From positions 62,001 through 126,000 of the forward strand of contig JAAUOM010000001.1 of NCBI GenBank assembly GCA_012034865.1: a stretch of DNA of 64,000 nucleotides. Direction: 5' to 3'. The stretch is from Acaryochloris sp. CRU_2_0 (GTDB taxonomy: Bacteria; Cyanobacteriota; Cyanobacteriia; Thermosynechococcales; Thermosynechococcaceae). The position numbers and the translations under genes were made by a program. Under the pieces are notes generated by a model. It did not search any database. It saw only the letters and a program-made list of their open reading frames with translations, and had not been told where the DNA came from. Positions 1-64,000 of this stretch are shown here, piece after piece; position 1 is the first letter of the stretch, and each line of letters begins with the position of its first letter.

Positions 1-695
1 CTTAACTGCTTTACCCTGGCTCGTGCTGCTTTACCTTCAGCCAAGGTTTGAGAATAAGAGGTTTTCAGGGTATTAATGGTCGTGATTAGTTGCTCCGTTT
101 GATCGGTACTGCTAACTAAACCCGTTTTCTGTTGAAATTGCTTGAGAGTGTTTTGCGATTTTTCCCAACTCTGGCGAGCAGCCTCTAGCTCTTTTTGCCG
201 AAAGGCAGCTTGTTGAGTGGCATCACTATTGCGCAACTGGTTTAAACGTTGCTCAAAGGCACCAATAAAAAGGGTCGCTCGTTGTTGGGCAATCTCTGGG
301 TGATCGCCTTGCACCTGCAAAGAAAGAATCGTCGACTCGCTTTCCGGGGAGACATCAAACAAGCCTTTGTAAGTCTCTAGTTGTGGATATTCACCCTTGT
401 CTGGATCTTGGCTCCAAGCGATTTTGAGGGTTTCGTTGCTGGTTGCGATCGCCCCAAGGATCTTCAGTAAGTTGAGCTGTTGGGAAAACACAACGCCATT
501 GCCGCTGTCTAAATTTCCTAACTTGCCCAAGTCAGTTTGTAGATTGCTGGTGGCATTCGGAACAATGAGCGAAGCGCGAGCGACCCAAACTTGGGGAGTT
601 TGGATCATAGAATAAGCAACAACGGACCAGATTAAAGCATTTAAACCCAGTAGTGGTGCCCAGTGGCGCTTGAGAATTCCCACCTCTTGTTCCAT
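1..695 (-). CDS. Polysaccharide chain-length determinant (Wzz/GumC type), partial
   Basis: The frame is open from an ATG at 695 to the left window edge, so the C-terminus is missing. The product starts with a short cytoplasmic segment and one membrane segment at about residues 12-32 (LLGLNALIWSVVAYSM), followed by a periplasmic part with a long glutamine-rich coiled coil from about residue 130 on. This is the layout of Wzz/GumC proteins, which set chain length during export of exopolysaccharide at the inner membrane. It lies 2 bp behind the glycosyltransferase stop at 698, with GGTGAG before the ATG. An in-frame ATG at 719 is possible but would overlap the upstream gene. Whether a Wzc-type tyrosine kinase domain follows cannot be seen. 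Confidence 0.75.
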   Translation of the reverse strand, partial: MEQEVGILKRHWAPLLGLNALIWSVVAYSMIQTPQVWVARASLIVPNATSNLQTDLGKLGNLDSGNGVVFSQQLNLLKILGAIATSNETLKIAWSQDPDKGEYPQLETYKGLFDVSPESESTILSLQVQGDHPEIAQQRATLFIGAFEQRLNQLRNSDATQQAAFRQKELEAARQSWEKSQNTLKQFQQKTGLVSSTDQTEQLITTINTLKTSYSQTLAEGKAARARVKQL

Positions 696-697
696 AC

Positions 698-1180
698 TCA
701 CCGTGGATAAACCTTGCATAGGTGATCGACTAATTGAGGCCCTTCCAAAGTCGACTCAGACAAAGGCAATGGCACATGGGTAACAACTTGTTCCAACTCT
801 GCTAGGGAAATGCAGTAGGTGACCCCCCATTGAGCCACGGTTTGAGCAAACGTCAGTTGATGGTTATCGATATGCTCTCCATAGGTTGCTAAGCGAGGGA
901 GCAAAACGAATGCTGCACCTCGCTTAATCAGGGTTCGGGTAGATCCTTGACCCGCATGGGAAATGGTCAGTCGGGATTGTTTAACCTTGTCCATGAGAAT
1001 ATCAAAGTTGAGCATGGCTACCGATTCCACCAATGGATTGCTCCTCAAGGCAGCAACATTGCTAGCCCCATACTGAACAAACATTGGCTCATCAATAATC
1101 CCAGTTTTCAAGAGATGATCGAGCCACAGAATGACCCGATCAAATGGAAAAGGACTAGTGCCCAGGGTGACGGTGATCAT
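698..1180 (-). CDS. Alg13/PssE-like glycosyltransferase subunit (C-terminal GT28 half)
   Basis: A 160-residue protein with an N-terminal VTLGTSPFPFDR strand motif and the nucleotide-sugar binding signature SHAGQGST...LLPR...GEHIDNHQ at about residues 93-130, typical of Alg13/PssE (family GT28, UDP-GlcNAc or UDP-GlcA binding half). In this family a split enzyme is normal: the small soluble subunit is held at the membrane by its Alg14/PssD partner, here the gene just upstream with a 4-bp ATGA overlap. Together they probably transfer a sugar to a lipid-linked precursor during exopolysaccharide assembly, which fits the chain-length determinant behind it. The sugar specificity is not visible. Confidence 0.8.
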   Translation of the reverse strand: MITVTLGTSPFPFDRVILWLDHLLKTGIIDEPMFVQYGASNVAALRSNPLVESVAMLNFDILMDKVKQSRLTISHAGQGSTRTLIKRGAAFVLLPRLATYGEHIDNHQLTFAQTVAQWGVTYCISLAELEQVVTHVPLPLSESTLEGPQLVDHLCKVYPR

Positions 1181-1629
1181 GTGACATAGCCTGCAAAAAC
1201 AGCCTTTGGATACTTTTGCGACAATTTAGGCCACTGCACATACAACTCATCACACAAGGGATAAACCAGTTTCCCCGAAAGACTCAGATCATTGCTTCTG
1301 GAGATACTTTCGATATACATAAAGCGGATATCCAAGAACTTTGCCACCAGAGCAAAGCCTACGGCAATGCTTGAGCCAGTCGAGATGATGAGATCTGGCT
1401 GCTCTTTGCGCAAAATGCTGACGACTTGGGGTAAATTTCCCAAAAGTGCGCCTACGTCCCTGGGACCCTGGTAGGGTAACCAGATCACTCTTTCTCCGTC
1501 AGCGCATAGATTCTCCGTATCACTTTTTGGATCCGTAATCCATAGGCGATCGTGCAAAGACCAGAAGGGTTTGAGACTTTGCATCGTGGCAAAATGACCG
1601 CCGGAGGTGGCGGCGAGGAGTAATTTCAT
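1177..1629 (-). CDS. Alg14/PssD-like glycosyltransferase subunit
   Basis: A 150-residue protein starting MKLLLAATSGGHFATM, the SGGH nucleotide-binding loop of Alg14/PssD proteins. These form the membrane-associated N-terminal half of a GT28 glycosyltransferase and recruit the Alg13/PssE half. The C-terminus keeps the family pattern (YVQWPKLSQKYPKAVFAGYV). It overlaps the next gene by 4 bp, which suggests translational coupling and a two-subunit enzyme. It is the first gene visible of a minus-strand exopolysaccharide operon; the promoter must lie in the 509-bp gap on its right. The ATG at 1629 has no strong Shine-Dalgarno sequence. Confidence 0.8.
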   Translation of the reverse strand: MKLLLAATSGGHFATMQSLKPFWSLHDRLWITDPKSDTENLCADGERVIWLPYQGPRDVGALLGNLPQVVSILRKEQPDLIISTGSSIAVGFALVAKFLDIRFMYIESISRSNDLSLSGKLVYPLCDELYVQWPKLSQKYPKAVFAGYVT

Positions 1630-2138
1630 AGAAAAAGGTCACCATCTGTGTTGTATGTGCCTTCTGGGATAAACCCTGAACTCATTTCCCCCAACACAAG
1701 CAGCGTTCTCTGGTTTGGCTTTAATGCCATTACCAGAACCCAGTGAGTAAAACTATAGATGCTAGAAATTAAAGTGGAAGCCTACTAGCCAGACGCGAAA
1801 GGTGTGCGAGGGGCAGATGCTTCCAAACGGCTAATCAAGACATAAAATAAGCTGAAATCACACATTACTGTTGAGTCTGACTAAAGTTCAAACAAATAAG
1901 CAGCTATACCTAGAGTTTCATCTTGTCTCTATATTCAGAGAATGCAAGGCAACTTCAGGTTGTTAACTTTTGTTTGATAAAGAACTATAGCTTACATCAA
2001 CATTGTATTGCACGTTACCACAATATTTTACTTATGTAAAGAAAAAAGATACTGAAAAGTGCTGTTCCTACCGCTACCAGTCGCCCAACCCAGTGGTATC
2101 TTCACCCACTTTCAGTACCACTGCTTGAAGATAGTTTC
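1630..2138. other. 509-bp non-coding gap upstream of the exopolysaccharide genes
   Basis: No convincing gene on either strand. The region is AT-rich, especially 1850-2060, and should hold the promoter of the minus-strand operon that begins at 1629. Near 2091-2128 a small inverted repeat (AGTGGTA...TACCACT when read on the minus strand) follows the stop of the penicillin-binding protein gene and may slow or stop its transcription, but there is no T-run directly behind it. Confidence 0.5.
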
Positions 2139-4382
2139 CTAATTGACCACCTTATTCATATAGTCTCCCCAAAGGTTGGCCGCTTGAGCACTACTACCGG
2201 AGGTGGGGCTATTGTCATCGTTTCCCAACCAGATGCTGGTCAATAAATTGCGACTTGGAACATAGCCTACAAACCACAAGTCTCGACCTGAATTGGTTGT
2301 CCCCGTTTTGCCCGCTGCCCCTTGGCTAATGGCAGCCCCGCGTCCGGTTCCCGACTGCACCACCTGGGTCATCATCTCTTGCATGACCCCAGCTACGCTG
2401 GGATCAAGGACTTGGGAACTGGGGGTTTGGCTATGGTCATAAATCACTCGGCAGGTGGCAATGGAACGAGCATCTTTACAATCCCCCGCATCTAGAACTT
2501 GGCGAATCGCCAGGGGCAGTTTGCGACGCCCCCCATTAGCCACCACCGCATAGGCCCGCGTCAGTTCCAACGGTGATACTTCACTTTGCCCCAATACTAA
2601 AGCCGGAACCGCTTGCAATCGAGATGTAATCCCTAACTTGCGGGCGGTAGCAATCACCCTAGGCAGGCCGACATCTTGGGCGACTCGTACGGCGATCACA
2701 TTCTCTGAAAGGGCAAATCCACGAAACATATCCAGATCGCCACTGCCGCCATTCCGGCAGCCGCTAAAGGTTTGACCTTGCCAGGTTAACGGTGCACAAG
2801 CATAGGTTTTATTGGGGGAAATATTGGCATCCACCGCAGCAGTATACCCAAACAACTTAAACGTTGATCCGGGCTGACGCAAGGCTTGGGTGGCGCGATT
2901 GAACTGACTTTTGCTGTAGTCTGTCCCGCCAACTAAGGCCATAATTTCCCCAGCTTGATAGTCCAGCGTGATCAAGGCTCCTTGGGAGTACCCAAAGGTC
3001 GATCCGCTAGTGGCAACGGAGTCACTCAGGGTTTCTTCCGCCGTAGTTTGCAGGGCTAAATCTAAATTCGTGGTGACAATAAAATTCCCTTCCTGAGCTA
3101 AGCTAGACCCTAATAACTCCTCTAGCTCAGCAAACACATAACTGTAGTAATAGGGAGCCTTAATACTTTGCAGTTCTTCACGGGCTTTAGGACTGAGGTC
3201 GATGCGAGAGCGTCGGGTTCGGTCGGCGTCGGTCTGGCTAATGCGACCCTGCTGAGCCATGCGGGTAATGACTCGATTGCGATATTCTAAGGCCGCATTA
3301 TAGTCTTGGACTGGATTAAAGGCATTGGGAGCGGGCAAAATCCCCACCAGGGTAGCCGATTCAGCAATGCTCAAATTTTTGGCGGGCTTGTCAAAATAAA
3401 AGCGGGCGGCATCTTCAAAACCATTGGCATAAATACCCAGATAGACCTTATTCAGATAGGTGAGCAGGAGAAAGTCTTTGCTATAGTAGGTTTCCAGCTT
3501 CAGGGCCACCACAGCTTCTCGAAATTTGCGATCGAGGCTATCTTCACTGCCGACATAACCGCGAAACAGGCTACGCGCCAACTGTTGGGTCAGGGTACTG
3601 CCCCCCTCTCTGAGGGTGCCACCCCTGAGGTTGGTGACAGCGGCTCTAGCAAGGCCAATGGGATCTACCCCCATATGCCAGTAGAAGCGGCTATCTTCAG
3701 AAGCCAGTAAGGCATCCACGATATGGGGTGAAAAGTCGGAGAGTTTCTTGACTTCGGCATGAACTGTCTCTCGCCGCCGAGCTAGGGGAGTTTGATCCCG
3801 AGCCAGGACAACGATAGGGCCTTGATTCGTGGTGGGCAGGGGTTTAACTGTAAATTTTTGCCACTCGATCGCCACGAATACCAAGGTGATACCAACCACG
3901 CCAGCAGTGCCGTATAAAAGATAACGGATGCCCCGCACATACCAAGGGGGTGGGTCGATATATTGGACGTTCACTGCAGCTTCTAAAGCCGCAGGTCCTA
4001 AGGTGAGCACGTCCTTGTGGCGGAGCAGATGAGACTCTACCCGACGTTTTTTACGGAAAACACCATTGGTGGATTGCTCATCCCGGATCACAAATAAATT
4101 ACGGCGTTTTGGATCCCGTTGAACAGAAGCATGAACTTGGCTAACAATGGGATTGCGAATAACGATGTCGCAGGTGCGCGCACTTCGCCCCAGAATATAG
4201 CGATCGCTAATTAAGGAATACACCTGAGGTTCACTGTCCCCAGAATGGATTTTCAGCTCTGGTACACGGGCATTGCGTTTGAGGGTGAGTTTGGAGAAAT
4301 CGGCTTTGGCTTGAATGGTGCGAACCACCTGCGTCACATTGCTAAGGAAGGTCTTAGACGGCGAGGGTTTAGGAGAAGTCAT
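2139..4382 (-). CDS. FHA-domain class A penicillin-binding protein (transglycosylase/transpeptidase)
   Basis: A 747-residue bifunctional peptidoglycan synthase with an unusual front end. Residues about 58-130 are an FHA phosphothreonine-binding domain (GRS at 65-67, SQVH at 81-84, N106). A single membrane segment follows at about 150-172, then a GT51 glycan polymerase (SEDSRFYWHMGVD with catalytic Glu229; GGSTLTQQ near 260) and a transpeptidase with GSTFK (Ser506, Lys509), SEN at 559-561 and KTGTT near 667. All catalytic motifs are present. I chose the ATG at 4382 (MTSPKP) over one five codons upstream. The FHA part would sit in the cytoplasm, so activity or placement may respond to a Ser/Thr kinase; this is inference. 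It is divergent from the ABC exporter. Confidence 0.9.
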   Translation of the reverse strand: MTSPKPSPSKTFLSNVTQVVRTIQAKADFSKLTLKRNARVPELKIHSGDSEPQVYSLISDRYILGRSARTCDIVIRNPIVSQVHASVQRDPKRRNLFVIRDEQSTNGVFRKKRRVESHLLRHKDVLTLGPAALEAAVNVQYIDPPPWYVRGIRYLLYGTAGVVGITLVFVAIEWQKFTVKPLPTTNQGPIVVLARDQTPLARRRETVHAEVKKLSDFSPHIVDALLASEDSRFYWHMGVDPIGLARAAVTNLRGGTLREGGSTLTQQLARSLFRGYVGSEDSLDRKFREAVVALKLETYYSKDFLLLTYLNKVYLGIYANGFEDAARFYFDKPAKNLSIAESATLVGILPAPNAFNPVQDYNAALEYRNRVITRMAQQGRISQTDADRTRRSRIDLSPKAREELQSIKAPYYYSYVFAELEELLGSSLAQEGNFIVTTNLDLALQTTAEETLSDSVATSGSTFGYSQGALITLDYQAGEIMALVGGTDYSKSQFNRATQALRQPGSTFKLFGYTAAVDANISPNKTYACAPLTWQGQTFSGCRNGGSGDLDMFRGFALSENVIAVRVAQDVGLPRVIATARKLGITSRLQAVPALVLGQSEVSPLELTRAYAVVANGGRRKLPLAIRQVLDAGDCKDARSIATCRVIYDHSQTPSSQVLDPSVAGVMQEMMTQVVQSGTGRGAAISQGAAGKTGTTNSGRDLWFVGYVPSRNLLTSIWLGNDDNSPTSGSSAQAANLWGDYMNKVVN

Positions 4383-4560
4383 ATCTATCAATCTCAATCG
4401 TCAATTGTGAGGACGAGCAGAGTGCTGATCAGCTCAAATCTGGCAGAGAAGTCATGCAGGGGTTCTATGTTTGATTTTACAAGCTCTGTCTGACTACACA
4501 GAAGCGACAGGATGTGCTTCTATCCTACTGGGTGCTGGCTTGTTGATGTTGTTGCCAGGA

Positions 4561-6294
4561 ATGAACTTATCAATTGTGAACTTTCGATTTTCCTATGTTG
4601 TCCTGTTGTCGGATGTGATTGCCCACTGGCGATCGCTCCTGTTAGCTCTCATCTGTACCTTAATGTACGTGTTGTCCATGCCCATGCTTGCGGTTCTCAT
4701 CGGCCAAGCCGCGCAATATGTAGGAGAGCAAAATTTACAGGCCCTGGTGCAGTTGCCGATGGGGGTTTCCCTCTTTTTTGGGATTAGGGGACTGTTTGAA
4801 TATGGCCAGGATGTTTTGATGGCTCAGGTGGCCTTTAACATTACGCTCAAACTGCGGCATAAAGTCTATAACCACCTTCAGCAGATTGATTTATCCTATT
4901 TTCAGCGTTCCGCAACGGGAGACCTGACCTATTGCCTGACGGAAGATATTGATCGCATTGGTGAAATTTTGAATCAACTGTTTCATCAATCCTTACCTTG
5001 TATCTTGCAGTTGCTTGCTGTCGTCGCCTACATGATCTATCTCAATTGGCCCTTAACCCTGGCCTCTCTGGTGTTAGCACCCCTAGTGGGAGGGGTGATC
5101 GGTTGGTTTGGCGAACGCCTGCTCGTTTTTGCCCGCCACCGCCAAAGGCAAGTTTCCACCCTGGCGGCCTTACTCACGGAAACCTTTAGCAATATGGAGC
5201 TGGTTAAATCCTATGGTGCTGAGGACTATGAAGTGGCACGATTTATGGAGGTTGCCCAGCAAAACCGCAATGCCACCTTTGCGGTAGAGCGGGTCAAGGC
5301 CATTCAATATCCGATGGTCGGCATTTTAGAAGCGATCGCAGTTTCCCTCCTCTTGCTTTTAGGGGGTTGGCAGATTAGCCGGGGCCAATTAACTGCCCCG
5401 CAGTTCATTAGTTTTGTCACTGCTGCGGTCTTGCTCATCGACCCCATTAACCTGATCACCGAGAATTACAACAAATTCAAGCAAGGCCAAGCCTCTATGG
5501 ATCGAGTTCTGGCGTTGCTGTGCCTACAACCGCAAGAGCGTGATCCCGTGCAGGCAACTTCCCTAATTTCGGTACAAGGCTATCTGGAGGTGGAGCAAAT
5601 TAACTTTGCCTATCAGCCGGATCAACCTGTTTTAGAGAACTTGAGTTTGCAAGTGCATCCCGGCGAAGTGGTTGCCTTGGTAGGTGCCTCTGGGTCGGGG
5701 AAATCCACCTTAGCCCATCTGCTCCTGCGCCTTTACAAACCCCAATCCGGCAAAATTTTGCTAGATGGCGTGGATATTCAAACCGTGACGCGCCAGAGTC
5801 TCTGTCAACAGATTGGCATCGTTCCCCAACGAACCCAGCTCTTTGCGGGTACGATTGCCCAAAACATTGCCTATGGTCATCGCAATTTTGATCTGGGCAA
5901 AGTCGAAGCAGCCGCAGAGGCGGCCAATGCCCTAGGGTTTATTCACCAACTGCCCGCAGGTTTACAGACCTATTTAGGGGAGCAAGGCACAACCCTATCT
6001 GGGGGGCAACGACAAAGGCTGGCGATCGCCCGCGCTGTCTTCCATAACCCTCGGATTTTAATTTTGGATGAAGCCACCTCTGCCCTGGATGCCGAATCAG
6101 AAGCTTTGGTACAAGAAGCGTTGCAGCAGTTAATGTGCGATCGCACAGTGATCATCATTGCCCATCGCCCTACCACCCTTCGACACGCCGATCGGATTCT
6201 AGTAATGGTAAACGGGGGCTTGATCACAGCAGGCACCCATCAACCCCCAATCCCTTTTCAGCAAAGCTACAAAATGTTACACCCCAAGCCTTGA
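4561..6294 (+). CDS. ABC exporter, fused permease and ATPase
   Basis: About 577 residues from the ATG at 4561; an in-frame start at 4471 would add 30 residues that look unlike the family. The N-terminal half carries about six membrane segments of the ABC type I exporter fold. The C-terminal ATPase has Walker A (GASGSGKST), signature LSGGQ, Walker B (ILILDEATSALD) and the switch His (IIIAHRPTT). Such half-transporters act as homodimers in the plasma membrane exporting lipids, peptides or drugs; the substrate is not evident. It stands alone between the FHA-PBP gene and the DUF2997 trio. AGGA directly precedes the ATG, which is rather close for a ribosome site, so the start is uncertain. Confidence 0.85.
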   Translation: MNLSIVNFRFSYVVLLSDVIAHWRSLLLALICTLMYVLSMPMLAVLIGQAAQYVGEQNLQALVQLPMGVSLFFGIRGLFEYGQDVLMAQVAFNITLKLRHKVYNHLQQIDLSYFQRSATGDLTYCLTEDIDRIGEILNQLFHQSLPCILQLLAVVAYMIYLNWPLTLASLVLAPLVGGVIGWFGERLLVFARHRQRQVSTLAALLTETFSNMELVKSYGAEDYEVARFMEVAQQNRNATFAVERVKAIQYPMVGILEAIAVSLLLLLGGWQISRGQLTAPQFISFVTAAVLLIDPINLITENYNKFKQGQASMDRVLALLCLQPQERDPVQATSLISVQGYLEVEQINFAYQPDQPVLENLSLQVHPGEVVALVGASGSGKSTLAHLLLRLYKPQSGKILLDGVDIQTVTRQSLCQQIGIVPQRTQLFAGTIAQNIAYGHRNFDLGKVEAAAEAANALGFIHQLPAGLQTYLGEQGTTLSGGQRQRLAIARAVFHNPRILILDEATSALDAESEALVQEALQQLMCDRTVIIIAHRPTTLRHADRILVMVNGGLITAGTHQPPIPFQQSYKMLHPKP

Positions 6295-6371
6295 CGCAGA
6301 TTTAGTATTCAGAGAAACTAAATCCTAACTCCAAAAGTGCTTACTCTCACAAGCAAAAACTTTTGTTACAA

Positions 6372-6400
6372 TTGACCCTAAATTAACAACGCTTTATTAC
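6372..6400 (+). promoter_or_regulatory. Sigma70-type promoter for the DUF2997-ycf35-ferredoxin genes
   Basis: TTGACC at 6372-6377, a 17-bp spacer, and TATTAC at 6395-6400, about 80 bp before the ATG at 6481. Both boxes are close to consensus and the surroundings are AT-rich. Found by eye. Confidence 0.5.
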
Positions 6401-6480
6401 AAAAAATTATATTAGTATCAGTGCTAATTACTGACGCTGCACTTTCCCCGCTCACATCGTTGTTTGGTGGTGCATATAAC

Positions 6481-6696
6481 ATGGAAACCCTTGAGTTTGT
6501 CATTTATCCCGATGGTCGGGTGCAAGAGATGGTAACGGGAATAATTGGGTCTTCCTGTTCAGAAGTCACGGCTGCCATCGAAGCCCAACTGGGTCAAGTC
6601 GTCACTCACCGACCCACCTCAGAATTTTTCACTCAGCCAGTTACTGTGCAACAAGCAGCTATAGCTGCTACTCAAGTTGGCCATAGCCAATGGTAA
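6481..6696 (+). CDS. DUF2997 family small protein
   Basis: A 71-residue protein from the ATG at 6481 (METLEFVIYPDGRV); the frame is open 20 codons further upstream, but the family begins at METLEF. It has the compact DUF2997 pattern: a β-hairpin, then GSSCSEVTAAIEAQLG, which is predicted helical. The function is unknown. In cyanobacteria this gene commonly sits with ycf35 and a ferredoxin-like gene, as it does here, so a shared role with an iron-sulfur or plastid-conserved process is likely (inference). No membrane segment or signal peptide is seen. The last 20 residues are low in complexity and weakly conserved. Confidence 0.8.
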   Translation: METLEFVIYPDGRVQEMVTGIIGSSCSEVTAAIEAQLGQVVTHRPTSEFFTQPVTVQQAAIAATQVGHSQW

Positions 6697-6776
6697 ATGT
6701 CCTGTCTTAGTCTATATCCCAATTGGCCAAGACACTGTCCCTATTGTCCACTCAATTATGGAATCAATACGTCACT

Positions 6777-7163
6777 ATGTCTCATTTCAGCCAAATCAAA
6801 ACTCAAATCCGTAATCTACCTGCCCTCAAGTCTGCCTTATACGACTTAGGTTTAGATTGGAAAGCAGGCCCTCAACCCATTCGCGGTTACCAAGGTCAAA
6901 ACCAAACGGCTGAGGTCGTTATTGAGCAAGACAATGGCTATGACATTGGCTTTAGCTGGAACGACCAAGAGTATGAGCTGGTTGCGGATATGGATTTTTG
7001 GCAGCAGGCTTGGTCCGTGGATCGCTTCTTAGAGCAGGTTACTCAGCGCTACGCCTATCACACCGTAGTGAATACCACCGTGGAGCAAGGTTTCCAAGTC
7101 TCCGAGGAAGTTAAAAATACAGACGGTTCTATTCGATTGGTGGTTCAGCGCTGGAATGCGTAA
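6777..7163 (+). CDS. ycf35: Ycf35 / DUF1257 family protein
   Basis: A 128-residue soluble protein starting MSHFSQIKTQIRN, the hallmark start of Ycf35 (DUF1257), a family conserved in cyanobacteria and in plastid genomes of red algae. The conserved core LGLDW...RGYQGQNQTAEVVI and DIGFSWN is present. The biochemical function is unknown. It lies 80 bp after the DUF2997 gene and its stop overlaps the ATG of the ferredoxin gene (TAATG), so the last two genes are translationally coupled. A TTG 18 codons upstream is in frame but unlikely to be the start. Confidence 0.88.
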   Translation: MSHFSQIKTQIRNLPALKSALYDLGLDWKAGPQPIRGYQGQNQTAEVVIEQDNGYDIGFSWNDQEYELVADMDFWQQAWSVDRFLEQVTQRYAYHTVVNTTVEQGFQVSEEVKNTDGSIRLVVQRWNA

Positions 7164-7687
7164 TGACTGATTTCAAGTTGGGTGAACAACAAGCCCCTGA
7201 AACACGCCCTCAGGTTAGTGAAGCTCCTCCCTCAATCCCAAATCCTCGTTCGGGTTTAGAGCCAGAATTAGGCGGTGGCCTGCGCACGGCTCCAGAACGA
7301 ACGGGCTTAGAACCGGAATTGGGGGGTGTGGTTCGGCAAAAAGGGGTGTATGTGGACGAGCCGACCTGCATTGGTTGTAAGCATTGTGCCCATGTCGCTC
7401 GCAACACGTTTTACATCGAACCCGGTTATGGTCGCTCTCGTGTTTTCCGCCAAGATGGTGACTCGTTTGAGGTGGTGCAAGAAGCGATTGATACCTGCCC
7501 TGTAGATTGTATTCACTGGGTTGATTACACCCAAATCCAACAGCTAGAAGAGGAGCGCAAATACCAACAGGTGAATATTCTCGGATCCCAGGTTCCTGTC
7601 ACCTACACCAAGCGCACCGCTGCCAAGCGGCGTAAAAAGCCTCGTCCTCTCTCTTCAGAAGCTCCAAAACTTGAGCCTAGATCTTAG
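7163..7687 (+). CDS. Cyanobacterial 4Fe-4S ferredoxin-like protein with GLEPELGG repeats
   Basis: A 174-residue protein. The core has one cluster motif, C69-x2-C72-x2-C75 plus C112-Pro (TCIGCKHCAHV and TCPVDC), so a single 4Fe-4S cluster is expected. Before it are two copies of GLEPELGG at about residues 31-38 and 48-55, separated by a short linker, and a basic tail (KRTAAKRRKKPRP) follows. It probably serves as an electron carrier or cluster donor in the cytoplasm or at the thylakoid. The start overlaps the ycf35 stop by one base. The repeat segment is proline- and glutamate-rich and is probably a docking linker; no function is known to me. Confidence 0.85.
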   Translation: MTDFKLGEQQAPETRPQVSEAPPSIPNPRSGLEPELGGGLRTAPERTGLEPELGGVVRQKGVYVDEPTCIGCKHCAHVARNTFYIEPGYGRSRVFRQDGDSFEVVQEAIDTCPVDCIHWVDYTQIQQLEEERKYQQVNILGSQVPVTYTKRTAAKRRKKPRPLSSEAPKLEPRS

Positions 7688-7795
7688 CAGCAACTATATT
7701 GCACTTCCCATAAAGATTAAAATTTAAGGCTTTTGCCTTTTTACCTCCGCCCAGCGGTACTAGCATGAGCTGTTCTGTAAGGTTTCTTTAAGCGT

Positions 7796-9091
7796 TTGTC
7801 TTCTTCTACGGTGTTTGCTTCCCTGATTGGGCGGTATGAGCGTTTTGGGATCCATTTGGGTCTAGAGCGGGTTCAAAGTCTCTTAGATCTCTTGGGGCAG
7901 CCTCATCGACGAGTACCAGTTATTCATGTCGCTGGTACTAATGGCAAGGGATCCGTTTGTGCTTATCTCTCTTCTGTCTTGACGATGGCGGGGTATCGTG
8001 TGGGGCGCTATACTTCTCCTCACCTCACGGATTGGACAGAGCGAATTTGCATCAATGAGCAGCCCATTGATGCTGCCACCCTGACCCAACACTTACTTGA
8101 TCTAGAAGCGATACTTGCTTCCACGCAAGGCGTGCCAACTCAGTTTGAGGTGTTGACGGCTTTGACATGGCAATACTTTGCCCAACAGCAAGTCGATATT
8201 GCTGTGATTGAAGTCGGTTTAGGGGGGCGCTTAGATGCCACCAATGTCTGTGATCAGCCTTTGGTGAGTGTGATTACCTCGATTAGCCGTGATCATTGGC
8301 AGCGCTTAGGACCGACGTTGGCCGATATTGCCCAGGAAAAAGCCGGGGTGTGTAAACCCCATTGTCCAGTTGTGGTGGGTCCCTTGCCCCCAGAAGCAAA
8401 GGCTGTGGTCCAAGCTAAAATTGAGGAACTCCAGTGTCCAGCTCAATGGACTCAACCTGCCCGCCGCGTCGATAGACCTGCCATGGCTACAGCAGGTTTA
8501 TCCCTAGATTGGGCAGCCGCAGAGGGGCTGGTATTTCCCCTGCATTTATTAGGAGAGATGCAACTAACCAATGGGGCGGTGGCGATCGCAGTTCTCCAAA
8601 CTTTGCGCAGCCAGGGCTGGCAGATCTCCGATGCCGCCATCCAGCAGGGTATGGCTAATACGCATTGGCCGGGGCGACTGCAATGGGTACACTGGCAACA
8701 ACAACCCCTCTTAATTGATGGAGCCCATAACGCGGCAGCGGCGTTGGCATTGCGGCAATACGTTGACAGTCTGCAACCTTCTAGGGTGCATTGGTTGATG
8801 GGGATGTTATCCAGCAAAGATCATGGCGATATTTTGCGGATAGTGTTGCGATCAGGGGATACCTTGTCCTTAATGCCTGTCCCCGATCATAGCAGTGCAG
8901 ATGAGCGAACCTTAGCAAAGCTGGCCAGGACGATTTGCCCCGGCTTAGCCCGCTGTCAGTGTTTTCCTAGCCTAGCGTTGGCTTTAGAGGATGCTGTGAC
9001 TCTGAGTGAACAGCCAGCACCACTCAGGGTATTGTGTGGCTCTTTGTACCTCGTTGGCCAATACCTGAAAACCTATCCCCCCACTGTTTGA
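7796..9091 (+). CDS. folC: Folylpolyglutamate synthase / dihydrofolate synthase
   Basis: A 431-residue ATP-dependent ligase adding glutamate to dihydropteroate or folate. It shows the Mur-ligase/FolC P-loop HVAGTNGKGS at about residues 44-53, the conserved TSPHL after it, the central IEVGLGGRLDATN, and the C-terminal DGAHN motif. Length is normal for the family. The start is a TTG at 7796 because no ATG lies in a suitable place; the family start (FASLIGRYERFG) supports it within a few residues. The 3' end overlaps the convergent solute-binding protein gene by 19 bp. Confidence 0.92.
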   Translation: MSSSTVFASLIGRYERFGIHLGLERVQSLLDLLGQPHRRVPVIHVAGTNGKGSVCAYLSSVLTMAGYRVGRYTSPHLTDWTERICINEQPIDAATLTQHLLDLEAILASTQGVPTQFEVLTALTWQYFAQQQVDIAVIEVGLGGRLDATNVCDQPLVSVITSISRDHWQRLGPTLADIAQEKAGVCKPHCPVVVGPLPPEAKAVVQAKIEELQCPAQWTQPARRVDRPAMATAGLSLDWAAAEGLVFPLHLLGEMQLTNGAVAIAVLQTLRSQGWQISDAAIQQGMANTHWPGRLQWVHWQQQPLLIDGAHNAAAALALRQYVDSLQPSRVHWLMGMLSSKDHGDILRIVLRSGDTLSLMPVPDHSSADERTLAKLARTICPGLARCQCFPSLALALEDAVTLSEQPAPLRVLCGSLYLVGQYLKTYPPTV

Positions 9092-10356
9092 TTCCAGACT
9101 TTTTCAGCATCCGCCAAGGCTTGGTCAACGGATTTGCGATTTGACATCGCCTCCCGCAAATTTTCGTACAGTATCTTCTGTAACTTTTTGATATCCTGGA
9201 CGCTGGGAATCAAAACCTCAGAATCTTTCAATTGACTGGCACTGAGGACACGAGCTTTATCCGTGGCATTGCTTTCCTCTGCTTTACTAAAGTAGGGATC
9301 ACTCAAGGATGTTTGGGTAGAAGGCAACACATTGGCTTGTTTGGAAAAAGCCAACTGATTCTCAGGATTAGTGATAAACAGGGCAAATTTTAGAGCCTCA
9401 TCGGGTTTATCCGTATCTTTAGGAATAACTAAATTCATAACGGCGACATTTCTCTTGCCCGTTGAACCCGTAATCTGAGGTGCAGCGGCAGATACCTTGG
9501 CAATATCAGGGGCATTGGTTTTGACGATGTCTAAGGACTGAGGGCTGGAGGAGATTAACGCTACATTACCCGACTGGTAAAAGTCTATGGCTCCTTTATG
9601 GTCTTCAGTGAGGACAGCGGGAGGAATTAACTTTTGTTGAAATAAATCTACCCAATACTGAAAGGCGGCTTTGCCCGCAGGGGTATTGAAAGCGGCTTTA
9701 TCTTGAGTATCGATGAGCTGCACTCCCATTTGCACAAAGGATTCCATCAATTCCCCTGAGCCTGTGGGATTGGTGGTAATGAAGAAAGCATATTTACCTG
9801 TTTTTTCTTTAATCTTCTGGGCGGCTTCAGCTAATTCAGCATAGGTTTGGGGCGGTTTTGTAACGCCTGCTTCATCAAAAATCGCTTTGTTATAGATGGC
9901 AATCCGAGAGGTTAAGTACCAGGGCACACCAAAGGTCTTGCCATTGAGAGAACTCGCTTCCCAAATATTGGCCAGGTAGCGATCGCGATCCGCTTTTGAA
10001 ATTGCTTTATCAAGATCTAACCAGCTTCCTTTCCCAGCTAATTGAAAGGCAAAATCAGGATTAAGATTGACGACATCCGGCGCAGTTTTACCTTCTATGG
10101 CAACCCTAATCTTGCTTTGCATCCCCGCCCAAGAAACGTCATCCCACTCAACCGTAACGCCAGGGTTTTCTTTCTCAAATTGATCAATGAGCGGCTCAAA
10201 ATAAGCACCAAACTTGTGTTTGGGCAGATCCATCGTCCAAAAGTCGAGGGTATTACCACTGCTTTGCGGTGCCGGGGTACAGCTAATTAGCCAACTCAGA
10301 AATATCCCTAGGAGGGTGAATACTCCAAAGCGTTGCCAAGTTTTGCGCTGAATCAT
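9073..10356 (-). CDS. Sugar-type ABC transporter substrate-binding lipoprotein
   Basis: A 427-residue extracellular solute-binding protein of family 1 (maltose/glycerol-3-phosphate class). The signal peptide ends in a lipobox LISC with Cys26, so the mature protein should be lipid-anchored on the outer face of the plasma membrane. Family features include NTLDFWTMDLP at the mature N-terminus, VNLNPDFAFQLAGKGSWLDLD and the hinge-region FGVPWYLTSR. No cognate permease or ATPase gene is adjacent, so it either works with components elsewhere or is orphaned. The ligand cannot be told. It converges on folC with a 19-bp overlap. Confidence 0.88.
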   Translation of the reverse strand: MIQRKTWQRFGVFTLLGIFLSWLISCTPAPQSSGNTLDFWTMDLPKHKFGAYFEPLIDQFEKENPGVTVEWDDVSWAGMQSKIRVAIEGKTAPDVVNLNPDFAFQLAGKGSWLDLDKAISKADRDRYLANIWEASSLNGKTFGVPWYLTSRIAIYNKAIFDEAGVTKPPQTYAELAEAAQKIKEKTGKYAFFITTNPTGSGELMESFVQMGVQLIDTQDKAAFNTPAGKAAFQYWVDLFQQKLIPPAVLTEDHKGAIDFYQSGNVALISSSPQSLDIVKTNAPDIAKVSAAAPQITGSTGKRNVAVMNLVIPKDTDKPDEALKFALFITNPENQLAFSKQANVLPSTQTSLSDPYFSKAEESNATDKARVLSASQLKDSEVLIPSVQDIKKLQKILYENLREAMSNRKSVDQALADAEKVWNQTVGG

Positions 10357-10851
10357 GGGTTTCTTATGTAGTGACTAGGTATGAGATTAATATCATTTCT
10401 TGATGATCAGGTTACCGATTGGGGTAGGGAAGATGAGGAAAGTAGGGGGAGCACTGCAACTCAATTTCGGAGAATTGGAATTAACTCAAGATATCGTGTA
10501 ACAGTTTACGCTGATTCGAATCACTTTCTTGTCAGTTTGTTCCCGAACATCAAGTTTCAACTGAAAACCGGGTTCCGATTGTCCAAGCTCTTGGCAGCCC
10601 CATTAATCCTAAAAAAGCTGGATCCGACTTTGGCAAGCAGGGGACACCGACCTGCGTTATGCTGGCTAATACTGGGTTAATAACATCTCGTTGATGGTAA
10701 TAACCCGCAAGCGGATACCCCAAAGTCTGAAGGCGATGCAACTATACCGTCGCAGTTGGCTGTTTTCAGTAGGTGTGTTCTGCTCTGCTGCTATCCTCTG
10801 TTGTGTCAGGCCGTTGCCCTTACTTTAAGCAAGATTCAGCAAACTGTTGGT
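10357..10851. other. Non-coding gap before the sensor kinase gene
   Basis: About 495 bp between the divergent solute-binding protein gene and the probable kinase start. Short frames here (for example 10381-10680 on the plus strand) have no recognisable product and look accidental. The gap should carry promoters for both flanking genes; I saw no clear promoter pair or structured element. Confidence 0.4.
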
Positions 10852-12900
10852 GTGAGCAAGTTGAACTCTTTGTTGCAGACGCTATTGACCGATTTACCGC
10901 AACTGCGATCGCAGATGTATTTTAAGTCCTCTTTGAATGCCCTGTGTCGGGCAATTGAAGATGTGGTACTAGCGGGAACCGAGGCTCCTTTAGTCATTGC
11001 TAGTTTCCAGCAGGAACGCTTTTATCGGCAAGAAACCCGCCGTTATCAACGCATTGCCCAACAAACCGATCAGGTGTATGTGCTGGCAGCACCGGAACCC
11101 GAATCCAGTTTTGCGATCGCCTCCGACTTCTACGAAACCATTCCCTTAAATGCCGATGACGGTTTAGCCAAAGAAAAACATCTGATCATTATTGGCCAAG
11201 ACTATACGGCCTGCTTGGTCTGCCGCGCTCAACAGATGGTTCTCAGCTCTATGGAGCAATCCCAGCGGTATGAGGGAATTTGGACTTTTGAGCGGGAGGT
11301 GAGTCTACATGCAGCCCAATTATTACTGGAGCGAATTACCCAGTATCGACCGGAGTTAACAGCCAAAGTTAACCAAGCCAAGGGGCGGTATTGGAAATCG
11401 ACCTCCTCAAAGCAGATGGGGCATCCCAGCCTACCTGTACTACAATCGCGGGTTTTTGGGGAGCGACTGGTGACCTACTTGCAGGCCAGCCAATATAAAT
11501 TATTGAAAGCCTATCGGGCCTTATCGGCAAAGGAGCGAAAAGAGCGTTTTGCCAACGCCATGACCGCCGCTATTCGTCGTTCTCTTGATCCCAAAGAAGT
11601 CTTAGCCGTTGCCGTTCATGAATTAGGAAAAGTCTTCGAGCACTGCCGCTGTATTCTGTATTGCTGTGAGCGTACCGATACCCAAGTCGAGATTGAATAC
11701 GAATTTGTGGCACCGGGTTTACCCGCTTTACAAGGCAAGCCATGGCCGATCAGTACCAATCCCCTGTTATCTGTTGCCCTTGCCCAAGAGCGGGCGATCG
11801 CCATTGCCGATGTTGCCGAACTCCAGATTCTCCAGCAAGATCCGGGATTTGCTACTGAGTTGGCTCAATGGCAAATTCGCTCTTGGCTAATTGCCCCTAT
11901 TCGCCATCAAGGGGAATTGTTAGGCGTGCTGGAGCTACATCATGGTGGTCCTCTCGTCTATCAATGGCATGAAAATGATATTGCCCTGATAGAAGCGATC
12001 TCAGCCCAAGCGGGTGTTGCCCTTACCCAAGCCCAAGCCTATACGGATTCAGAATCCCTCAATCGCAATTTAGCGGCTCTAGAGCAGACCCGCAGTAATT
12101 TGATCGCCATTGTCGGTCATGAGCTGCGGACGCCCTTATCCACCATTCAAGTCTGTTTAGAAAGCTTAGATAGCGAACCGGATATTTCTCCGGTTTTTCG
12201 CCAAGCGCTTTTAAGTACAGCCTTAGAAGATTTAGGCCGTCTGCGTGAGTTAATTCAAGATTTTTTAATTCTCTCGCGCTTAGAAGGTGGGCAAATCTAC
12301 AATCAGATTGAATCCATTGAATTTCAAGAAACCTTGGAGCTGGCCTTAAGTTCGCTGCGCTCTAGTATGAGCAGCAAAGATTTACCCACTATTACTGTGG
12401 ATATTGATCCCCACCTGCCGACGATTCAAGTGGATGCCCAAGGGCTAGAAGAAGTTCTCAACCGGGTCTTGGATAATGCGTGTAAGTTCACCGATACTGG
12501 CGGTGAAGTCACGATTCGAGCCATCACTGCCCAGGAAGACGCTTGTCTAGAGGTGATTATTGCTGATACGGGTCGAGGCATTGAGCCGAGTCAATTAGAA
12601 ACTATCTTCGACTCTTTTTATCAAGAAGAAGACTTTCTGCGCCGCAGTAAAGGGGGTACGGGCTTAGGACTGGCGATCTGCCGACAAGTGATTCAGGGGA
12701 TGCATGGTCACATTTGGGCTGAATCCGGAGGACGAGGGCAAGGCAGTGCGTTTCACTTTACGCTGCCATTGCAGGCCCCCCCGATATCAGATGATCCAAT
12801 CTCCGTCCCACAAACTTCTCGCAAATCCCTCAATTCATCGCCCAGCAAATCTGAAGCAGAGGAATTAGCCCCTGCGCAGGATCAAAGGGGACGAGCATAG
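10852..12900 (+). CDS. DICT-GAF sensor histidine kinase
   Basis: About 682 residues. The N-terminal part (YFKSSLNALCRAIEDVVL...FYRQETRRYQRIAQ) matches the DICT domain found in cyanobacterial light- or redox-linked signalling proteins. A GAF domain follows at about residues 240-410 (KVFEHCRCILYCCE...LGVLELHHGG), then a HisKA domain with the phospho-acceptor in VGHELRTPLS, and a HATPase with N-box (VLDNACKFT), G1 (IADTGRGI) and G2 (GGTGLGLAIC). No membrane segment is seen, so it is cytoplasmic. No response regulator is adjacent. The start is uncertain: the frame is open to 10756, and I chose GTG 10852 because family members begin near this point. It overlaps trpS by 19 bp at the 3' end. Confidence 0.85.
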   Translation: MSKLNSLLQTLLTDLPQLRSQMYFKSSLNALCRAIEDVVLAGTEAPLVIASFQQERFYRQETRRYQRIAQQTDQVYVLAAPEPESSFAIASDFYETIPLNADDGLAKEKHLIIIGQDYTACLVCRAQQMVLSSMEQSQRYEGIWTFEREVSLHAAQLLLERITQYRPELTAKVNQAKGRYWKSTSSKQMGHPSLPVLQSRVFGERLVTYLQASQYKLLKAYRALSAKERKERFANAMTAAIRRSLDPKEVLAVAVHELGKVFEHCRCILYCCERTDTQVEIEYEFVAPGLPALQGKPWPISTNPLLSVALAQERAIAIADVAELQILQQDPGFATELAQWQIRSWLIAPIRHQGELLGVLELHHGGPLVYQWHENDIALIEAISAQAGVALTQAQAYTDSESLNRNLAALEQTRSNLIAIVGHELRTPLSTIQVCLESLDSEPDISPVFRQALLSTALEDLGRLRELIQDFLILSRLEGGQIYNQIESIEFQETLELALSSLRSSMSSKDLPTITVDIDPHLPTIQVDAQGLEEVLNRVLDNACKFTDTGGEVTIRAITAQEDACLEVIIADTGRGIEPSQLETIFDSFYQEEDFLRRSKGGTGLGLAICRQVIQGMHGHIWAESGGRGQGSAFHFTLPLQAPPISDDPISVPQTSRKSLNSSPSKSEAEELAPAQDQRGRA

Positions 12901-13892
12901 CCTAAGACATCTTTAACGGTTGTCAGGGTTGTGGTTGCGATCGCAGCCGCTTGGTCTCTCCCTTTTTTCAGAACAGCCTGCAAATCCCGTGGGTGGGTCA
13001 TTAATTCCGTGTAACGCTCTTGAATAGGGCGCAGATCTTCAATCATCACCTCAGTCAGCAAGGGTTTAAATTGTCCCCAACCCATATCTGCACATTCTTG
13101 GGTCACAGCCGCTTTGGTTTTCCCAGACATCAGTAAATATAGAGTCAGAAGATTGTGGCATTCGGGTCGTTGTGGATCATCAAAACTCAAGCCTCTCACC
13201 GGATCGGTTTTACAGCGTTTAATTTTATTGTGGATTTGATCCGGCGTATCTAGCAAATTAATCCGGCTTTGTTCAGAAGGATCCGACTTAGACATCTTGT
13301 TGGTACCATCGGTCAGACTCATAATCCTGGCACCTTCTGGACGAATTAAAGGTTCAGGCAATTTCAAAATCGGTTGATCTTGTTGCCCATACTGAAAATT
13401 TAAGCGAGCGGCGATATCCCTTGTTAGTTCTAGATGTTGTTTTTGGTCTTCCCCCACGGGCACTAAATCCGCTTGGTACAGCAAGATATCCGCCGCCTGT
13501 AATACCGGGTAGTCGAGCAAGCCAATATTGACATTTTCACCCTGCTTAAGCGCCTTTTCCTTAAATTGAATCATCCGCTCCAACCAGTTCAGAGGCGTAA
13601 TGCAATTCAATAGCCAAGCCAGTTCGGTATGGGCAGAGATATGGGATTGGACAAAAATGGTGGTGTGGTTGAGATCTAAACCACAGGCAAGATAGAGGGC
13701 AGCCAAGGAATAAGTCTGATCGGCCAGGTGCTCAGGATCATGGGGAACCGTAATGGCATGTAAATCGGCAATAAAGAAATAGTTTTCATATTGACTTTGA
13801 GCTTCAACCCAATTGCGAATCGCCCCCAAGTAATTACCCAAATGAAGGGTGCCCGTAGGCTGGACACCGGAAAGAACACGTTGCTTACCCAT
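12882..13892 (-). CDS. trpS: Tryptophan-tRNA ligase
   Basis: A 336-residue class I aminoacyl-tRNA synthetase that charges tRNA-Trp. It contains the N-terminal GVQPTGTLHLGNYLG (HIGH-equivalent), LLNCITPLNWLERM, GEDQKQHLELTRDIA, and the KMSKS loop as NKMSKSDPS. Length and motifs are normal for bacterial TrpRS. It is convergent with the histidine kinase gene (19-bp overlap). Its long upstream region on the minus strand is shared with the riboswitch-like RNA coded on the other strand. Confidence 0.95.
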   Translation of the reverse strand: MGKQRVLSGVQPTGTLHLGNYLGAIRNWVEAQSQYENYFFIADLHAITVPHDPEHLADQTYSLAALYLACGLDLNHTTIFVQSHISAHTELAWLLNCITPLNWLERMIQFKEKALKQGENVNIGLLDYPVLQAADILLYQADLVPVGEDQKQHLELTRDIAARLNFQYGQQDQPILKLPEPLIRPEGARIMSLTDGTNKMSKSDPSEQSRINLLDTPDQIHNKIKRCKTDPVRGLSFDDPQRPECHNLLTLYLLMSGKTKAAVTQECADMGWGQFKPLLTEVMIEDLRPIQERYTELMTHPRDLQAVLKKGRDQAAAIATTTLTTVKDVLGYARPL

Positions 13893-14086
13893 GTTTGAAT
13901 TTAAATTTGTTAGAACACTATCAAAATCCTAAACTCAGGTGTGAACAAATAATGGTCTTCAAAATCATAGGTTGAGGAGTGGCCTCAAACTCCGCAAGAG
14001 TACTGAAAATGCCTGAAGGCAATAGCTGGAAAATTCAGTAGTTGTGCGGTTGGGCGATTCGGTTGGCGAAGTTACAGTAAGGTTAT

Positions 14087-14226
14087 TGGGCTGTCATACC
14101 CCCCGCATAAGCCCAGTTTAAGTCCCCGAAATGGCAACTTGTACCGAAAGGGCAAGGCGCAGATTAGCAGGCCTAAAATCCAAGCATTACGGGGTATGGA
14201 TGCTGCTAGTGTCGAAGGGACTTTCC
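14087..14226 (+). promoter_or_regulatory. Structured RNA resembling a c-di-GMP-I (GEMM) riboswitch
   Basis: Three-way junction found by eye. P1: AAGTCCC (14120-14126) with GGGACTT (14217-14223), continued by GGCA (14133-14136) with TGTC (14210-14213). P2: CTTG (14138-14141) with CAAG (14153-14156), capped by CC-GAAA-GG. P3: TAGCAG (14165-14170) with CTGCTA (14203-14208), containing CCTAAA and TATGG, which is close to the 11-nt GAAA-tetraloop receptor. GEMM-I aptamers share this plan (GGCAAA, GNRA-capped P2, ACGCAAAGC, receptor in P3), and the junction here reads GGCAA...GCGCA. It differs in several conserved bases, so ligand binding is unproven. A 5' hairpin TGGGCT/AGCCCA (14087-14115) has a TACCCC loop able to pair with GGGGTA in P3. 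A terminator follows within 10 nt. Confidence 0.5.
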
Positions 14227-14233
14227 TTAATCT

Positions 14234-14280
14234 ACAACAATGCCCTCTACAAAGGTTATACAGAGGGCATTGTTGTTTTT
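14234..14280 (+). terminator. Strong intrinsic terminator behind the riboswitch-like RNA
   Basis: Perfect 15-bp stem: ACAACAATGCCCTCT at 14234-14248 pairs with its exact complement at 14262-14276, with a 13-nt loop, and a T-run ends at 14280. The T-run lies on the plus-strand side only, so it ends plus-strand transcripts that have passed through the structured RNA. It is the natural expression platform of a transcriptional riboswitch, although no obvious anti-terminator pairing with the aptamer was found. Confidence 0.85.
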
Positions 14281-14377
14281 AAAACCCTAATGTTTCTGAA
14301 CAGTGTACAGATTCCAAGTCGTGGGTTAATCTTCAAGAAATTAAGGTTTGCTGAATTTCCTTGGGGGTAGAATTGTT

Positions 14378-14405
14378 TTGTCCTAGAATTGCTTGGTAGT
14401 ATAAT
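14378..14405 (+). promoter_or_regulatory. Sigma70-type promoter between the terminator and the PEP-CTERM gene
   Basis: TTGTCC at 14378-14383, a 16-bp spacer and a perfect TATAAT at 14400-14405, 180 bp before the ATG at 14585. If real, the gene has a riboswitch-independent transcript as well. Confidence 0.45.
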
Positions 14406-14584
14406 CACAAAAATAGCTTCAACGCTCTGAGGTTAAACCTTTTAAGCACTCTACATCTATAATTTATACCGAATCTCTGCAACTTTACATCATGTAGAGT
14501 CAAAATACGCCCTTTTTTGCAAGTTTGTGTTAAAGTCGACCAAGTTAGTGGGGAAACACTGAGTTAAGGATTGAATCATTAGCT

Positions 14585-15202
14585 ATGAAATCGTTAAGGA
14601 TCTTAGGTTCATTCACGACCTTGTCATTGGTAGTGTTGCACAACATCATCAATATCCCTGTCACTCATGCGGCTCAACTTGGTCTTGGAGATTCCCTAGA
14701 AGAAGAAATAAACCTTAAAACAAATATTGTGGGTAGTGATGTTTGTGCAGAGGAAGCCCCTGTGGTTTCACCAGAAGCGCTGCAAGAACCTGCTAATGTG
14801 AGTCAATCTTTAAGCTTAGGCTCCCATTTGATGGCTAATGTGGCTGCCACCGATGTTAATGTCAACTCACAACCTTCTCCAGCCTTAATTGCTCAGGACG
14901 TGCAGTTCGAAGATTGTGCTATTGGTGGGATTGCACCAGAAGGTGGATTGCCTGCTGCTGCGGGTTTCCCACTGGCTGCTGCTTTGATCCCTGCTGGTGC
15001 GGCTGCAATTGGTATTCCGCTGGCTTTGGGTGGAAGTGATGATCCGGGTTCACCAAGTAATCCTCCCGATAATAATCCGCCTCCTCTAGAGCCTATTCCA
15101 CCTAATGTTCCTGAGCCTGCTGAGGCAGCAACGGCTGGTCTTTTTGCCTGCTTGGGCATTACAGGTGTCATTGCTCGACGGAGAATGAATCGAGTCCTTT
15201 AA
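14585..15202 (+). CDS. PEP-CTERM sorted secreted protein
   Basis: A 205-residue protein with a Sec signal peptide (hydrophobic core at about residues 10-28, AAQLG cleavage region near 31) and a C-terminal PEP-CTERM signal: VPEPAEAA, then a hydrophobic stretch TAGLFACLGITGVIA, then RRR. The middle is low in complexity, rich in Ala, Gly and Pro (PPDNNPPPLEPIPP). PEP-CTERM proteins are processed by an exosortase and go to the surface or matrix, usually in strains that make exopolysaccharide; an exopolysaccharide cluster lies at the left of this window. No enzymatic domain is visible. It is downstream of the riboswitch-like element, which suggests control of surface or biofilm traits. Confidence 0.8.
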   Translation: MKSLRILGSFTTLSLVVLHNIINIPVTHAAQLGLGDSLEEEINLKTNIVGSDVCAEEAPVVSPEALQEPANVSQSLSLGSHLMANVAATDVNVNSQPSPALIAQDVQFEDCAIGGIAPEGGLPAAAGFPLAAALIPAGAAAIGIPLALGGSDDPGSPSNPPDNNPPPLEPIPPNVPEPAEAATAGLFACLGITGVIARRRMNRVL

Positions 15203-15335
15203 CTCCTTGTTTTTAATACCTTTGGTAAGTTGGTGTTGAGTCCATATCTGGGTGAGAACTCTTGTTAGAGGTGCTCAGACCCAAATTAGCAAGAACCTTT
15301 TCAACATTAGTCACTGCAAGTAGTCGCTGCTGATG

Positions 15336-16532
15336 TTAAGGGAGCAAAACGTTTTTTAGAACTCGTAAGATATTCAGTCCCATAATTTTGCCAATCTCGT
15401 CTGGTGTAAATCCCTCGGCTTGTAGGGCAGCGGTAATGAGGGGCAAACCCGTAACATCAAAGGGCATCTGAACCGCCCCATCAAAATCTGAGCCTAAGCT
15501 GACATGGTTCACACCGACGAGATCGGCAGTGTAACGAATGGCGGCTGCGATCGCACCCGCATCTTCTCCACAAACAGCCGTGGACCAAAATCCAATTCCA
15601 ATCACACCCCCCGTGTCGGCAATGGCTCTAATCTGAGAATCGGAGAGATTGCGAAGGTTATTACAAGTTCCTTGGACGCCCGTGTGCGATACCACTACGG
15701 GTTGCGTGCTCATGGCAACCACCTCGTCAATCACTGCGGGGGAGGAATGGGCTAAGTCTAGAAGCAAGTGCTGCTGTTGCGATCGCAGCACTACCTGCCG
15801 TCCTAAAGCTGTCAATCCGCCTTGACGGAGACCGTGAACGGATCCGCCTACCTCTGTATCAAAGAAATGGGCTAAGCCCAGCATTCTAAATCCTGCTGCA
15901 TATATGCGATCGACATTTTCTACGCGACCTTGCAAAGCTTGAACTCCTTCCAGTCCCAAAATCCCTGCTGTTAACTGGGGTTGCTGTTTTCGGTCTTGGA
16001 TAAGGGCTTGTAAGTCAGCTTGGGTTTGCACCAGTCGAAATTCACCTGAAGACTGAGCAGCCAATTGCTGAAGTTGTTTAGCTTGGTACAGAGCGCGCTC
16101 CAACAAACTATTCCAGGTTGAAGGTGGCCAACGTTGAATCAGCGCCAACTTGAGGATGTCATCGGAGCGCGAATCATTGCCCGCTAACTTGAGATTGCTA
16201 GGAATCTGGGTGACAACAGTAAAGGCTTGCAAGGCCACATTCGCTTGCTGTAACCGAGGCAGATCAACATGACCCCGTGGGTGGCGCTGGCTAAGATCAC
16301 GATGCCACAGGAGGGAATCGGCATGAAGATCGGCAATCCATAAGCTGTTGTGAACTTTAGCCATCGCAGGAGACACTGCGTAGGGTGGCGGATGCATCAC
16401 TGCGTTTAAGCGTTGGTCTATAACCATCGGCAATTGGACAAAGACAAGGTAAAGTGTGATTGCCACCCCAATAATGCGAATCCATCCCCAGCAGCTACCT
16501 CGTTTGCGACACCGTTGTTTGCGTTGAGCCAT
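15336..16532 (-). CDS. Membrane dipeptidase (peptidase M19)
   Basis: About 398 residues from the ATG at 16532 (MAQRKQR); the frame is open 30 codons further upstream but that part is unlike the family. A basic start and one membrane segment (WIRIIGVAITLYLVFVQLP) anchor it with the catalytic domain outside. M19 zinc-site motifs are visible: IADLHADSL, GLEGVQAL, LGLAHFFDT, LDLAHSS, VVSHTGVQG and LGSDFDG. M19 enzymes hydrolyse dipeptides, including those with a D-residue, so a role in peptide or peptidoglycan turnover is plausible. It is divergent from the TAXI protein gene, and the two 5' regions are only 75 bp apart. Confidence 0.88.
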   Translation of the reverse strand: MAQRKQRCRKRGSCWGWIRIIGVAITLYLVFVQLPMVIDQRLNAVMHPPPYAVSPAMAKVHNSLWIADLHADSLLWHRDLSQRHPRGHVDLPRLQQANVALQAFTVVTQIPSNLKLAGNDSRSDDILKLALIQRWPPSTWNSLLERALYQAKQLQQLAAQSSGEFRLVQTQADLQALIQDRKQQPQLTAGILGLEGVQALQGRVENVDRIYAAGFRMLGLAHFFDTEVGGSVHGLRQGGLTALGRQVVLRSQQQHLLLDLAHSSPAVIDEVVAMSTQPVVVSHTGVQGTCNNLRNLSDSQIRAIADTGGVIGIGFWSTAVCGEDAGAIAAAIRYTADLVGVNHVSLGSDFDGAVQMPFDVTGLPLITAALQAEGFTPDEIGKIMGLNILRVLKNVLLP

Positions 16533-16607
16533 GACCAAGCCTTTGATCTCTATTGTTATCCTACAATCAGGCATTGTTTCTATTTGAGTCTTCTCCTGCC
16601 CCGCGCT

Positions 16608-17906
16608 ATGAATCGAGGTCATCTTACCTTTGCTCTTTTGTTCGTGAGCCTGCTCACAGCAGGAGGATTTGCCGTCAGTTTAGTGCGGGAACATCGTCAA
16701 GTCCATGTCTTGAAGCTAGCCACGGCGAGTCCATCGGGTGAATACTATCGGTTTGGCCAAGCCTTGGCTAAAGTGGTGGCTCGCCATTATCCCCAGATTC
16801 AAATCGAAGTGGTTGCCACGGAAGGATCATCGCAGAATTTAGCCTTGATTAAGACAGACTCTGCTCAGCTCGCTTTTATTCAAGGGGATACATCGGTACA
16901 AGAGTCTGCCCAAGCCGTTGCGCTGCTGTTTCCTGAAGTCGCTCATGTCGTCGTGAACACCCAGTCTGGGATTGAAACGATGGCTGATCTGCAAGGAAAG
17001 CAGATTGTCTTACCCCCCAAGGGCAGTGGTTCCTATCAGTTGTTTATGCCAATTGCCCAACATTATGGGATCCAGGCGGCACAACTACAGCCCTTGTCCA
17101 CTACTGAGGCCTATAGCCAGTTACGCAGTGGCAAGGCTGATGTGTTCTTTCAAGTGATTCGCCCAGGTAGTACGGCTGTGCGTCAGTTGTTGCGATGGTC
17201 TACGACCGACCGGAGGTCATCGCCCACTCTGCGCTTACTCCCCATTGAGCAAATTGATGCTCTGCGTTTAACCTATCCTTATCTGGAAGAGGCATCCATT
17301 CCCCAAGGCACCTATGGCGGTGCCCAACCCGTGCCAGCACAAACGGTGAAAACGGTAGCAGTTCGGGCGCTGTTTGTGGCTCGTCGGCAGGTGAGTGAGG
17401 AGGTGATGTATGCCATCACCCGTGTCCTTCAGGATCGAAAGATGGAACTCGTGGCTGCCTATCCACCTGCGTTTACGATTGAACCGCCCCCGTCTCAAGG
17501 GATTTTGGGTTGGCCCATGCATCCAGGGGCTGAGCGATATTACAACAAGAATCAACCCACCTTTTGGGTGCAATATGCTGAACCGTTAGGATTACTCCTA
17601 TCCTTAGGTGTTTTGGTCGCTTCCAGCCTCTGGCAACTGCGATTGCGATTAGTCGGACGCCAGAAAAACCGTGCGGATATGTATAATCTGCAACTGTTGG
17701 AGCTAATTGAAGTCATTCAAAATACGCTCGATCTAGAGGAACTTAACCAAGCCCGCCAGCGCTTGTTTGCCATTTTGCAAGCGGTCGTGATTGATTTAGA
17801 CAAGGATCGCATTTCTCCTGAATCCTTTCAGTCGTTTACTTTGCCTTGGGAGTTGGCGATCGCAACCCTACGCCATCAAGAAACTCTTCTGCTCAAGACG
17901 CCTTAG
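16608..17906 (+). CDS. TAXI-type solute-binding protein with C-terminal membrane anchor
   Basis: About 432 residues from the ATG at 16608. An N-terminal membrane segment or uncleaved signal (LTFALLFVSLLTAGGFAVSL) is followed by a TAXI domain (KLATASPSGEYYRFGQALAK; TEGSSQNLALIKTDSAQLAFIQGD) of the kind that feeds TRAP transporters. After it comes a second membrane segment (PLGLLLSLGVLVASSLW, about residue 330) and a cytoplasmic, mostly helical tail of about 85 residues (LELIEVIQNTLDLEELNQARQRL). Ordinary TAXI receptors end after the binding domain, and no TRAP permease gene is near, so this may be a membrane sensor rather than a transporter part (inference). Confidence 0.82.
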   Translation: MNRGHLTFALLFVSLLTAGGFAVSLVREHRQVHVLKLATASPSGEYYRFGQALAKVVARHYPQIQIEVVATEGSSQNLALIKTDSAQLAFIQGDTSVQESAQAVALLFPEVAHVVVNTQSGIETMADLQGKQIVLPPKGSGSYQLFMPIAQHYGIQAAQLQPLSTTEAYSQLRSGKADVFFQVIRPGSTAVRQLLRWSTTDRRSSPTLRLLPIEQIDALRLTYPYLEEASIPQGTYGGAQPVPAQTVKTVAVRALFVARRQVSEEVMYAITRVLQDRKMELVAAYPPAFTIEPPPSQGILGWPMHPGAERYYNKNQPTFWVQYAEPLGLLLSLGVLVASSLWQLRLRLVGRQKNRADMYNLQLLELIEVIQNTLDLEELNQARQRLFAILQAVVIDLDKDRISPESFQSFTLPWELAIATLRHQETLLLKTP

Positions 17907-17934
17907 CGCTGGAGGGATGCTTTGTAGATGGGGG

Positions 17935-18044
17935 GGATAGGAGAGATGGTTTTTGGGGTAATCTTTTGCGCTATTTGCTCGGTAGCAGTAGACCAAGCTT
18001 GGACTTGGAGGATAGAAGAGATGGTTTTTGGGGTAATCTTTTGC
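17935..18044 (+). repeat. Two 35-bp direct repeats just upstream of the saccharopine dehydrogenase-like gene
   Basis: Copy 1 at 17935-17969 and copy 2 at 18010-18044 differ at a single base (position 7, G versus A) and are 75 bp apart. They share GAGATGGTTTTTGGGG and end in TTTTGC. Copy 2 ends one base before the ATG at 18046, so it is the gene's leader and includes its ribosome site region. The duplication may be a tandem copy of the 5' leader or a repeated operator. Confidence 0.85.
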
Positions 18045-18045
18045 C

Positions 18046-19173
18046 ATGCTGAAGGTTTTGATCATCGGCGGAGTAGGTCGAATTGGCTGTCGCATTGCTG
18101 AGGATTTAGTGAGGCAAACAGAGGTTGTTGTTACCCTGACCAGTCGGCATCGGCAAGCAGGACAGCAGGTTGCCCGTTCTTTAGGATCTCAGGTGCAGGC
18201 TATCGAGTTAGATCTTCAGGATCATGACGGACTGAGGGCTGCGATCGCAACCCATGATCTCGTGATTCACTGTGCGGGTCCATTCCGCGATCGCGATGTC
18301 CAGGTTTTGCAAACTTGCATTCAGAACGAGGTTAACTATCTAGATGTCAGTGATCATCCTGCCTTTAGCGAGAGGGCGCTCCAATATCAAGAGCAGGCAA
18401 GGGCTGCTGGGATTACCGCTATCATCAATACGGGCGTTTTCCCTGGCATTTCTAACAGCATGGTTCGCCAAGATGTCGAAGCGCTAGATCAAGCCGATAC
18501 GATTCATCTGAGTTATGTCGTCGCTGGTACCGGGGGAGCAGGCATCACGATTATGCGCACCACCTTTTTGGGGCTAATTGAACCTTTTTTAGGGTGGTTG
18601 GAGGGACAATGGCAGTTGATCCAGCCTTATAGTGGTCGCCAGACGATTGATTTTCCGCCCCCCTATGGTCGGGTCAATGTCTTTTGGTTTGATGTGCCGG
18701 AGCGATTGACGCTGCCGCAGAGCTTTCCTGTCCGCTCGGTGATCACGAAATTCGGCTCGGTGCCGGAAATTTACAATGGCATCACCTGGGTCTTAGCCCA
18801 CTGGATGCCTAAATCATGGCTACAAAAGCCCAATGTCCTTGAGCTTTTGTCTTGGGGAGGCTTTGTGACCACCCAATTGACGGATCGCTTCAGTGGCACA
18901 GGCATTGCCATGCGCTCAGCCGTCACGGGCATCCTAGCTGATCAACGGACACAAGTGGTTTCTGATTTGGTCTTGCCAGATACTGCGATCGCAGCGGGTT
19001 ACGGGACGGGAAGCATTGCCCAACTGATCTTGCAGCAAGCGCTGCACAAGCCTGGGGTATGGCCTGTTGAAGCGGCTGTGCCCACGCCTTTATTTCAGCA
19101 AATGATGGCGCAACGAGGTGTACAAATCCATCAACATATTCAACATTTGCAGCCCCTTACCCCTAAAAATTGA
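18046..19173 (+). CDS. Saccharopine dehydrogenase-like NAD(P)-binding oxidoreductase
   Basis: A 375-residue protein with an N-terminal Rossmann fold (VLIIGGVGRIGCRIAEDL; the glycine pattern GGVGRIG is typical of saccharopine dehydrogenase/homospermidine synthase-type folds) and the family segment HCAGPFRDRDVQVLQTCIQNEVNYLDVSDHP. The C-terminal domain (about residues 140-340) is less characteristic. Relatives reduce or oxidise diverse substrates; the substrate is not evident, and no lysine-pathway genes are near. The ATG is directly preceded by the second 35-bp repeat, which is unusual. Confidence 0.8.
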   Translation: MLKVLIIGGVGRIGCRIAEDLVRQTEVVVTLTSRHRQAGQQVARSLGSQVQAIELDLQDHDGLRAAIATHDLVIHCAGPFRDRDVQVLQTCIQNEVNYLDVSDHPAFSERALQYQEQARAAGITAIINTGVFPGISNSMVRQDVEALDQADTIHLSYVVAGTGGAGITIMRTTFLGLIEPFLGWLEGQWQLIQPYSGRQTIDFPPPYGRVNVFWFDVPERLTLPQSFPVRSVITKFGSVPEIYNGITWVLAHWMPKSWLQKPNVLELLSWGGFVTTQLTDRFSGTGIAMRSAVTGILADQRTQVVSDLVLPDTAIAAGYGTGSIAQLILQQALHKPGVWPVEAAVPTPLFQQMMAQRGVQIHQHIQHLQPLTPKN

Positions 19174-19255
19174 AGCCCCATAACAACGTTGTGCTCATGG
19201 ATTGGCAACCTCAGGGAAACCCAGAACTCAAAGCTATTAAATTGTCATCCCACCT

Positions 19256-19356
19256 CATCACCCCCTGAAATGGTTCGGAATGCCTAAGCAACAACCGGAC
19301 TGTGAAGCGAGAAGCCCGTCCTCCACGCAAAGCATAGGGGTCAGGAGTATGTCACG
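19256..19356 (+). mobile_element. Relic right end of an IS605/TnpB-type element
   Basis: The stretch ending GTATGTCAC contains GTGAAGCGAGAAGCCC, a signature of the 3' part of IS605-family tnpB genes, where the coding end overlaps the omegaRNA. The plus strand encodes NGSECLSNNRTVKREARP and then stops, as tnpB C-termini do, but the rest of the transposase is absent. A degenerate hairpin (CCTCC...) lies before the end. It sits in a 270-bp gap between two genes. It is either a decayed insertion or a stand-alone omegaRNA-like remnant. Confidence 0.6.
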
Positions 19357-19445
19357 ATAAGAAAGCGATCGCTTCAATGTTGACTGAGCTGACACGACAT
19401 TGGGGCCTAAGGCTAGAAATAGTTCAGTGAAAGGGGTTATTTATA

Positions 19446-21128
19446 GTGAATCAGCATCAGAATCATCGTGACCGATACCGCTTGCTGTTGATGATCTTGA
19501 CGGGGATTGTCACGTTTCTGATTGGCGTAGAACTCCTAAGCAGTTGGAGTCAGCCCAAAGCCCAAAGTCAGCTCAATCTTTATCAAAGTGATTTGTTGTT
19601 GCAAGCCTCGGAATGGCAGTCAACCTCCACCGCAGACAACTCGTCAAAGCCACTTCCTAATCCACTGCTAGAGGCTGATCCCATTGCAGCGGCTCTCAAA
19701 AACTATCAACAAGTAAGAACTTCTGTTCAAGCTGATTTAGATCGATTGGAGCGGGCTGCGTCCACCACCGCGAGTGGCGATACCCCCACTGCCGACCAAT
19801 CTTCTCAAAAGCAGGATCGCAGACAGTTTAGAGATGATCTGGATCTGCGAATTGGCCTGCTTCTGGCGCAATCCAATCAAACCGAAGCAGCGATCGCCAC
19901 TTGGACATCCTTGATCTCAAAGGCTGTAAATACCACTCAAACCGAAACGGCTCAGGTTTTAAAGGGGTTGTGGAGCGATCCGCCCCAACTCTTACCCAAA
20001 GGTCAGCAACAGTTGCAAACCCACCTCAAAGGTTGGTTTAAAGACCAAGCCCTAGAGCGGCTCTATACCCTAGCCCAACGCCAAGACGATCTGACTCAAC
20101 TGCAAGTTGACCAACAGATGAGTGCTAGCCATGCCCTAGTCAGAGTTGCCACAATCAATGGCTTAACCCTGGTGGGAAATGGGTTGGGACTCATTATTTT
20201 GCTAGTGTGGCTGATCCGTGCTGGACTGCGTTGGTACCAAGGGGATTTTGTTAACCCATTGCCCCAAGAGGTGACTTTGAAACCGTTGCCAGAATTTCAG
20301 GTTCCTACTGTTAACGGCCAGGATCTAACCTTTGCCCTTACCAAGGATCCTGATTCTTCAGTAGCCCCAACCGTTGAGGACGCAGATGTTTATTTATCCC
20401 AAACGGGTTTAGCCAAATCTGTACTCTGGCCAGTGGAAACCATTTGGCAAGTCATGGTGTTTTGGTTTTTAGCCTTCTTTGCCATCAGTTTGACCATCCC
20501 TTTATTGCTCTATATGTTAAGGATGCAGCCAACTGCCTTGGGTGCTAGGGCACAAGCCTATTTTGCCTTTTTGAATTACGCGACTTTAGTGGTGGTGGGA
20601 ATCTCTATTGTGATTTGTTCCCTAAAAGAATTTCTGTCAACACCCTGGCGCTGGTTCAGAATCCGCTGGCGAGGTCGTTGGGCTCTGTGGGGTATGGGCG
20701 GATATTTCGTTGCCTTGCCCTTGGTGATTCTGATTGCCTTGCTCAATCAAAAACTCTTAGGAGATCAAGGAGGCGGAAATCCACTATTAGAGCTGATTAT
20801 CCAAAGCCATGACCCGGTAACAGCGGGGTTATTGTTTGTGATGGTGGCCGGATTGGCTCCTTTCTTTGAAGAAATTCTGTTCCGGGGATTTTTCTTGACA
20901 TCCCTGACTCGGTATCTTCCTCTTTGGGGGGCTATTGGTTTGAGTGGGCTGGTGTTTGCAGTTGCCCATCTCAACTTGGCAGATATTTTGCCCCTGACGG
21001 TTTTGGGATTTGTGTTGGGATTTGTGTATACGCGATCTCGCAACCTACTCTCGTCGATGCTATTACATAGTTTGTGGAATAGTGGATCGTTCCTGAGTTT
21101 GCTTATGCTGGGAAGTAGTGCCCGTTAA
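19446..21128 (+). CDS. CPBP-family intramembrane protease (CAAX protease/bacteriocin-type)
   Basis: A 560-residue membrane protein. The C-terminal part holds the CPBP (Abi) motifs: EEILFRGFF (paired Glu plus Arg), then VFAVAHL with the metal-site His, then LHSLWNSGSF. There are about eight membrane segments after residue 230. The N-terminal 260 residues are unusual: one membrane segment at about 12-32, then a largely soluble helical stretch with tetratricopeptide-like spacing (LDLRIGLLLAQSNQTEAAIATWTSL). The catalytic residues are intact, so it is probably an active metalloprotease in the membrane; substrates are unknown. The start is a GTG at 19446. No neighbour explains it. Confidence 0.85.
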   Translation: MNQHQNHRDRYRLLLMILTGIVTFLIGVELLSSWSQPKAQSQLNLYQSDLLLQASEWQSTSTADNSSKPLPNPLLEADPIAAALKNYQQVRTSVQADLDRLERAASTTASGDTPTADQSSQKQDRRQFRDDLDLRIGLLLAQSNQTEAAIATWTSLISKAVNTTQTETAQVLKGLWSDPPQLLPKGQQQLQTHLKGWFKDQALERLYTLAQRQDDLTQLQVDQQMSASHALVRVATINGLTLVGNGLGLIILLVWLIRAGLRWYQGDFVNPLPQEVTLKPLPEFQVPTVNGQDLTFALTKDPDSSVAPTVEDADVYLSQTGLAKSVLWPVETIWQVMVFWFLAFFAISLTIPLLLYMLRMQPTALGARAQAYFAFLNYATLVVVGISIVICSLKEFLSTPWRWFRIRWRGRWALWGMGGYFVALPLVILIALLNQKLLGDQGGGNPLLELIIQSHDPVTAGLLFVMVAGLAPFFEEILFRGFFLTSLTRYLPLWGAIGLSGLVFAVAHLNLADILPLTVLGFVLGFVYTRSRNLLSSMLLHSLWNSGSFLSLLMLGSSAR

Positions 21129-21190
21129 TGGAACGAAATGGGAAGGCTTGATTCTTAAACTTAGATAGCAAGATAGAAAAACAGGATTAA

Positions 21191-21505
21191 TTAGCAGTAC
21201 TGACTCACATCTTCGCCGCAGTGATCGGCTAAGAATACCAAGGCTCGAAAACGTAGCTCAACAAACTCATCATAGGCAGGGTTCAACTTGCATAGGGGTG
21301 GGATATGCAACAGTTGGTGACCAAAGAGCATGACATCTCTCGCAAACGGACATTGTGCAGGAATCAATTTGCAGATGCGGTGGGCGACTTTGGGGTTTTC
21401 AAGATCAAGGGTGGCAAAATAGCGACGAACAAGCTGTTTGCAGAAAGTCTTGAAAGGGCTGTAGCTGGAGGGATTAGGGGTGAGATTCAAGGCGGCGGAT
21501 TGCAT
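21191..21505 (-). CDS. Mo-dependent nitrogenase C-terminal domain protein
   Basis: A 104-residue protein with the conserved cyanobacterial pattern NPKVAHRICKLIPAQCPFARDVMLFGH...IPPLCKLNPAYDEFVELRFRAL and a C-terminal Cys (DVSQYC). This family is named after a similar segment seen beside nitrogenase genes, but most members occur in cyanobacteria without nearby nif genes, and its role is unknown. The cysteines (five in total) suggest metal or redox chemistry, which is inference. It is transcribed away from the 549-bp gap on its right. Confidence 0.8.
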   Translation of the reverse strand: MQSAALNLTPNPSSYSPFKTFCKQLVRRYFATLDLENPKVAHRICKLIPAQCPFARDVMLFGHQLLHIPPLCKLNPAYDEFVELRFRALVFLADHCGEDVSQYC

Positions 21506-22054
21506 AGGATATCTTCAAAAGTTAACGGATGGTTTCCACAAAAATGCTGAGCAAAGATTTAGTAATCGCTATTTTGCGTTTCTAAGCAAAAGTAACAACC
21601 GAAGGCACAAGCAATAACCCAGAAACTTAGGACTTGAGTAATGAAGGTTTCTAACATCAGGAGTGGCTCTTTACGCTCAACAGCAATGGTGAAAGGACTA
21701 GAAGAAGGCGGCTTGGAGAATTGGCTACCTTGCCTGTTCGTTACTGTTATTATGTTCAACCTGCTCACAAAATCCTTGAGGATAATCACGGAAGTTTCCC
21801 AGAACTCTGCAAAAAATTTTGCCTAGATTTTCCGTAGATGTTCGCAGGCGATCGCAGATGTCTAGGATTGTCCGTATATTTCTGGAGGTTGAAAAAGGTA
21901 TGAAAGCTTTGTGGTTCAGGGTTTAGGGTTGGCAAAACAGACAGATTTAGCACAGGTTGGCTTGAAAAAAGCATTGGGAAATTTATGAATATTGGTAATA
22001 TGTTGTAAAAAGAAGCAAATATTTATTTTTTAGCGATTAAAAATATACTTGATC
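21506..22054. other. Non-coding gap with one doubtful micro-ORF
   Basis: About 550 bp, AT-rich toward the right. The only frame worth noting is on the minus strand at 21559-21657 (32 residues, MLETFITQVLSFWVIACAF...), which would be a single-membrane-segment peptide. It lacks a clear ribosome site, so I do not call it as a gene. Promoters for both flanking genes should be here. Confidence 0.4.
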
Positions 22055-22372
22055 ATGCTAAATCCTTCCTTGCCTGAACCAGAGCTTGTTTCAGTCTTAT
22101 TAGGCCCATTATTAGGGGATTTTCACTACTGGCTGAGTCGGGCGCGATCGCTGTTGGAGTTTGAAGAGATTGAATTTCTGGATACCCACCAACAAGCCGA
22201 TCTCTTAGGACGAGTTCATCAAACCTTGTTAGAAGTGATTGCGGTTCGAAGTGTGTTTAAGGCCACCTATGGTCAGATTGGCATTGAAGCAAACCTGCTA
22301 GAAGCTTGGCATGATTTAGTATCTGAGTGCTGGCAGGTGATGATTCAACTGCGCCTTGGCCAGTCAAATTGA
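22055..22372 (+). CDS. DUF2605 family protein
   Basis: A 105-residue soluble, helix-rich protein starting MLNPSLPEPELVSVLLGPLLGDFHYWLSRARSLL..., matching the cyanobacterial DUF2605 family (conserved FHYWLSRA and LLEAWHDLV). The function is unknown. It is followed by a DUF2973 gene, a pairing that recurs in cyanobacteria, and then by a membrane GTPase. The start at 22055 is preferred over a TTG two codons upstream. The AT-rich stretch before it is a likely promoter region. Confidence 0.8.
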   Translation: MLNPSLPEPELVSVLLGPLLGDFHYWLSRARSLLEFEEIEFLDTHQQADLLGRVHQTLLEVIAVRSVFKATYGQIGIEANLLEAWHDLVSECWQVMIQLRLGQSN

Positions 22373-22489
22373 AAAAAATGATTTAGATTTTTATAAAGAG
22401 ACTGAAAACAGCAGAGATGATCTTGACTTCAAATGGAGGCTAGATCACGGGCAATCCTTGAAATCACAATTAGGTTGGGAGCGCTATAG

Positions 22490-22789
22490 ATGATGATCCT
22501 TCAGTTACTGTATATGCTTGCCTTTATCACGTTAGCGGTGCTAGCCATTGGCAACTTATTTCGCAATGTTTATATGCTGGGTTTGCAATCTCGCACCTAT
22601 AACTCACCGATTCCACCTGCCTATCCTGAAGGTGCAGCTCAATTTTCCCCTCATCCTGAATTGCTGGATGAATCTGGCCAGATCATTGATGAACCTTTAT
22701 TAGTGATGAGATCGATGAGCGTAGAAGATGCCAGAGAGCAACTGGATGCTCTATATCATCAATCTCCAGGTTCCAAGGATGAAGTGTAA
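22490..22789 (+). CDS. DUF2973 family membrane-anchored protein
   Basis: A 99-residue protein with one N-terminal membrane segment (LLYMLAFITLAVLAIGNLF) and a soluble tail with the DUF2973 pattern (PPAYPEGAAQFSPHPELLDESGQIIDEPLLVMRSM). The small tail is acidic and probably cytoplasmic. The function is unknown. It lies 117 bp after the DUF2605 gene and about 100 bp before the GTPase gene. A perfect inverted repeat, AGGACAC...GTGTCCT, follows it and may weaken read-through to the next gene. Confidence 0.78.
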   Translation: MMILQLLYMLAFITLAVLAIGNLFRNVYMLGLQSRTYNSPIPPAYPEGAAQFSPHPELLDESGQIIDEPLLVMRSMSVEDAREQLDALYHQSPGSKDEV

Positions 22790-22888
22790 AATCCATGCAA
22801 GCTGCCGCCTAAAAGGACACCCATGGGGTTGGCTGTTGCCATTTCAAGTGTCCTAGAAACTTTAGTTGCTATTCTCTAGGCCTTCAAA

Positions 22889-24204
22889 GTGGAGAATCAA
22901 AAGCCTTCAGACCATTTATCTCAATCTCGCTTTCAGCGCCTTAATCCTCAATCTTGGTGGTCTAGCCTGTACCCTCAGCAGCTCCTCAAAACAGCTCAGC
23001 GCCTGATCTTACCTTTGCACAAAGGCAGCCAATCCCTCGGCCAACTCTTTCAGGTAGATGAGCAAGAAATTGCCGCGATCTTGGAGCGAGTGCGGGCAAC
23101 GTTCCCCACCACAGAGGTGATCTTAATTGGCAAACCCCAATCTGGGAAAAGCTCTATTATCCGCAGTTTGACAGGGGTCACCATCGATATTATCGGGCAG
23201 GGCTTTCGCCCCCATACTGCCCATACCCAACAATATGCTTATCCGACGGAAGCATTACCCCTAATTTACTTCACAGATACGATGGGCTTAGGGGAAGCCC
23301 GCGATCCCGGTGCAGACTCCATAGGTGAGCTACTGCATCTGTTGGGAACACCGCAGTCAGCACCCTCCTCTGCGCCATCGGCAAAGGTGATCATTCTCAC
23401 CATTAAGTTGAATGATTTTGCCACGGATTTTTGCAGCAGAAAATGACTCAAATTCGGGCTACCTATCCTGAGATCCCCTGCTTGTTAGCGGTCACCTGCA
23501 TCCATGATCTCTACGAAGCAGTAGTCGTCAATCATCCTCCCTATCCCCCCGATCCTCCCCAGGTTCTGCGAGCCTATACTGCGATTAAAGAGCAGTTCCA
23601 ATGGGTTTGCGATCGCACCGTCCTCATCGACTTCACCCTAGAAGAAGATGGCTTTCTCCCCCTCTTTTACGGCCTAGATAGTTTTGTAGACCAATTGGCC
23701 GATCTGTTACCAGAAGCAGAAGCGAGACTCTTACACCAACTCCTAGAAAACGCCGATCTAGGCACTGAAATCGGCAATCTCTATCGAGAAACCAGTCGGC
23801 GATATTTGATGACCTTTGCTGTGATGGCCGCTACCTTAGCTGCTGCCCCTCTGCCTTTTGCAACCATGCCAGCGTTAACCGCCCTGCAAGTCACCCTCGT
23901 CAGCTTGTTAGGACGACTCTATGGCCAGCCCCTCAACCTGTCACAAGCAGGAGGCGTACTCAGTGCCATTGCGGGTGGGTTTATTGCTCAGGTCGTCGGT
24001 CGGGAATTGATCAAATTTGTGCCCGGTTTCGGCAGTGTTGTGGCAGCGACTTGGGCAGCAGCCTATACCTGGGCCTTAGGAGAAGGAGCCTGTGTCTACT
24101 TTGGCGATCTCATGGGTGGCAAAAAACCGGATCCGCAAAAAATTCAACAAACCATGAACCAGTCCTTTAAGGAAGCAAAAGCCCGCTTCAAAGGAGTCCT
24201 TTGA
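22889..24204 (+). CDS. Membrane-associated GTPase (YcjF/DUF697-like), broken by a -1 frameshift
   Basis: Two frames make one gene. The first (22889-23446, GTG start) has a G-domain with P-loop IGKPQSGKSS and switch segment YFTDTMGLGE. The second (from about 23431 to 24204) has the continuation LLAVTCIHDLY and a C-terminal pair of hydrophobic segments (FAVMAATLAAAPLP, GGVLSAIAGGFIAQVVG) typical of DUF697. At the junction GGATTTTTGCAG one extra T in the T5 run (23428-23432) would restore KLNDFATDFLQQKM. The restored protein of about 438 residues is a normal length, so this is more likely a base missing from the sequence than a real pseudogene. Likely role: GTP-dependent membrane remodelling or trafficking; not proven. 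Confidence 0.75.
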
Positions 24205-24282
24205 TCTGTATCAGATAGCCCTCCTCTGAGAGATTGATTGTAGAAGTGAGTCACTTATCTACCCCCTCCATGTCCTCACTTC

Positions 24283-25577
24283 TCACAGACGATCTTGTGT
24301 TCTGATCTGGATCGACATCGACTGAGCAAGACCACCCTCCAATTGAGCCAAAACATCTAATTGATGGGCATCCCGCGAGAGCGCTGGGGCAGAATATTCA
24401 ATCAAATGGGTCTGTTTCATAAATGTTTCTATCCCCGGGCTCGACCCATACCGGGCTGCACCACCTGTCGGTAGGTTGGGATTCGGACCGGCGATATATT
24501 GTCCGACGACGGATGGGTATGGGATCCCATGAAGATCACTCCCGCATGGCGGATGTGTTCAACTAGCGCCCAGGGATCTTCAACGGCTAAGGCCAAGCGT
24601 GCAGGAGCCACTTCATTAGCTAGGTTGGTAGCTGTAAGCAAATCCTCTGTGACAATGGCCAGACCATAATGGGCAATGGCTTTCTCCGTCAACAAACCAT
24701 ATCGAGTCAATTGTTGATTGACTGCCAACACGACCTTAGCTGCGAAGGTGATATCGGGGGTAATCAAAATCGCAGCGGCTAAGGGGTCAGACTCCGCTTG
24801 TGCTAACAGATCGGCGGCGACATAGAAGGGGTGAGCCGTTTGATCGGCAATAATGACTAACTCCGAAGGTTCCGATAAAACATCAATGCCAACAGTGCCA
24901 TAGACTAATTTTTTAGCTAGGGTAACGTAAATATTCCCACTCCCAGCAATCACATCCACCGCTGGAATGGTTTCTGTGCCGTAGGCGAGGGCTGCGATCG
25001 CTTGGGCACCACCCACCCGATAAATCTCGGTAATTCCCACCTCTTGGGCTGCCACCAAGACCGCAGGATGAATCTGTTCATGTGGCCCAGGGGGAGTGGT
25101 CATCACAATTTGAGGTACTCCAGCCACTACAGCAGGGATCGCATTCATCAAGACTTGGCTGGGGGAAGGGGTTTGTGTCCCGCGACAATATATGCCTACG
25201 CGATCGACGGGGGTATATCGGCTGCCCAGAATGGTTCGGTGGTCACCGAAATGAACTCGGTTGGGGCGGCGCTGTTGCTGATGGAAGGTGGTAATGCGCT
25301 GGTGACATCCCCGAATGACATCTAAAAGATCTTGGGAGATCTGTTGATAAGCGGCATCTAGTTCTGCTCCAGTGATCCTTAACTGATGAGGGGTGAAGGT
25401 TTGCTGATCAAACTCAGATGTGTATTGCAGGAGAGCTATATCCCCTTGGCGCTGAACGGTGGAGAGAATTTCCCTGACACTGGATTCTTTGTACAGCAGG
25501 TGATCCTCGTGGGTGCGATCGCAGATCCTTCCGAGTTCTACTATGGCCTCCGCTTTCTGAGTAATCGTTCGCAGCAT
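24283..25577 (-). CDS. hisD: Histidinol dehydrogenase, broken near the C-terminus by a -1 frameshift
   Basis: Catalyses the last two steps of histidine synthesis (histidinol to histidine, NAD+, zinc). From ATG 25577 the protein carries HisD landmarks such as GTQTPSPSQVLMNAIPA, VDVIAGSGNIYVTLAKK and GIDVLSEPSELVIIAD. The frame then breaks after IFMGSHT. Adding one C to CATACCCATCC (C3 at 24515-24517) gives PSVVGQYIAGPNPNLPTGGAARYGSS... ending at a TGA at 24283, the normal HisD C-terminus with its substrate-binding residues. Without it the protein ends at 24429 with a foreign tail. Probably a sequencing error. It is divergent from rpsT. Confidence 0.85.
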
Positions 25578-25758
25578 AACCCTGAAATGCCTATGTGCAA
25601 CCGCTAAATACAGTGCATCCCCACAAATGAACTGCATTTGATTAGGATGCAAGGGAATGTCTTCTTCCTCGCACTTGGGAAGATGAGTGGTGTCCCCGAC
25701 TTGGGCAAAGGCTAAGCCTTTATTTACCCTTATTCAGCTTAGCTCGAATTTTGTAAAG

Positions 25759-25784
25759 GCACCATTGACAATTGGTGCTACAAT
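25759..25784 (+). promoter_or_regulatory. -10 box with overlapping palindrome upstream of rpsT
   Basis: A perfect 6-bp inverted repeat, GCACCA (25759-25764) and TGGTGC (25773-25778), sits directly before TACAAT at 25779-25784, about 52 bp upstream of the rpsT start. The palindrome would cover the -35 side, so it could be an operator or a stem in the leader. Identified by eye only. Confidence 0.35.
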
Positions 25785-25835
25785 ATCCCTCTGGGCGATT
25801 AACGACTATTATCAAAAGTTTGCTGAGCAACTAAC

Positions 25836-26126
25836 GTGGCTAATATCAAATCTGCAAAAAAGCGCATTCTCACCGCTGAGCGGAATCGCTTGCAAAACAA
25901 AGCTTACAAATCGGCGATCAAGACTTTTAGTAAGCGATTTCAAGCAGCAGTAGAGAACTATAAAACTAATCCCTCCCCTGAACAGCTAGGAATTGTGCAT
26001 CAGGAGATAGCTGCTAGCTACAGCAAAATTGACAAAGCTGTCAAAAAAGGCGTATTTCACCGAAATACGGGGGCTCGCAAAAAAGCGGGTTTAGCACACA
26101 TCCTCAAATTAGCCTCTGCATCTTAA
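25836..26126 (+). CDS. rpsT: 30S ribosomal protein S20
   Basis: A 96-residue, strongly basic helical protein starting [26 protein letters not shown], the S20 signature. It binds 16S rRNA at the base of the 30S body. The start is a GTG at 25836, which is common for this gene. It leads the usual cyanobacterial order rpsT-tatD-rpoB-rpoC1-rpoC2. A small AT-rich inverted repeat after its stop (near 26130-26145) has no clear T-run. Confidence 0.96.
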
Positions 26127-26214
26127 AAGGATAGATAACGTTTATCTGGCGTGACTGGCTTCAGCACTCCTACCTTTTCTTTCGGTTTGAAACCGCCTTT
26201 GATTCTGCTTTTGC

Positions 26215-27015
26215 ATGCAACTGATAGATACTCATGTTCACTTGAACTTTGATGTTTTCCAACCTGACCTTGACCAGATTGCTCAGCGCTGGCGTGAACA
26301 CCATATCGTCAGATTAGTGCATTCTTGTGTAGAACCATCAGAATTTGCGGAGATCCAAGGTCTTGCCCAGCGTTTTCCTGAGCTTTATTTCGCAGTTGGC
26401 GTACATCCTTTAGATGTCGATAAATGGGATCAAGAAGTGGCAGCGCAAATTCTAGCTTTAGCCCAATCGGATCCCAAGGTGGTTGCGATTGGAGAGACAG
26501 GGTTGGATTTTTTCAAAGCCGATAACCATCCGCAGCAAGAGCAAACATTTTGGGCGCATTTGCTGATTGCCCAGCAATTTCATTTACCTGTGATTATTCA
26601 CTGTCGAGAGGCTGCCACCCCCATGATCCGCCTACTCCAACGATTTTGGCAAGCCCACGGCTCTGTTGCTGGTGTGATGCATTGTTGGAGTGGTACACCC
26701 GCAGAAACCCAATCGTTTCTGGATTTGGGATTTTATATTAGTTTCAGTGGCATTGTCACCTTCAAGAATGCAGGATCGGTTCAGGCGTCGGCGCGGATGG
26801 TGCCTTGCGATCGCATTCTCATCGAAACCGATTGCCCCTTTTTATCCCCCGTCCCTGTCCGGGGAACCCGTCGCAATGAACCTGCCAATGTCAGATATGT
26901 GGCTCAATCCTTAGCTGAATTACGAGGAACTTCCCTAGAAAATTTAGCCGCCATCACGACTCAAAATGCTTGCCGTCTATTTCAGTTGTCTGTACCGACT
27001 CAATCTTTAATCTAA
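26215..27015 (+). CDS. tatD: TatD-family metal-dependent DNase
   Basis: A 266-residue TIM-barrel hydrolase with all TatD metal-site motifs: DTHVHLNF (His-x-His), IGETGLDF (Glu), [15 protein letters not shown] and [10 protein letters not shown] (Asp). TatD proteins are cytoplasmic 3'-5' exonucleases or related phosphoesterases. It lies directly before rpoB, as in many cyanobacteria. The ATG at 26215 starts at the family's MQLIDTHVH. Confidence 0.93.
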
Positions 27016-27091
27016 AGATTGATCTCAAGTCCAAAAGTAACTTAAAATTATTGACTCTATTCACGCTGGGCGTGACCGACAGAGGAACTCT

Positions 27092-30000
27092 ATGACTAAC
27101 TCGATCTACACCCAACCCGCCTTCACTTTACCGGATTTGGTTGAAATTCAGCGGGAAAGTTTTCGCTCATTTCTCAAAGAAGGACTGATCGAAGAACTAG
27201 AAAGTTTCTCTCCCATCTCAGACTACACTGGCAAAATTGAGCTGCATTTTTTGGCAAAAACTACAAGCTCAAACGTCCCAAATATGATGTCGATGAAGCC
27301 AAACGTCGGGATAGCACCTATGGTGTGCAAATGTATGTCCCTACCCGTCTCATTAATAAAGAAACCGGGGAAATCAAAGAGCAGGAAGTCTTCATTGGCG
27401 ATCTGCCATTGATGACAGAACGGGGCACCTTTATTATCAATGGTGCTGAGAGGGTAATTGTCAATCAAATTGTCCGCAGCCCTGGAGTATATTACAAGTC
27501 TGAAACCGACAAAAATGGTCGGCGCACTTACAATGCCAGCCTCATTCCCAATCGTGGTGCTTGGTTAAAATTTGAAACCGACAAAAATAGCTTGGTGTGG
27601 GTGCGCATCGATAAAACCCGTAAACTTTCTGCCCAAGTTCTCCTCAAAGCCCTAGGATTAAGCGATGGTGAAATCTTTGACCGCCTCCGCCATCCCGAAT
27701 ACTATCAAAAAACCATTGACAAAGAAGGTCAATTTGGCGAAGAAGAAGCCCTCCTAGAGTTGTATCGAAAACTCCGCCCCGGTGAACCTCCCACTGTCAG
27801 TGGTGGCAATCAACTCTTAGAATCTCGATTTTTTGATCCCAAACGCTATGACTTAGGGCGAGTCGGTCGCTATAAACTCAATAAAAAATTGCGGCTGAAC
27901 ACCCCTGAAGCTACGCGGGTGTTAACCCCAGATGATATTTTGGCGGCCATTGATTATTTAATCAATTTGGAATTTGATATTGGCTCCGTCGATGACATTG
28001 ACCATTTGGGTAATCGTCGGGTGCGTTCCGTGGGTGAGCTACTGCAAAACCAAGTGCGGGTGGGTCTCAATCGCTTAGAGCGGATTATCAAGGAGCGGAT
28101 GACCGTCTCCGATGTTGAATCCTTAACTCCAGCTTCTTTGGTCAATCCAAAGCCTTTGGTCGCTGCGATTAAGGAGTTTTTTGGCTCTAGCCAACTCTCC
28201 CAATTCATGGATCAAACCAATCCCCTAGCCGAGTTGACCCACAAGCGCCGCTTGAGTGCCCTTGGCCCAGGGGGCTTAACGCGAGAGCGAGCTGGTTTCG
28301 CGGTTCGAGATATTCATCCGAGTCACTACGGGCGCATTTGTCCGATTGAAACACCGGAAGGTCCTAATGCTGGTTTGATTGGTTCCTTGGCGACCCACGC
28401 CCGGGTCAATCCCTACGGCTTTATTGAGACCCCCTTTTATCCTGTGGAGCATGGGCGAGTTCTCAAGGATCAGCCTCCCCTGTATATGACCGCTGACGAA
28501 GAAGATGATTTACGGGTAGCACCGGGAGACATTCCCATGGACGCCGAAGGGCATATCCAAGGGGATATCGTTCCGGTTCGCTATCGCCAGGACTTTACGA
28601 CGACCTCGCCCGTGGAGGTGGACTATGTGGCGGTCTCCCCGGTGCAGATTATCTCTGTGGCCACGTCGTTGATCCCCTTCCTCGAACACGATGATGCTAA
28701 CCGCGCCCTCATGGGGTCAAACATGCAACGTCAAGCTGTCCCCCTGCTGCGCCCAGAACGTCCCCTGGTGGGTACAGGGCTAGAGGCTCAAGCGGCTCGT
28801 GATTCTGGCATGGTCATCATCAGTCAAGCTGATGGGGAAGTCACCTACGTCTCTGCGGATGTGATTCGGGTGCGGGATGATTACGGCAACGAGAGTGAGT
28901 ATCAAATCCAGAAATATCAGCGTTCTAATCAGGATACCTGTTTGAACCAGCGTCCGATTGTGTTTGTGGGCGATCGCGTGCAAGAAGGCCAAATTATTGC
29001 CGATGGCTCCGCCACCGAAGGCGGGGAACTGGCCTTAGGCCAAAACATTTTAGTCGTTTACATGCCCTGGGAAGGCTACAACTACGAAGATGCCATTTTA
29101 GTTAGTGAACGCCTGGTTCGTGATGACGTGTACACTTCCATTCATGTCGAGAAATATGAGATAGAAGCTCGACAAACAAAACTCGGTCCCGAAGAAATCA
29201 CCCGCGAGATCCCCAATGTCGGTGAAGATTCCCTCCGCCAACTTGATGAAAATGGCATCATTCGCATTGGTGCATGGGTGGAAGCGGGCGACATCCTCGT
29301 GGGCAAAGTCACCCCGAAAGGTGAATCGGATCAGCCCCCCGAAGAAAAACTGCTGCGGGCCATCTTCGGTGAAAAAGCCAGAGACGTGCGCGACAACTCC
29401 TTAAGGGTTCCTAACGGCGAGAAAGGCCGCGTCGTCGATGTGCGTGTCTTTACCCGTGAACAAGGCGATGAACTGCCCCCTGGTGCCAACATGGTTGTCC
29501 GTGTCTATGTAGCTCAAAAACGCAAACTGCAAGTGGGAGACAAGATGGCCGGTCGTCACGGCAATAAAGGCATCATCTCGCGGATCTTGCCCATTGAAGA
29601 TATGCCCTATCTCCTTGATGGCACCCCCGTCGATTTAGTCTTAAATCCTCTAGGGGTTCCCTCTCGAATGAATGTCGGGCAGGTTTTTGAATGTCTATTA
29701 GGTTGGGCGGGAGAAAATTTGGAGGTTCGATTCAAAATCATACCTTTCGATGAAATGCATGGCGAGGAAGCCTCCCGCACCACTGTCCATGGAAAATTAG
29801 AAGAAGCTCGCCAGAAAACGGGCAAAGATTGGCTCTATGACCCTGAACGTCCTGGTAAACTCCAAGTCTTTGACGGGCGCACGGGCGAACCCTTTGATCA
29901 GCCCGTCACTGTGGGTAAAGCCTATATGTTAAAGCTTGTTCACTTGGTCGATGATAAGATCCATGCTCGCTCTACGGGTCCTTACTCTTTGGTGACTCAA

Positions 30001-30390
30001 CAGCCCTTGGGCGGTAAAGCCCAACAAGGTGGTCAGCGGTTTGGGGAGATGGAAGTCTGGGCTTTGGAAGCATTTGGGGCAGCCTACACCTTGCAAGAAC
30101 TGTTGACAGTCAAATCCGATGATATGCAAGGTCGGAACGAAGCCCTCAATGCCATTGTCAAAGGCCAAGCTATCCCCCGACCCGGCACGCCCGAGTCTTT
30201 CAAAGTGCTGATGCGAGAATTACAGTCCCTCTGTTTGGATATTGCCGTTCATAAGATTGAAACGGAAGAGGATGGCGGTAGTCGAGATATGGAAGTGGAT
30301 TTGATGGCCGATATCAGCCATAAGCGAACCCCCTCTCGACCCACCTACGAATCCTTCTCTCGGATTGATATGGAAGAAGGGGAGAGTTAA
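27092..30390 (+). CDS. rpoB: RNA polymerase β subunit, with a -1 frameshift near codon 53
   Basis: The core catalytic subunit of RNA polymerase. The first 50-odd codons ([24 protein letters not shown]...[10 protein letters not shown]) and the remaining 1021-residue frame are both excellent RpoB, but they are in different frames. The break is at CATTTTTTGGCAAAAACTAC (about 27247-27266). Reading -1 from there gives [20 protein letters not shown], the family sequence. Later hallmarks are intact ([30 protein letters not shown]). Since rpoB cannot be dispensed with, either a base is missing from the sequence or frameshifting or slippage makes the protein. The heptamer T-TTT-TTG is in the correct frame for -1 slippage, but similar breaks elsewhere here argue for sequence error. 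Confidence 0.93.
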
Positions 30391-30483
30391 ACCTTCCCAG
30401 AGGAAATGGGTCAACTCCATCGAGGATTGTTTGGAAATTAGCAAGCAAGATACCAGAAAGATATTCACAGGAAGCTTAAAGCA

Positions 30484-32355
30484 ATGCCAAAGCTCGAACA
30501 GCGATTTGACTATGTCAAAATTGGGTTAGCCTCTCCCGAGAGAATTCGGCAGTGGGGGGAGCGCACTTTACCCAACAACCAAGTTGTGGGTGAAGTGACT
30601 AAACCAGAAACGATCAACTATCGGACGCTCAAGCCGGAAATGGACGGTTTGTTTTGTGAGCGAATTTTTGGCCCGGCCAAAGATTGGGAATGTCACTGCG
30701 GCAAATATAAGCGGGTTCGACACCGGGGGATTGTCTGTGAGCGCTGTGGGGTTGAAGTCACCGAATCCCGGGTTAGACGGCATCGCATGGGTTATATCAA
30801 ATTGGCTGCGCCTGTGACCCATGTTTGGTATTTAAAAGGTATCCCCAGTTATATGGCGACCTTATTAGATATGCCCCTACGGGATGTCGAACAAATTGTC
30901 TACTTCAATGCCTATGTTGTTCTGGATCCAGGGAATGCGGATACCCTGACTTACAAGCAACTGCTGACAGAAGATCAATGGATCGAAATTGAAGATCAAA
31001 TTTATAGCGAAGAGTCCCAACTAGAAGGCATCGAAGTTGGGATTGGGGCAGAGGCGATCCAGCGTCTTCTGCAAGATATCAATCTAGAAAATGAAGCAGA
31101 AACCCTCCGGGAAGAAATTGGTACAGCCAAAGGGCAAAAACGGGCAAAACTGATTAAACGGTTGCGAGTAATCGATAATTTTGTCGGTACTGGTGCTCAA
31201 ACCGATTGGATGGTACTTAGCGTCATTCCCGTGATCCCGCCGGATCTCAGGCCGATGGTGCAGTTAGATGGCGGTCGGTTTGCCACCTCCGATCTCAACG
31301 ATCTATACCGTCGAGTCATTAATCGCAACAACCGCTTGGCTCGTTTGCAAGAGATTCTAGCTCCTGAAATTATTGTTCGAAATGAAAAACGGATGTTGCA
31401 GGAAGCCGTCGATGCCTTGATTGACAATGGTCGGCGGGGTCGCACTGTTGTCGGGGCGAATAATCGTCCCTTGAAGTCCCTCTCAGACATCATCGAAGGT
31501 AAGCAGGGTCGTTTCCGCCAAAACCTGTTAGGGAAAAGGGTGGATTACTCGGGTCGTTCTGTGATTGTGGTGGGTCCCAAGCTCAAAATGCATCAGTGTG
31601 GCTTGCCTAAAGAAATGGCGATTGAACTGTTCCAGCCTTTTGTCATTCATCGGCTTATTGGTCAAGGATTAGTCAACAACATCAAGGCTGCCAAACGATT
31701 GATTCAACGCAATGATCCGGTGATCTGGGATGTCTTAGAAGAAGTCATTGATGGCCACCCCGTGATGCTCAACCGGGCACCAACGTTGCACCGCTTGGGG
31801 ATTCAAGCCTTTGAACCGATGCTGGTCGATGGTCGAGCCATTCAATTGCATCCCCTCGTCTGTCCGGCCTTTAATGCTGACTTTGACGGAGACCAAATGG
31901 CGGTGCATGTGCCCCTGTCAATTGAGGCTCAGTCGGAAGCACGATTGTTGATGCTGGCTTCCAACAATATTTTGTCACCAGCGACGGGTCGACCCATTGT
32001 CACGCCTAGCCAGGATATGGTGTTAGGGGCTTATTATCTAACCGCAGACAACCCCAATAAGCAAAAAGGCGCAGGTCAATATTTTGCGAGTTTAGACGAT
32101 GCCATTATGGCTTATGAACAACAGCAAGTGGATTTGCATGCCTATGTGTGGGTGCGTTTTGATGGTTCCGTCGACGATGGTGAAGATGGGGTTGAGCCTC
32201 AAATTGATACCTCGCCAGAGGGTGTGGTTACGCAGACCTATCCCTCTCGTCGGATTCGTAAGGATGCTGAGGGTAGCTTAATTTCGCAATATATTCGCAC
32301 GACCCCTGGGCGGATTATTTATAACAAAACAATTCAGGACTCATTGGCTAGCTAA
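30484..32355 (+). CDS. rpoC1: RNA polymerase γ subunit (β' N-terminal part)
   Basis: A 623-residue protein covering the N-terminal part of bacterial β', as always in cyanobacteria and plastids. It has the zinc-binding cysteines ([22 protein letters not shown]) and the catalytic aspartate triad [12 protein letters not shown] that holds the active-site magnesium. It is 93 bp behind rpoB and 16 bp before rpoC2, so it belongs to one operon. Intact from ATG to stop; length is typical. Confidence 0.97.
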
Positions 32356-32371
32356 GTTGGAGACGCAGATT

Positions 32372-35300
32372 ATGGCAGAACATTCATCCCATCCCCATCG
32401 TGAGGCTATTCCCCCTGTCTTTTGTAACCGGATTGTGAATAAGGGACAACTCAAATCCTTAGTTCATTGGGCTTTTACCCATTATGGGACTGCTCGTACT
32501 GCCGAAATGGCTGATCATCTCAAGGATTTAGGCTTTCGGTACGCAACCAAAGCGGGGGTGTCCATTAGTGTGGACGATTTACAAGTGCCTCCCAGTAAGC
32601 GTCAACTCCTAGAAACAGCGGAAGAAGAAATCCGAGTCACCGAAGATCGGTATACTCGCGGTGAAATTACTGAAGTTGAGCGCTTTCAAAAAGTGATTGA
32701 TACTTGGAATGGCACCAGTGAAGAACTCAAAGATGAGGTCGTTCGCCATTTTCGCTCGAATAATCCCTTGAATTCGGTGTATATGATGGCGTTTTCTGGG
32801 GCTCGAGGTAACTTGTCTCAGGTACGGCAGTTGGTGGGGATGCGTGGGCTGATGGCCGATCCGCAAGGTGAAATCATTGATTTACCGATTAAGACCAACT
32901 TCCGAGAAGGACTCACAGTCACAGAGTACATCATTTCTTCCTATGGTGCGCGCAAAGGCTTAGTGGATACTGCTTTGAGAACGGCGGATTCGGGGTATCT
33001 TACTCGTCGTTTGGTGGATGTTTCCCAAGATGTGATTATTCGAGAGCTGGACTGTGGCACCCAACGAGGGATTCCGGTTCGCAATATGACCGATGGCGAT
33101 CGCATTTTAATTCCCTTAGCCGATCGCTTGCTGGGTCGAGTGGTTCTCGAAGAGGTTGTCCATCCCAAAACAGGAGAGGTGATCGTTGCCAAAAATCAAG
33201 CTATCTCTGAAACCATTGCGCAACAGGTTGCCGAGGCAAAAATAGAAGAAGTCATTGTCCGCTCCCCCCTGACCTGTGAAGCGGCGCGATCGGTTTGCCA
33301 GCATTGCTATGGCTGGAGTCTTGCCCATGCTCATCTGGTGGATATCGGTGAAGCCGTCGGGATCATTGCTGCCCAATCCATTGGTGAGCCAGGAACGCAA
33401 TTAACCATGCGCACCTTCCACACTGGGGGAGTGTTCACAGGAGAAGTGGCTCGACAAATTCGCGCCCCCTTTAACGGTAAAGTTCGCTTTCCCAAAAAGC
33501 TGCGCAGTCGCTCTTTCCGCACCCGTCATGGCGAGGATGCTCTGACTGCCGAAGTAGGTACAAATCTGACCTTAGAAGGAGAAAATTCCTCCGAGATCTT
33601 CGAAATTACTCAAGGCTCCACCCTGCTGATCCGAGATGGTCAAGCTGTGAAGGAAGGGCAAATGTTAGCAGAAGTGGCAGCAACAGGCCGCAACGTCCGC
33701 AAAACGACGGAAAAAGCCACCAAAGATGTGGCCTCTGATTTAGCTGGTGAAGTTCAATTTGCCAACTTAGTGCCGGAAGAAAAACATGATAGACAAGGAA
33801 ATACCACTCGGATTGCCCCCCGGGGTGGATTGATTTGGGTCTTGTCGGGGGAGGTCTATAATCTACCGCCCGGAGCAGAACCTGCGGTGCAAAATGGTGA
33901 TTACATTGAAGGGGAAGATGTTTTAGCCGAAACCAAGCTGGTGACCGAGCATGGTGGCGTGGTGCGCCTGCCAGAGCAAGAAGAAGGCAAAGGCGGTCGA
34001 GAAGTTGAGATTATTACTGCGTCTGTTTTGCTTGACCAAGCCAAGGTTTGGTTAGAAAGCCATCAAGGACGGGATCAATATGTTGTTGAAGCCCAGCAAA
34101 AGCAACGATTCCTCCTCAAAGCTGCTCCAGGGACTAAAGTCGTCAATGGTCAGGTTGTGGCTGAATTGATTGATGATCATTACCGCACTAGAACGGGGGG
34201 AATCCTCAAATATGCAGGGGTAGAAGTCACCAAACGAGGGAAAGCCAAACAGGGCTATGAAGTCACTCAAGGAGGAACGCTGCTGTGGATTGCCGAAGAA
34301 TCTCATGAAGTGAATAAAGATATTTCTCTGCTACTGGTAGAAGACGGGCAGTACATTGAAGCTGGCACCGAGGTAGTCAAGGACATTTTTTGTCAAAGTA
34401 ACGGGGTTGTAGAAGTCACCCAGAAAAATGACATCTTACGCGAAGTCCTCGTTAAACCGGGCGATCTCCATCTTGTGGATGATCCAGAAGCCTTGAAAGA
34501 AAAAGATCAAACCCTAGTCTATCCTGGGGAAGAAATTTTTCCTGGACTCACCGCTCATGAATTGCGCTATGTGGAATGTGTGACCACTCCTGAGGGCTAT
34601 GCCGTTTTACTCAGACCCGTCACGGAATTTCCAGTTCCCGATCAGCCCTCGGTTCCTTCCCAAGAATCGATTAACGAGGCTGGCCGCTCTATTTGTTTAA
34701 AGGCTGTCCAACGCTTGCCCTACAAAGATGGAGAGCGAGTGAAGTCAGTAGAAGGCATTGACCTTCTGCGGACTCAACTTGTCCTGGAAATTGATACAGA
34801 GGCTCCGCAGTTAGCAGCGGATATTGAGATTTTGCCCGATGAACAAGATCCAGATATCTCTCGGTTACAGTTAGTCATTTTGGAGACGTTAGTCGTCCGA
34901 CGCGATGTGGCCGCAGATCAAACCCAGGGCAGTACCAAAACCCGACTTTTAGTGGAAGAAGGACAGCAGATCGATCCGGGAGCCGTGGTGGCTCGGACTG
35001 AAATCAAAGCGAAGCAAGGTGGCAAAGTCCGAGGGATTCGCAGCAGCAGTGAAGCCACGCGACGCATTTTGGTGGTGACGTCAGACGATCTGATTACGGT
35101 TGAGGTTCCAGAAACATCCGTGACCGTTTCTGAGGGTGAGCTTTTGCGAGCGGGTGATGAAGTTGCTCCCGACATCACTGTTGAAGACTCTTGTCAGGTG
35201 ATGAAAATTGAGGGAGAGCAGGTAATCTTACGCATTGCTCGACCCTACTTGGTTTCTCCTGGTGCCGTTTTGCAAATTGATGATCACGATTTGGTTCAGC

Positions 35301-36370
35301 GTGGGGATAACCTCGCCTTGCTGGTATTTGAGCGCACCAAAACTGGTGATATTATTCAAGGGTTGCCTCGGATTGAAGAACTCCTAGAAGCCCGGAAGCC
35401 CAAGGAGATGTGTACCCTCGCCCAACGCGCAGGTACCTGTCAGGTAATTTACAACGAAGATGACAGTATTGAAGTCAAGATTGTCGAAAAAGACGGAACC
35501 ATCACCGACTATCCCATTGGCCCTGGCCAAAATCCCATTGTTTTGGATGGGCAGGTTGTAGAGGCGGGGGAAGCTGTTACCGATGGTCCCATTAATCCCC
35601 ATGACATTTTGGAGATTTATTTCCGCTTCCACCGAGAATCACAGGGGCTTTATGAAGCGGCTTTGATTAGCTTGCAGAAAGTTCAAACGTTCTTAGTCAA
35701 TGGGGTTCAGTCCGTTTATCAGTCTCAAGGCATTGATATTGCCGATAAACATATTGAGGTGGTGGTTCGGCAAATGACCTCCAAAGTTCGCATTGACGAT
35801 GGTGGTGATACGACTATGTTACCTGGCGAGTTAATTGATCTGTACCAAGTGGAGCAGGTCAATGCTGCTATGTCGATTACGGGAGGAGCCCCCGCAGAAT
35901 ATACACCCGTGTTATTGGGGATTACCAAAGCATCCTTAAACACAGACAGCTTTATTTCAGCGGCAAGCTTCCAAGAAACAACACGGGTGTTGACTGAGGC
36001 GGCCATTCAGGGTAAATCAGACTGGCTGCGGGGTCTGAAAGAGAATGTGATTATCGGTCGTTTGATCCCTGCAGGTACAGGGTTTAATACCTACGATGAC
36101 GGCACTTTTGTGGATTCTGAAGTGGCGTTTGAGGGTATGCCCTTCACCGATGAAGATGATGTGATCGATGATCGAACAGCTCGCAATTACAATATTGATG
36201 ACGTTAGACCCTTTTCTCTAGAGGATGAACGGCTGTTTTATGACCCAACTAAACCTGGAGAACAACAGCGCTCAATATTAGCAATTGACCCCAATGCAGT
36301 TATTAGTGATGACACCTTGATTGATGATCAAGTCGCTGAACACTTAAATGTGGGTTTTGAAGAGGATTAA
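32372..36370 (+). CDS. rpoC2: RNA polymerase β' subunit (C-terminal part)
   Basis: About 1332 residues from ATG 32372 ([11 protein letters not shown]). It includes the bridge-helix and trigger-loop region ([59 protein letters not shown]), the long cyanobacterial insertion made of repeated β-rich sandwich-barrel units in about residues 370-1000, and the C-terminal clamp segment ([40 protein letters not shown]). The acidic tail is typical of the group. Last gene of the rpoB operon. Intact. Confidence 0.97.
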
Positions 36371-36470
36371 CTGATCTTGATCAGGTTGTCCAAGCTAAAA
36401 TTCGGGATAGAGAGCTTTACTGTGATGTAGAAGGGGCAGGACTTGGTTGAGGAACTTTACAGCCCCTTCT
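36371..36470. terminator. Hairpins between convergent rpoC2 and hupE
   Basis: CTGATC-TT-GATCAG begins right after the rpoC2 stop (36371-36384). Further on, AGAAGGGGC (36429-36437) pairs perfectly with GCCCCTTCT (36462-36470) around a 24-nt loop. Both are symmetrical, lie between converging genes and lack a long T-run, so a bidirectional or structural terminator is the best reading. Confidence 0.5.
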
Positions 36471-36488
36471 GGCATGCTCCCCTTGGAC

Positions 36489-37103
36489 TCAGCTACCCGT
36501 TAGCAGATTTAGTAATACGTAAACACCCCCCAAAAGGATGCCACCACCCGCAATACGGACTAGACGGTCTTTAAGCAGTTTTTTAATCAGTGTAGCAACC
36601 CCCAAACCGGACAAATGCAATCCGGCTGTCGCCACCATAAAGCCAGTGGCATAGCTGAGTGCCTGAGCATCTTGGGGCATTTCCGTACCATGGGCATAGC
36701 CATGAAAAATTGCCAATATCCCTACAATTGCAACACTGGTGATTAGGGGTAAGCGAGTTGCCATCAGCACCAATCCACCCAGAATTAGATCTGAGGCAAC
36801 TATGCCCTGTTCAACAAAGGGGAGGGGTGCGCCTAGAATCCCCAGAACTCCCCCCAAGGCCATAATGCCAACAAAGCTTAAGGGCATTAGCCAAATTGCG
36901 ACTCCCCCTAACTGAGCGGCCCAAAGCCCAACTGCCAGCATGGCTAGGATGTGATCTAAACCCCCAATGGGGTGGAACATCCCATGCCAAAATCCGATTG
37001 TTTCTCCGGCGTTGACGTGGGCATGAACGAGCTGAGGCAGAAGCAAGGATACCGTAAAAGTACCGATTGAAAGGAGCAATCGTTGCGGGAACTTATTGAA
37101 CAT
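36489..37103 (-). CDS. hupE: HupE/UreJ-family cobalt or nickel transporter
   Basis: About 204 residues from ATG 37103 (MFNKFPQRLL; a start nine codons upstream at 37130 is also open). It has a signal peptide, then histidine motifs of the HupE/UreJ family: HVNAGETIGFWHGMFHPIGGLDHILAM and FHGYAHGTEMP, and six or so membrane segments. Members bring in nickel or cobalt. Here a cobalamin riboswitch lies in the leader, so cobalt uptake for vitamin B12 synthesis is the likely role: B12 represses its own metal supply. Neighbouring genes are unrelated. Confidence 0.88.
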   Translation of the reverse strand: MFNKFPQRLLLSIGTFTVSLLLPQLVHAHVNAGETIGFWHGMFHPIGGLDHILAMLAVGLWAAQLGGVAIWLMPLSFVGIMALGGVLGILGAPLPFVEQGIVASDLILGGLVLMATRLPLITSVAIVGILAIFHGYAHGTEMPQDAQALSYATGFMVATAGLHLSGLGVATLIKKLLKDRLVRIAGGGILLGGVYVLLNLLTGS

Positions 37104-37302
37104 TAGCTGTCTCGCTATATATTTACTCAAGGTTTATTGATAGGCGCATGAGTGCGGAAGCGCAGAGAGCAGAGACTTCCGTGACTTTATTCTCAGTTAC
37201 TAGAGTTTGTTGCGAGACTCCAGCAATAACCCAACCGTATTCGAACAATTCATTAAAACACGCATCATCTATACCTCGCAGATGGGATTAAATAATATTT
37301 AT

Positions 37303-37425
37303 CGGCGGGTATTCTGACTGAGAGGCCAAAACCTCATCACAGTTGCGGGACAGCGGCAGACTTGCACTGCTCTTTCCCCGTTGCCTCTAGCAGATGGTCT
37401 CTGCTAGAACCGCTAGTTGACAGTC
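37303..37425 (-). promoter_or_regulatory. Cobalamin (B12) riboswitch controlling hupE
   Basis: Read on the minus strand, the leader contains GGGAAAGAGCAGTGCAAGT, CTGCCGCTGTCCCGCAACTG and AGTCAGAATACCCGCC, in the order and spacing of adenosylcobalamin riboswitches. A perfect 8-bp hairpin, CTAGCAGA/TCTGCTAG, lies at the 5' side. About 200 nt separate the aptamer from the hupE start. In that stretch a stem CGGAAG/CTTCCG could be part of the expression platform; a clear terminator was not seen. Confidence 0.92.
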
Positions 37426-37443
37426 AGTTTATCATACAAGCGC

Positions 37444-38613
37444 TTAAGCGGGATTGTCCGTCGTCGATTCAGAAGAAGCGGGTGGGCGACGATGCAGGAC
37501 AATAATATTTGACCCAACCACGGGTTCTCTTGCCAGTACCTTGTCGGTTTGATCACGAATTTCTAACTTGGGAAAATTGAGTTGGCGAGATCGTTCTAGA
37601 ACATCTTTGCCCAATTGGTCTTGCTCTGTTGGGGTGAGATCAAACCAGCGATCGCTAACCTTCACCACCCACTGTTCTGCCTGAAAGTTAGCCTGGACGG
37701 ATTGGACAACATCTTGAGAGTAGCGATCAACCACCTGCGCCACTTGGGTTTGCACATCCATGATCGGTTTTTGTTCAGGCTGGGGAGGGGAAGGAGGTTC
37801 ACTTGTGGGTGCTTCTGCAGTTGGTGAGGCTGGCTGGGGTGGAGAGGGAGATACAGGTGCAAGCGTAACGGGAACTGGTTTTACAGGTTTAGGGACAGTC
37901 ACAACAGGCTGAGTTTGAGGACGGGTCTGGACGGCTGGTTTAATCGCAGCAGTTACAGAAGAAAATAGCCAGTATCCGATTAACAGAATGCTCAAAATCA
38001 CCAGGGTTAAGAAGCGATCTGAAAAGGGTTTTAAAGCCTCTGGAAAGCGTCCACGCAGAAACTTCAGTCCTAAACCCCACAAAGGTTTGACAACTTTATT
38101 GCCTAGAGGAATGAGAATTTGTTTCCAGATCCAGGTGAAAACCTGAACGATGGGCTGAAGTGGTTTAAGCCGTGCTTGCAAATTGCTGTAGAGTTTTGAA
38201 GCGACAACCTGCTTTTGCACCGTCGAGAAGAGAGAGCCAACGGCCTTACTCACGGGGATCCAGACTTGGGTAAGTGTGGACTCAATTGTTGACCCAATAG
38301 GTTGCGTTTCTGGTAAAGACGAGGATGTCCTAGCAGTGATGGGTTTGTCTGGTCTAGGCTTAGATGTAGGGGGTGGAGATGGTATTTTCTGAGCAACTGC
38401 TTCTGTGGTCTGGTCGCTAGAGGGTCTAGATGCAGAAGGCTCAGAGTTAGGCTTATTTCGCCAAACAGAAGGTCGGAGGGACTCTGACTTTGGCTGAGGT
38501 GGAGGATTTGCAGCCGACGTTGCCTGGAGATCGCCTTGAGCAGGATCTGTAGAGGATGCAGATCCTGGGACATCAGATTCTGATTGGGGGACAATGGGTT
38601 GTTCTTCAGGCAT
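37444..38613 (-). CDS. Proline-rich single-pass membrane protein of unknown function
   Basis: A 389-residue protein I do not recognise by name. The N-terminal 110 residues are Pro/Ser/Gln-rich and disordered. Residues about 110-190 look helical and amphipathic (WIPVSKAVGSLFSTVQKQVV). One membrane segment lies at about 203-220 (LTLVILSILLIGYWLFSS), followed by a second Pro-rich linker and a small C-terminal domain of about 100 residues (VAQVVDRYSQDVVQSVQANF...WFDLTPTEQDQLGKDVLERS). The C-terminal part is probably outside the membrane. Such two-linker layouts are typical of envelope or thylakoid-associated cyanobacterial proteins. No neighbours indicate a function. Confidence 0.7.
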   Translation of the reverse strand: MPEEQPIVPQSESDVPGSASSTDPAQGDLQATSAANPPPQPKSESLRPSVWRNKPNSEPSASRPSSDQTTEAVAQKIPSPPPTSKPRPDKPITARTSSSLPETQPIGSTIESTLTQVWIPVSKAVGSLFSTVQKQVVASKLYSNLQARLKPLQPIVQVFTWIWKQILIPLGNKVVKPLWGLGLKFLRGRFPEALKPFSDRFLTLVILSILLIGYWLFSSVTAAIKPAVQTRPQTQPVVTVPKPVKPVPVTLAPVSPSPPQPASPTAEAPTSEPPSPPQPEQKPIMDVQTQVAQVVDRYSQDVVQSVQANFQAEQWVVKVSDRWFDLTPTEQDQLGKDVLERSRQLNFPKLEIRDQTDKVLAREPVVGSNIIVLHRRPPASSESTTDNPA

Positions 38614-38823
38614 AGGTTTGACAAAAGGCAGAAACTGTAGGAACCGTTACCAGCATCAGCAGGTTACCTCTGCTCAGCCCTAATCTATCATCAAACTGTT
38701 GTGTCCAGCTTGCTGTCAGCGTAACGAATACTAACTTCAATCCATGATGACGTCGATCTGTATACCTACGGATAATTTCAGCTATTCTGCTCACCTACCC
38801 TTGAGTTGTTAGTGGGTTATGAC

Positions 38824-38994
38824 TTACGAAAGCGTCGCCGCAAAAGCACATAACCCAGCAATGACGAGAATGCCTCCCACCGTGAGGAGTGTATTAATGG
38901 TCTTGGTTTTAGCCGTTGGCGGTTCAGCCGCATAGCTTTTAGGTTCAACGGCAAAATTGTTGAGGAGACCTTTATCTTCGGTGGTATAGCGCAT
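38824..38994 (-). CDS. psb34: Photosystem II assembly protein Psb34
   Basis: A 56-residue protein. It begins MRYTTEDKGLLNNFAVEPKSYAAEPPT, nearly the consensus N-terminus of Psb34 (Ssl1498 family), and ends in one membrane helix (INTLLTVGGILVIAGLCAFAATL). Psb34 is a small thylakoid protein that binds photosystem II assembly intermediates through CP47 during maturation. It stands alone between the proline-rich protein gene and thiG, with its own upstream gap of about 157 bp. Confidence 0.88.
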   Translation of the reverse strand: MRYTTEDKGLLNNFAVEPKSYAAEPPTAKTKTINTLLTVGGILVIAGLCAFAATLS

Positions 38995-39151
38995 ATTTAA
39001 ACAAAGTTCATGAATTTTTATAAATTATAACAGCCCTTTTGCATCCTGGTTAATCCCCAAAAAGTCGTGAGGAGTATCCTTACAAAGCTGATCCGACTTC
39101 AGGTTGCAATCATGACCTGTTTCGTATCACCGCATTCTGGATAGATCAAGA

Positions 39152-39991
39152 TCAGGTTGAAATCCGATCCGTGAGGGGTGAACTGGCGCTGGCAAACGCT
39201 TTGACAGGGATACGGCCGGAACGATAGGCGAGTCGACCTGCTTGCGTGGCTAGGCTCATCGCTGCGGCCATGACCACGGGACTTTGAGCTTGGGCGATCG
39301 CAGTATTAATCAACAAGGCATCTGCCCCCATTTCCATGGCCGCAGCCGCTTCACTGGGGGTGCCAATACCAGCATCCACGACAACAGGAACGGTGGCATT
39401 CTCAATAATAATTTGAATGTTGGCCGCATTTTTAATCCCCTGGCCTGAACCAATCGGCGATCCCAAGGGCATGACCGTTACACAGCCGATCTCTTCTAAA
39501 CGCTGGGCTAAGAGGGGATCAGCATTGATATAGGGGAGCACAGCAAAGCCTTCTTTGACCAATTGTTCTGCTGCCGATAAGGTGCCAATGGGGTCTGGTA
39601 GCAGATATTTGGCATCGGGAATGACCTCTAACTTCACAAAGTTGTTGTCTTCTTGACCCAATAATTTGGCCATTTCTCGTCCTAAACGGGCGACTCGCAC
39701 GGCCTCTTCGGCGGTTTGGCATCCGGCTGTATTGGGGAGCATCCAGACTTTGCCCCAATCTATCGCTTCTGCCAGTCCCTGATGACCGGGGGCACTGGTT
39801 TGGACGCGACGAACGGCAACGGTCACAATTTCACAACCACTGGCTAAGATACATTGGCCCATGGTTTCAAAATCAGGATATTTGCCCGTTCCGGTCATCA
39901 GGCGGGATTGAAATTGCCGGTCACCAATTTTTAAGGTTTGATCGACAGACACTACCGGGGGTAAAGCAACAGAGGAGTCAAGGGTTTGCAT
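39152..39991 (-). CDS. thiG: Thiazole synthase
   Basis: A 279-residue TIM-barrel enzyme that forms the thiazole ring of thiamine from 1-deoxyxylulose 5-phosphate, glycine-derived dehydroglycine and sulfur from ThiS thiocarboxylate. Motifs: [55 protein letters not shown] and the phosphate-binding [20 protein letters not shown]. Length is slightly above the bacterial norm because of a short N-terminal extension. thiS is not adjacent and no TPP riboswitch was seen upstream. Confidence 0.95.
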
Positions 39992-40169
39992 AATCTAAAG
40001 TCTAAAGACAGATATCACAGATGATTGAGGTTCAGCTATTGCGACTGGGGGTCGCTAGGCTAGTGAAGTTCCTCACATTATAGGAAACTGAACTGGCATG
40101 TCGTTTGGGGAACTCCAGATTTCAGCTTGCGTCAAACAGGGGTAAGTGTAATTATGGTTAATTCCATTT

Positions 40170-40832
40170 ATGACTGCCACTCTTCAGTTATCTTGGTCAA
40201 GGGTTAAGGTTGAGGATTCAGAACCTCACGTGCAAATACCAGCGGCGAAACTTGGCAATTACGAGCTGGTGCAACTCTGTCAAGCTGGGTTGCACCCCGA
40301 TCGCGCTGCGTTTACAGAACTGCTGCGACGGTACGAGTCTCATGTGGAGCGAGTGCTGTATCATCTGGCTCCAGATTGGGACGATCGCGCTGATCTAGCC
40401 CAAGAAGTTTGGATTCGAGTCTATCGAAATATCAAGCGACTGCACGAACCCGATAAATTTCGAGGTTGGCTCAGTCGGATTACCACGAACTTGTTCTACG
40501 ACGAGCTTCGCAAGCGTAAGCGCTATAAAACCCCACTGTCCTTGGATGCGCGCTTGAGCATGGAAGATGGGGATATGACCTGGGAGATTGCCTCCGTGGA
40601 GCCTGGGCCGGACGAAAGTTTTGCGACTCATGAGTTCTATAGTGAGCTAAATGCTGCGATCGCAGAACTCCCGGAAGCCTTTCGCACCACAATTGTCCTG
40701 CGAGAAATCGAGGGGCTAGCCTATGAAGAAATCGCCGAAATTACTGGTGTTTCCCTAGGAACTGTCAAATCTCGGATTGCCAGGGCACGGCTGCGGTTAC
40801 AAGGCCAATTACAAAATTATCTTAAAGCTTAG
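40170..40832 (+). CDS. sigG: ECF-type sigma factor, SigG group
   Basis: A 220-residue sigma70-family protein with only regions 2 and 4. Region 2: AAFTELLRRYESHVERVLYHL...DLAQEVWIRVYRNIKRL...FRGWLSRITTNLFYDELRKRKR. Region 4: LPEAFRTTIVLREIEGLAYEEIAEITGVSLGTVKSRIARARLRL. This matches the cyanobacterial SigG-type ECF factor, which responds to envelope or oxidative stress. The following gene encodes a probable anti-sigma factor, which is the usual arrangement. The N-terminal 30 residues are extra compared with typical ECF factors. The gap to its partner contains two hairpins. Confidence 0.85.
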   Translation: MTATLQLSWSRVKVEDSEPHVQIPAAKLGNYELVQLCQAGLHPDRAAFTELLRRYESHVERVLYHLAPDWDDRADLAQEVWIRVYRNIKRLHEPDKFRGWLSRITTNLFYDELRKRKRYKTPLSLDARLSMEDGDMTWEIASVEPGPDESFATHEFYSELNAAIAELPEAFRTTIVLREIEGLAYEEIAEITGVSLGTVKSRIARARLRLQGQLQNYLKA

Positions 40833-40974
40833 TGTTAATTTCTTCATCTAAGTTGATCATTCTAAAGGTATGAAGAAAGAACTTTAGTACTTTGATGTCC
40901 ACACCCCAAACATACGTTAGATTTAAATGAAGGCTTTCATTCATGAAGCGCTTGCTTGAAATACAAACCTGGTA

Positions 40975-41000
40975 CCAACTATTCCATCTCAAATAGTTGG
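40975..41000 (+). promoter_or_regulatory. Hairpin in the sigG-anti-sigma spacer
   Basis: Perfect 9-bp stem, CCAACTATT (40975-40983) with AATAGTTGG (40992-41000), 8-nt loop. A weaker CTAAAG/CTTTAG repeat lies near 40862-40887. Neither has a T-run behind it. They could dampen read-through from sigG to the anti-sigma gene or protect an mRNA end. Confidence 0.4.
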
Positions 41001-41105
41001 CTCTATTTACACCCTGATGTCAGTACTGCCTAGCGGCTATGGCATCCAGGTAAATCTACTTTTTTTCCCTAATGACCTCATGAATCGGGCAAGTGAGATA
41101 CTGCG

Positions 41106-41618
41106 ATGGATGACATTGAAACTTTAGAATTTGACCGTTTTGAATTGCTGAGTGCTTATCTAGACGATGAAACCACCGCCGCAGAACGCAAGCAAGTCGA
41201 GTTGTGGCTAGTGACTGATCCGGAGTTTAACCGTTGCTACCAACAGCTCCTGCACATGCAGCGTGGCTTTCAAAACCTGCCTGTTCCCCCGCAAGCAGTG
41301 CCTGAACAGACCGTTGATCGGGTTATGGCGCGACTAGAACGTAAGCCTAAGATAGCTATTGCTGCAACAGTGGGAACTACTGCTGCTGTCGCCACAGCCA
41401 TTGCGGCGTTCGCGGGTCTGTTTTCTGGGCAAGGTGCCTTAGTGCCTCAAACTGCACAAAGCGATCCCCTATCTAATCCGACGATCGCTGTGACCTCCCC
41501 TGTTGATCCCTTGCAGCCTGCCGACTTACTGATTGCGATTGATCGCTCTCCCGTAGAGATCCCCACAGTAGACCGTTCTAAGTCTTCCTTAGGGACTAAC
41601 GTAATACCGTCCCCGTGA
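41106..41618 (+). CDS. Probable anti-sigma factor partner of SigG
   Basis: A 170-residue protein with the N-terminal anti-sigma layout FELLSAYLDDETTAAERKQVELWLVTDPEFNRCYQQL, a small helical domain as in zinc-finger-type anti-sigma factors, though the classic zinc cysteines are not complete (one Cys in FNRCYQQ). A hydrophobic segment (IAIAATVGTTAAVATAIAAFAGLF, about residues 80-102) probably anchors it, and the short tail would be outside. It sits 273 bp after sigG on the same strand. The tail overlaps the end of convergent ubiA by 23 bp. Confidence 0.78.
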   Translation: MDDIETLEFDRFELLSAYLDDETTAAERKQVELWLVTDPEFNRCYQQLLHMQRGFQNLPVPPQAVPEQTVDRVMARLERKPKIAIAATVGTTAAVATAIAAFAGLFSGQGALVPQTAQSDPLSNPTIAVTSPVDPLQPADLLIAIDRSPVEIPTVDRSKSSLGTNVIPSP

Positions 41619-42486
41619 TCATCCCTAATAACAACACCATCCCTATCCAGACATTTTGGCGGAACATTTGAGCGTAGGCGCTAGGGACAAGGTTGGTTCT
41701 TCTTAGACGGGTTATTTGTCGATACCACCAATAACTGCTCAACCCTAAGGATAGCCAGTAACCGATATATAGGTTCAGGATATACCCAAGTATGCCTAAG
41801 CAGACAACGGTTCCCCCTAAAAATAGGCCAATCGCAGTTTCTGCATATCGCCCAAAAAACAACGCACTGGAGTGAATTCCTAAACGTTGATCATCGGGGC
41901 GATCGGGCATGGCGTAGATCGTGTCAAAGCCCAGGGTCCACAAAACCGTTGCCAACCATAGCCATCCCGTTGCTGGTGGCAGGCTACCGACTGCGGCGCT
42001 CCAGCTAATTAAAACGGAAAAGCCCCAAGCTATCGCCAAGACAATCTGGGGGACTGGGAAAACCCGCTTGGCCAAAGGATAAAGAATAATCACAGGGACT
42101 GCGGCAACGCAGAGGCCAAAGCTGAGGGGGTTCAAGAAGCGAGAGAGTCCAAAGGCACAGGCAAACGCCACCCCGGCAACACCAACCCCTACTCGGACAG
42201 TGATGGTGCGATTGGCGAGGGGGCGGCTCTGGGTTCGTTTCACCTGCGGATCGATATTACGATCCCACAAATCATTAACGACACACCCTGCTGCACTTGT
42301 CGCCAAACTACCAACAATGATCACCGTCACCAGAACCCAAGAGGGCTTACCTTGGGTAGCCAGGAAAACAGCCCACAGCGCCGGTATCATTAGAATTAAG
42401 CGCCCTTCCGGCTTATCCCACCGGAGGAGCTTGATGATGGCTAACCAAGTGGGGATGGGTCGCTGTTGGGAGTGTACTCTGGTCAT
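41596..42486 (-). CDS. ubiA: 4-hydroxybenzoate polyprenyltransferase (plastoquinone pathway)
   Basis: About 296 residues from ATG 42486 (MTRVHSQQRP), chosen because it follows the stop of the upstream gene; an ATG at 42540 would overlap it. UbiA motifs are clear: LRWDKPEGRLILMIPALWAVFL, VVNDLWDRNIDPQVKRTQSRPLA (first Asp-rich motif) and FDTIYAMPDRPDDQRLGIHS (second Asp-rich motif). It prenylates 4-hydroxybenzoate in the membrane; in cyanobacteria the product leads to plastoquinone. About eight membrane segments. The 3' end overlaps the anti-sigma gene by 23 bp. Confidence 0.93.
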   Translation of the reverse strand: MTRVHSQQRPIPTWLAIIKLLRWDKPEGRLILMIPALWAVFLATQGKPSWVLVTVIIVGSLATSAAGCVVNDLWDRNIDPQVKRTQSRPLANRTITVRVGVGVAGVAFACAFGLSRFLNPLSFGLCVAAVPVIILYPLAKRVFPVPQIVLAIAWGFSVLISWSAAVGSLPPATGWLWLATVLWTLGFDTIYAMPDRPDDQRLGIHSSALFFGRYAETAIGLFLGGTVVCLGILGYILNLYIGYWLSLGLSSYWWYRQITRLRRTNLVPSAYAQMFRQNVWIGMVLLLGMITGTVLR

Positions 42487-42500
42487 TCTGTAATGGGGTA

Positions 42501-43037
42501 CTAGGGCGCGATCGCTGCTGGAGGCCGCTGCCATATCCAAGTGAGGAAGAATCCACTGGCAGCTAGCTTAAGCATTTCTAGACTCCAATAAGCATAATGG
42601 AGCTGATCCATCGTCTCCGGGACTTCAGGTGTCTCAAAGAGGGAAAGTTGTATGCCTAACCCACTCATGTGGGGAGTGAGGCCATAGGTATAGATGAGCG
42701 GGATCAGCAGCAACAGGCTGGCAGTCAGCAGTGCTGTTTTACTCAAGGGGGATTGAGGGGTAGTGGCCTGCCATAACAATGCCCCTGTCAAGACGAGTGC
42801 GCCTGCGATTAACTCAACGCGATTAAAAACCGAAAAAATCAAATCTCCTGCCATGACAAACCCAGGATTAGCCATCATCCCCGTGATATACAACCCCGGC
42901 ATAATCAATAAATCTAGAAAAAGACTGGCACTCACCCAAGCAACGAGGGTTACGATGATTGTGGTGTGAGCAATTGCGAGAGTGGAAGTGCTGTTTGAAA
43001 TCAGGGAATGTTGGAGATCGGTTGCTGTTGTTCTCAT
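42501..43037 (-). CDS. Four-helix membrane protein, DUF4149/TMEM205-like
   Basis: About 178 residues from ATG 43037 (MRTTATDLQ), with four membrane segments (TTIIVTLVAWVSASLFLDLLIMPGLY; LIAGALVLTGALLWQ; ALLTASLLLLIPLIYTY; LEMLKLAASGFFLTWIW). The first segment and the F-N-R motif in FSVFNRVELIAGAL fit DUF4149. The function is unknown. Its stop at 42501 is 15 bp before the ubiA start, so they are probably co-transcribed, which may hint at a role near quinone or membrane metabolism, but no more than that. Confidence 0.65.
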   Translation of the reverse strand: MRTTATDLQHSLISNSTSTLAIAHTTIIVTLVAWVSASLFLDLLIMPGLYITGMMANPGFVMAGDLIFSVFNRVELIAGALVLTGALLWQATTPQSPLSKTALLTASLLLLIPLIYTYGLTPHMSGLGIQLSLFETPEVPETMDQLHYAYWSLEMLKLAASGFFLTWIWQRPPAAIAP

Positions 43038-43189
43038 AGTCTGACCGTCTAAGTTGTGCATTGTTGAGGTGCATTGAGGAGGAAACGCCACCTTAATACT
43101 GCCAGCCTAACGAGATTTGGGCGAGGGCATCGGTCTGCGAAACAAAATGCAAGTCTATTGCAACAAAACAACAAAATCTGGCTACCTGC

Positions 43190-44245
43190 TCAAAAGGGCA
43201 TTGATTCTAAAATAATCCGGGTTGATCCCAAGGATTTTAGGAGAGGGTTCGTTTGCCAGTCTTCCGTGAGTAAGGCTTGCAAAAGCTGAGCCGCCTTTTT
43301 ACTATCTGGGGTATCTAGTTGCCCCAGATAGTGACGGGCAGTGTGAAACGAATCTTCCTGGGCAAGTTCGACAATGGCATCGGCTCGATCGAGTAGAGAT
43401 TTGACTTGGTTTTGTAGATTGCTCCATAAATCAACATGCCGGAGATTGCTAAAGGCTTCTGCCACCAGATCTTGTCGATGTTGAATCAGAATAGTTCGAG
43501 ACCGCAGGAGCGGAGGGAGGTCGTCGATCATAACCGCAGGGCCATAAAAAATACAATGCACGGCCTCCACCCATTTGACATAGGGGGCAAAAAACCGTTG
43601 CAAAATATGCAGTGCTAAGGCGGCAATGATGCTGCCTTGACTGTGAGCCAGGATAAAAATTTCAGCACCAGCCCGAAGGCCTTGAACTACCTCATATGCT
43701 AGGCGTAATGTGGGGCGGGGGGCACCTGCGGGATAATTTCCATAGAGATAGGCTTCAAAATCATTCCAGGCCATGTTCTGCAAGAAAGGTAATCGCCGCA
43801 CGATATCGAGATCAAAGGGCAGTTTTTGCGCTGCTTCACCGACGGTAAGGGCGAGGGTTTGGCGCTGCTGTTGGAGTTCGGCCAAAATATCAGCATCGGG
43901 GGAGAGGGTGCTATCACACAACATCTTTAACAGATCGGCACAGTTTTGCAAGCGTTGATCGCTCTGGCGAGAAAGACGCTCTGGCCAAAACTGAGCCAAT
44001 TCTGCTTTTCCCATCATCGCTTCCAACAAATCGTTCCGATAACCAGCGGTGCTGTTATGCACTCCCAGAATATCCAAGGGGCGATCGAGGGTTAGCCATA
44101 CTAGGGTTTCGAGATCTTGCACTTGTCTTTCAACAGAGCTAGTCACACCATTAATGTGGAGAAGGCGTTTGGCTCGGCCTATAGGTTGTGCTGGGGGATA
44201 AACCAAAAGATGACCATCTTGTTGCTGTTCACTCAGGATGGGCAA
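43190..44245 (-). CDS. α/β-hydrolase-like protein
   Basis: A 351-residue soluble protein. The segment IFILAHSQGSIIAALALHILQRF at about residue 200 is a nucleophile elbow (AHSQGS, a GxSxG variant as in lipases and esterases), and RAKRLLHINGVTSSVERQVQDLETLVW near the N-terminus suits the oxyanion-hole region of the fold. The central part (LSPDADILAELQQQRQTLALTVGEAAQKL) looks like a helical lid. The substrate is unknown, and no partner genes are evident. Alternative: a catalytically silent scaffold; the His and Asp of a triad cannot be fixed by eye. Confidence 0.65.
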   Translation of the reverse strand: MPILSEQQQDGHLLVYPPAQPIGRAKRLLHINGVTSSVERQVQDLETLVWLTLDRPLDILGVHNSTAGYRNDLLEAMMGKAELAQFWPERLSRQSDQRLQNCADLLKMLCDSTLSPDADILAELQQQRQTLALTVGEAAQKLPFDLDIVRRLPFLQNMAWNDFEAYLYGNYPAGAPRPTLRLAYEVVQGLRAGAEIFILAHSQGSIIAALALHILQRFFAPYVKWVEAVHCIFYGPAVMIDDLPPLLRSRTILIQHRQDLVAEAFSNLRHVDLWSNLQNQVKSLLDRADAIVELAQEDSFHTARHYLGQLDTPDSKKAAQLLQALLTEDWQTNPLLKSLGSTRIILESMPF

Positions 44246-44343
44246 TGTCGTGAACCTCCGTTCGAGCTAGGGATGGGTTAAGCGCAGCACAACCCAGAAT
44301 TCAAGGCAATTAGAGTCTCTACATCAACTCTTTATTCAGATCA

Positions 44344-45069
44344 TCACAACCTGGCATTCCACAGCATGAAGACACCGCTGACGGCAATGAAGGCAAAGGA
44401 TACCTGCTTAAATAAATCATTACTCATACGGTTGAAAACCAATTGTCCTAGCCAATTCGCTGGAAAAGCGGCAGCACCAATAATCGCACCGTAGAGGATG
44501 TAAGGTTTACTCAGGGTTCCTAAAGAAGCATAGGCCCATAATTTAATGATATGCGCCAGAATAATGTTGGCTGCTTTGGTGGCTACCATGGATTCTTTCA
44601 ACAATCCGTAGTTGAAATAGACCGGATTCATGATCGGCCCTGTACTGCCAATTAAACCAGAGACAAAAGAATTTAAGAACCCTAAGGGCAAAAACTGCCA
44701 GGTTTTCACGGAAAAAGTCTGTTCTTGCTTGCCAAAGGTGTAGTTAGCCACCATGAGCAATAAGGCTAACCCAATGACAATTTGCAGACCTTCAAGATGA
44801 ATGCGAGTGAAGGTGAAAGCACCCAGAATAGAACCGACAATGACGCCAGGTAATTGCCAGAGGGTCACCTGCCAATCAATATCTTGCCAAAAGTAAAAGA
44901 GTCGCTGAATATTCCCTAATAACATCCCCATCGTGATGACTGGAGCCACCGCCTGGGAGCCATATAGACAATTGACTAAGGGAATCAAGACTAAGGGGCT
45001 ACCGCCACCCGCAACCATGCTAACGAACCAAGACAGGAAGCTAACAATTCCTAAAACGGCAATAGGCAC
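44344..45069 (-). CDS. TauE/SafE-family membrane exporter (DUF81)
   Basis: A 241-residue membrane protein with about seven segments in two similar halves. The family patterns are GGGSPLVLIPLVNCLYGSQAVAPVITMGMLLGN near the N-terminus and LGFLNSFVSGLIGSTGPIMNPVYF in the second half. Members export sulfite, sulfonates or related anions. The substrate cannot be told here; no sulfur genes are next to it. It lies 92 bp behind trpB on the same strand, with a hairpin in between. Confidence 0.85.
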   Translation of the reverse strand: MPIAVLGIVSFLSWFVSMVAGGGSPLVLIPLVNCLYGSQAVAPVITMGMLLGNIQRLFYFWQDIDWQVTLWQLPGVIVGSILGAFTFTRIHLEGLQIVIGLALLLMVANYTFGKQEQTFSVKTWQFLPLGFLNSFVSGLIGSTGPIMNPVYFNYGLLKESMVATKAANIILAHIIKLWAYASLGTLSKPYILYGAIIGAAAFPANWLGQLVFNRMSNDLFKQVSFAFIAVSGVFMLWNARL

Positions 45070-45126
45070 AGGGCTAACAACTTAAGCAAACAGCATCCTA
45101 TATCTTAACTTCTTATTAACTTTTGC

Positions 45127-45161
45127 AACAAAAATATTCCCTCGGCATCCCCCAAAGGGGT
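45127..45161 (-). terminator. Probable terminator after trpB
   Basis: Right after the trpB stop (minus-strand direction) comes ACCCC-TTT-GGGG (45150-45161), followed by a T-run TATTTTTG (45128-45135). The stem is short (4-5 bp) and the T-run starts about 14 nt later, so it may be weak. Confidence 0.4.
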
Positions 45162-46412
45162 TTAGGATGATTGCTGTTCTAGATATTTGGCCACGGTCTG
45201 CACATCTTTATCCCCCCGACCTGAACAACAGATGACGATCCGAGGGCTACCTTCTAGTTGGGGACAGAGGGTTTCTAAATAGGCGATCGCATGACTGGTT
45301 TCCAGAGCCGGAATAATCCCTTCCAGTTCCGTTAAACGTTGAAAAGCCGCAACCGCCTCCGCATCCGTAACGCTGTAATACTCACAACGCCCCCTATCCT
45401 TCAAGAAGCTATGCTCAGGCCCCACGCCGGGATAATCTAACCCGGCACTGATGGAGTGGGCTTCTAAGACCTGACCATCTTCATCTTGGAGTAGATAACT
45501 CATGGCTCCATGTAAAACACCCGCTTGACCCTGAGTGAGCGTGGCGGCATGTTTTTGCGTATGAATACCCTCTCCCGCAGCTTCCACCCCAATCAGGCGA
45601 ATCTGAGTGTCAGCAATAAACTCGTGAAAAAGACCCATGGCATTCGATCCACCCCCAACACAGGCCAGCAAAATATCCGGTAAGCCCTGCCATTTCTGTT
45701 GACATTGCTGGCGGGTTTCTTGGCCAATAATGGCATGAAAGTTCCGCACCAGCATGGGATAGGGGTGTGGACCCGCCACCGAACCTAAGATATAGTGGGT
45801 CGTCTCTACATTCGTGACCCAATCTCGAATCGCTTCGGAAGTGGCATCTTTCAGAGTTCCCGTCCCGGCAGCAACGGGCTGGACTTCAGCCCCCAACAAT
45901 TGCATCCGAAACACATTGAGGGCTTGGCGTTCCATATCATGGACACCCATATAAATCACACAATCTAGGCCAAATCGAGCACAGACCGTGGCCGTAGCAA
46001 CACCATGTTGACCAGCCCCTGTTTCGGCAATGATCCGCTGTTTCCCCATCCGCTTAGCTAACAACACTTGAGCCAAAGCATTATTGATCTTGTGGGCACC
46101 AGTATGATTGAGGTCTTCACGCTTTAAGTAAATCTGAGAACCGCTGCCGTCAGGACGGGCATAGTAGGCCGTTAGCCGTTCAGCAAAATAGAGGGGACTA
46201 GGCCGACCCACATAGTCTGTAAGAAGCTGGCTCAGTTCTGCTTGAAAGACTGGATCGTTCTGATACTGAGCCAGTGCTGCCTCTAATTCTGCTAAAGCTG
46301 GCATCAGGGTCTCTGGTACATACTTGCCCCCATAGGGACCAAAGCGACCCAAAGTATCGGGTTGGCCGACAGATGAGGGATCAGTAGTTGCAGACAAAGG
46401 AGTAACGGCCAC
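45162..46412 (-). CDS. trpB: Tryptophan synthase β subunit
   Basis: A 416-residue PLP enzyme that joins indole and serine to tryptophan. The PLP lysine lies in [14 protein letters not shown], with [14 protein letters not shown] after it and the phosphate-binding loop [16 protein letters not shown]. The C-terminal [10 protein letters not shown] is intact. An N-terminal stretch of about 20 residues before [20 protein letters not shown] is common in cyanobacteria. trpA is not adjacent, as is usual in cyanobacteria, where trp genes are scattered. Confidence 0.96.
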
Positions 46413-46620
46413 AGTTGATACCTAAGGGGGAGTAGAGTCAGGATTAATTATAGAAAAATATGGTCATGCTACACAGTTATCGGATTGTTCATCAATCCCT
46501 TTGAGTTTGGGTTATCGATTTAGATAACAACAGATCTCACTACCCATACACTTCGTTCAGCACCTATATAACCAATAAAGTGCTGGCTGCTGACAGATAA
46601 GACATCCGCTACATCCGCTC

Positions 46621-48009
46621 TCATCCGTTGCCAACTGAGATCTTGGCCACCAACAGTTCCTGAAAACGTGGCTCATCCCGCATATCATCAAAAGCTGAGT
46701 CAGTTTTAGCCAGCTCCTGAAACTGATTAGGCTTTAGCCGAATCGCTTTCTGGAGGTTCTCAATAGCGAGATGGATATTGCCCTGCAAGGCATAACAACA
46801 GGCTTTGTTGTAAAAAGCATCTGCCAATTCAGGTTGGATTGCTAAAGCCTGGTCAAAGCTGGTGATCGCTTCGTCAGTGCGACCTAATTGTCGTAGGGCA
46901 TACCCCCGGATGTCCCAGACATCATGGTCATCCGATTTAATTTTGAGGGCTTGATCGTAACTGGCGATCGCTCCTTCATAGTGACCTAATTGACTTAGGG
47001 CAGCCCCCCGGATGTTCCAGACATCATAGTCATCCGGTTTAATTTTGAGGGCTTGGTCGTAACTGGCGATCGCTTCTTGATAATGACCTAAATTACCCAG
47101 AGCAATCCCCCGGTAAGTCCAGACTTCATGGAAATCCGGTTTGATTTCCAGAGCTTGGTTGTAACTGGCGATCGCTTCTTCATAGTGACCTAATTCGCCT
47201 AGGGCACTCCCCCGGTTGTACCAAGCTTCATGGAAGTCCGGTTTAATTTGTAGGGCTTGGTCATAACTGGCGATCGCTTCTTCCCGCTCCCCTACAATTC
47301 CAAAGAGTCTTCCTTTTTCAAAATATAAGTTTGCTTTAGGTTCATTAGTTTGATCAGGTTCTTCGATCAATGCCTGTATTTCAAGTAAGTTTTTTCGACA
47401 TTGATCCGGGGACAAATCCCATGAATCGTCTTGTTGCCATTGTTCAAGCGTTACTCGTGCAGATTCCTGGTGCAACCACTCCCGTTCCATCGGGAACTCG
47501 AATACCCCTGAATTCCAATCAAAAAAGTCAGGGGCACGACGGATAAAATATTTAAGGGCAAAATGGGGAATTAAAAACACAAAACAAAACGGGAAAGTTT
47601 CCCAGAAGCGTTCGCGGCTCAAATTTAAGTGTTGCAGCAGGCGGGGTATGCCTGTTTCACTATAGCTCCGCCTTTGAGCGTCATTAATCCACAGCCGATT
47701 TTTTTCATAGGCATACAGCGAATGTTCAATGCCTTGGACAAATAACACATTTATTGGGTGATTGCGGTAAAGGGAATCAACCTGGTCATACAGCGTTTCA
47801 ATTGGCTCTGTCAGTGACAGCACTTCAATTCGTTTTTGGGGTAGATCTTCCTGTACCTTTGCAATCAACCGTTCCCCTGCTGCTGGGGAACATTGCACAA
47901 ATAATAGTCCAAACCCTTGGGAATAGCTGAGCGAACGAATCAGTGCCCTATATTCCTTTTGAGGGTCAACCTGAGTATCTGGATTCCGATCCAGCCTTGT
48001 TGAAGTCAT
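46621..48009 (-). CDS. TPR protein with N-terminal degenerate AAA-like domain
   Basis: A 462-residue protein, second gene of a two-gene operon. Residues about 1-215 resemble an ATPase fold without a P-loop: QCSPAAGERLIAKV replaces Walker A, and INVLFVQGIEHSL sits at the Walker B position. From about 225 to 430 there are roughly six TPR units; the middle ones are almost identical (EEAIASYDQALKIKPD...), repeated at 102 bp in the DNA, and each carries a HIP1 site. The start overlaps the stop of the AAA gene by 4 bp (ATGA), so the two are translationally coupled and likely form a complex. Function unknown; a signalling or defence role is possible. Confidence 0.75.
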   Translation of the reverse strand: MTSTRLDRNPDTQVDPQKEYRALIRSLSYSQGFGLLFVQCSPAAGERLIAKVQEDLPQKRIEVLSLTEPIETLYDQVDSLYRNHPINVLFVQGIEHSLYAYEKNRLWINDAQRRSYSETGIPRLLQHLNLSRERFWETFPFCFVFLIPHFALKYFIRRAPDFFDWNSGVFEFPMEREWLHQESARVTLEQWQQDDSWDLSPDQCRKNLLEIQALIEEPDQTNEPKANLYFEKGRLFGIVGEREEAIASYDQALQIKPDFHEAWYNRGSALGELGHYEEAIASYNQALEIKPDFHEVWTYRGIALGNLGHYQEAIASYDQALKIKPDDYDVWNIRGAALSQLGHYEGAIASYDQALKIKSDDHDVWDIRGYALRQLGRTDEAITSFDQALAIQPELADAFYNKACCYALQGNIHLAIENLQKAIRLKPNQFQELAKTDSAFDDMRDEPRFQELLVAKISVGNG

Positions 48010-49340
48010 AGTGCCAATTTCTTTTTCTTCTGCTTCTTCAGGTTTTCCAGTGCCACCTTAAACTCTGGAGCCTCCCATAACACTGGATGCACATCATACC
48101 AAGATTCTTCTTCGCGGTACTCTAGCAAACAACGGGTAAACAATAAACTGCGGTGGGCATCGTCATTGGCAATTTGTTTAGAGTCATGCACCGCAGTCAG
48201 TAAACTCCATTGATCTTCATTCACCGTGTCGTGGTAAGTTTTACGGAGCTGCCGCACCGCCTGCGCCAAAGCACTGGCTTCAATGGGCAAACTCTCTTCT
48301 TCATTGTACTCAATGGCCGTTTTCACTAGCCACACCAAATTTCGCACATGGCCACCGCTCATTAAGCACAATCGCTCCAGTGTTTCAGGGCTATCAAACA
48401 CCTCTGTTTCTAGAGACAACCCCTTGGCCTCTGGAATCGAATCCACCCGCGAGCGAATGATGGACTTTAGAGTCTCGATTCCCGCTGGGTTGGTGTCATT
48501 TTGACGAGTCTGGGTCATCACTATTGGCAAAACTTGGGACTTGCAGTTGTAAATCTCCATCAGATCCGAGGCTCGATTCGACAATACCAATGAAATCGGC
48601 ACCGTATAGATCACATCACAGTCCAATCCCTTCAGTTGCTCAGCCCGATCAATAAAAATCTCGCCGTGGTTGGTGCGTCCACCCTCCTTCGTCACTAATG
48701 CGATCTTCTCTAGACCATCAGCAATCACCACCAGCCGTTGTTGCTCCTTGGGCAGCTTGCATTTGGCATCGGCAATAAATTCATTGAGTGCAGCCACCAA
48801 ACTTTCGGTGTAGGGGTTCAGCAATTCTCGTAACTTTGCCCGTTGCGTGGGTTGTGTACGGATACTAGCGGTGATTTTGGCAAATTCTTTAATACCCAAC
48901 TCCACGCTTGGATCACTGAAATTGATGTCGGTCAACAATACCTCTTGTAGTGCCTGAGCGCGTTCCTGTAGCCAACTCAGCACAGGCTTTGGGTCTGCTG
49001 CCCTCACGCCTTCTAGCAAATGGCGTGTACAGGCCAGCAAAATATCGGTATACTCCACATCTTCTGAGTTCACGTCTTTATCCTCTGCCGAGAAATAGAC
49101 GACTGTGCAGCCTTTTTGGGCTAAATTTTGCTGGAGCCGCAATAATTCTGTGGACTTACCACCGCCGCGATGCCCCGTATACAATTGGCAGGTGGGGCGC
49201 TCAGCAAACCGAATAGCTCTACCCAATTCCACCAACACATCGCTGCCACCGCGCACTGCTTTGCAATCGACATACAACGCTGAACCCGCAGGCAAAGGTG
49301 CCGGATCGAAGGCATTGTAAATGTTCTTTAGAATTTCCAT
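48006..49340 (-). CDS. AAA/STAND-like ATPase, partner of the TPR protein
   Basis: About 444 residues from ATG 49340 (MEILKNIYNAFDPAPL), which has AGGAAAAGGGTGAG before it. Walker A is GHRGGGKST at about residues 58-66. A strand RLVVIADGLEKI at about 200 suits Walker B, but it reads D-G rather than D-E. FDSPETLERLCLMSGGHVRNLVWLVKTAI resembles the sensor-2/lid region of ORC-like and KAP-like ATPases. A basic tail (KKQKKKKLAL) follows. The pair with a TPR protein recalls systems in which an ATPase controls an effector or sensor module, but no effector domain (nuclease, TIR, protease) is visible. Confidence 0.72.
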   Translation of the reverse strand: MEILKNIYNAFDPAPLPAGSALYVDCKAVRGGSDVLVELGRAIRFAERPTCQLYTGHRGGGKSTELLRLQQNLAQKGCTVVYFSAEDKDVNSEDVEYTDILLACTRHLLEGVRAADPKPVLSWLQERAQALQEVLLTDINFSDPSVELGIKEFAKITASIRTQPTQRAKLRELLNPYTESLVAALNEFIADAKCKLPKEQQRLVVIADGLEKIALVTKEGGRTNHGEIFIDRAEQLKGLDCDVIYTVPISLVLSNRASDLMEIYNCKSQVLPIVMTQTRQNDTNPAGIETLKSIIRSRVDSIPEAKGLSLETEVFDSPETLERLCLMSGGHVRNLVWLVKTAIEYNEEESLPIEASALAQAVRQLRKTYHDTVNEDQWSLLTAVHDSKQIANDDAHRSLLFTRCLLEYREEESWYDVHPVLWEAPEFKVALENLKKQKKKKLAL

Positions 49341-49519
49341 CTCACCCTTTTCCTGCATCTCCCCCCGCCTTATGACTCATGCTGCCGCTGATTCTGCAAT
49401 TGTATCGGTTCATCTTGATAGCAACCGAAAAATATGGCCTGCCTCAGAAACAAACCTTTGCCCCAAAGGATAAGGAACCACGATATACTCCGTGGGTGTT
49501 GACTGGCTAGGACAAGGAC

Positions 49520-50875
49520 ATGATCGCGGTAGCAATTTTGGCGGCAGGTAAAGGCACACGCATGAAGTCGAATTTGCCTAAGGTTTTGCATCAACTGGGG
49601 GGCAAGAGTATGGTTGAACGGGTGTTGAATAGCACCATTGACTTATCCCCGTCTCGCCAAATTGTGATCGTTGGCTATTGTGCAGATCAGGTACAAACGG
49701 CATTGCAAGCTTGGTCAGGGTTAGAGTTTGTCGAACAAACCGAGCAACTGGGGACAGGTCACGCCATTCAGCAAATTCTGCCAGTTCTCAAGGAATTTGA
49801 GGGCGATCTATTGGTTCTCAATGGTGATTTGCCCTTGCTAAGACCCCAAACTTTAAAAAAAATGCTGGTCACTCACCAAACCCATGAGAATGCTGCCACC
49901 ATTTTGACGGCTCACATCCCCAATCCCAAGGGCTACGGGCGAGTCTTTTGTGATGCGCGAATGCATCTGCAGGAAATTATTGAAGATCGAGATTGCAGCC
50001 CTGCCCAAAGCCAAAATCAACGGATTAATGCGGGTGTCTATTGTTTTCGCTGGTCAGCCCTAGAGCAAGTCTTGCCTCACCTTAAGGCTGACAATGATCA
50101 GCAAGAATATTACTTAACCGATGCAGTCAACTATCTAGAACCCGTCATGGTTTTGGATGTGGAGGATTACCAAGAAATTTTAGGCATTAACGATCGCAAA
50201 CAGCTTGCTACTGCTTACAACATTTTGCAAAACCGGATCAAAGATGACTGGTTAACTGCAGGGGTAACCTTAATCGATCCTGACAGTATTACGATTGATG
50301 AAACCGTAGAACTAGCATCTGATATCGTCATCGAACCCCAAACCCACCTCAGAGGAAACACCAAAATTGATACGGGCAGTCATATCGGTCCTGGAACCTT
50401 AATTGAGAACAGCCACATCGGTGCCAATGTCCGCGTCCTCTATTCCGTGATTAAGGATAGTCAAATCGGTGATAACGGTCAGATTGGTCCTTATACCCAT
50501 CTGCGCGGTGAGGTACAAATTGGCAGCCAATGCCGAGTGGGGAATTTTGTAGAAATCAAGAAAACAACCCTTGGCGATCGCACCAAGGTTGCCCACCTTT
50601 CTTATCTAGGTAATGCCACCCTGGGGGCTCAGGTCAATATTGGCGCGGGGACCATTACCGCTAATTATGATGGGTTCAATAAGCATCCTACTTACATTGG
50701 CGATCGCACCAAAACAGGAGCCAATAGCGTCCTAGTGGCCCCCATTACATTAGGAACCGATGTCACTGTTGCGGCTGGATCAACCCTCACCCAAGATGTC
50801 GGGGACGATGCGCTGGTTATCGCGCGTCAACACCAAAGTGTCCTTCCCGGTTGGCGTCCATCTACTTCCAAATAA
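49520..50875 (+). CDS. glmU: Bifunctional GlmU: GlcN-1-P acetyltransferase / UDP-GlcNAc pyrophosphorylase
   Basis: A 451-residue enzyme making UDP-GlcNAc for peptidoglycan and lipopolysaccharide. The N-terminal uridyltransferase has [18 protein letters not shown] and [10 protein letters not shown], plus the conserved NAGVY. The C-terminal left-handed β-helix shows hexapeptide repeats ([21 protein letters not shown]) and the acetyl-transfer site region ([13 protein letters not shown]...[13 protein letters not shown]). It has a good ribosome site (AAGGAC) before ATG 49520. The tnpB element lies right behind its stop. Confidence 0.96.
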
Positions 50876-52137
50876 CAAGTTTGAGCCGCTTCATTTCGGG
50901 AGACAACCCATTAGGGATCGAGTAACGTCTTCCGGGCGCTGTACCGCTTAGGCGGTACAGCGCGGGCGCATCCATTAGCCCAGGAAGTTTCAGCAGCCCG
51001 CCAGCTATCTCGCAAGACAACCAGGAGCCTCCAGGCCATATTACCGATGACCCGATTGTTTTAATATTTTTTGCCCCGTTCAAATCCGCATCCCCATGCC
51101 AACCGCAATGACCACAAACAAACCGCTTACCTTTTCTGTACGACTTCCCTGTAACGGGGTGAATGTGCAGGCATTGGTGGCAAGTTTGACTGGTGTATCT
51201 GGGGTTAACCATGACAACCTTCACACCTGCACCCAAAGCTTTGTAGTCAATAAACAGTCGCAGTTGATGAAATGCCCAACTATTCGAGCGTCTGCGCTCG
51301 GTTTTGGTGCGGGCTTGTTGATTGGTGCGTTCGCGGATGCCCGTCAGATCCTCAATTGCAATGCTGGCTTGTTTGGACTTGGCAGTTTGAACGAGACTTT
51401 TGGAGATGTTGTGATTCAACCAGCTCTGAAATCGACGCTCACGACCAGACAACCATTGCAGCAATCCACGCACTCGACGGCGTGTACTGCGTGTGCCCTT
51501 ACTGGCTTTGTGTTGGAGTTTCGCTCTCAAGTTGGCATAGTGGTCACGCACTTTGTTGATGCTTTTGCCTTCCCAGGTTTGTCCCTCGGAAGTATGAGCG
51601 ATGTCAGTGCGTCCCAAATCCACGCCCAAGACATTCTCGCTTTCTTGCGGGCTTGGCGGTTCCGACTCCAGACAAATCTGGAGGTAATAGGAACCATCTT
51701 GCCGCTTAACCAGAGTGGCGGACTTTGGGTTAGAGCCTTTAAGCGCCCCGATCTGGTAGTTGCCAATGGCCAATTCAAACCGCTCACGACCATCAACGGT
51801 AGTCAGCGATACCGTCCAGTCCTTCTCCCGAAACGAGAAGATTCGAGCGTCGTAGGTGACAAAGCCAACTTTGAACGCTTTCACTAGACGATTCTTTTGT
51901 TTGGCAACTTTGCGAGAGCCTGCAACCCTGTTGAGCCAAATTACTCGACAGACCAAATCGGGCGCGAACTTCGTAGTAGCAAAGCGATTGCAGCTTTACC
52001 GTATTGGCTATCTTCTCTGGCGTGTTCTGGTTGACCCAGTTCAACGCCTTCCCAAAAGCGTCAAGCGTCGCATCCAATTTCTGGGCTTGCAACTTATTGA
52101 CCTTGAGCTTGCAGGAGATACTCAAGACTTGATTCAT
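50862..52137 (-). pseudogene. tnpB: IS605-type TnpB (OrfB) transposase-associated nuclease, frameshifted
   Basis: Two frames make one TnpB: residues from ATG 52137 (MNQVLSISCKLKVNKLQAQ...ARFGLSSNLAQQ) and then, shifted, NRVAGSRKVAKQKNRLVKAF onward to 50862. The RuvC residues are intact: Asp in VLGVDLG, Glu in IAIEDLTG and Asp in GDADLNGAKNI. The zinc-finger cysteines are also present (TCHQC and CGHC). The break is best explained by an 11-bp deletion between AACAG repeats near 51926-51931. No tnpA (Y1 transposase) is present. The last 30 codons run through the right end into flanking DNA and overlap glmU by 14 bp. TnpB proteins are RNA-guided nucleases; the loss of frame in the N-terminal part probably inactivates this copy. 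Confidence 0.85.
50925..50975 (-). ncRNA. TnpB omegaRNA 3' hairpin at the element's right end
   Basis: Perfect 12-bp stem GCGCTGTACCGC (50936-50947) with its complement (50952-50963), loop TTAG. On the minus strand it follows the tnpB catalytic part and is followed by CGGAAGACGTTAC, then flanking DNA. In IS605-type elements this hairpin marks the scaffold end, and the guide is the adjacent flank, here the sequence running toward the glmU stop. Confidence 0.6.
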
Positions 52138-52512
52138 AGCCCTATTCTATCTCATCAGAAAAGGGTTGTCAGTATGCCCGATAGATTATTGTCCGGCTCC
52201 ATACCTACGCCGGACTCGCATTCCTCCCGACGCTCACCTACGGTAGAGCGCGGGGCTCCTGCTGCTCTAGCTGAACTTTTGAAACTAGTACCGCTACGCG
52301 GAAGTACAAAGACAAAAGGTAAAAGGCAAAAACCTTGAACCATAATCTTTTTGGAACTTTTAAAGGGTTGCGGTATTTATGCCCCAAGGTACTAGCCATT
52401 GAGATACCCCAGGTTTGGCTTATCAGCTTTTAAGGTTAGTCTCAGGAATTTTATAGCTTGTTTTCAGCCACAACTCTTAGAGTAGTTGGCATACTCTCGA
52501 TAAAACACTTCT
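52138..52512. other. Left end of the tnpB element and promoter region of the Met-rich operon
   Basis: No gene. A perfect inverted repeat GTCCGGC (52191-52197) / GCCGGAC (52209-52215) with an 11-nt loop is likely the left-end palindrome of the IS605 element. The next 130 bp hold GC-rich short repeats such as CCGCTACGCGG, of a kind common in cyanobacterial intergenic DNA. The last 130 bp are AT-richer and should carry the promoter of the operon starting at 52513. Confidence 0.5.
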
Positions 52513-52848
52513 ATGAAACTTATCCGCATTCTGGCACAATCCACCTTGGTTGGCGCTTCCCTACTTGGTTTGGGCATCCTCTCAACTCAGGCACAATCCA
52601 ACCTGCCCCCAGGTGCAGAAGATATGCCAACGGGGTATGTCCTTAGCAAAACACCCATTGCCGGAAAGCACTGCTACCATCACGGCGGGGGGCACGTCTA
52701 TTTCTACTGTTACTCTCGCAAAATCAATGGATCTGAAATTAAGCAGCATGGTGCCATGATGAAAGACGGCATGATGAAAAAAGATGATGGCATGATGAAG
52801 CATGATTCCATGATGAAAAAAGATGATGGCATGATGAAAAACAAATAG
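52513..52848 (+). CDS. Secreted methionine-rich protein
   Basis: A 111-residue protein with a Sec signal peptide (core about residues 8-22, cleavage near TQAQ at 25-28). The mature part has HCYHHGGGH (53-61) with two cysteines (C54, C66), then a C-terminal tail in which 10 of the last 32 residues are Met, arranged as MMK/MMKKDDG units; a 30-bp DNA repeat at 52770-52799 recurs exactly at 52809-52838. It leads an operon with a cytochrome b and a Tat-exported molybdoenzyme. In proteobacteria, methionine-rich periplasmic peptides serve as sacrificial scavengers of hypochlorite beside YedY/MsrP-type enzymes, so this may be an oxidant sink. A copper-binding role is the alternative. Confidence 0.72.
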   Translation: MKLIRILAQSTLVGASLLGLGILSTQAQSNLPPGAEDMPTGYVLSKTPIAGKHCYHHGGGHVYFYCYSRKINGSEIKQHGAMMKDGMMKKDDGMMKHDSMMKKDDGMMKNK

Positions 52849-52894
52849 GAATTGGGTTGCTTTTGAAAGAAGCACTCAATATCCAGAGGACGCC

Positions 52895-53500
52895 ATGACT
52901 TCACCCCTATCCTCTCATCGTCAAGTTCGACGGGTTCCTACTCAGACTTTTTGGGTCAAAATCTTTCATTGGATTAATATCATCAGTTTAATCTTGATGA
53001 TCACCAGTGGGCTGCAAATCTATAATGCCAATCCGGTATTGGGTGGGCGCGAAGGATGGCAGTTCCCGGATTTATTCCTGCTGGGGGGATGGCTGGCAGG
53101 CGGACGGCACTGGCATTTTGCTGCGATGTGGCTGTATTCTTTGAATTTACTTGGGTATGGACTCTACGTTTTTGCCACTCGTCGCTGGCAGCGTCGGTTT
53201 GCCAGTAGCGCTGACCTGCAAGCATTGCAGAAGAGTCCAAACCTAAAGCGGAAGAACCTTGCATGGCATCGGTTAGTTTATACCGCGATCATTCCTATTT
53301 TGCTGCTGGCAATTCTAAGTGGTCTCGCCATGTTCAAGCCTGCTCAATTACACTGGCTAGCTGCGCTATTTGGGAATTGGCAAACGCTTCGCACAATTCA
53401 CTTCCTGAGCGTTCCTCTAGTCCTTCTGTTTACAGTCGCTCACTCCTTGCTTGCCCTTAAGGTGGGGAGCATCCGTCTCATCCAGTCCATGTTTCTCTAG
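52895..53500 (+). CDS. Cytochrome b561-like membrane protein, heme partner of the molybdoenzyme
   Basis: A 201-residue integral membrane protein with four segments. Candidate heme ligands are histidines in KIFHWINIISLIL, HWHFAAMWLYSLN, WHRLVYTAII and TIHFLSVPLVLLFTVAHSLL. This fits the cytochrome b/b6-type family that includes the thiosulfate reductase and Ni-Fe hydrogenase b subunits. It starts 46 bp after the Met-rich gene and ends 9 bp before the molybdoenzyme, so it should pass electrons from the quinone pool to it. The usual MsrP partner, MsrQ (YedZ, six segments), is replaced by this shorter protein. ATG 52895 has AGAGGACG before it. Confidence 0.8.
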   Translation: MTSPLSSHRQVRRVPTQTFWVKIFHWINIISLILMITSGLQIYNANPVLGGREGWQFPDLFLLGGWLAGGRHWHFAAMWLYSLNLLGYGLYVFATRRWQRRFASSADLQALQKSPNLKRKNLAWHRLVYTAIIPILLLAILSGLAMFKPAQLHWLAALFGNWQTLRTIHFLSVPLVLLFTVAHSLLALKVGSIRLIQSMFL

Positions 53501-53509
53501 AGGTGAGCA

Positions 53510-54226
53510 ATGGGTCTCATTCTTCCCAAACATTTCCTATCCCGCCGCCAATTACTGCAACTCTCTGGATTCTCTGGGGCAAATCTGTTCCTGGGCGGCT
53601 GTGGGTCAAGTTTGTTCTCAGACACCGTGGGGCAATTGGTTGAACCTCTCAACCAAAGGATTGAAGAACTGCTGCTTACGCAAAAGCCTGTCCCTGAATA
53701 TCCAGTCAGTGCGATTGAGCCAGACAAGTTACTGATCAATACGTTTGACTTTGCGCCTGAAATTGACCCGACAACCTTTCGTCTGACGATTGATGGCGAA
53801 GTCAGTCGGCCTTTGCAATTGAGCATGACCGATATCCAGAAATTGCCCTTGACTTCAATGGTAATTCGCCATGTCTGTGTGGAAGGCTGGGCTGCGATCG
53901 TTCAATGGGGTGGGGTCAGATTACGAGATTTAGTGGCTCTGGTTCAACCCAAGTCCAATGTCCGTTACGCCTACTTTAAATCAGCTGATGGCTATTATGA
54001 AAGTTGGGACATTGCCTCTGCACTCCATCCTCAAACCCTGATGGCTTACAAGAAGAATGGACAACCGTTATCCGTGGATTATGGTGCCCCCTTGCGCTTG
54101 GCATCGCCAGTCAAACTGGGCTACAAGCAAAGCAAATGGGTAACCCAGATCAAGCTGGTCAGTACCTTGCTACCTGCTAAAGGTTACTGGGAAGATCAAG
54201 GCTATGAGTGGTTCGCAGGACTATAG
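53510..54226 (+). CDS. Tat-exported molybdopterin-dependent oxidoreductase (sulfite oxidase/MsrP fold)
   Basis: A 238-residue protein. It begins with a Tat-like signal (SRRQLLQLSG, residues 11-20) and then GGC at 29-31, which may be a lipobox. The body has the SUOX-fold pattern: RLTIDGEVSRPLQLSMTDIQKLP and the molybdopterin-ligand Cys123 in IRHVCVEGWAAIVQWGGV, then GAPLRLASPVKLGYKQSKWV. MsrP, a relative, repairs methionine sulfoxide in exported proteins. The natural substrate here may therefore be the Met-rich protein encoded two genes upstream. Other members reduce other S- or N-oxides. The position of the Cys and the size suit the family. Confidence 0.82.
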   Translation: MGLILPKHFLSRRQLLQLSGFSGANLFLGGCGSSLFSDTVGQLVEPLNQRIEELLLTQKPVPEYPVSAIEPDKLLINTFDFAPEIDPTTFRLTIDGEVSRPLQLSMTDIQKLPLTSMVIRHVCVEGWAAIVQWGGVRLRDLVALVQPKSNVRYAYFKSADGYYESWDIASALHPQTLMAYKKNGQPLSVDYGAPLRLASPVKLGYKQSKWVTQIKLVSTLLPAKGYWEDQGYEWFAGL

Positions 54227-54309
54227 TGTATTTTTTAAGATCTTTATTGTAGTTTGAGATATTCCCTGTATAGAGATGTTGCTAGGATGATGCCTAGGCA
54301 GTGATATAG

Positions 54310-54326
54310 GTCACCTTATTGGTGAC
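54310..54326 (+). promoter_or_regulatory. Palindrome upstream of the ABC transporter genes
   Basis: GTCACC-TTATT-GGTGAC, a perfect 6-bp inverted repeat with a 5-nt centre, 60 bp before the ATG at 54386. It could be an operator for a dimeric repressor. No T-run follows. Confidence 0.35.
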
Positions 54327-54385
54327 TGCAATTCGAGAGAATAGCTCAGCTTTACTTGATCTTTCAGCCAAAGGCTCGGTTTTTA

Positions 54386-55336
54386 ATGACAAATCCTCCA
54401 GTCATTGCTACCACGCAACTGACCAAACAGTTTGGTGATAGCATTGCGGTTAGCCAAGTCGATCTACAGGTTCAGTCAGGTGAAATTTATGGTTTGATTG
54501 GTCCGAATGGTGCGGGTAAAACCACGCTGATTCGTATGTTGGCTACTGCTGAAGAGCCGACCTTGGGCACGATCGCCATTGGTGGTCAAACCTTAATTCA
54601 GAATCAACCCAACTCTGAAGTCAAGCGGCGGATTGGCTTTCTTCCCGATGATTTCCCTCTGTATGACGATCTGCTGGTGTGGGATTATTTGGATTATTTT
54701 GCGCGGCTTTATTACCTGCGTGAGCCAGAACTCAACCAGCGTCTGCAGGAAGTTCTAGTCTTGGTGGATCTAGAGAATAAGCGCGATAGTCCCATCAGTA
54801 CGCTCTCACGAGGGATGAAACAGCGCTTGAGTCTGGCCCGAACCATTATTCATCAACCGACGTTGTTGCTTTTAGATGAACCTGTTTCTGGCTTGGATCC
54901 AGTGGCCCGGGTGCAGTTTCGACAAACCTTAAAAACTTTGCAACAGCAAGGGCTGACGATTCTGATTTCTTCCCATATCCTCAGTGATCTAGAAGATTTT
55001 TGCACTTCTATCGGCATTATGCAGATGGGGCAGCTCGTCGAAAGTTCTGAACTGCGGGCGTTGTACAATCGCGATCAAACGCAACAACTGATCATTTCTA
55101 CAGTGGCTGATTTAGCGCCGTTAGAATCTTTCTTGCAAGAGCATTCGCTGGTGAGTGAATGTAACATTATTCCAGATAAACATCGGATTGCTGTTACCTT
55201 TACAGGGACCAACGATGACATTGTGGCTTTGTTGCGATCGCTGATCTCCGCTAATTTTCCCATCATTGATTTCCACCGCACCCAAGAGAGTCTGGAAGAG
55301 ATCTTCATCAAAATGGGCTACCGACAAACTTCTTAA
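54386..55336 (+). CDS. ABC transporter ATP-binding protein (ABC-2 type)
   Basis: About 316 residues from ATG 54386 (MTNPPVIATTQLTKQFG). Walker A GPNGAGKTT, signature LSRGMKQRL, Walker B LLLLDEPVSGLD and the switch His (ISSHILSD) are all present, then a C-terminal extension of about 90 residues typical of ABC-2 transport ATPases. It starts the pair with the permease gene, 14 bp downstream. Such pairs export or assemble lipids, polysaccharides or antibiotics; the cargo is unknown. Confidence 0.88.
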   Translation: MTNPPVIATTQLTKQFGDSIAVSQVDLQVQSGEIYGLIGPNGAGKTTLIRMLATAEEPTLGTIAIGGQTLIQNQPNSEVKRRIGFLPDDFPLYDDLLVWDYLDYFARLYYLREPELNQRLQEVLVLVDLENKRDSPISTLSRGMKQRLSLARTIIHQPTLLLLDEPVSGLDPVARVQFRQTLKTLQQQGLTILISSHILSDLEDFCTSIGIMQMGQLVESSELRALYNRDQTQQLIISTVADLAPLESFLQEHSLVSECNIIPDKHRIAVTFTGTNDDIVALLRSLISANFPIIDFHRTQESLEEIFIKMGYRQTS

Positions 55337-55350
55337 CCCTTGACAGCACT

Positions 55351-56930
55351 ATGACATCCACCTTCATTAATCGCTTAGGCAATTGGAATCCCCAGTTGTT
55401 ACGAGAATGTCGGGGTCGCTTAAAACCCCGCAGCATCACCGCAGCCGTTGTGTTGTCCGTGATTGGCCAAGCGCTGTTAGGGCTATGGTTTTCCCAACAA
55501 GACTTTGAACCCGTTCTCAAACGCTGGGCCAATTTAGCTGAAACCATTACCTGGATTTTACCCTACGTTCTATTTACTGCGGGCAGCTACTACCTCGTCA
55601 GTGATTTAAACCAGGAAGAAAAGCGCGGCACTCTCAATTTTATTCGCCTAAGCCCACGCCCCAGTCGCCAAATCTTACTGGGGAAAATGCTGGGTGTTCC
55701 CCTATTGCCTTATTTAGCTATTGGCTTAGCGATTCCCTTGCATGTCTTAGCGGGGTTGAAAGCGGGAATGCCCTTGTTTTTCTTGCTCAGCTACTATCTG
55801 CTGCTGATGGCTGGGGGTTTTTTCTGGTTCAGTTTCGCCATTTTATATGGTCTCCTCAGTAGTACACGCGCCATCGTCGTCGGTCAACAATCCGTTGCTG
55901 CTGTAGCGTTTGCTGGATTAACGCTCTTCGTCTTGTCACCCCTATACTTTGCCTGGAATTTGCTGGTGACCTGGGCACCCTTAGGCTTCAATGCCTGGTC
56001 TGCCAAATGGCATCCCTATTCATACGGCTCTAACTCTGACACCACTCCTGTGCAATGGTTTGGGCAAATCATTAATGAATCAGCTTGGCTCTCCCACGGT
56101 TTTACGCTGGTGGTACTAGCCATTGCCACAGCCTTAATTTGGCTGATGCTGGTTCGTTTGTTTCGCAACCCTGGAACGACGGTGATGAGTAAGTGGCAAA
56201 GTTATGCCATTGTGGCTTTTCTCGAAGCCCTTGTCGTGGGTTTTTGGTGATCAACCCCAAGGTTAACCCGTTAGAGTTGGAAGGCAGCGGGTGGGAGGAT
56301 TTCTTACCCGAAACCGGAACCTGGTTACTGTATGTCTTTAACTTTGGGCTGATTCTGGTGCTGATGCTGGCCCTCTGTCCACAGCGGTCTTCGCTGCTGG
56401 ATTGGCTGCGCTATCGACAAGAATTCCGGGGCAGTCTGCGCGATCTGGTTTGGGCGGATAAGAGTCCGGCTGTGGTTGCGATCGCCATCAATCTCTTGAT
56501 CATCCATGCCCTCTATGTCCCCTGGCTGTTCCTGATTGGTATTGGCAAAGAAAAACCCATGGTCGCTGCGATCGTCGTTCTGTCTATGAGTATTGTGCTG
56601 CTCATCTACACCACTGTCATTCAACAGATTTTCGCCCTCAAAATCCGCAACCCTTATATCTGGGCAATGGGTGGCTTAGCCATTTGGATGGTTGTGCCTG
56701 CCATTATGTTAGGCATTTTGGGGATTACGCCTGACCAAATGCCCGCTTCTATGATGATCTGGACATTCTTGGGCTATCCCTTCGGCGATTTAACCCAACC
56801 CATGCTAATGAATAGTGCCTTAGTAGGTGTCGTTGCTCAACTCTGTGTTCTGGTGCTGTTGGTCTGGCAATTTCAAAATCACCTGTATCGTTTAGCTCAG
56901 TCTCAACCGATCCCTGTGAGCGGTGATTAA
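55351..56930 (+). CDS. ABC-2 type permease, broken by a -1 frameshift
   Basis: The membrane partner of the preceding ATPase. The first frame runs from ATG 55351 to a stop at 56250 and the rest continues in another frame to 56930. The break lies at GTGGGTTTTTGGTGATC (T5 at 56241-56245): one extra T gives VVGFLVINPKVNPLELEGSG. Restored length is about 526 residues with roughly ten to twelve membrane segments; the second half repeats the family pattern (LLYVFNFGLILVLMLALC). The start segment LLRECRGRLKPRSITAAVVLSVIGQALLGL is typical of such permeases in cyanobacteria. The break is more likely a sequence error than real. Confidence 0.72.
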
Positions 56931-57561
56931 AGGATGGCAGGTTTAACACCTATTAACAGGGCCGTTTCTAACCATTTCCAATAACAGTCCACATCTGTAA
57001 AGCCAATGTCGCGCAACCATTGCAGTTGAGTTTCCATATCCAAGAGTTGATTGGAAGAATCTTCTTCTTCTAGGGTGTAACCAATGGCCTGCAAAACTGT
57101 TCATGTAGCTTTTCTGTAGGAGAAGCAACATGCTCTAAATTACAGAACATCCCACCAGGTTCGAGTACTTCAAAGATTTCTTGGTACAAAGCTCGCTTAC
57201 GCGAGTCTGCCAGATGATGGATGGCAAAACTGGAAACAATCCCATCAAATTTGCCCATCTGGGGGAGGGGATCATCCAGATTATGCTCCAGGATGGTGAC
57301 CTGCGGATCATCAGCAAATCTCTGCTGCACAGCTTCTAGCATCGTCGGCGAAAAATCTACCGCAACGCTTTCTAAGTCAGGCCGATCAATCTTGAGCAGG
57401 GCAAGTAAGCGACCGTCCCCTGTCCCTAAATCCAGAAGCCGTCGGGTCGATGGAGGAACATGAGCTAACAAAACTCCTTCGCCATCGGTGCGATGGGGAA
57501 TTTGATCAGCTCTAGCTAGATAATCAAGGGCATGGTTGGCCGTAGCCCACTGGTTAGCCAT
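56927..57561 (-). CDS. SAM-dependent methyltransferase, broken by a -1 frameshift
   Basis: The first frame (57561 to 57070) carries a class I methyltransferase fold: RLLDLGTGDGRLLALL (SAM loop), VAVDFSPTMLEAV and FDGIVSSFAIHHL. It then hits a stop after CAGTTTTGCAGG. With one extra T (T4 run, plus-strand A4 at 57093-57096) the reading continues FLQAIGYTLEEEDSSNQLL...WLRDIGFTDVDCYWKWLETALL to a TAA at 56927. That tail is the normal C-terminus of this family. Restored length about 211 residues. It overlaps the permease stop by 4 bp in convergent orientation. The methyl acceptor is unknown. Confidence 0.75.
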
Positions 57562-58399
57562 AGTTCAATGGTTCTCAAATCACTAAAGACAAAAAATCTG
57601 CAACGTATATTCTGGGTAGGAGCAAAGAGGTTATTTTTCTTTTTCTGATCTCCATCCACACCCATCGCTTGTAATTGCGCCATCAGTGCTTGTACCTGAG
57701 CCTCAGCCTGCTCAGCCCGTTGTCGCTCTTGTTCAGCTCGTTGCCGCTCTTGTTCAGCTCGTTGCCGCTCTTCCTCTAACTGGGTCTCTGCATCCTGACG
57801 CGCCTTTGTTTCAACCTGTAGAGCTTCCACGAGTTCATCGGGGGCCAATAATTTTTCGCCTGTCTCTTCTTGGTAAAACCCAATCAGGTTTTCATCAGCT
57901 TGCAATCGCAGCTTCAGGGGAACGCTCCGTCCATCGGTAATAGGTTCGTACTGGTCGCCTCGCAGACGATAGCCGAGCAGTTGTTCGGCTATCCATTCGC
58001 CTTTGGGGTCAAATAACCAGTATTCCTGCACCTCCATCTGTTCATAGAGAATTTTTTATAGCCTTGGTCATGATCCCGCGTCCCCTCAGAGGTGATTTCA
58101 AAAACCACAGATGGAACTGGGCCTTCTTCCCAGGTTTTGTAGTTGTCGCGGGGGCCAGGAAGGACATCCCAGATCACCATAATATCGGGGGCAACCCGCA
58201 GTTTGGGATACCCTTGGGCATAGTAAAGAAATTGATCGGCAAGAACAATCGCTTGTTGTTGGGCAAGATATTGCCTGAGGGCGACAACGGCATGAATGAT
58301 GGCATCGACATGCACTGAGGTTTCGGCCAAGGGTTCTCCATCAGAACTGGGGTAAAAGATCTCGTCTGCAACAGCAGGGGTGGTTTGGGCGATAACCAT
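57516..58399 (-). CDS. Uma2/DUF820 nuclease-like protein, frameshifted
   Basis: Uma2 proteins have a PD-(D/E)XK-like fold and are very abundant in cyanobacteria. The first frame from ATG 58399 shows the family core LRVAPDIMVIWDVLPGPRDNYKTWEEGPVPSVVFEITSEGT. It breaks after DHDQGYKK; adding one A to the A6 run (plus T6 at 58052-58057) gives ILYEQMEVQEYWLFDPKGEW and then the usual continuation. A Glu/Gln/Arg-rich coiled coil follows (ERQRAEQ repeated). The end at 57516 would overlap the methyltransferase; one more lost A near 57637-57641 would instead stop it at 57631, so the C-terminus is doubtful. Confidence 0.7.
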
Positions 58400-58564
58400 A
58401 ATCAATTGCACCACTGGCGATTTAGTTATAGTTTAACGGGTTTAATCTTACAATCTCCCCTATCTTCCTTACCGCCAGCCACAAGTACGGTATTTCCCCC
58501 CATTCTAGGGGCAGAAAATTGCTACAGTGTAACAGTATTGTCCCCTTTAGGTAGTTCTCAGGCA

Positions 58565-59254
58565 ATGGAGTCACGGATTCAAGCAGTTCAAGCCCCCTAT
58601 GGTGGCGGCGATGCCTATTACCGCACCCCCCCACCCGATTTAGAGTCTCTATTGCTCAAGGAGCGCATTGTCTATTTAGGAATGCCGCTGTTTTCCTCGG
58701 ATGAGGTGAAGCGACAGGTGGGCATTGATGTGACGGAGTTGATTATTGCTCAACTCTTGTATCTGCAATTTGATGATCCAGAGAAACCCATTCTCTTTTA
58801 CATTAATTCCACAGGAACCTCTTGGTATGGTGGGGATGCTGTTGGTTTTGAAACCGAAGCTTTTGCTATTTGCGACACCATGTCTTACATTAAGCCTCCT
58901 GTTTATACCATCTGTATTGGCCAAGCAATGGGGACAGCAGCAATGATTTTATCCGCAGGTACTAAAGGCTATCGAGCCAGCCTTGGTCATGCCACCATTG
59001 TCCTTAACCAATCTCGCACTGGTGCCCAAGGGCAAGCGTCAGATATCCAGATTCGAGCTCAGGAAGTTATTGCTAATAAAACAACCATGCTGGATATTTT
59101 GGCCAAGAATACGGGGCAATCCACCGAGAAAATTGCCAAGGATATGGATCGAATGTTCTACCTGACACCCGAAGACGCCAAAGAGTACGGATTGATTGAT
59201 CGGGTTTTGACCAGCCAAAAAGAATTACCTACACCGTTAACCTCTGCAGTTTAA
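58565..59254 (+). CDS. clpR: Inactive Clp protease subunit ClpR
   Basis: About 229 residues from ATG 58565 (MESRIQAVQAPYGGGDAYYRT). The ClpP fold is clear, but the catalytic Ser position reads GQAMGTAAM instead of GxAASMG and the His position reads IVLNQSRTG instead of MIHQP. This is the expected state of ClpR, a structural subunit of the ClpP3/R core in cyanobacteria. It is followed 41 bp later by clpP3, the normal operon. The frame upstream of 58565 is open for 60 codons but lacks family similarity. Confidence 0.9.
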   Translation: MESRIQAVQAPYGGGDAYYRTPPPDLESLLLKERIVYLGMPLFSSDEVKRQVGIDVTELIIAQLLYLQFDDPEKPILFYINSTGTSWYGGDAVGFETEAFAICDTMSYIKPPVYTICIGQAMGTAAMILSAGTKGYRASLGHATIVLNQSRTGAQGQASDIQIRAQEVIANKTTMLDILAKNTGQSTEKIAKDMDRMFYLTPEDAKEYGLIDRVLTSQKELPTPLTSAV

Positions 59255-59295
59255 AGTTTGAGTCCACCTGAGCAACAAAAAGCGAGAAATAGACT

Positions 59296-59891
59296 ATGCC
59301 TATCGGTGTTCCTAGCGTTCCCTATCGTATCCCCGGCAGTCCCTACGAACGCTGGGTCGATATTTATACTCGGTTGAGCCAGGAAAGAATTATTTTTTGG
59401 GGCAAGAAGTGACAGACGGTCTTGCCAACCGGATTGTGGCCTTTCTGCTCTATCTAGATTCTGATGATCCTAGTAAGCCGATCTCTCTCTATATCAACTC
59501 TCCGGGTGGCTCTGTCACGGCTGGATTGGCCATCTATGACACCATGCAGCATATTAAGTCAGAAGTAGTGACTATCTGTGTGGGTTTGGCAGCATCAATG
59601 GGTTCTTTTTTACTGGCTGCCGGTTCGCCAGGGAAGCGCTTGGCTCTCCCTCATTCTCGGATTATGATTCACCAACCCTCTGGTGGTACCCGTGGACAAG
59701 CTTCTGATATTGAAATTGAAGCCAAGGAAATTATTCGAGTGCGTCGGCAGTTAAATGAAATTTATGCGACTCGGACGGGGCAAACCCTAGAAAAAATTGA
59801 ACGAGATATGGATCGGGACTTTTTTATGTCGGCTCAAGAGGCCAAGGAATATGGCCTGATTGATCAAGTCATTGAAGAACGACCCGCCTAA
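59296..59891 (+). CDS. clpP3: ATP-dependent Clp protease proteolytic subunit ClpP3, with a -1 frameshift
   Basis: The ATG at 59296 gives [34 protein letters not shown], the correct ClpP3 N-terminus, then a stop. Adding one T to the T6 run at 59393-59398 restores [25 protein letters not shown] and a full-length subunit of about 198 residues. The catalytic Ser is in [10 protein letters not shown], the His in [10 protein letters not shown], and the Asp is expected further on. With ClpR it forms a mixed heptameric ring that works with a Clp/HSP100 unfoldase. As the gene is likely essential, the lost T is probably a sequencing error. Confidence 0.88.
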
Positions 59892-59902
59892 CCAACTATG
59901 TC

Positions 59903-60880
59903 TTACTGGTTGCGGGGGTTGCCCTTTTTGTCCGTCAAACGCATCTGCTCATTGAGGGTATTTCTTTCCCAAAATACTCCTTGAAAATAGCCTTGAATTG
60001 CAGGCTCAGTCTCGGCCATTTCCAGGCGTTTTTCAGCCAAACAAGCGTACATCTCATCCAGCTCTACGCCAAAATACTGCCTGCCTAATTTCTTGGCAAC
60101 TACCGATGTTGTTCCTGAACCTAGAAAAGGATCAAAAATAACATCCCCAGGATTAGAGCTGGCTAGGATGGCTTTGGCAATCAACTTTTCTGGCTTTTGA
60201 GTGGGATGATCGGTATTTTCTGGCATTGACCAGAAAGGAATGGTTAAATCTGTCCACAAGTTAGAAGGATGAGTCAGACGATAGTTTCCTGCTTCAGTCA
60301 TATTCCAGTCTTTGGGAATCCCGTTCACTGTATAGGGAGCCATAACTTTTCGTTTGAGTTTGACTGCCTCTACATTGAAGGTGTAGGTATCAGAAACGGT
60401 ACAAAACCAAATGTCTTCTGATGAATTTTTCCAGTTTTTATTAGCGCCACGCCCTTTTTCGCGTTCCCAGGTAATTCGGTTGCGCACCTGAAAACGATCT
60501 TTGATAGTCTCAAAAACCGCAGGTGAAGATTGCCAGTCTGAACAGATGTAAATTGAAGCGGTGGGCTTCAAAAGTTCTGAAAGTTTTGCAAGACAAGTAT
60601 CAAGCCAATCTGTATAGGTCTGTAAGTCTCTTTTCTTGAAGCTGCTGGCGTTAAATATTTTGTTGAGATTATAGGGCGGGTCGATAAACAGCAAATCAAC
60701 AGACTGTTTCGGTAGAAAATCAAGAATCTGAAAGAGATCTTGATGAATGGTGCGGTTCATCACTTTTTGTAATTCAATAGGCTGATCGAGTTGCAATAGT
60801 CTTTTTTGATACTTGGCTTGTTCTTCTGCATTCAAGGTAATTGTTCTGTTACGGGGAGCGCGTTCTTTATTTTGCAACAT
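59903..60880 (-). CDS. Site-specific DNA methyltransferase (N6-adenine or N4-cytosine type)
   Basis: About 325 residues from ATG 60880 (MLQNKERAPRNRTITL). Motif IV DPPYN (LFIDPPYNLNK) comes first, and motif I (FDPFLGSGTTSVVAKKLGRQYFGVELD) near the end, so it has the β-group order. HPTQKPEKLIAKAI is the usual flank before motif I. No restriction endonuclease is adjacent, so this is an orphan methylase that may regulate or mark DNA. The target is not readable from the sequence; several cyanobacterial orphan methylases act on palindromes such as those in HIP1. It converges on clpP3 with 11 bp between stops. Confidence 0.85.
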   Translation of the reverse strand: MLQNKERAPRNRTITLNAEEQAKYQKRLLQLDQPIELQKVMNRTIHQDLFQILDFLPKQSVDLLFIDPPYNLNKIFNASSFKKRDLQTYTDWLDTCLAKLSELLKPTASIYICSDWQSSPAVFETIKDRFQVRNRITWEREKGRGANKNWKNSSEDIWFCTVSDTYTFNVEAVKLKRKVMAPYTVNGIPKDWNMTEAGNYRLTHPSNLWTDLTIPFWSMPENTDHPTQKPEKLIAKAILASSNPGDVIFDPFLGSGTTSVVAKKLGRQYFGVELDEMYACLAEKRLEMAETEPAIQGYFQGVFWERNTLNEQMRLTDKKGNPRNQ

Positions 60881-61019
60881 TTCAACTGAATAACCTCCTT
60901 TACAAACTGACAATTTATCTCCATGAATTCTAAAAAGAAGGTGGAGGAGGTGCGATCGCACCTCCCTCCCGGCTGTAGGATGGTTGCCAAAGAATCAACC
61001 CTTAAAATAGCTGAATATT

Positions 61020-62699
61020 ATGGTTAATCCCAACGACCCTACTTCGGGATCCGATGGCACACCTTCCTCAGATTCCACATCAGAACCTAACCGCTCAGAA
61101 TTATCAGAGACGACCAGTTCTAAATCGGAACCCATAGATGAGGCATTATTTGATTCTGTCTGGGAACCCTTAGAAGAATCATCCCCTAGCGATGAGCCTG
61201 CTTCGTTACCCGATTTATGGTGGGATCAACCTGGTGAAGCAGCATCCTTCCCTAAAGAGGTCATGGATGAATCGATTGAAGACCCCACCATGATTCAGGC
61301 TTATCCAGATGAGACGCTCTCACGAGTTGACCCGATGGATGACATAGAAGACCCAACCGTTATTCAAGCTGGGTTTAGTGATCCATCGATGCCTGAACCT
61401 GCTGAGGATCTGCTAAACCTTGAAAATCCCCTTGCCGATCAACCAGAAGATCTATGGGCCGAGCTAACCTCTTCTATCCCCCCTAGCGAAGCAGGAATGG
61501 ATGAGTCAGCCGATGAACTGATTGCTTCCTTAGCAAATGAAGGCTCCTCTGATCCCTCTGCTGGGATCATTCCCCCCTTAGGGATGCAATCAGGAACTGA
61601 TTCTGGTTCTAACGAACCCCTTGATCCTGCTAGTGCTGCTAGCCCAGTAGCCTTAGGAGATGAGTCAGTCGATGCAGATGAAGCAACGCCCCCACTCCCT
61701 ATACTAGATCTAGTACCTATGCCAGATCCAGGGTCTACTGTTGCTGGAGCATCGATTGCCTCTGGTGCTTCTGGGGATTTAGGAGCCTTAAGTGGTAAAT
61801 TACCCCTCAACCGTTACCAATCCGTGGGTCTGTTGATTGCTTTATCCACCATGGGCACGATTACGTATCTGGGCATGACGGGCAATAACGCTGAGCAACC
61901 ATTACCGTTGTCCCAGACAGAGACCCCTTCACCCTCGCTTCCTCCGATAGCCTCTATCCCGACTTCTGGCAACAGCCCAACCGTGGTGCTTTCTCAACCG
62001 AGAACGGGTAATGTTCAATCGCCAGAGCGTCCTGCCTCCAGAGCTTCTGGTGATCTAGAATCCAAAACAGTACTGGAGGGGAGCAACATACCCCCAGCAG
62101 TGCCGTCCCAGTTGGATATCTCCGATGTCCCCACCAGTCATTGGGCTTATCCGTTTATTACTAAGCTTCATGCTCAAGGGATTATCCCCGATTATCCAGA
62201 TGGCAAATTCCAGCCAGACAAGCCTGTAACCCGTGCTGAGTTAGCTGCTCAAATTCAACGCGCTTTCTTGAATGAACCGGGTCAACGAACCTTAACTTTC
62301 TCTGATATCGTCTCTGATTATTGGGTAGCCAAAGCCATTGAAGGTGCCGTCAACAAAAAGTTCATGAGCGGTTACCCAGAAGGCGATTTCCGTCCAGACA
62401 AACTTGTGCCTCGCTATGAAGTGTTAGTGGCTCTTGTCAGCGGTTTAGAACTGGAGGTGCCCAGTTCACCAGCAGCCAGTTTGCAACGCTTCCAGGATCA
62501 AGCCCAACTCCCAACTTGGTCTAAAGGCAAGATTGCGGCATCAACCCAAGGTGGAATGGTCGTTAACCATCCCCAGCCAGAGTTATTAGAACCACAAGCT
62601 AATGCTACCCGTGCTGAAGTAGCTGTGATGATCTATCAAGCCCTAGTGCAAAAGCAGCAGTTGGAACCCATTGCTTCTGAGTTTGTGGTTGTTCCCTAG
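61020..62699 (+). CDS. SLH-domain envelope protein
   Basis: A 559-residue protein. Residues 1-260 are very acidic and low in complexity (Ser/Glu/Asp/Pro-rich), with the repeated motif EDPTMIQAYP / EDPTVIQAGF near 85 and 110. One membrane segment lies at about 268-288 (GLLIALSTMGTITYLGM). After a Pro/Ser linker come SLH repeats from about 363: SHWAYPFITKLHAQGIIPDYPDGKFQPDKPVTRAELAAQIQRAF, then VAKAIEGAVNKKFMSGYPEGDFRPDKLVPRYEVLVAL, and a partial third. SLH domains bind peptidoglycan-linked polymers. Topology: the acidic part in the cytoplasm and SLH outside, which is unusual for a membrane-tethered SLH protein. Confidence 0.82.
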   Translation: MVNPNDPTSGSDGTPSSDSTSEPNRSELSETTSSKSEPIDEALFDSVWEPLEESSPSDEPASLPDLWWDQPGEAASFPKEVMDESIEDPTMIQAYPDETLSRVDPMDDIEDPTVIQAGFSDPSMPEPAEDLLNLENPLADQPEDLWAELTSSIPPSEAGMDESADELIASLANEGSSDPSAGIIPPLGMQSGTDSGSNEPLDPASAASPVALGDESVDADEATPPLPILDLVPMPDPGSTVAGASIASGASGDLGALSGKLPLNRYQSVGLLIALSTMGTITYLGMTGNNAEQPLPLSQTETPSPSLPPIASIPTSGNSPTVVLSQPRTGNVQSPERPASRASGDLESKTVLEGSNIPPAVPSQLDISDVPTSHWAYPFITKLHAQGIIPDYPDGKFQPDKPVTRAELAAQIQRAFLNEPGQRTLTFSDIVSDYWVAKAIEGAVNKKFMSGYPEGDFRPDKLVPRYEVLVALVSGLELEVPSSPAASLQRFQDQAQLPTWSKGKIAASTQGGMVVNHPQPELLEPQANATRAEVAVMIYQALVQKQQLEPIASEFVVVP

Positions 62700-62706
62700 C
62701 CCTGAA

Positions 62707-63798
62707 TCAAGAAACAGGATGAAAATAGAAGGCTAAACCCAACACAGCATAGGTGGCCAGCAGCAATGTCCCTTCTAACCAGTTCGATTGGCCATCTGCA
62801 CTGATGGAGTTGGCAATAAGCACGGCGACGGCAACAGCAACCAATTCAAAAGGGTTAAAATCCAAATCCATCGGTTGGCCGATCACCCAACCTGCCAAGA
62901 CTAAGGCCGGTGCCACAAATAAGGCGATCTGTAAACTGGAGCCTACGGCGACCGATACAGACAAGTCCATTTTGTCTTTCATGGCCACGGTGACAGCAGT
63001 GGCATGTTCGGCGGCATTGCCAATGATAGGCAACAAAATCACCCCTGTGAATAAAGGGGTTAGACCTAATTGCTCCGTGGCGGCTTCTAAACTGCCCACC
63101 AGAAATTCAGACTCTAGGGCAACGGCTAGGGTTGAGGCCAACAAGACCCCCACCCACAGGCGTAAATTCCCATGCTTGTGGTCTACTGTCTCTGTTTCGG
63201 TCTCTAATTCCATTTCAGCAACCCCCACATCAAATAAATAGGTATGGGTTTTCATGGAAAACAATAGGGTTAGACCATAGACAAAGATTAAGATGATAGC
63301 GACAGCGATCGAAAGATTCTGTAAGACCTGTGTGTCTAGATCGTCAGCCGTGAACTGAATGGCGGTGGGTAACAAAATCGCAATCACAGCGAGGTTCATG
63401 GAAGAGGCATTCACGCGAGCGACGATGGGTTGAAAGGTTTGCTCTTTGAATCGCAATCCACCCAGGAGCATCGACAAGCCCATCACTAGAAGCAAATTGC
63501 CAATGATTGAGCCGGTAATACTAGCCTTAACGACATCCACTAAACCTGCTTTTAACGCGATAAAAGCAATGATCAGTTCGGTGGCATTGCCAAAGGTAGC
63601 GTTAAGGAGTCCACCCGCAGAGGGACCAATGACAACCGCAAGCTCTTCTGTGGCGGTTCCCATCCAGGCTGCTAGAGGGACAATCGCGGCGCTAGAAGCA
63701 ATAAACAGAGGAAGGGGTCCCCACTCTAAGAGATCAGCGGCAATGGAGACGGGAATAAACAAAAGTAAGGCGGTAAAAATGCGGTTTTTGAGAGTCAC
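62707..63798 (-). CDS. Calcium/proton exchanger (Cax family)
   Basis: A 363-residue membrane protein with about eleven segments in two inverted halves. The conserved acidic motifs of the CaCA superfamily appear as FGNATELIIAF and IIGNAAEHATAV, and an acidic stretch (ELETETETVDHKH) lies in the central loop. It should export Ca2+ from the cytoplasm in exchange for protons. It converges on the SLH protein gene with 7 bp between stops. The 200 bp upstream to the window end contain an imperfect palindrome around 63883-63904 but no other gene. Confidence 0.9.
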   Translation of the reverse strand: MTLKNRIFTALLLFIPVSIAADLLEWGPLPLFIASSAAIVPLAAWMGTATEELAVVIGPSAGGLLNATFGNATELIIAFIALKAGLVDVVKASITGSIIGNLLLVMGLSMLLGGLRFKEQTFQPIVARVNASSMNLAVIAILLPTAIQFTADDLDTQVLQNLSIAVAIILIFVYGLTLLFSMKTHTYLFDVGVAEMELETETETVDHKHGNLRLWVGVLLASTLAVALESEFLVGSLEAATEQLGLTPLFTGVILLPIIGNAAEHATAVTVAMKDKMDLSVSVAVGSSLQIALFVAPALVLAGWVIGQPMDLDFNPFELVAVAVAVLIANSISADGQSNWLEGTLLLATYAVLGLAFYFHPVS

Positions 63799-64000
63799 AA
63801 TGGCAAATTGGATGTAATTTAAGTTGGCAGTTCAGCCCAAATCAATGGAGGGCAATGAGCATATCTTATGGATGTGTCCATGATTTGAGGATCACGATCC
63901 CTCAATACGGTCGATCCCGTAGAAAAAATAAAGGCTTTACCCATAATGCCCGCAAAAACTCTTAAGATATCTTGCTATTTTCCCTATTTAACAAGGGGAT

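Follow-up and report, generated by a model that had tools for sequence, protein, structure and literature searches.

What would a cyanobacterium gain from placing the gene for a methionine-rich secreted protein directly ahead of those for a membrane cytochrome and an exported molybdoenzyme? We addressed this question for an operon in the window, the whole 64,000-nucleotide stretch of Acaryochloris sp. CRU_2_0 DNA that was analysed. The evidence leads us to regard the operon, with good though not full confidence, as the quinol-fed half of a cell-envelope methionine-cycling system. Its features are as follows.

52513..52848, + strand: Met-rich secreted protein P0001, 111 aa, with a signal peptide at about residues 1-28, a small Cys/His domain and a Met-rich tail
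52750..52845, + strand: tail of P0001, 10 Met in 32 residues, with MMKKDDG/MMKHDS units; proposed sacrificial oxidant sink
52895..53500, + strand: b561-type cytochrome b (PF01292), 201 aa, with His25, His74, His169 and His183 invariant; proposed quinol-to-enzyme donor
53510..54226, + strand: MsrP-like molybdoenzyme (PF00174), 238 aa, with an SRRQLL Tat motif, lipobox Cys31 and RHVCVEGW
53600..53602, + strand: Cys31 codon of the enzyme, in a lipobox-like LGGC downstream of the twin-arginine motif
53876..53878, + strand: Cys123 codon of the enzyme, the expected Mo ligand, in a CVEGW motif in common with MsrP

A sequence-only reading of this DNA had described the three-gene layout, and it was borne out: the three ORFs lie on the + strand at the positions above, with gaps of 46 bp between P0001 and the cytochrome and 9 bp between the cytochrome and the enzyme. 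A promoter and terminator scan of the operon gave no signal above chance. Directly upstream, on the - strand (window 50862-52137), lies a TnpB/OrfB-type transposase gene (PF07282, PF01385), whose N-terminal end is overlapped in another frame by a second ORF, possibly a frameshifted part of the transposase.

P0001 consists of a signal-peptide-like N-terminus followed by GAMMKDGMMKKDDGMMKHDSMMKKDDGMMKNK, and the count of 10 Met among its final 32 residues given by the sequence-only reading is correct. Met makes up 1.94% of residues in the long ORFs of the window; at this frequency, a run like the P0001 tail has a chance probability of ~3e-10. Across the whole 64 kb, P0001 is the sole stop-to-stop frame of at least 50 residues with at least 8 Met in 32. 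Profile searches gave no family match for P0001, and the pentapeptide MXKDX repeat model TIGR02953 (cut-off 41 bits) was not matched; other proteins of the conserved operon described below reach 72.6 and 47.7 bits with it. A homologous domain was found in three other loci (L083, L138 and L139), with Cys54, His57 and Cys66 invariant, followed in the same place by tails with different repeat units (MMKPGDS in L083, MMKKDGS in L138). This family, a domain and then variable Met repeats, is rare: only G000, G017 and G019 carry it among the 291 genomes of a class-wide sample, and all three also possess the enzyme.

We then examined the molybdoenzyme. It belongs to PF00174 (E 1.6e-34), and E. coli MsrP (1xdy, 1xdq) was the top Foldseek match of its structural model, which has a moderate pLDDT of 64.7. 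The enzyme shares the SUOX fold, the CVE-x-W active-site motif and the Tat signal with MsrPQ (E. coli YedYZ). However, true MsrP is longer (318-334 residues), forms a separate clade and has MsrQ (PF01794) as its partner. The best NCBIfam match of the window enzyme was indeed MsrP, at 91.9 bits, far below the 207-bit cut-off, whereas a true cyanobacterial MsrP (L026) scores 442 bits. In a 36-sequence alignment, HxCVEGWxA, LGYKxxK and G(Y/F)WxDxGYxW are invariant, with Arg preceding the His in nearly all sequences; Cys123 is invariant in all relatives and aligns with the CVEAW/CVEGW of MsrP. The twin arginines and Cys31 are present in at least 90% of the alignment, Cys31 being kept in 35 of 36 sequences. 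Because SRRQLL is followed by this conserved Cys31 in LGGC, the enzyme is probably exported by Tat as a lipoprotein and not left free in the periplasm.

Phylogenetic analysis placed the cyanobacterial enzymes, those of proteobacterial replicons and C3567 of uropathogenic E. coli together on one side of a branch (100/100), with the true MsrP of E. coli, Azospirillum and one cyanobacterium lying apart from them. SoxC falls elsewhere, as do two other families, a cyanobacterial one of ~350 residues and a short one of ~200; the long branches of these groups leave the deep order unsure. Assignment of the enzyme to MsrPQ was thus rejected on score, tree and partner. One cyanobacterium, G049, possesses a true MsrPQ pair (L026 694-2244; MsrP 442 bits, MsrQ 157.6 bits) and holds no enzyme of the b561-linked clade; both systems therefore occur in the phylum, separately.

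The partner itself is a PF01292 protein (E 1.4e-15), not a PF01794/MsrQ protein, in line with the earlier proposal that a b561-type donor stands in place of MsrQ; PF01292 and PF01794 are distinct families, and on the partner that defines MsrPQ (PF01794 / NF003831) the pair falls outside that system. The four His residues are invariant across the aligned cyanobacterial and proteobacterial cytochromes, as expected of a putative di-heme b561 protein. A sequence search of the PDB with the cytochrome returned no match. The MsrQ cut-off was exceeded in none of the 386 sampled cyanobacterial genomes, and MsrQ was reported as not readily found in Limnospira (PMC8400943).

To which genes is the pair linked elsewhere? 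Among 386 evenly drawn cyanobacterial genomes, 57 carry the enzyme, and we examined 40 of their loci. The cytochrome adjoins the enzyme in 38 of the 40, which makes the two a conserved cyanobacterial pair. A larger collection of 96 loci is Nostoc-rich and counts a few loci twice; in it, the recurrent upstream neighbours are a CcdA-like protein (44), a TlpA-like thioredoxin (41), a Met-rich lipoprotein (23, linked by similarity) and a secreted MsrA (8). They form a longer conserved operon in the order Met-rich lipoprotein, TlpA-like thioredoxin, CcdA, (MsrA), cytochrome, enzyme, and L066 shows the full order with MsrA. In the Brasilonema locus L083, a P0001 homologue takes the place of the lipoprotein beside the thioredoxin-CcdA-cytochrome-enzyme operon. 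The genome of the window encodes thioredoxin, CcdA and MsrA together on another contig (C157:5589-7637), not contiguous with the window operon. The relay is thus complete in this genome and joined to the enzyme in one operon in relatives, so that the window carries half of the system. Many cyanobacterial loci hold the cytochrome-enzyme pair only: at 30 of the 40 evenly drawn loci, both a Met-rich gene and thioredoxin-CcdA are missing from the neighbourhood.

Two further observations concern these loci. Genes resembling sensor kinases (~16 loci) and response regulators (~8 loci) lie near the enzyme in several Nostocales loci; in L063 (795-3335, relative to the enzyme start) and L064 they are downstream, and they recall the control of the E. 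coli operon discussed below. The record that contains L109 is titled Tatlockia sp. MAG, yet the locus looks cyanobacterial; the contig was probably mis-binned or the genome misnamed.

We next quantified the association with Met-rich genes, defined as ORFs of 50-220 residues with a signal-like N-terminus and, in the mature part, at least 6 Met and at least 7% Met. In neighbourhood counts that include related Nostoc genomes and a few duplicated loci, the 294 kb lying 0.6-4 kb upstream of the enzyme contain 32 such sense-strand ORFs, versus none on the same strand in 639 kb of outer flanks, and 31 of the 96 loci have a Met-rich exported protein from one of several unrelated families. The evenly drawn set agrees: a Met-rich ORF occurs at 8 of 40 loci, versus none in 400 kb of control DNA of the same genomes, and 7 of these 8 loci fall among the 9 with thioredoxin-CcdA (Fisher 1.5e-5). 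Genome-wide, a lipoprotein profile, built from proteins adjoining the enzyme in the operon, matched 14 of the 386 genomes; the enzyme is present in 13 of these 14, compared with 57/386 overall (Fisher 5.5e-11). The independent model TIGR02953 matched 6 genomes, 4 with the enzyme (p 0.005). The proposed co-occurrence of short Met-rich ORFs with the enzyme was therefore upheld for Met-rich exported proteins as a class, which are strongly and specifically linked to the locus, but the ORF of the window itself is rarely found beside the enzyme. That unrelated Met-rich proteins occupy one slot is as expected if selection acts on Met content, not on sequence.

Dependence of the enzyme on its cytochrome could be judged from loci that have lost the adjacent copy. 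Of 77 readable GTDB loci, 26 have an intact enzyme but a truncated or missing adjacent cytochrome, and their records are all Nostoc by name or, judging by their titles, other Nostocales; L099 and L109, where cytochromes are present, were left out of this count. An artefact of ORF calling was ruled out, as the DNA holds truncated remnants. Of 22 Nostoc-group loss genomes searched whole, 21 carry one intact cytochrome copy elsewhere, 61-65% identical to the query; the remaining assembly measures 5.0 Mb, which is small for this group. The adjacent cytochrome is likewise lost in G119 and G344, each of which has a single enzyme and an intact cytochrome copy elsewhere. In G119 and G214 the distant cytochrome adjoins a pyrF-like gene, taken as pyrF from its sequence, and the same neighbour follows the enzyme in other loci. 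A cytochrome copy can thus be lost where another is kept, an argument for the enzyme requiring a b561 partner; the distant copy would then serve it. The truncations, 100-700 bp upstream of the intact enzyme (L032, L053 and ~24 other Nostoc-group loci), are repeated and apparently independent.

The origin of the window's own pair was also considered. The enzyme is 84% identical to Nostoc proteins versus 72% to a same-family protein, and a close match to it is absent from six same-genus genomes, some of them incomplete assemblies. Contamination of the contig was ruled out by glmU, which lies on it beside the locus and is 83-84% identical to most same-genus genomes (75% to G006). Judging from these sequences, the cytochrome-enzyme pair probably either arrived by horizontal transfer or disappeared from sister genomes.

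The sequence-only reading had presented the arrangement as cyanobacterial and known of no description of it, and on both counts it has to be revised. E. coli, Burkholderia and Microvirga replicons carry it too. On a Microvirga plasmid, an MXKDX protein, the cytochrome, the enzyme, MsrA and MsrB follow one another between two ECF sigma/anti-sigma pairs, and Burkholderia and E. coli plasmids have the order cytochrome, enzyme, Met-rich protein. Of 5,426 complete E. coli genomes, 352 carry the whole module or parts of it, chromosomally or on plasmids; it is plasmid-borne in ~72, and on the one plasmid read (L144 6316-7974) it lies near streptomycin and sulfonamide resistance genes.

Because c3566-c3568 of uropathogenic E. 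coli CFT073 has been published as the same three-gene set (PMC8550376; L149), the arrangement is not unprecedented. These genes encode a cytochrome B (c3566), a protein with 27.6% identity to MsrP (c3567) and a Met-rich protein (c3568); they are induced by tert-butyl hydroperoxide, and deletion of c3566 or c3567 causes sensitivity to it (PMC8550376). Like the window, this oxidant-induced, protective operon combines a cytochrome b, an enzyme of the same clade (100/100) and a small Met-rich exported protein; the cytochrome of a near relative, carried on an E. coli plasmid, belongs to PF01292. The window accordingly displays the traits of this module: an enzyme in the clade of C3567, an adjacent PF01292 protein with the four His and an adjacent exported Met-rich protein. 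The E. coli operon differs in its order (cytochrome-enzyme-Met-rich) and its two-component regulator, no thioredoxin, CcdA or MsrA is reported in it, and c3568 is MXKDX-like and lacks the Cys/His domain of P0001. RefSeq marks c3566 as frameshifted (L149 96-694), though its deletion has a published phenotype.

Similar systems, in which a Met-rich peptide is the hypochlorite sink as proposed here, are SigF/NrsF - mrpX - yedYZ of Azospira suillum and bcrXQP of Brucella (PMC4623255, PMC5748585, PMC8315932). Both pair a periplasmic MsrP-like reductase with a quinone-linked membrane partner, and the Brucella peptide is MXKDX; HOCl induces bcrXQP, which protects from HOCl (PMC8315932). In contrast to the window, they are under ECF sigma control and their partner is described as YedZ/MsrQ-like. 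The thiol-fed genes resemble the S. pneumoniae Etrx/SpMsrAB2 and S. gordonii pathways, where CcdA and thioredoxin-fold proteins feed an extracytoplasmic Msr; the available parts of these reports (PMC3914529, PMC7034828) mention neither a molybdoenzyme arm nor a Met-rich sink. In Bradyrhizobium, MetSO reductases belong to an ECF regulon together with a putative cytochrome c biogenesis protein (PMC3420878); the latter may represent the thiol arm. What is new here is the cyanobacterial branch, the thiol arm joined in one operon and the reciprocal-loss evidence for b561 dependence.

How would the parts work together? That the Met-rich protein is a sink recycled by the MsrP-like enzyme, the function first proposed for this operon, is well supported in outline by the MsrP-like fold, the b561 partner, the Met-rich linkage and the MsrA, CcdA and thioredoxin in the operon of relatives; we infer the oxidant, the chemistry, the direction of electron flow and the tail as substrate. 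Hypochlorite, peroxide or singlet oxygen would convert Met of the exported Met-rich protein to methionine sulfoxide, and other envelope proteins would thereby be spared. The molybdoenzyme, exported by Tat and probably anchored by lipid, would reduce the sulfoxide with quinol-pool electrons that reach it by way of the di-heme b561 cytochrome. A thiol-fed second arm of the same system, from cytoplasmic thioredoxin through CcdA and the TlpA-like thioredoxin to exported MsrA, would recycle the Met-rich protein too. The stronger proposal, that the two arms form one genetic unit recycling the same interchangeable Met-rich exported sink, is in our judgement evenly balanced.

The most serious competitor, though we consider it doubtful, is general envelope repair, in which the cytochrome and enzyme, like MsrPQ, repair the MetO of ordinary proteins in the periplasm, with the Met-rich proteins as extra clients or bystanders. 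E. coli MsrPQ does mend the ordinary periplasmic proteins SurA and Pal (as cited in PMC8315932 and PMC8550376) and likewise Spy (PMC12503329). At the 30 of 40 loci where the pair has no Met-rich gene close by, the substrates must be envelope proteins in general, or else the enzyme does something else. Yet the Met-rich proteins are specifically linked to the enzyme and co-occur with it genome-wide, and the linkage is repeated in Proteobacteria.

Handling of metals has its own appeal. Cu(I) can be bound by Met pairs and by Cys/His residues; the Met-rich tail and the Cys/His domain could thus hold Cu(I) or another soft metal, at a site that the redox proteins keep reduced or repair. Under copper stress, CusF, a copper chaperone of E. 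coli, is reported to be repaired by MsrPQ (PMC9302797), and the Caulobacter sigma-F that controls a YedY gene responds to chromium and cadmium (PMC3511200). What makes this explanation improbable is that the Met-rich proteins near the enzyme vary in sequence and spacing (MSKDKAGDAM, MKGDAMKGD, MMKPGDS, TMHSGSGTM) with no constant metal-binding motif, that no copper transporter was recognised among the recurrent neighbours of the conserved operon, and that MsrA in the operon points to MetO. MsrA and the Met-rich neighbours likewise speak against a sulfite dehydrogenase or another SUOX activity that would send electrons into the quinone pool via the cytochrome. The SUOX fold and weak SorA/SoxC profile scores would suit such an activity, but the active-site motif is CVEGW as in MsrP versus CSGNG in SoxC, the tree puts the clade on the MsrP side and there is no cytochrome c partner like the neighbour of SoxC, which together make it highly improbable.

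The methionine-cycling reading extends the idea of a Met-rich sink beyond the few Proteobacteria in which it is known to oxygenic phototrophs, which face singlet oxygen and peroxide in their envelopes. It distinguishes the MsrP-like clade that relies on b561 cytochromes from true MsrPQ, with which its members are compared in the literature, and explains how a molybdenum Msr could be supplied with electrons in cyanobacteria that lack MsrQ. If the two-arm cycle is true, the reducing power of the photosynthetic and respiratory membrane would be spent on an expendable antioxidant protein.
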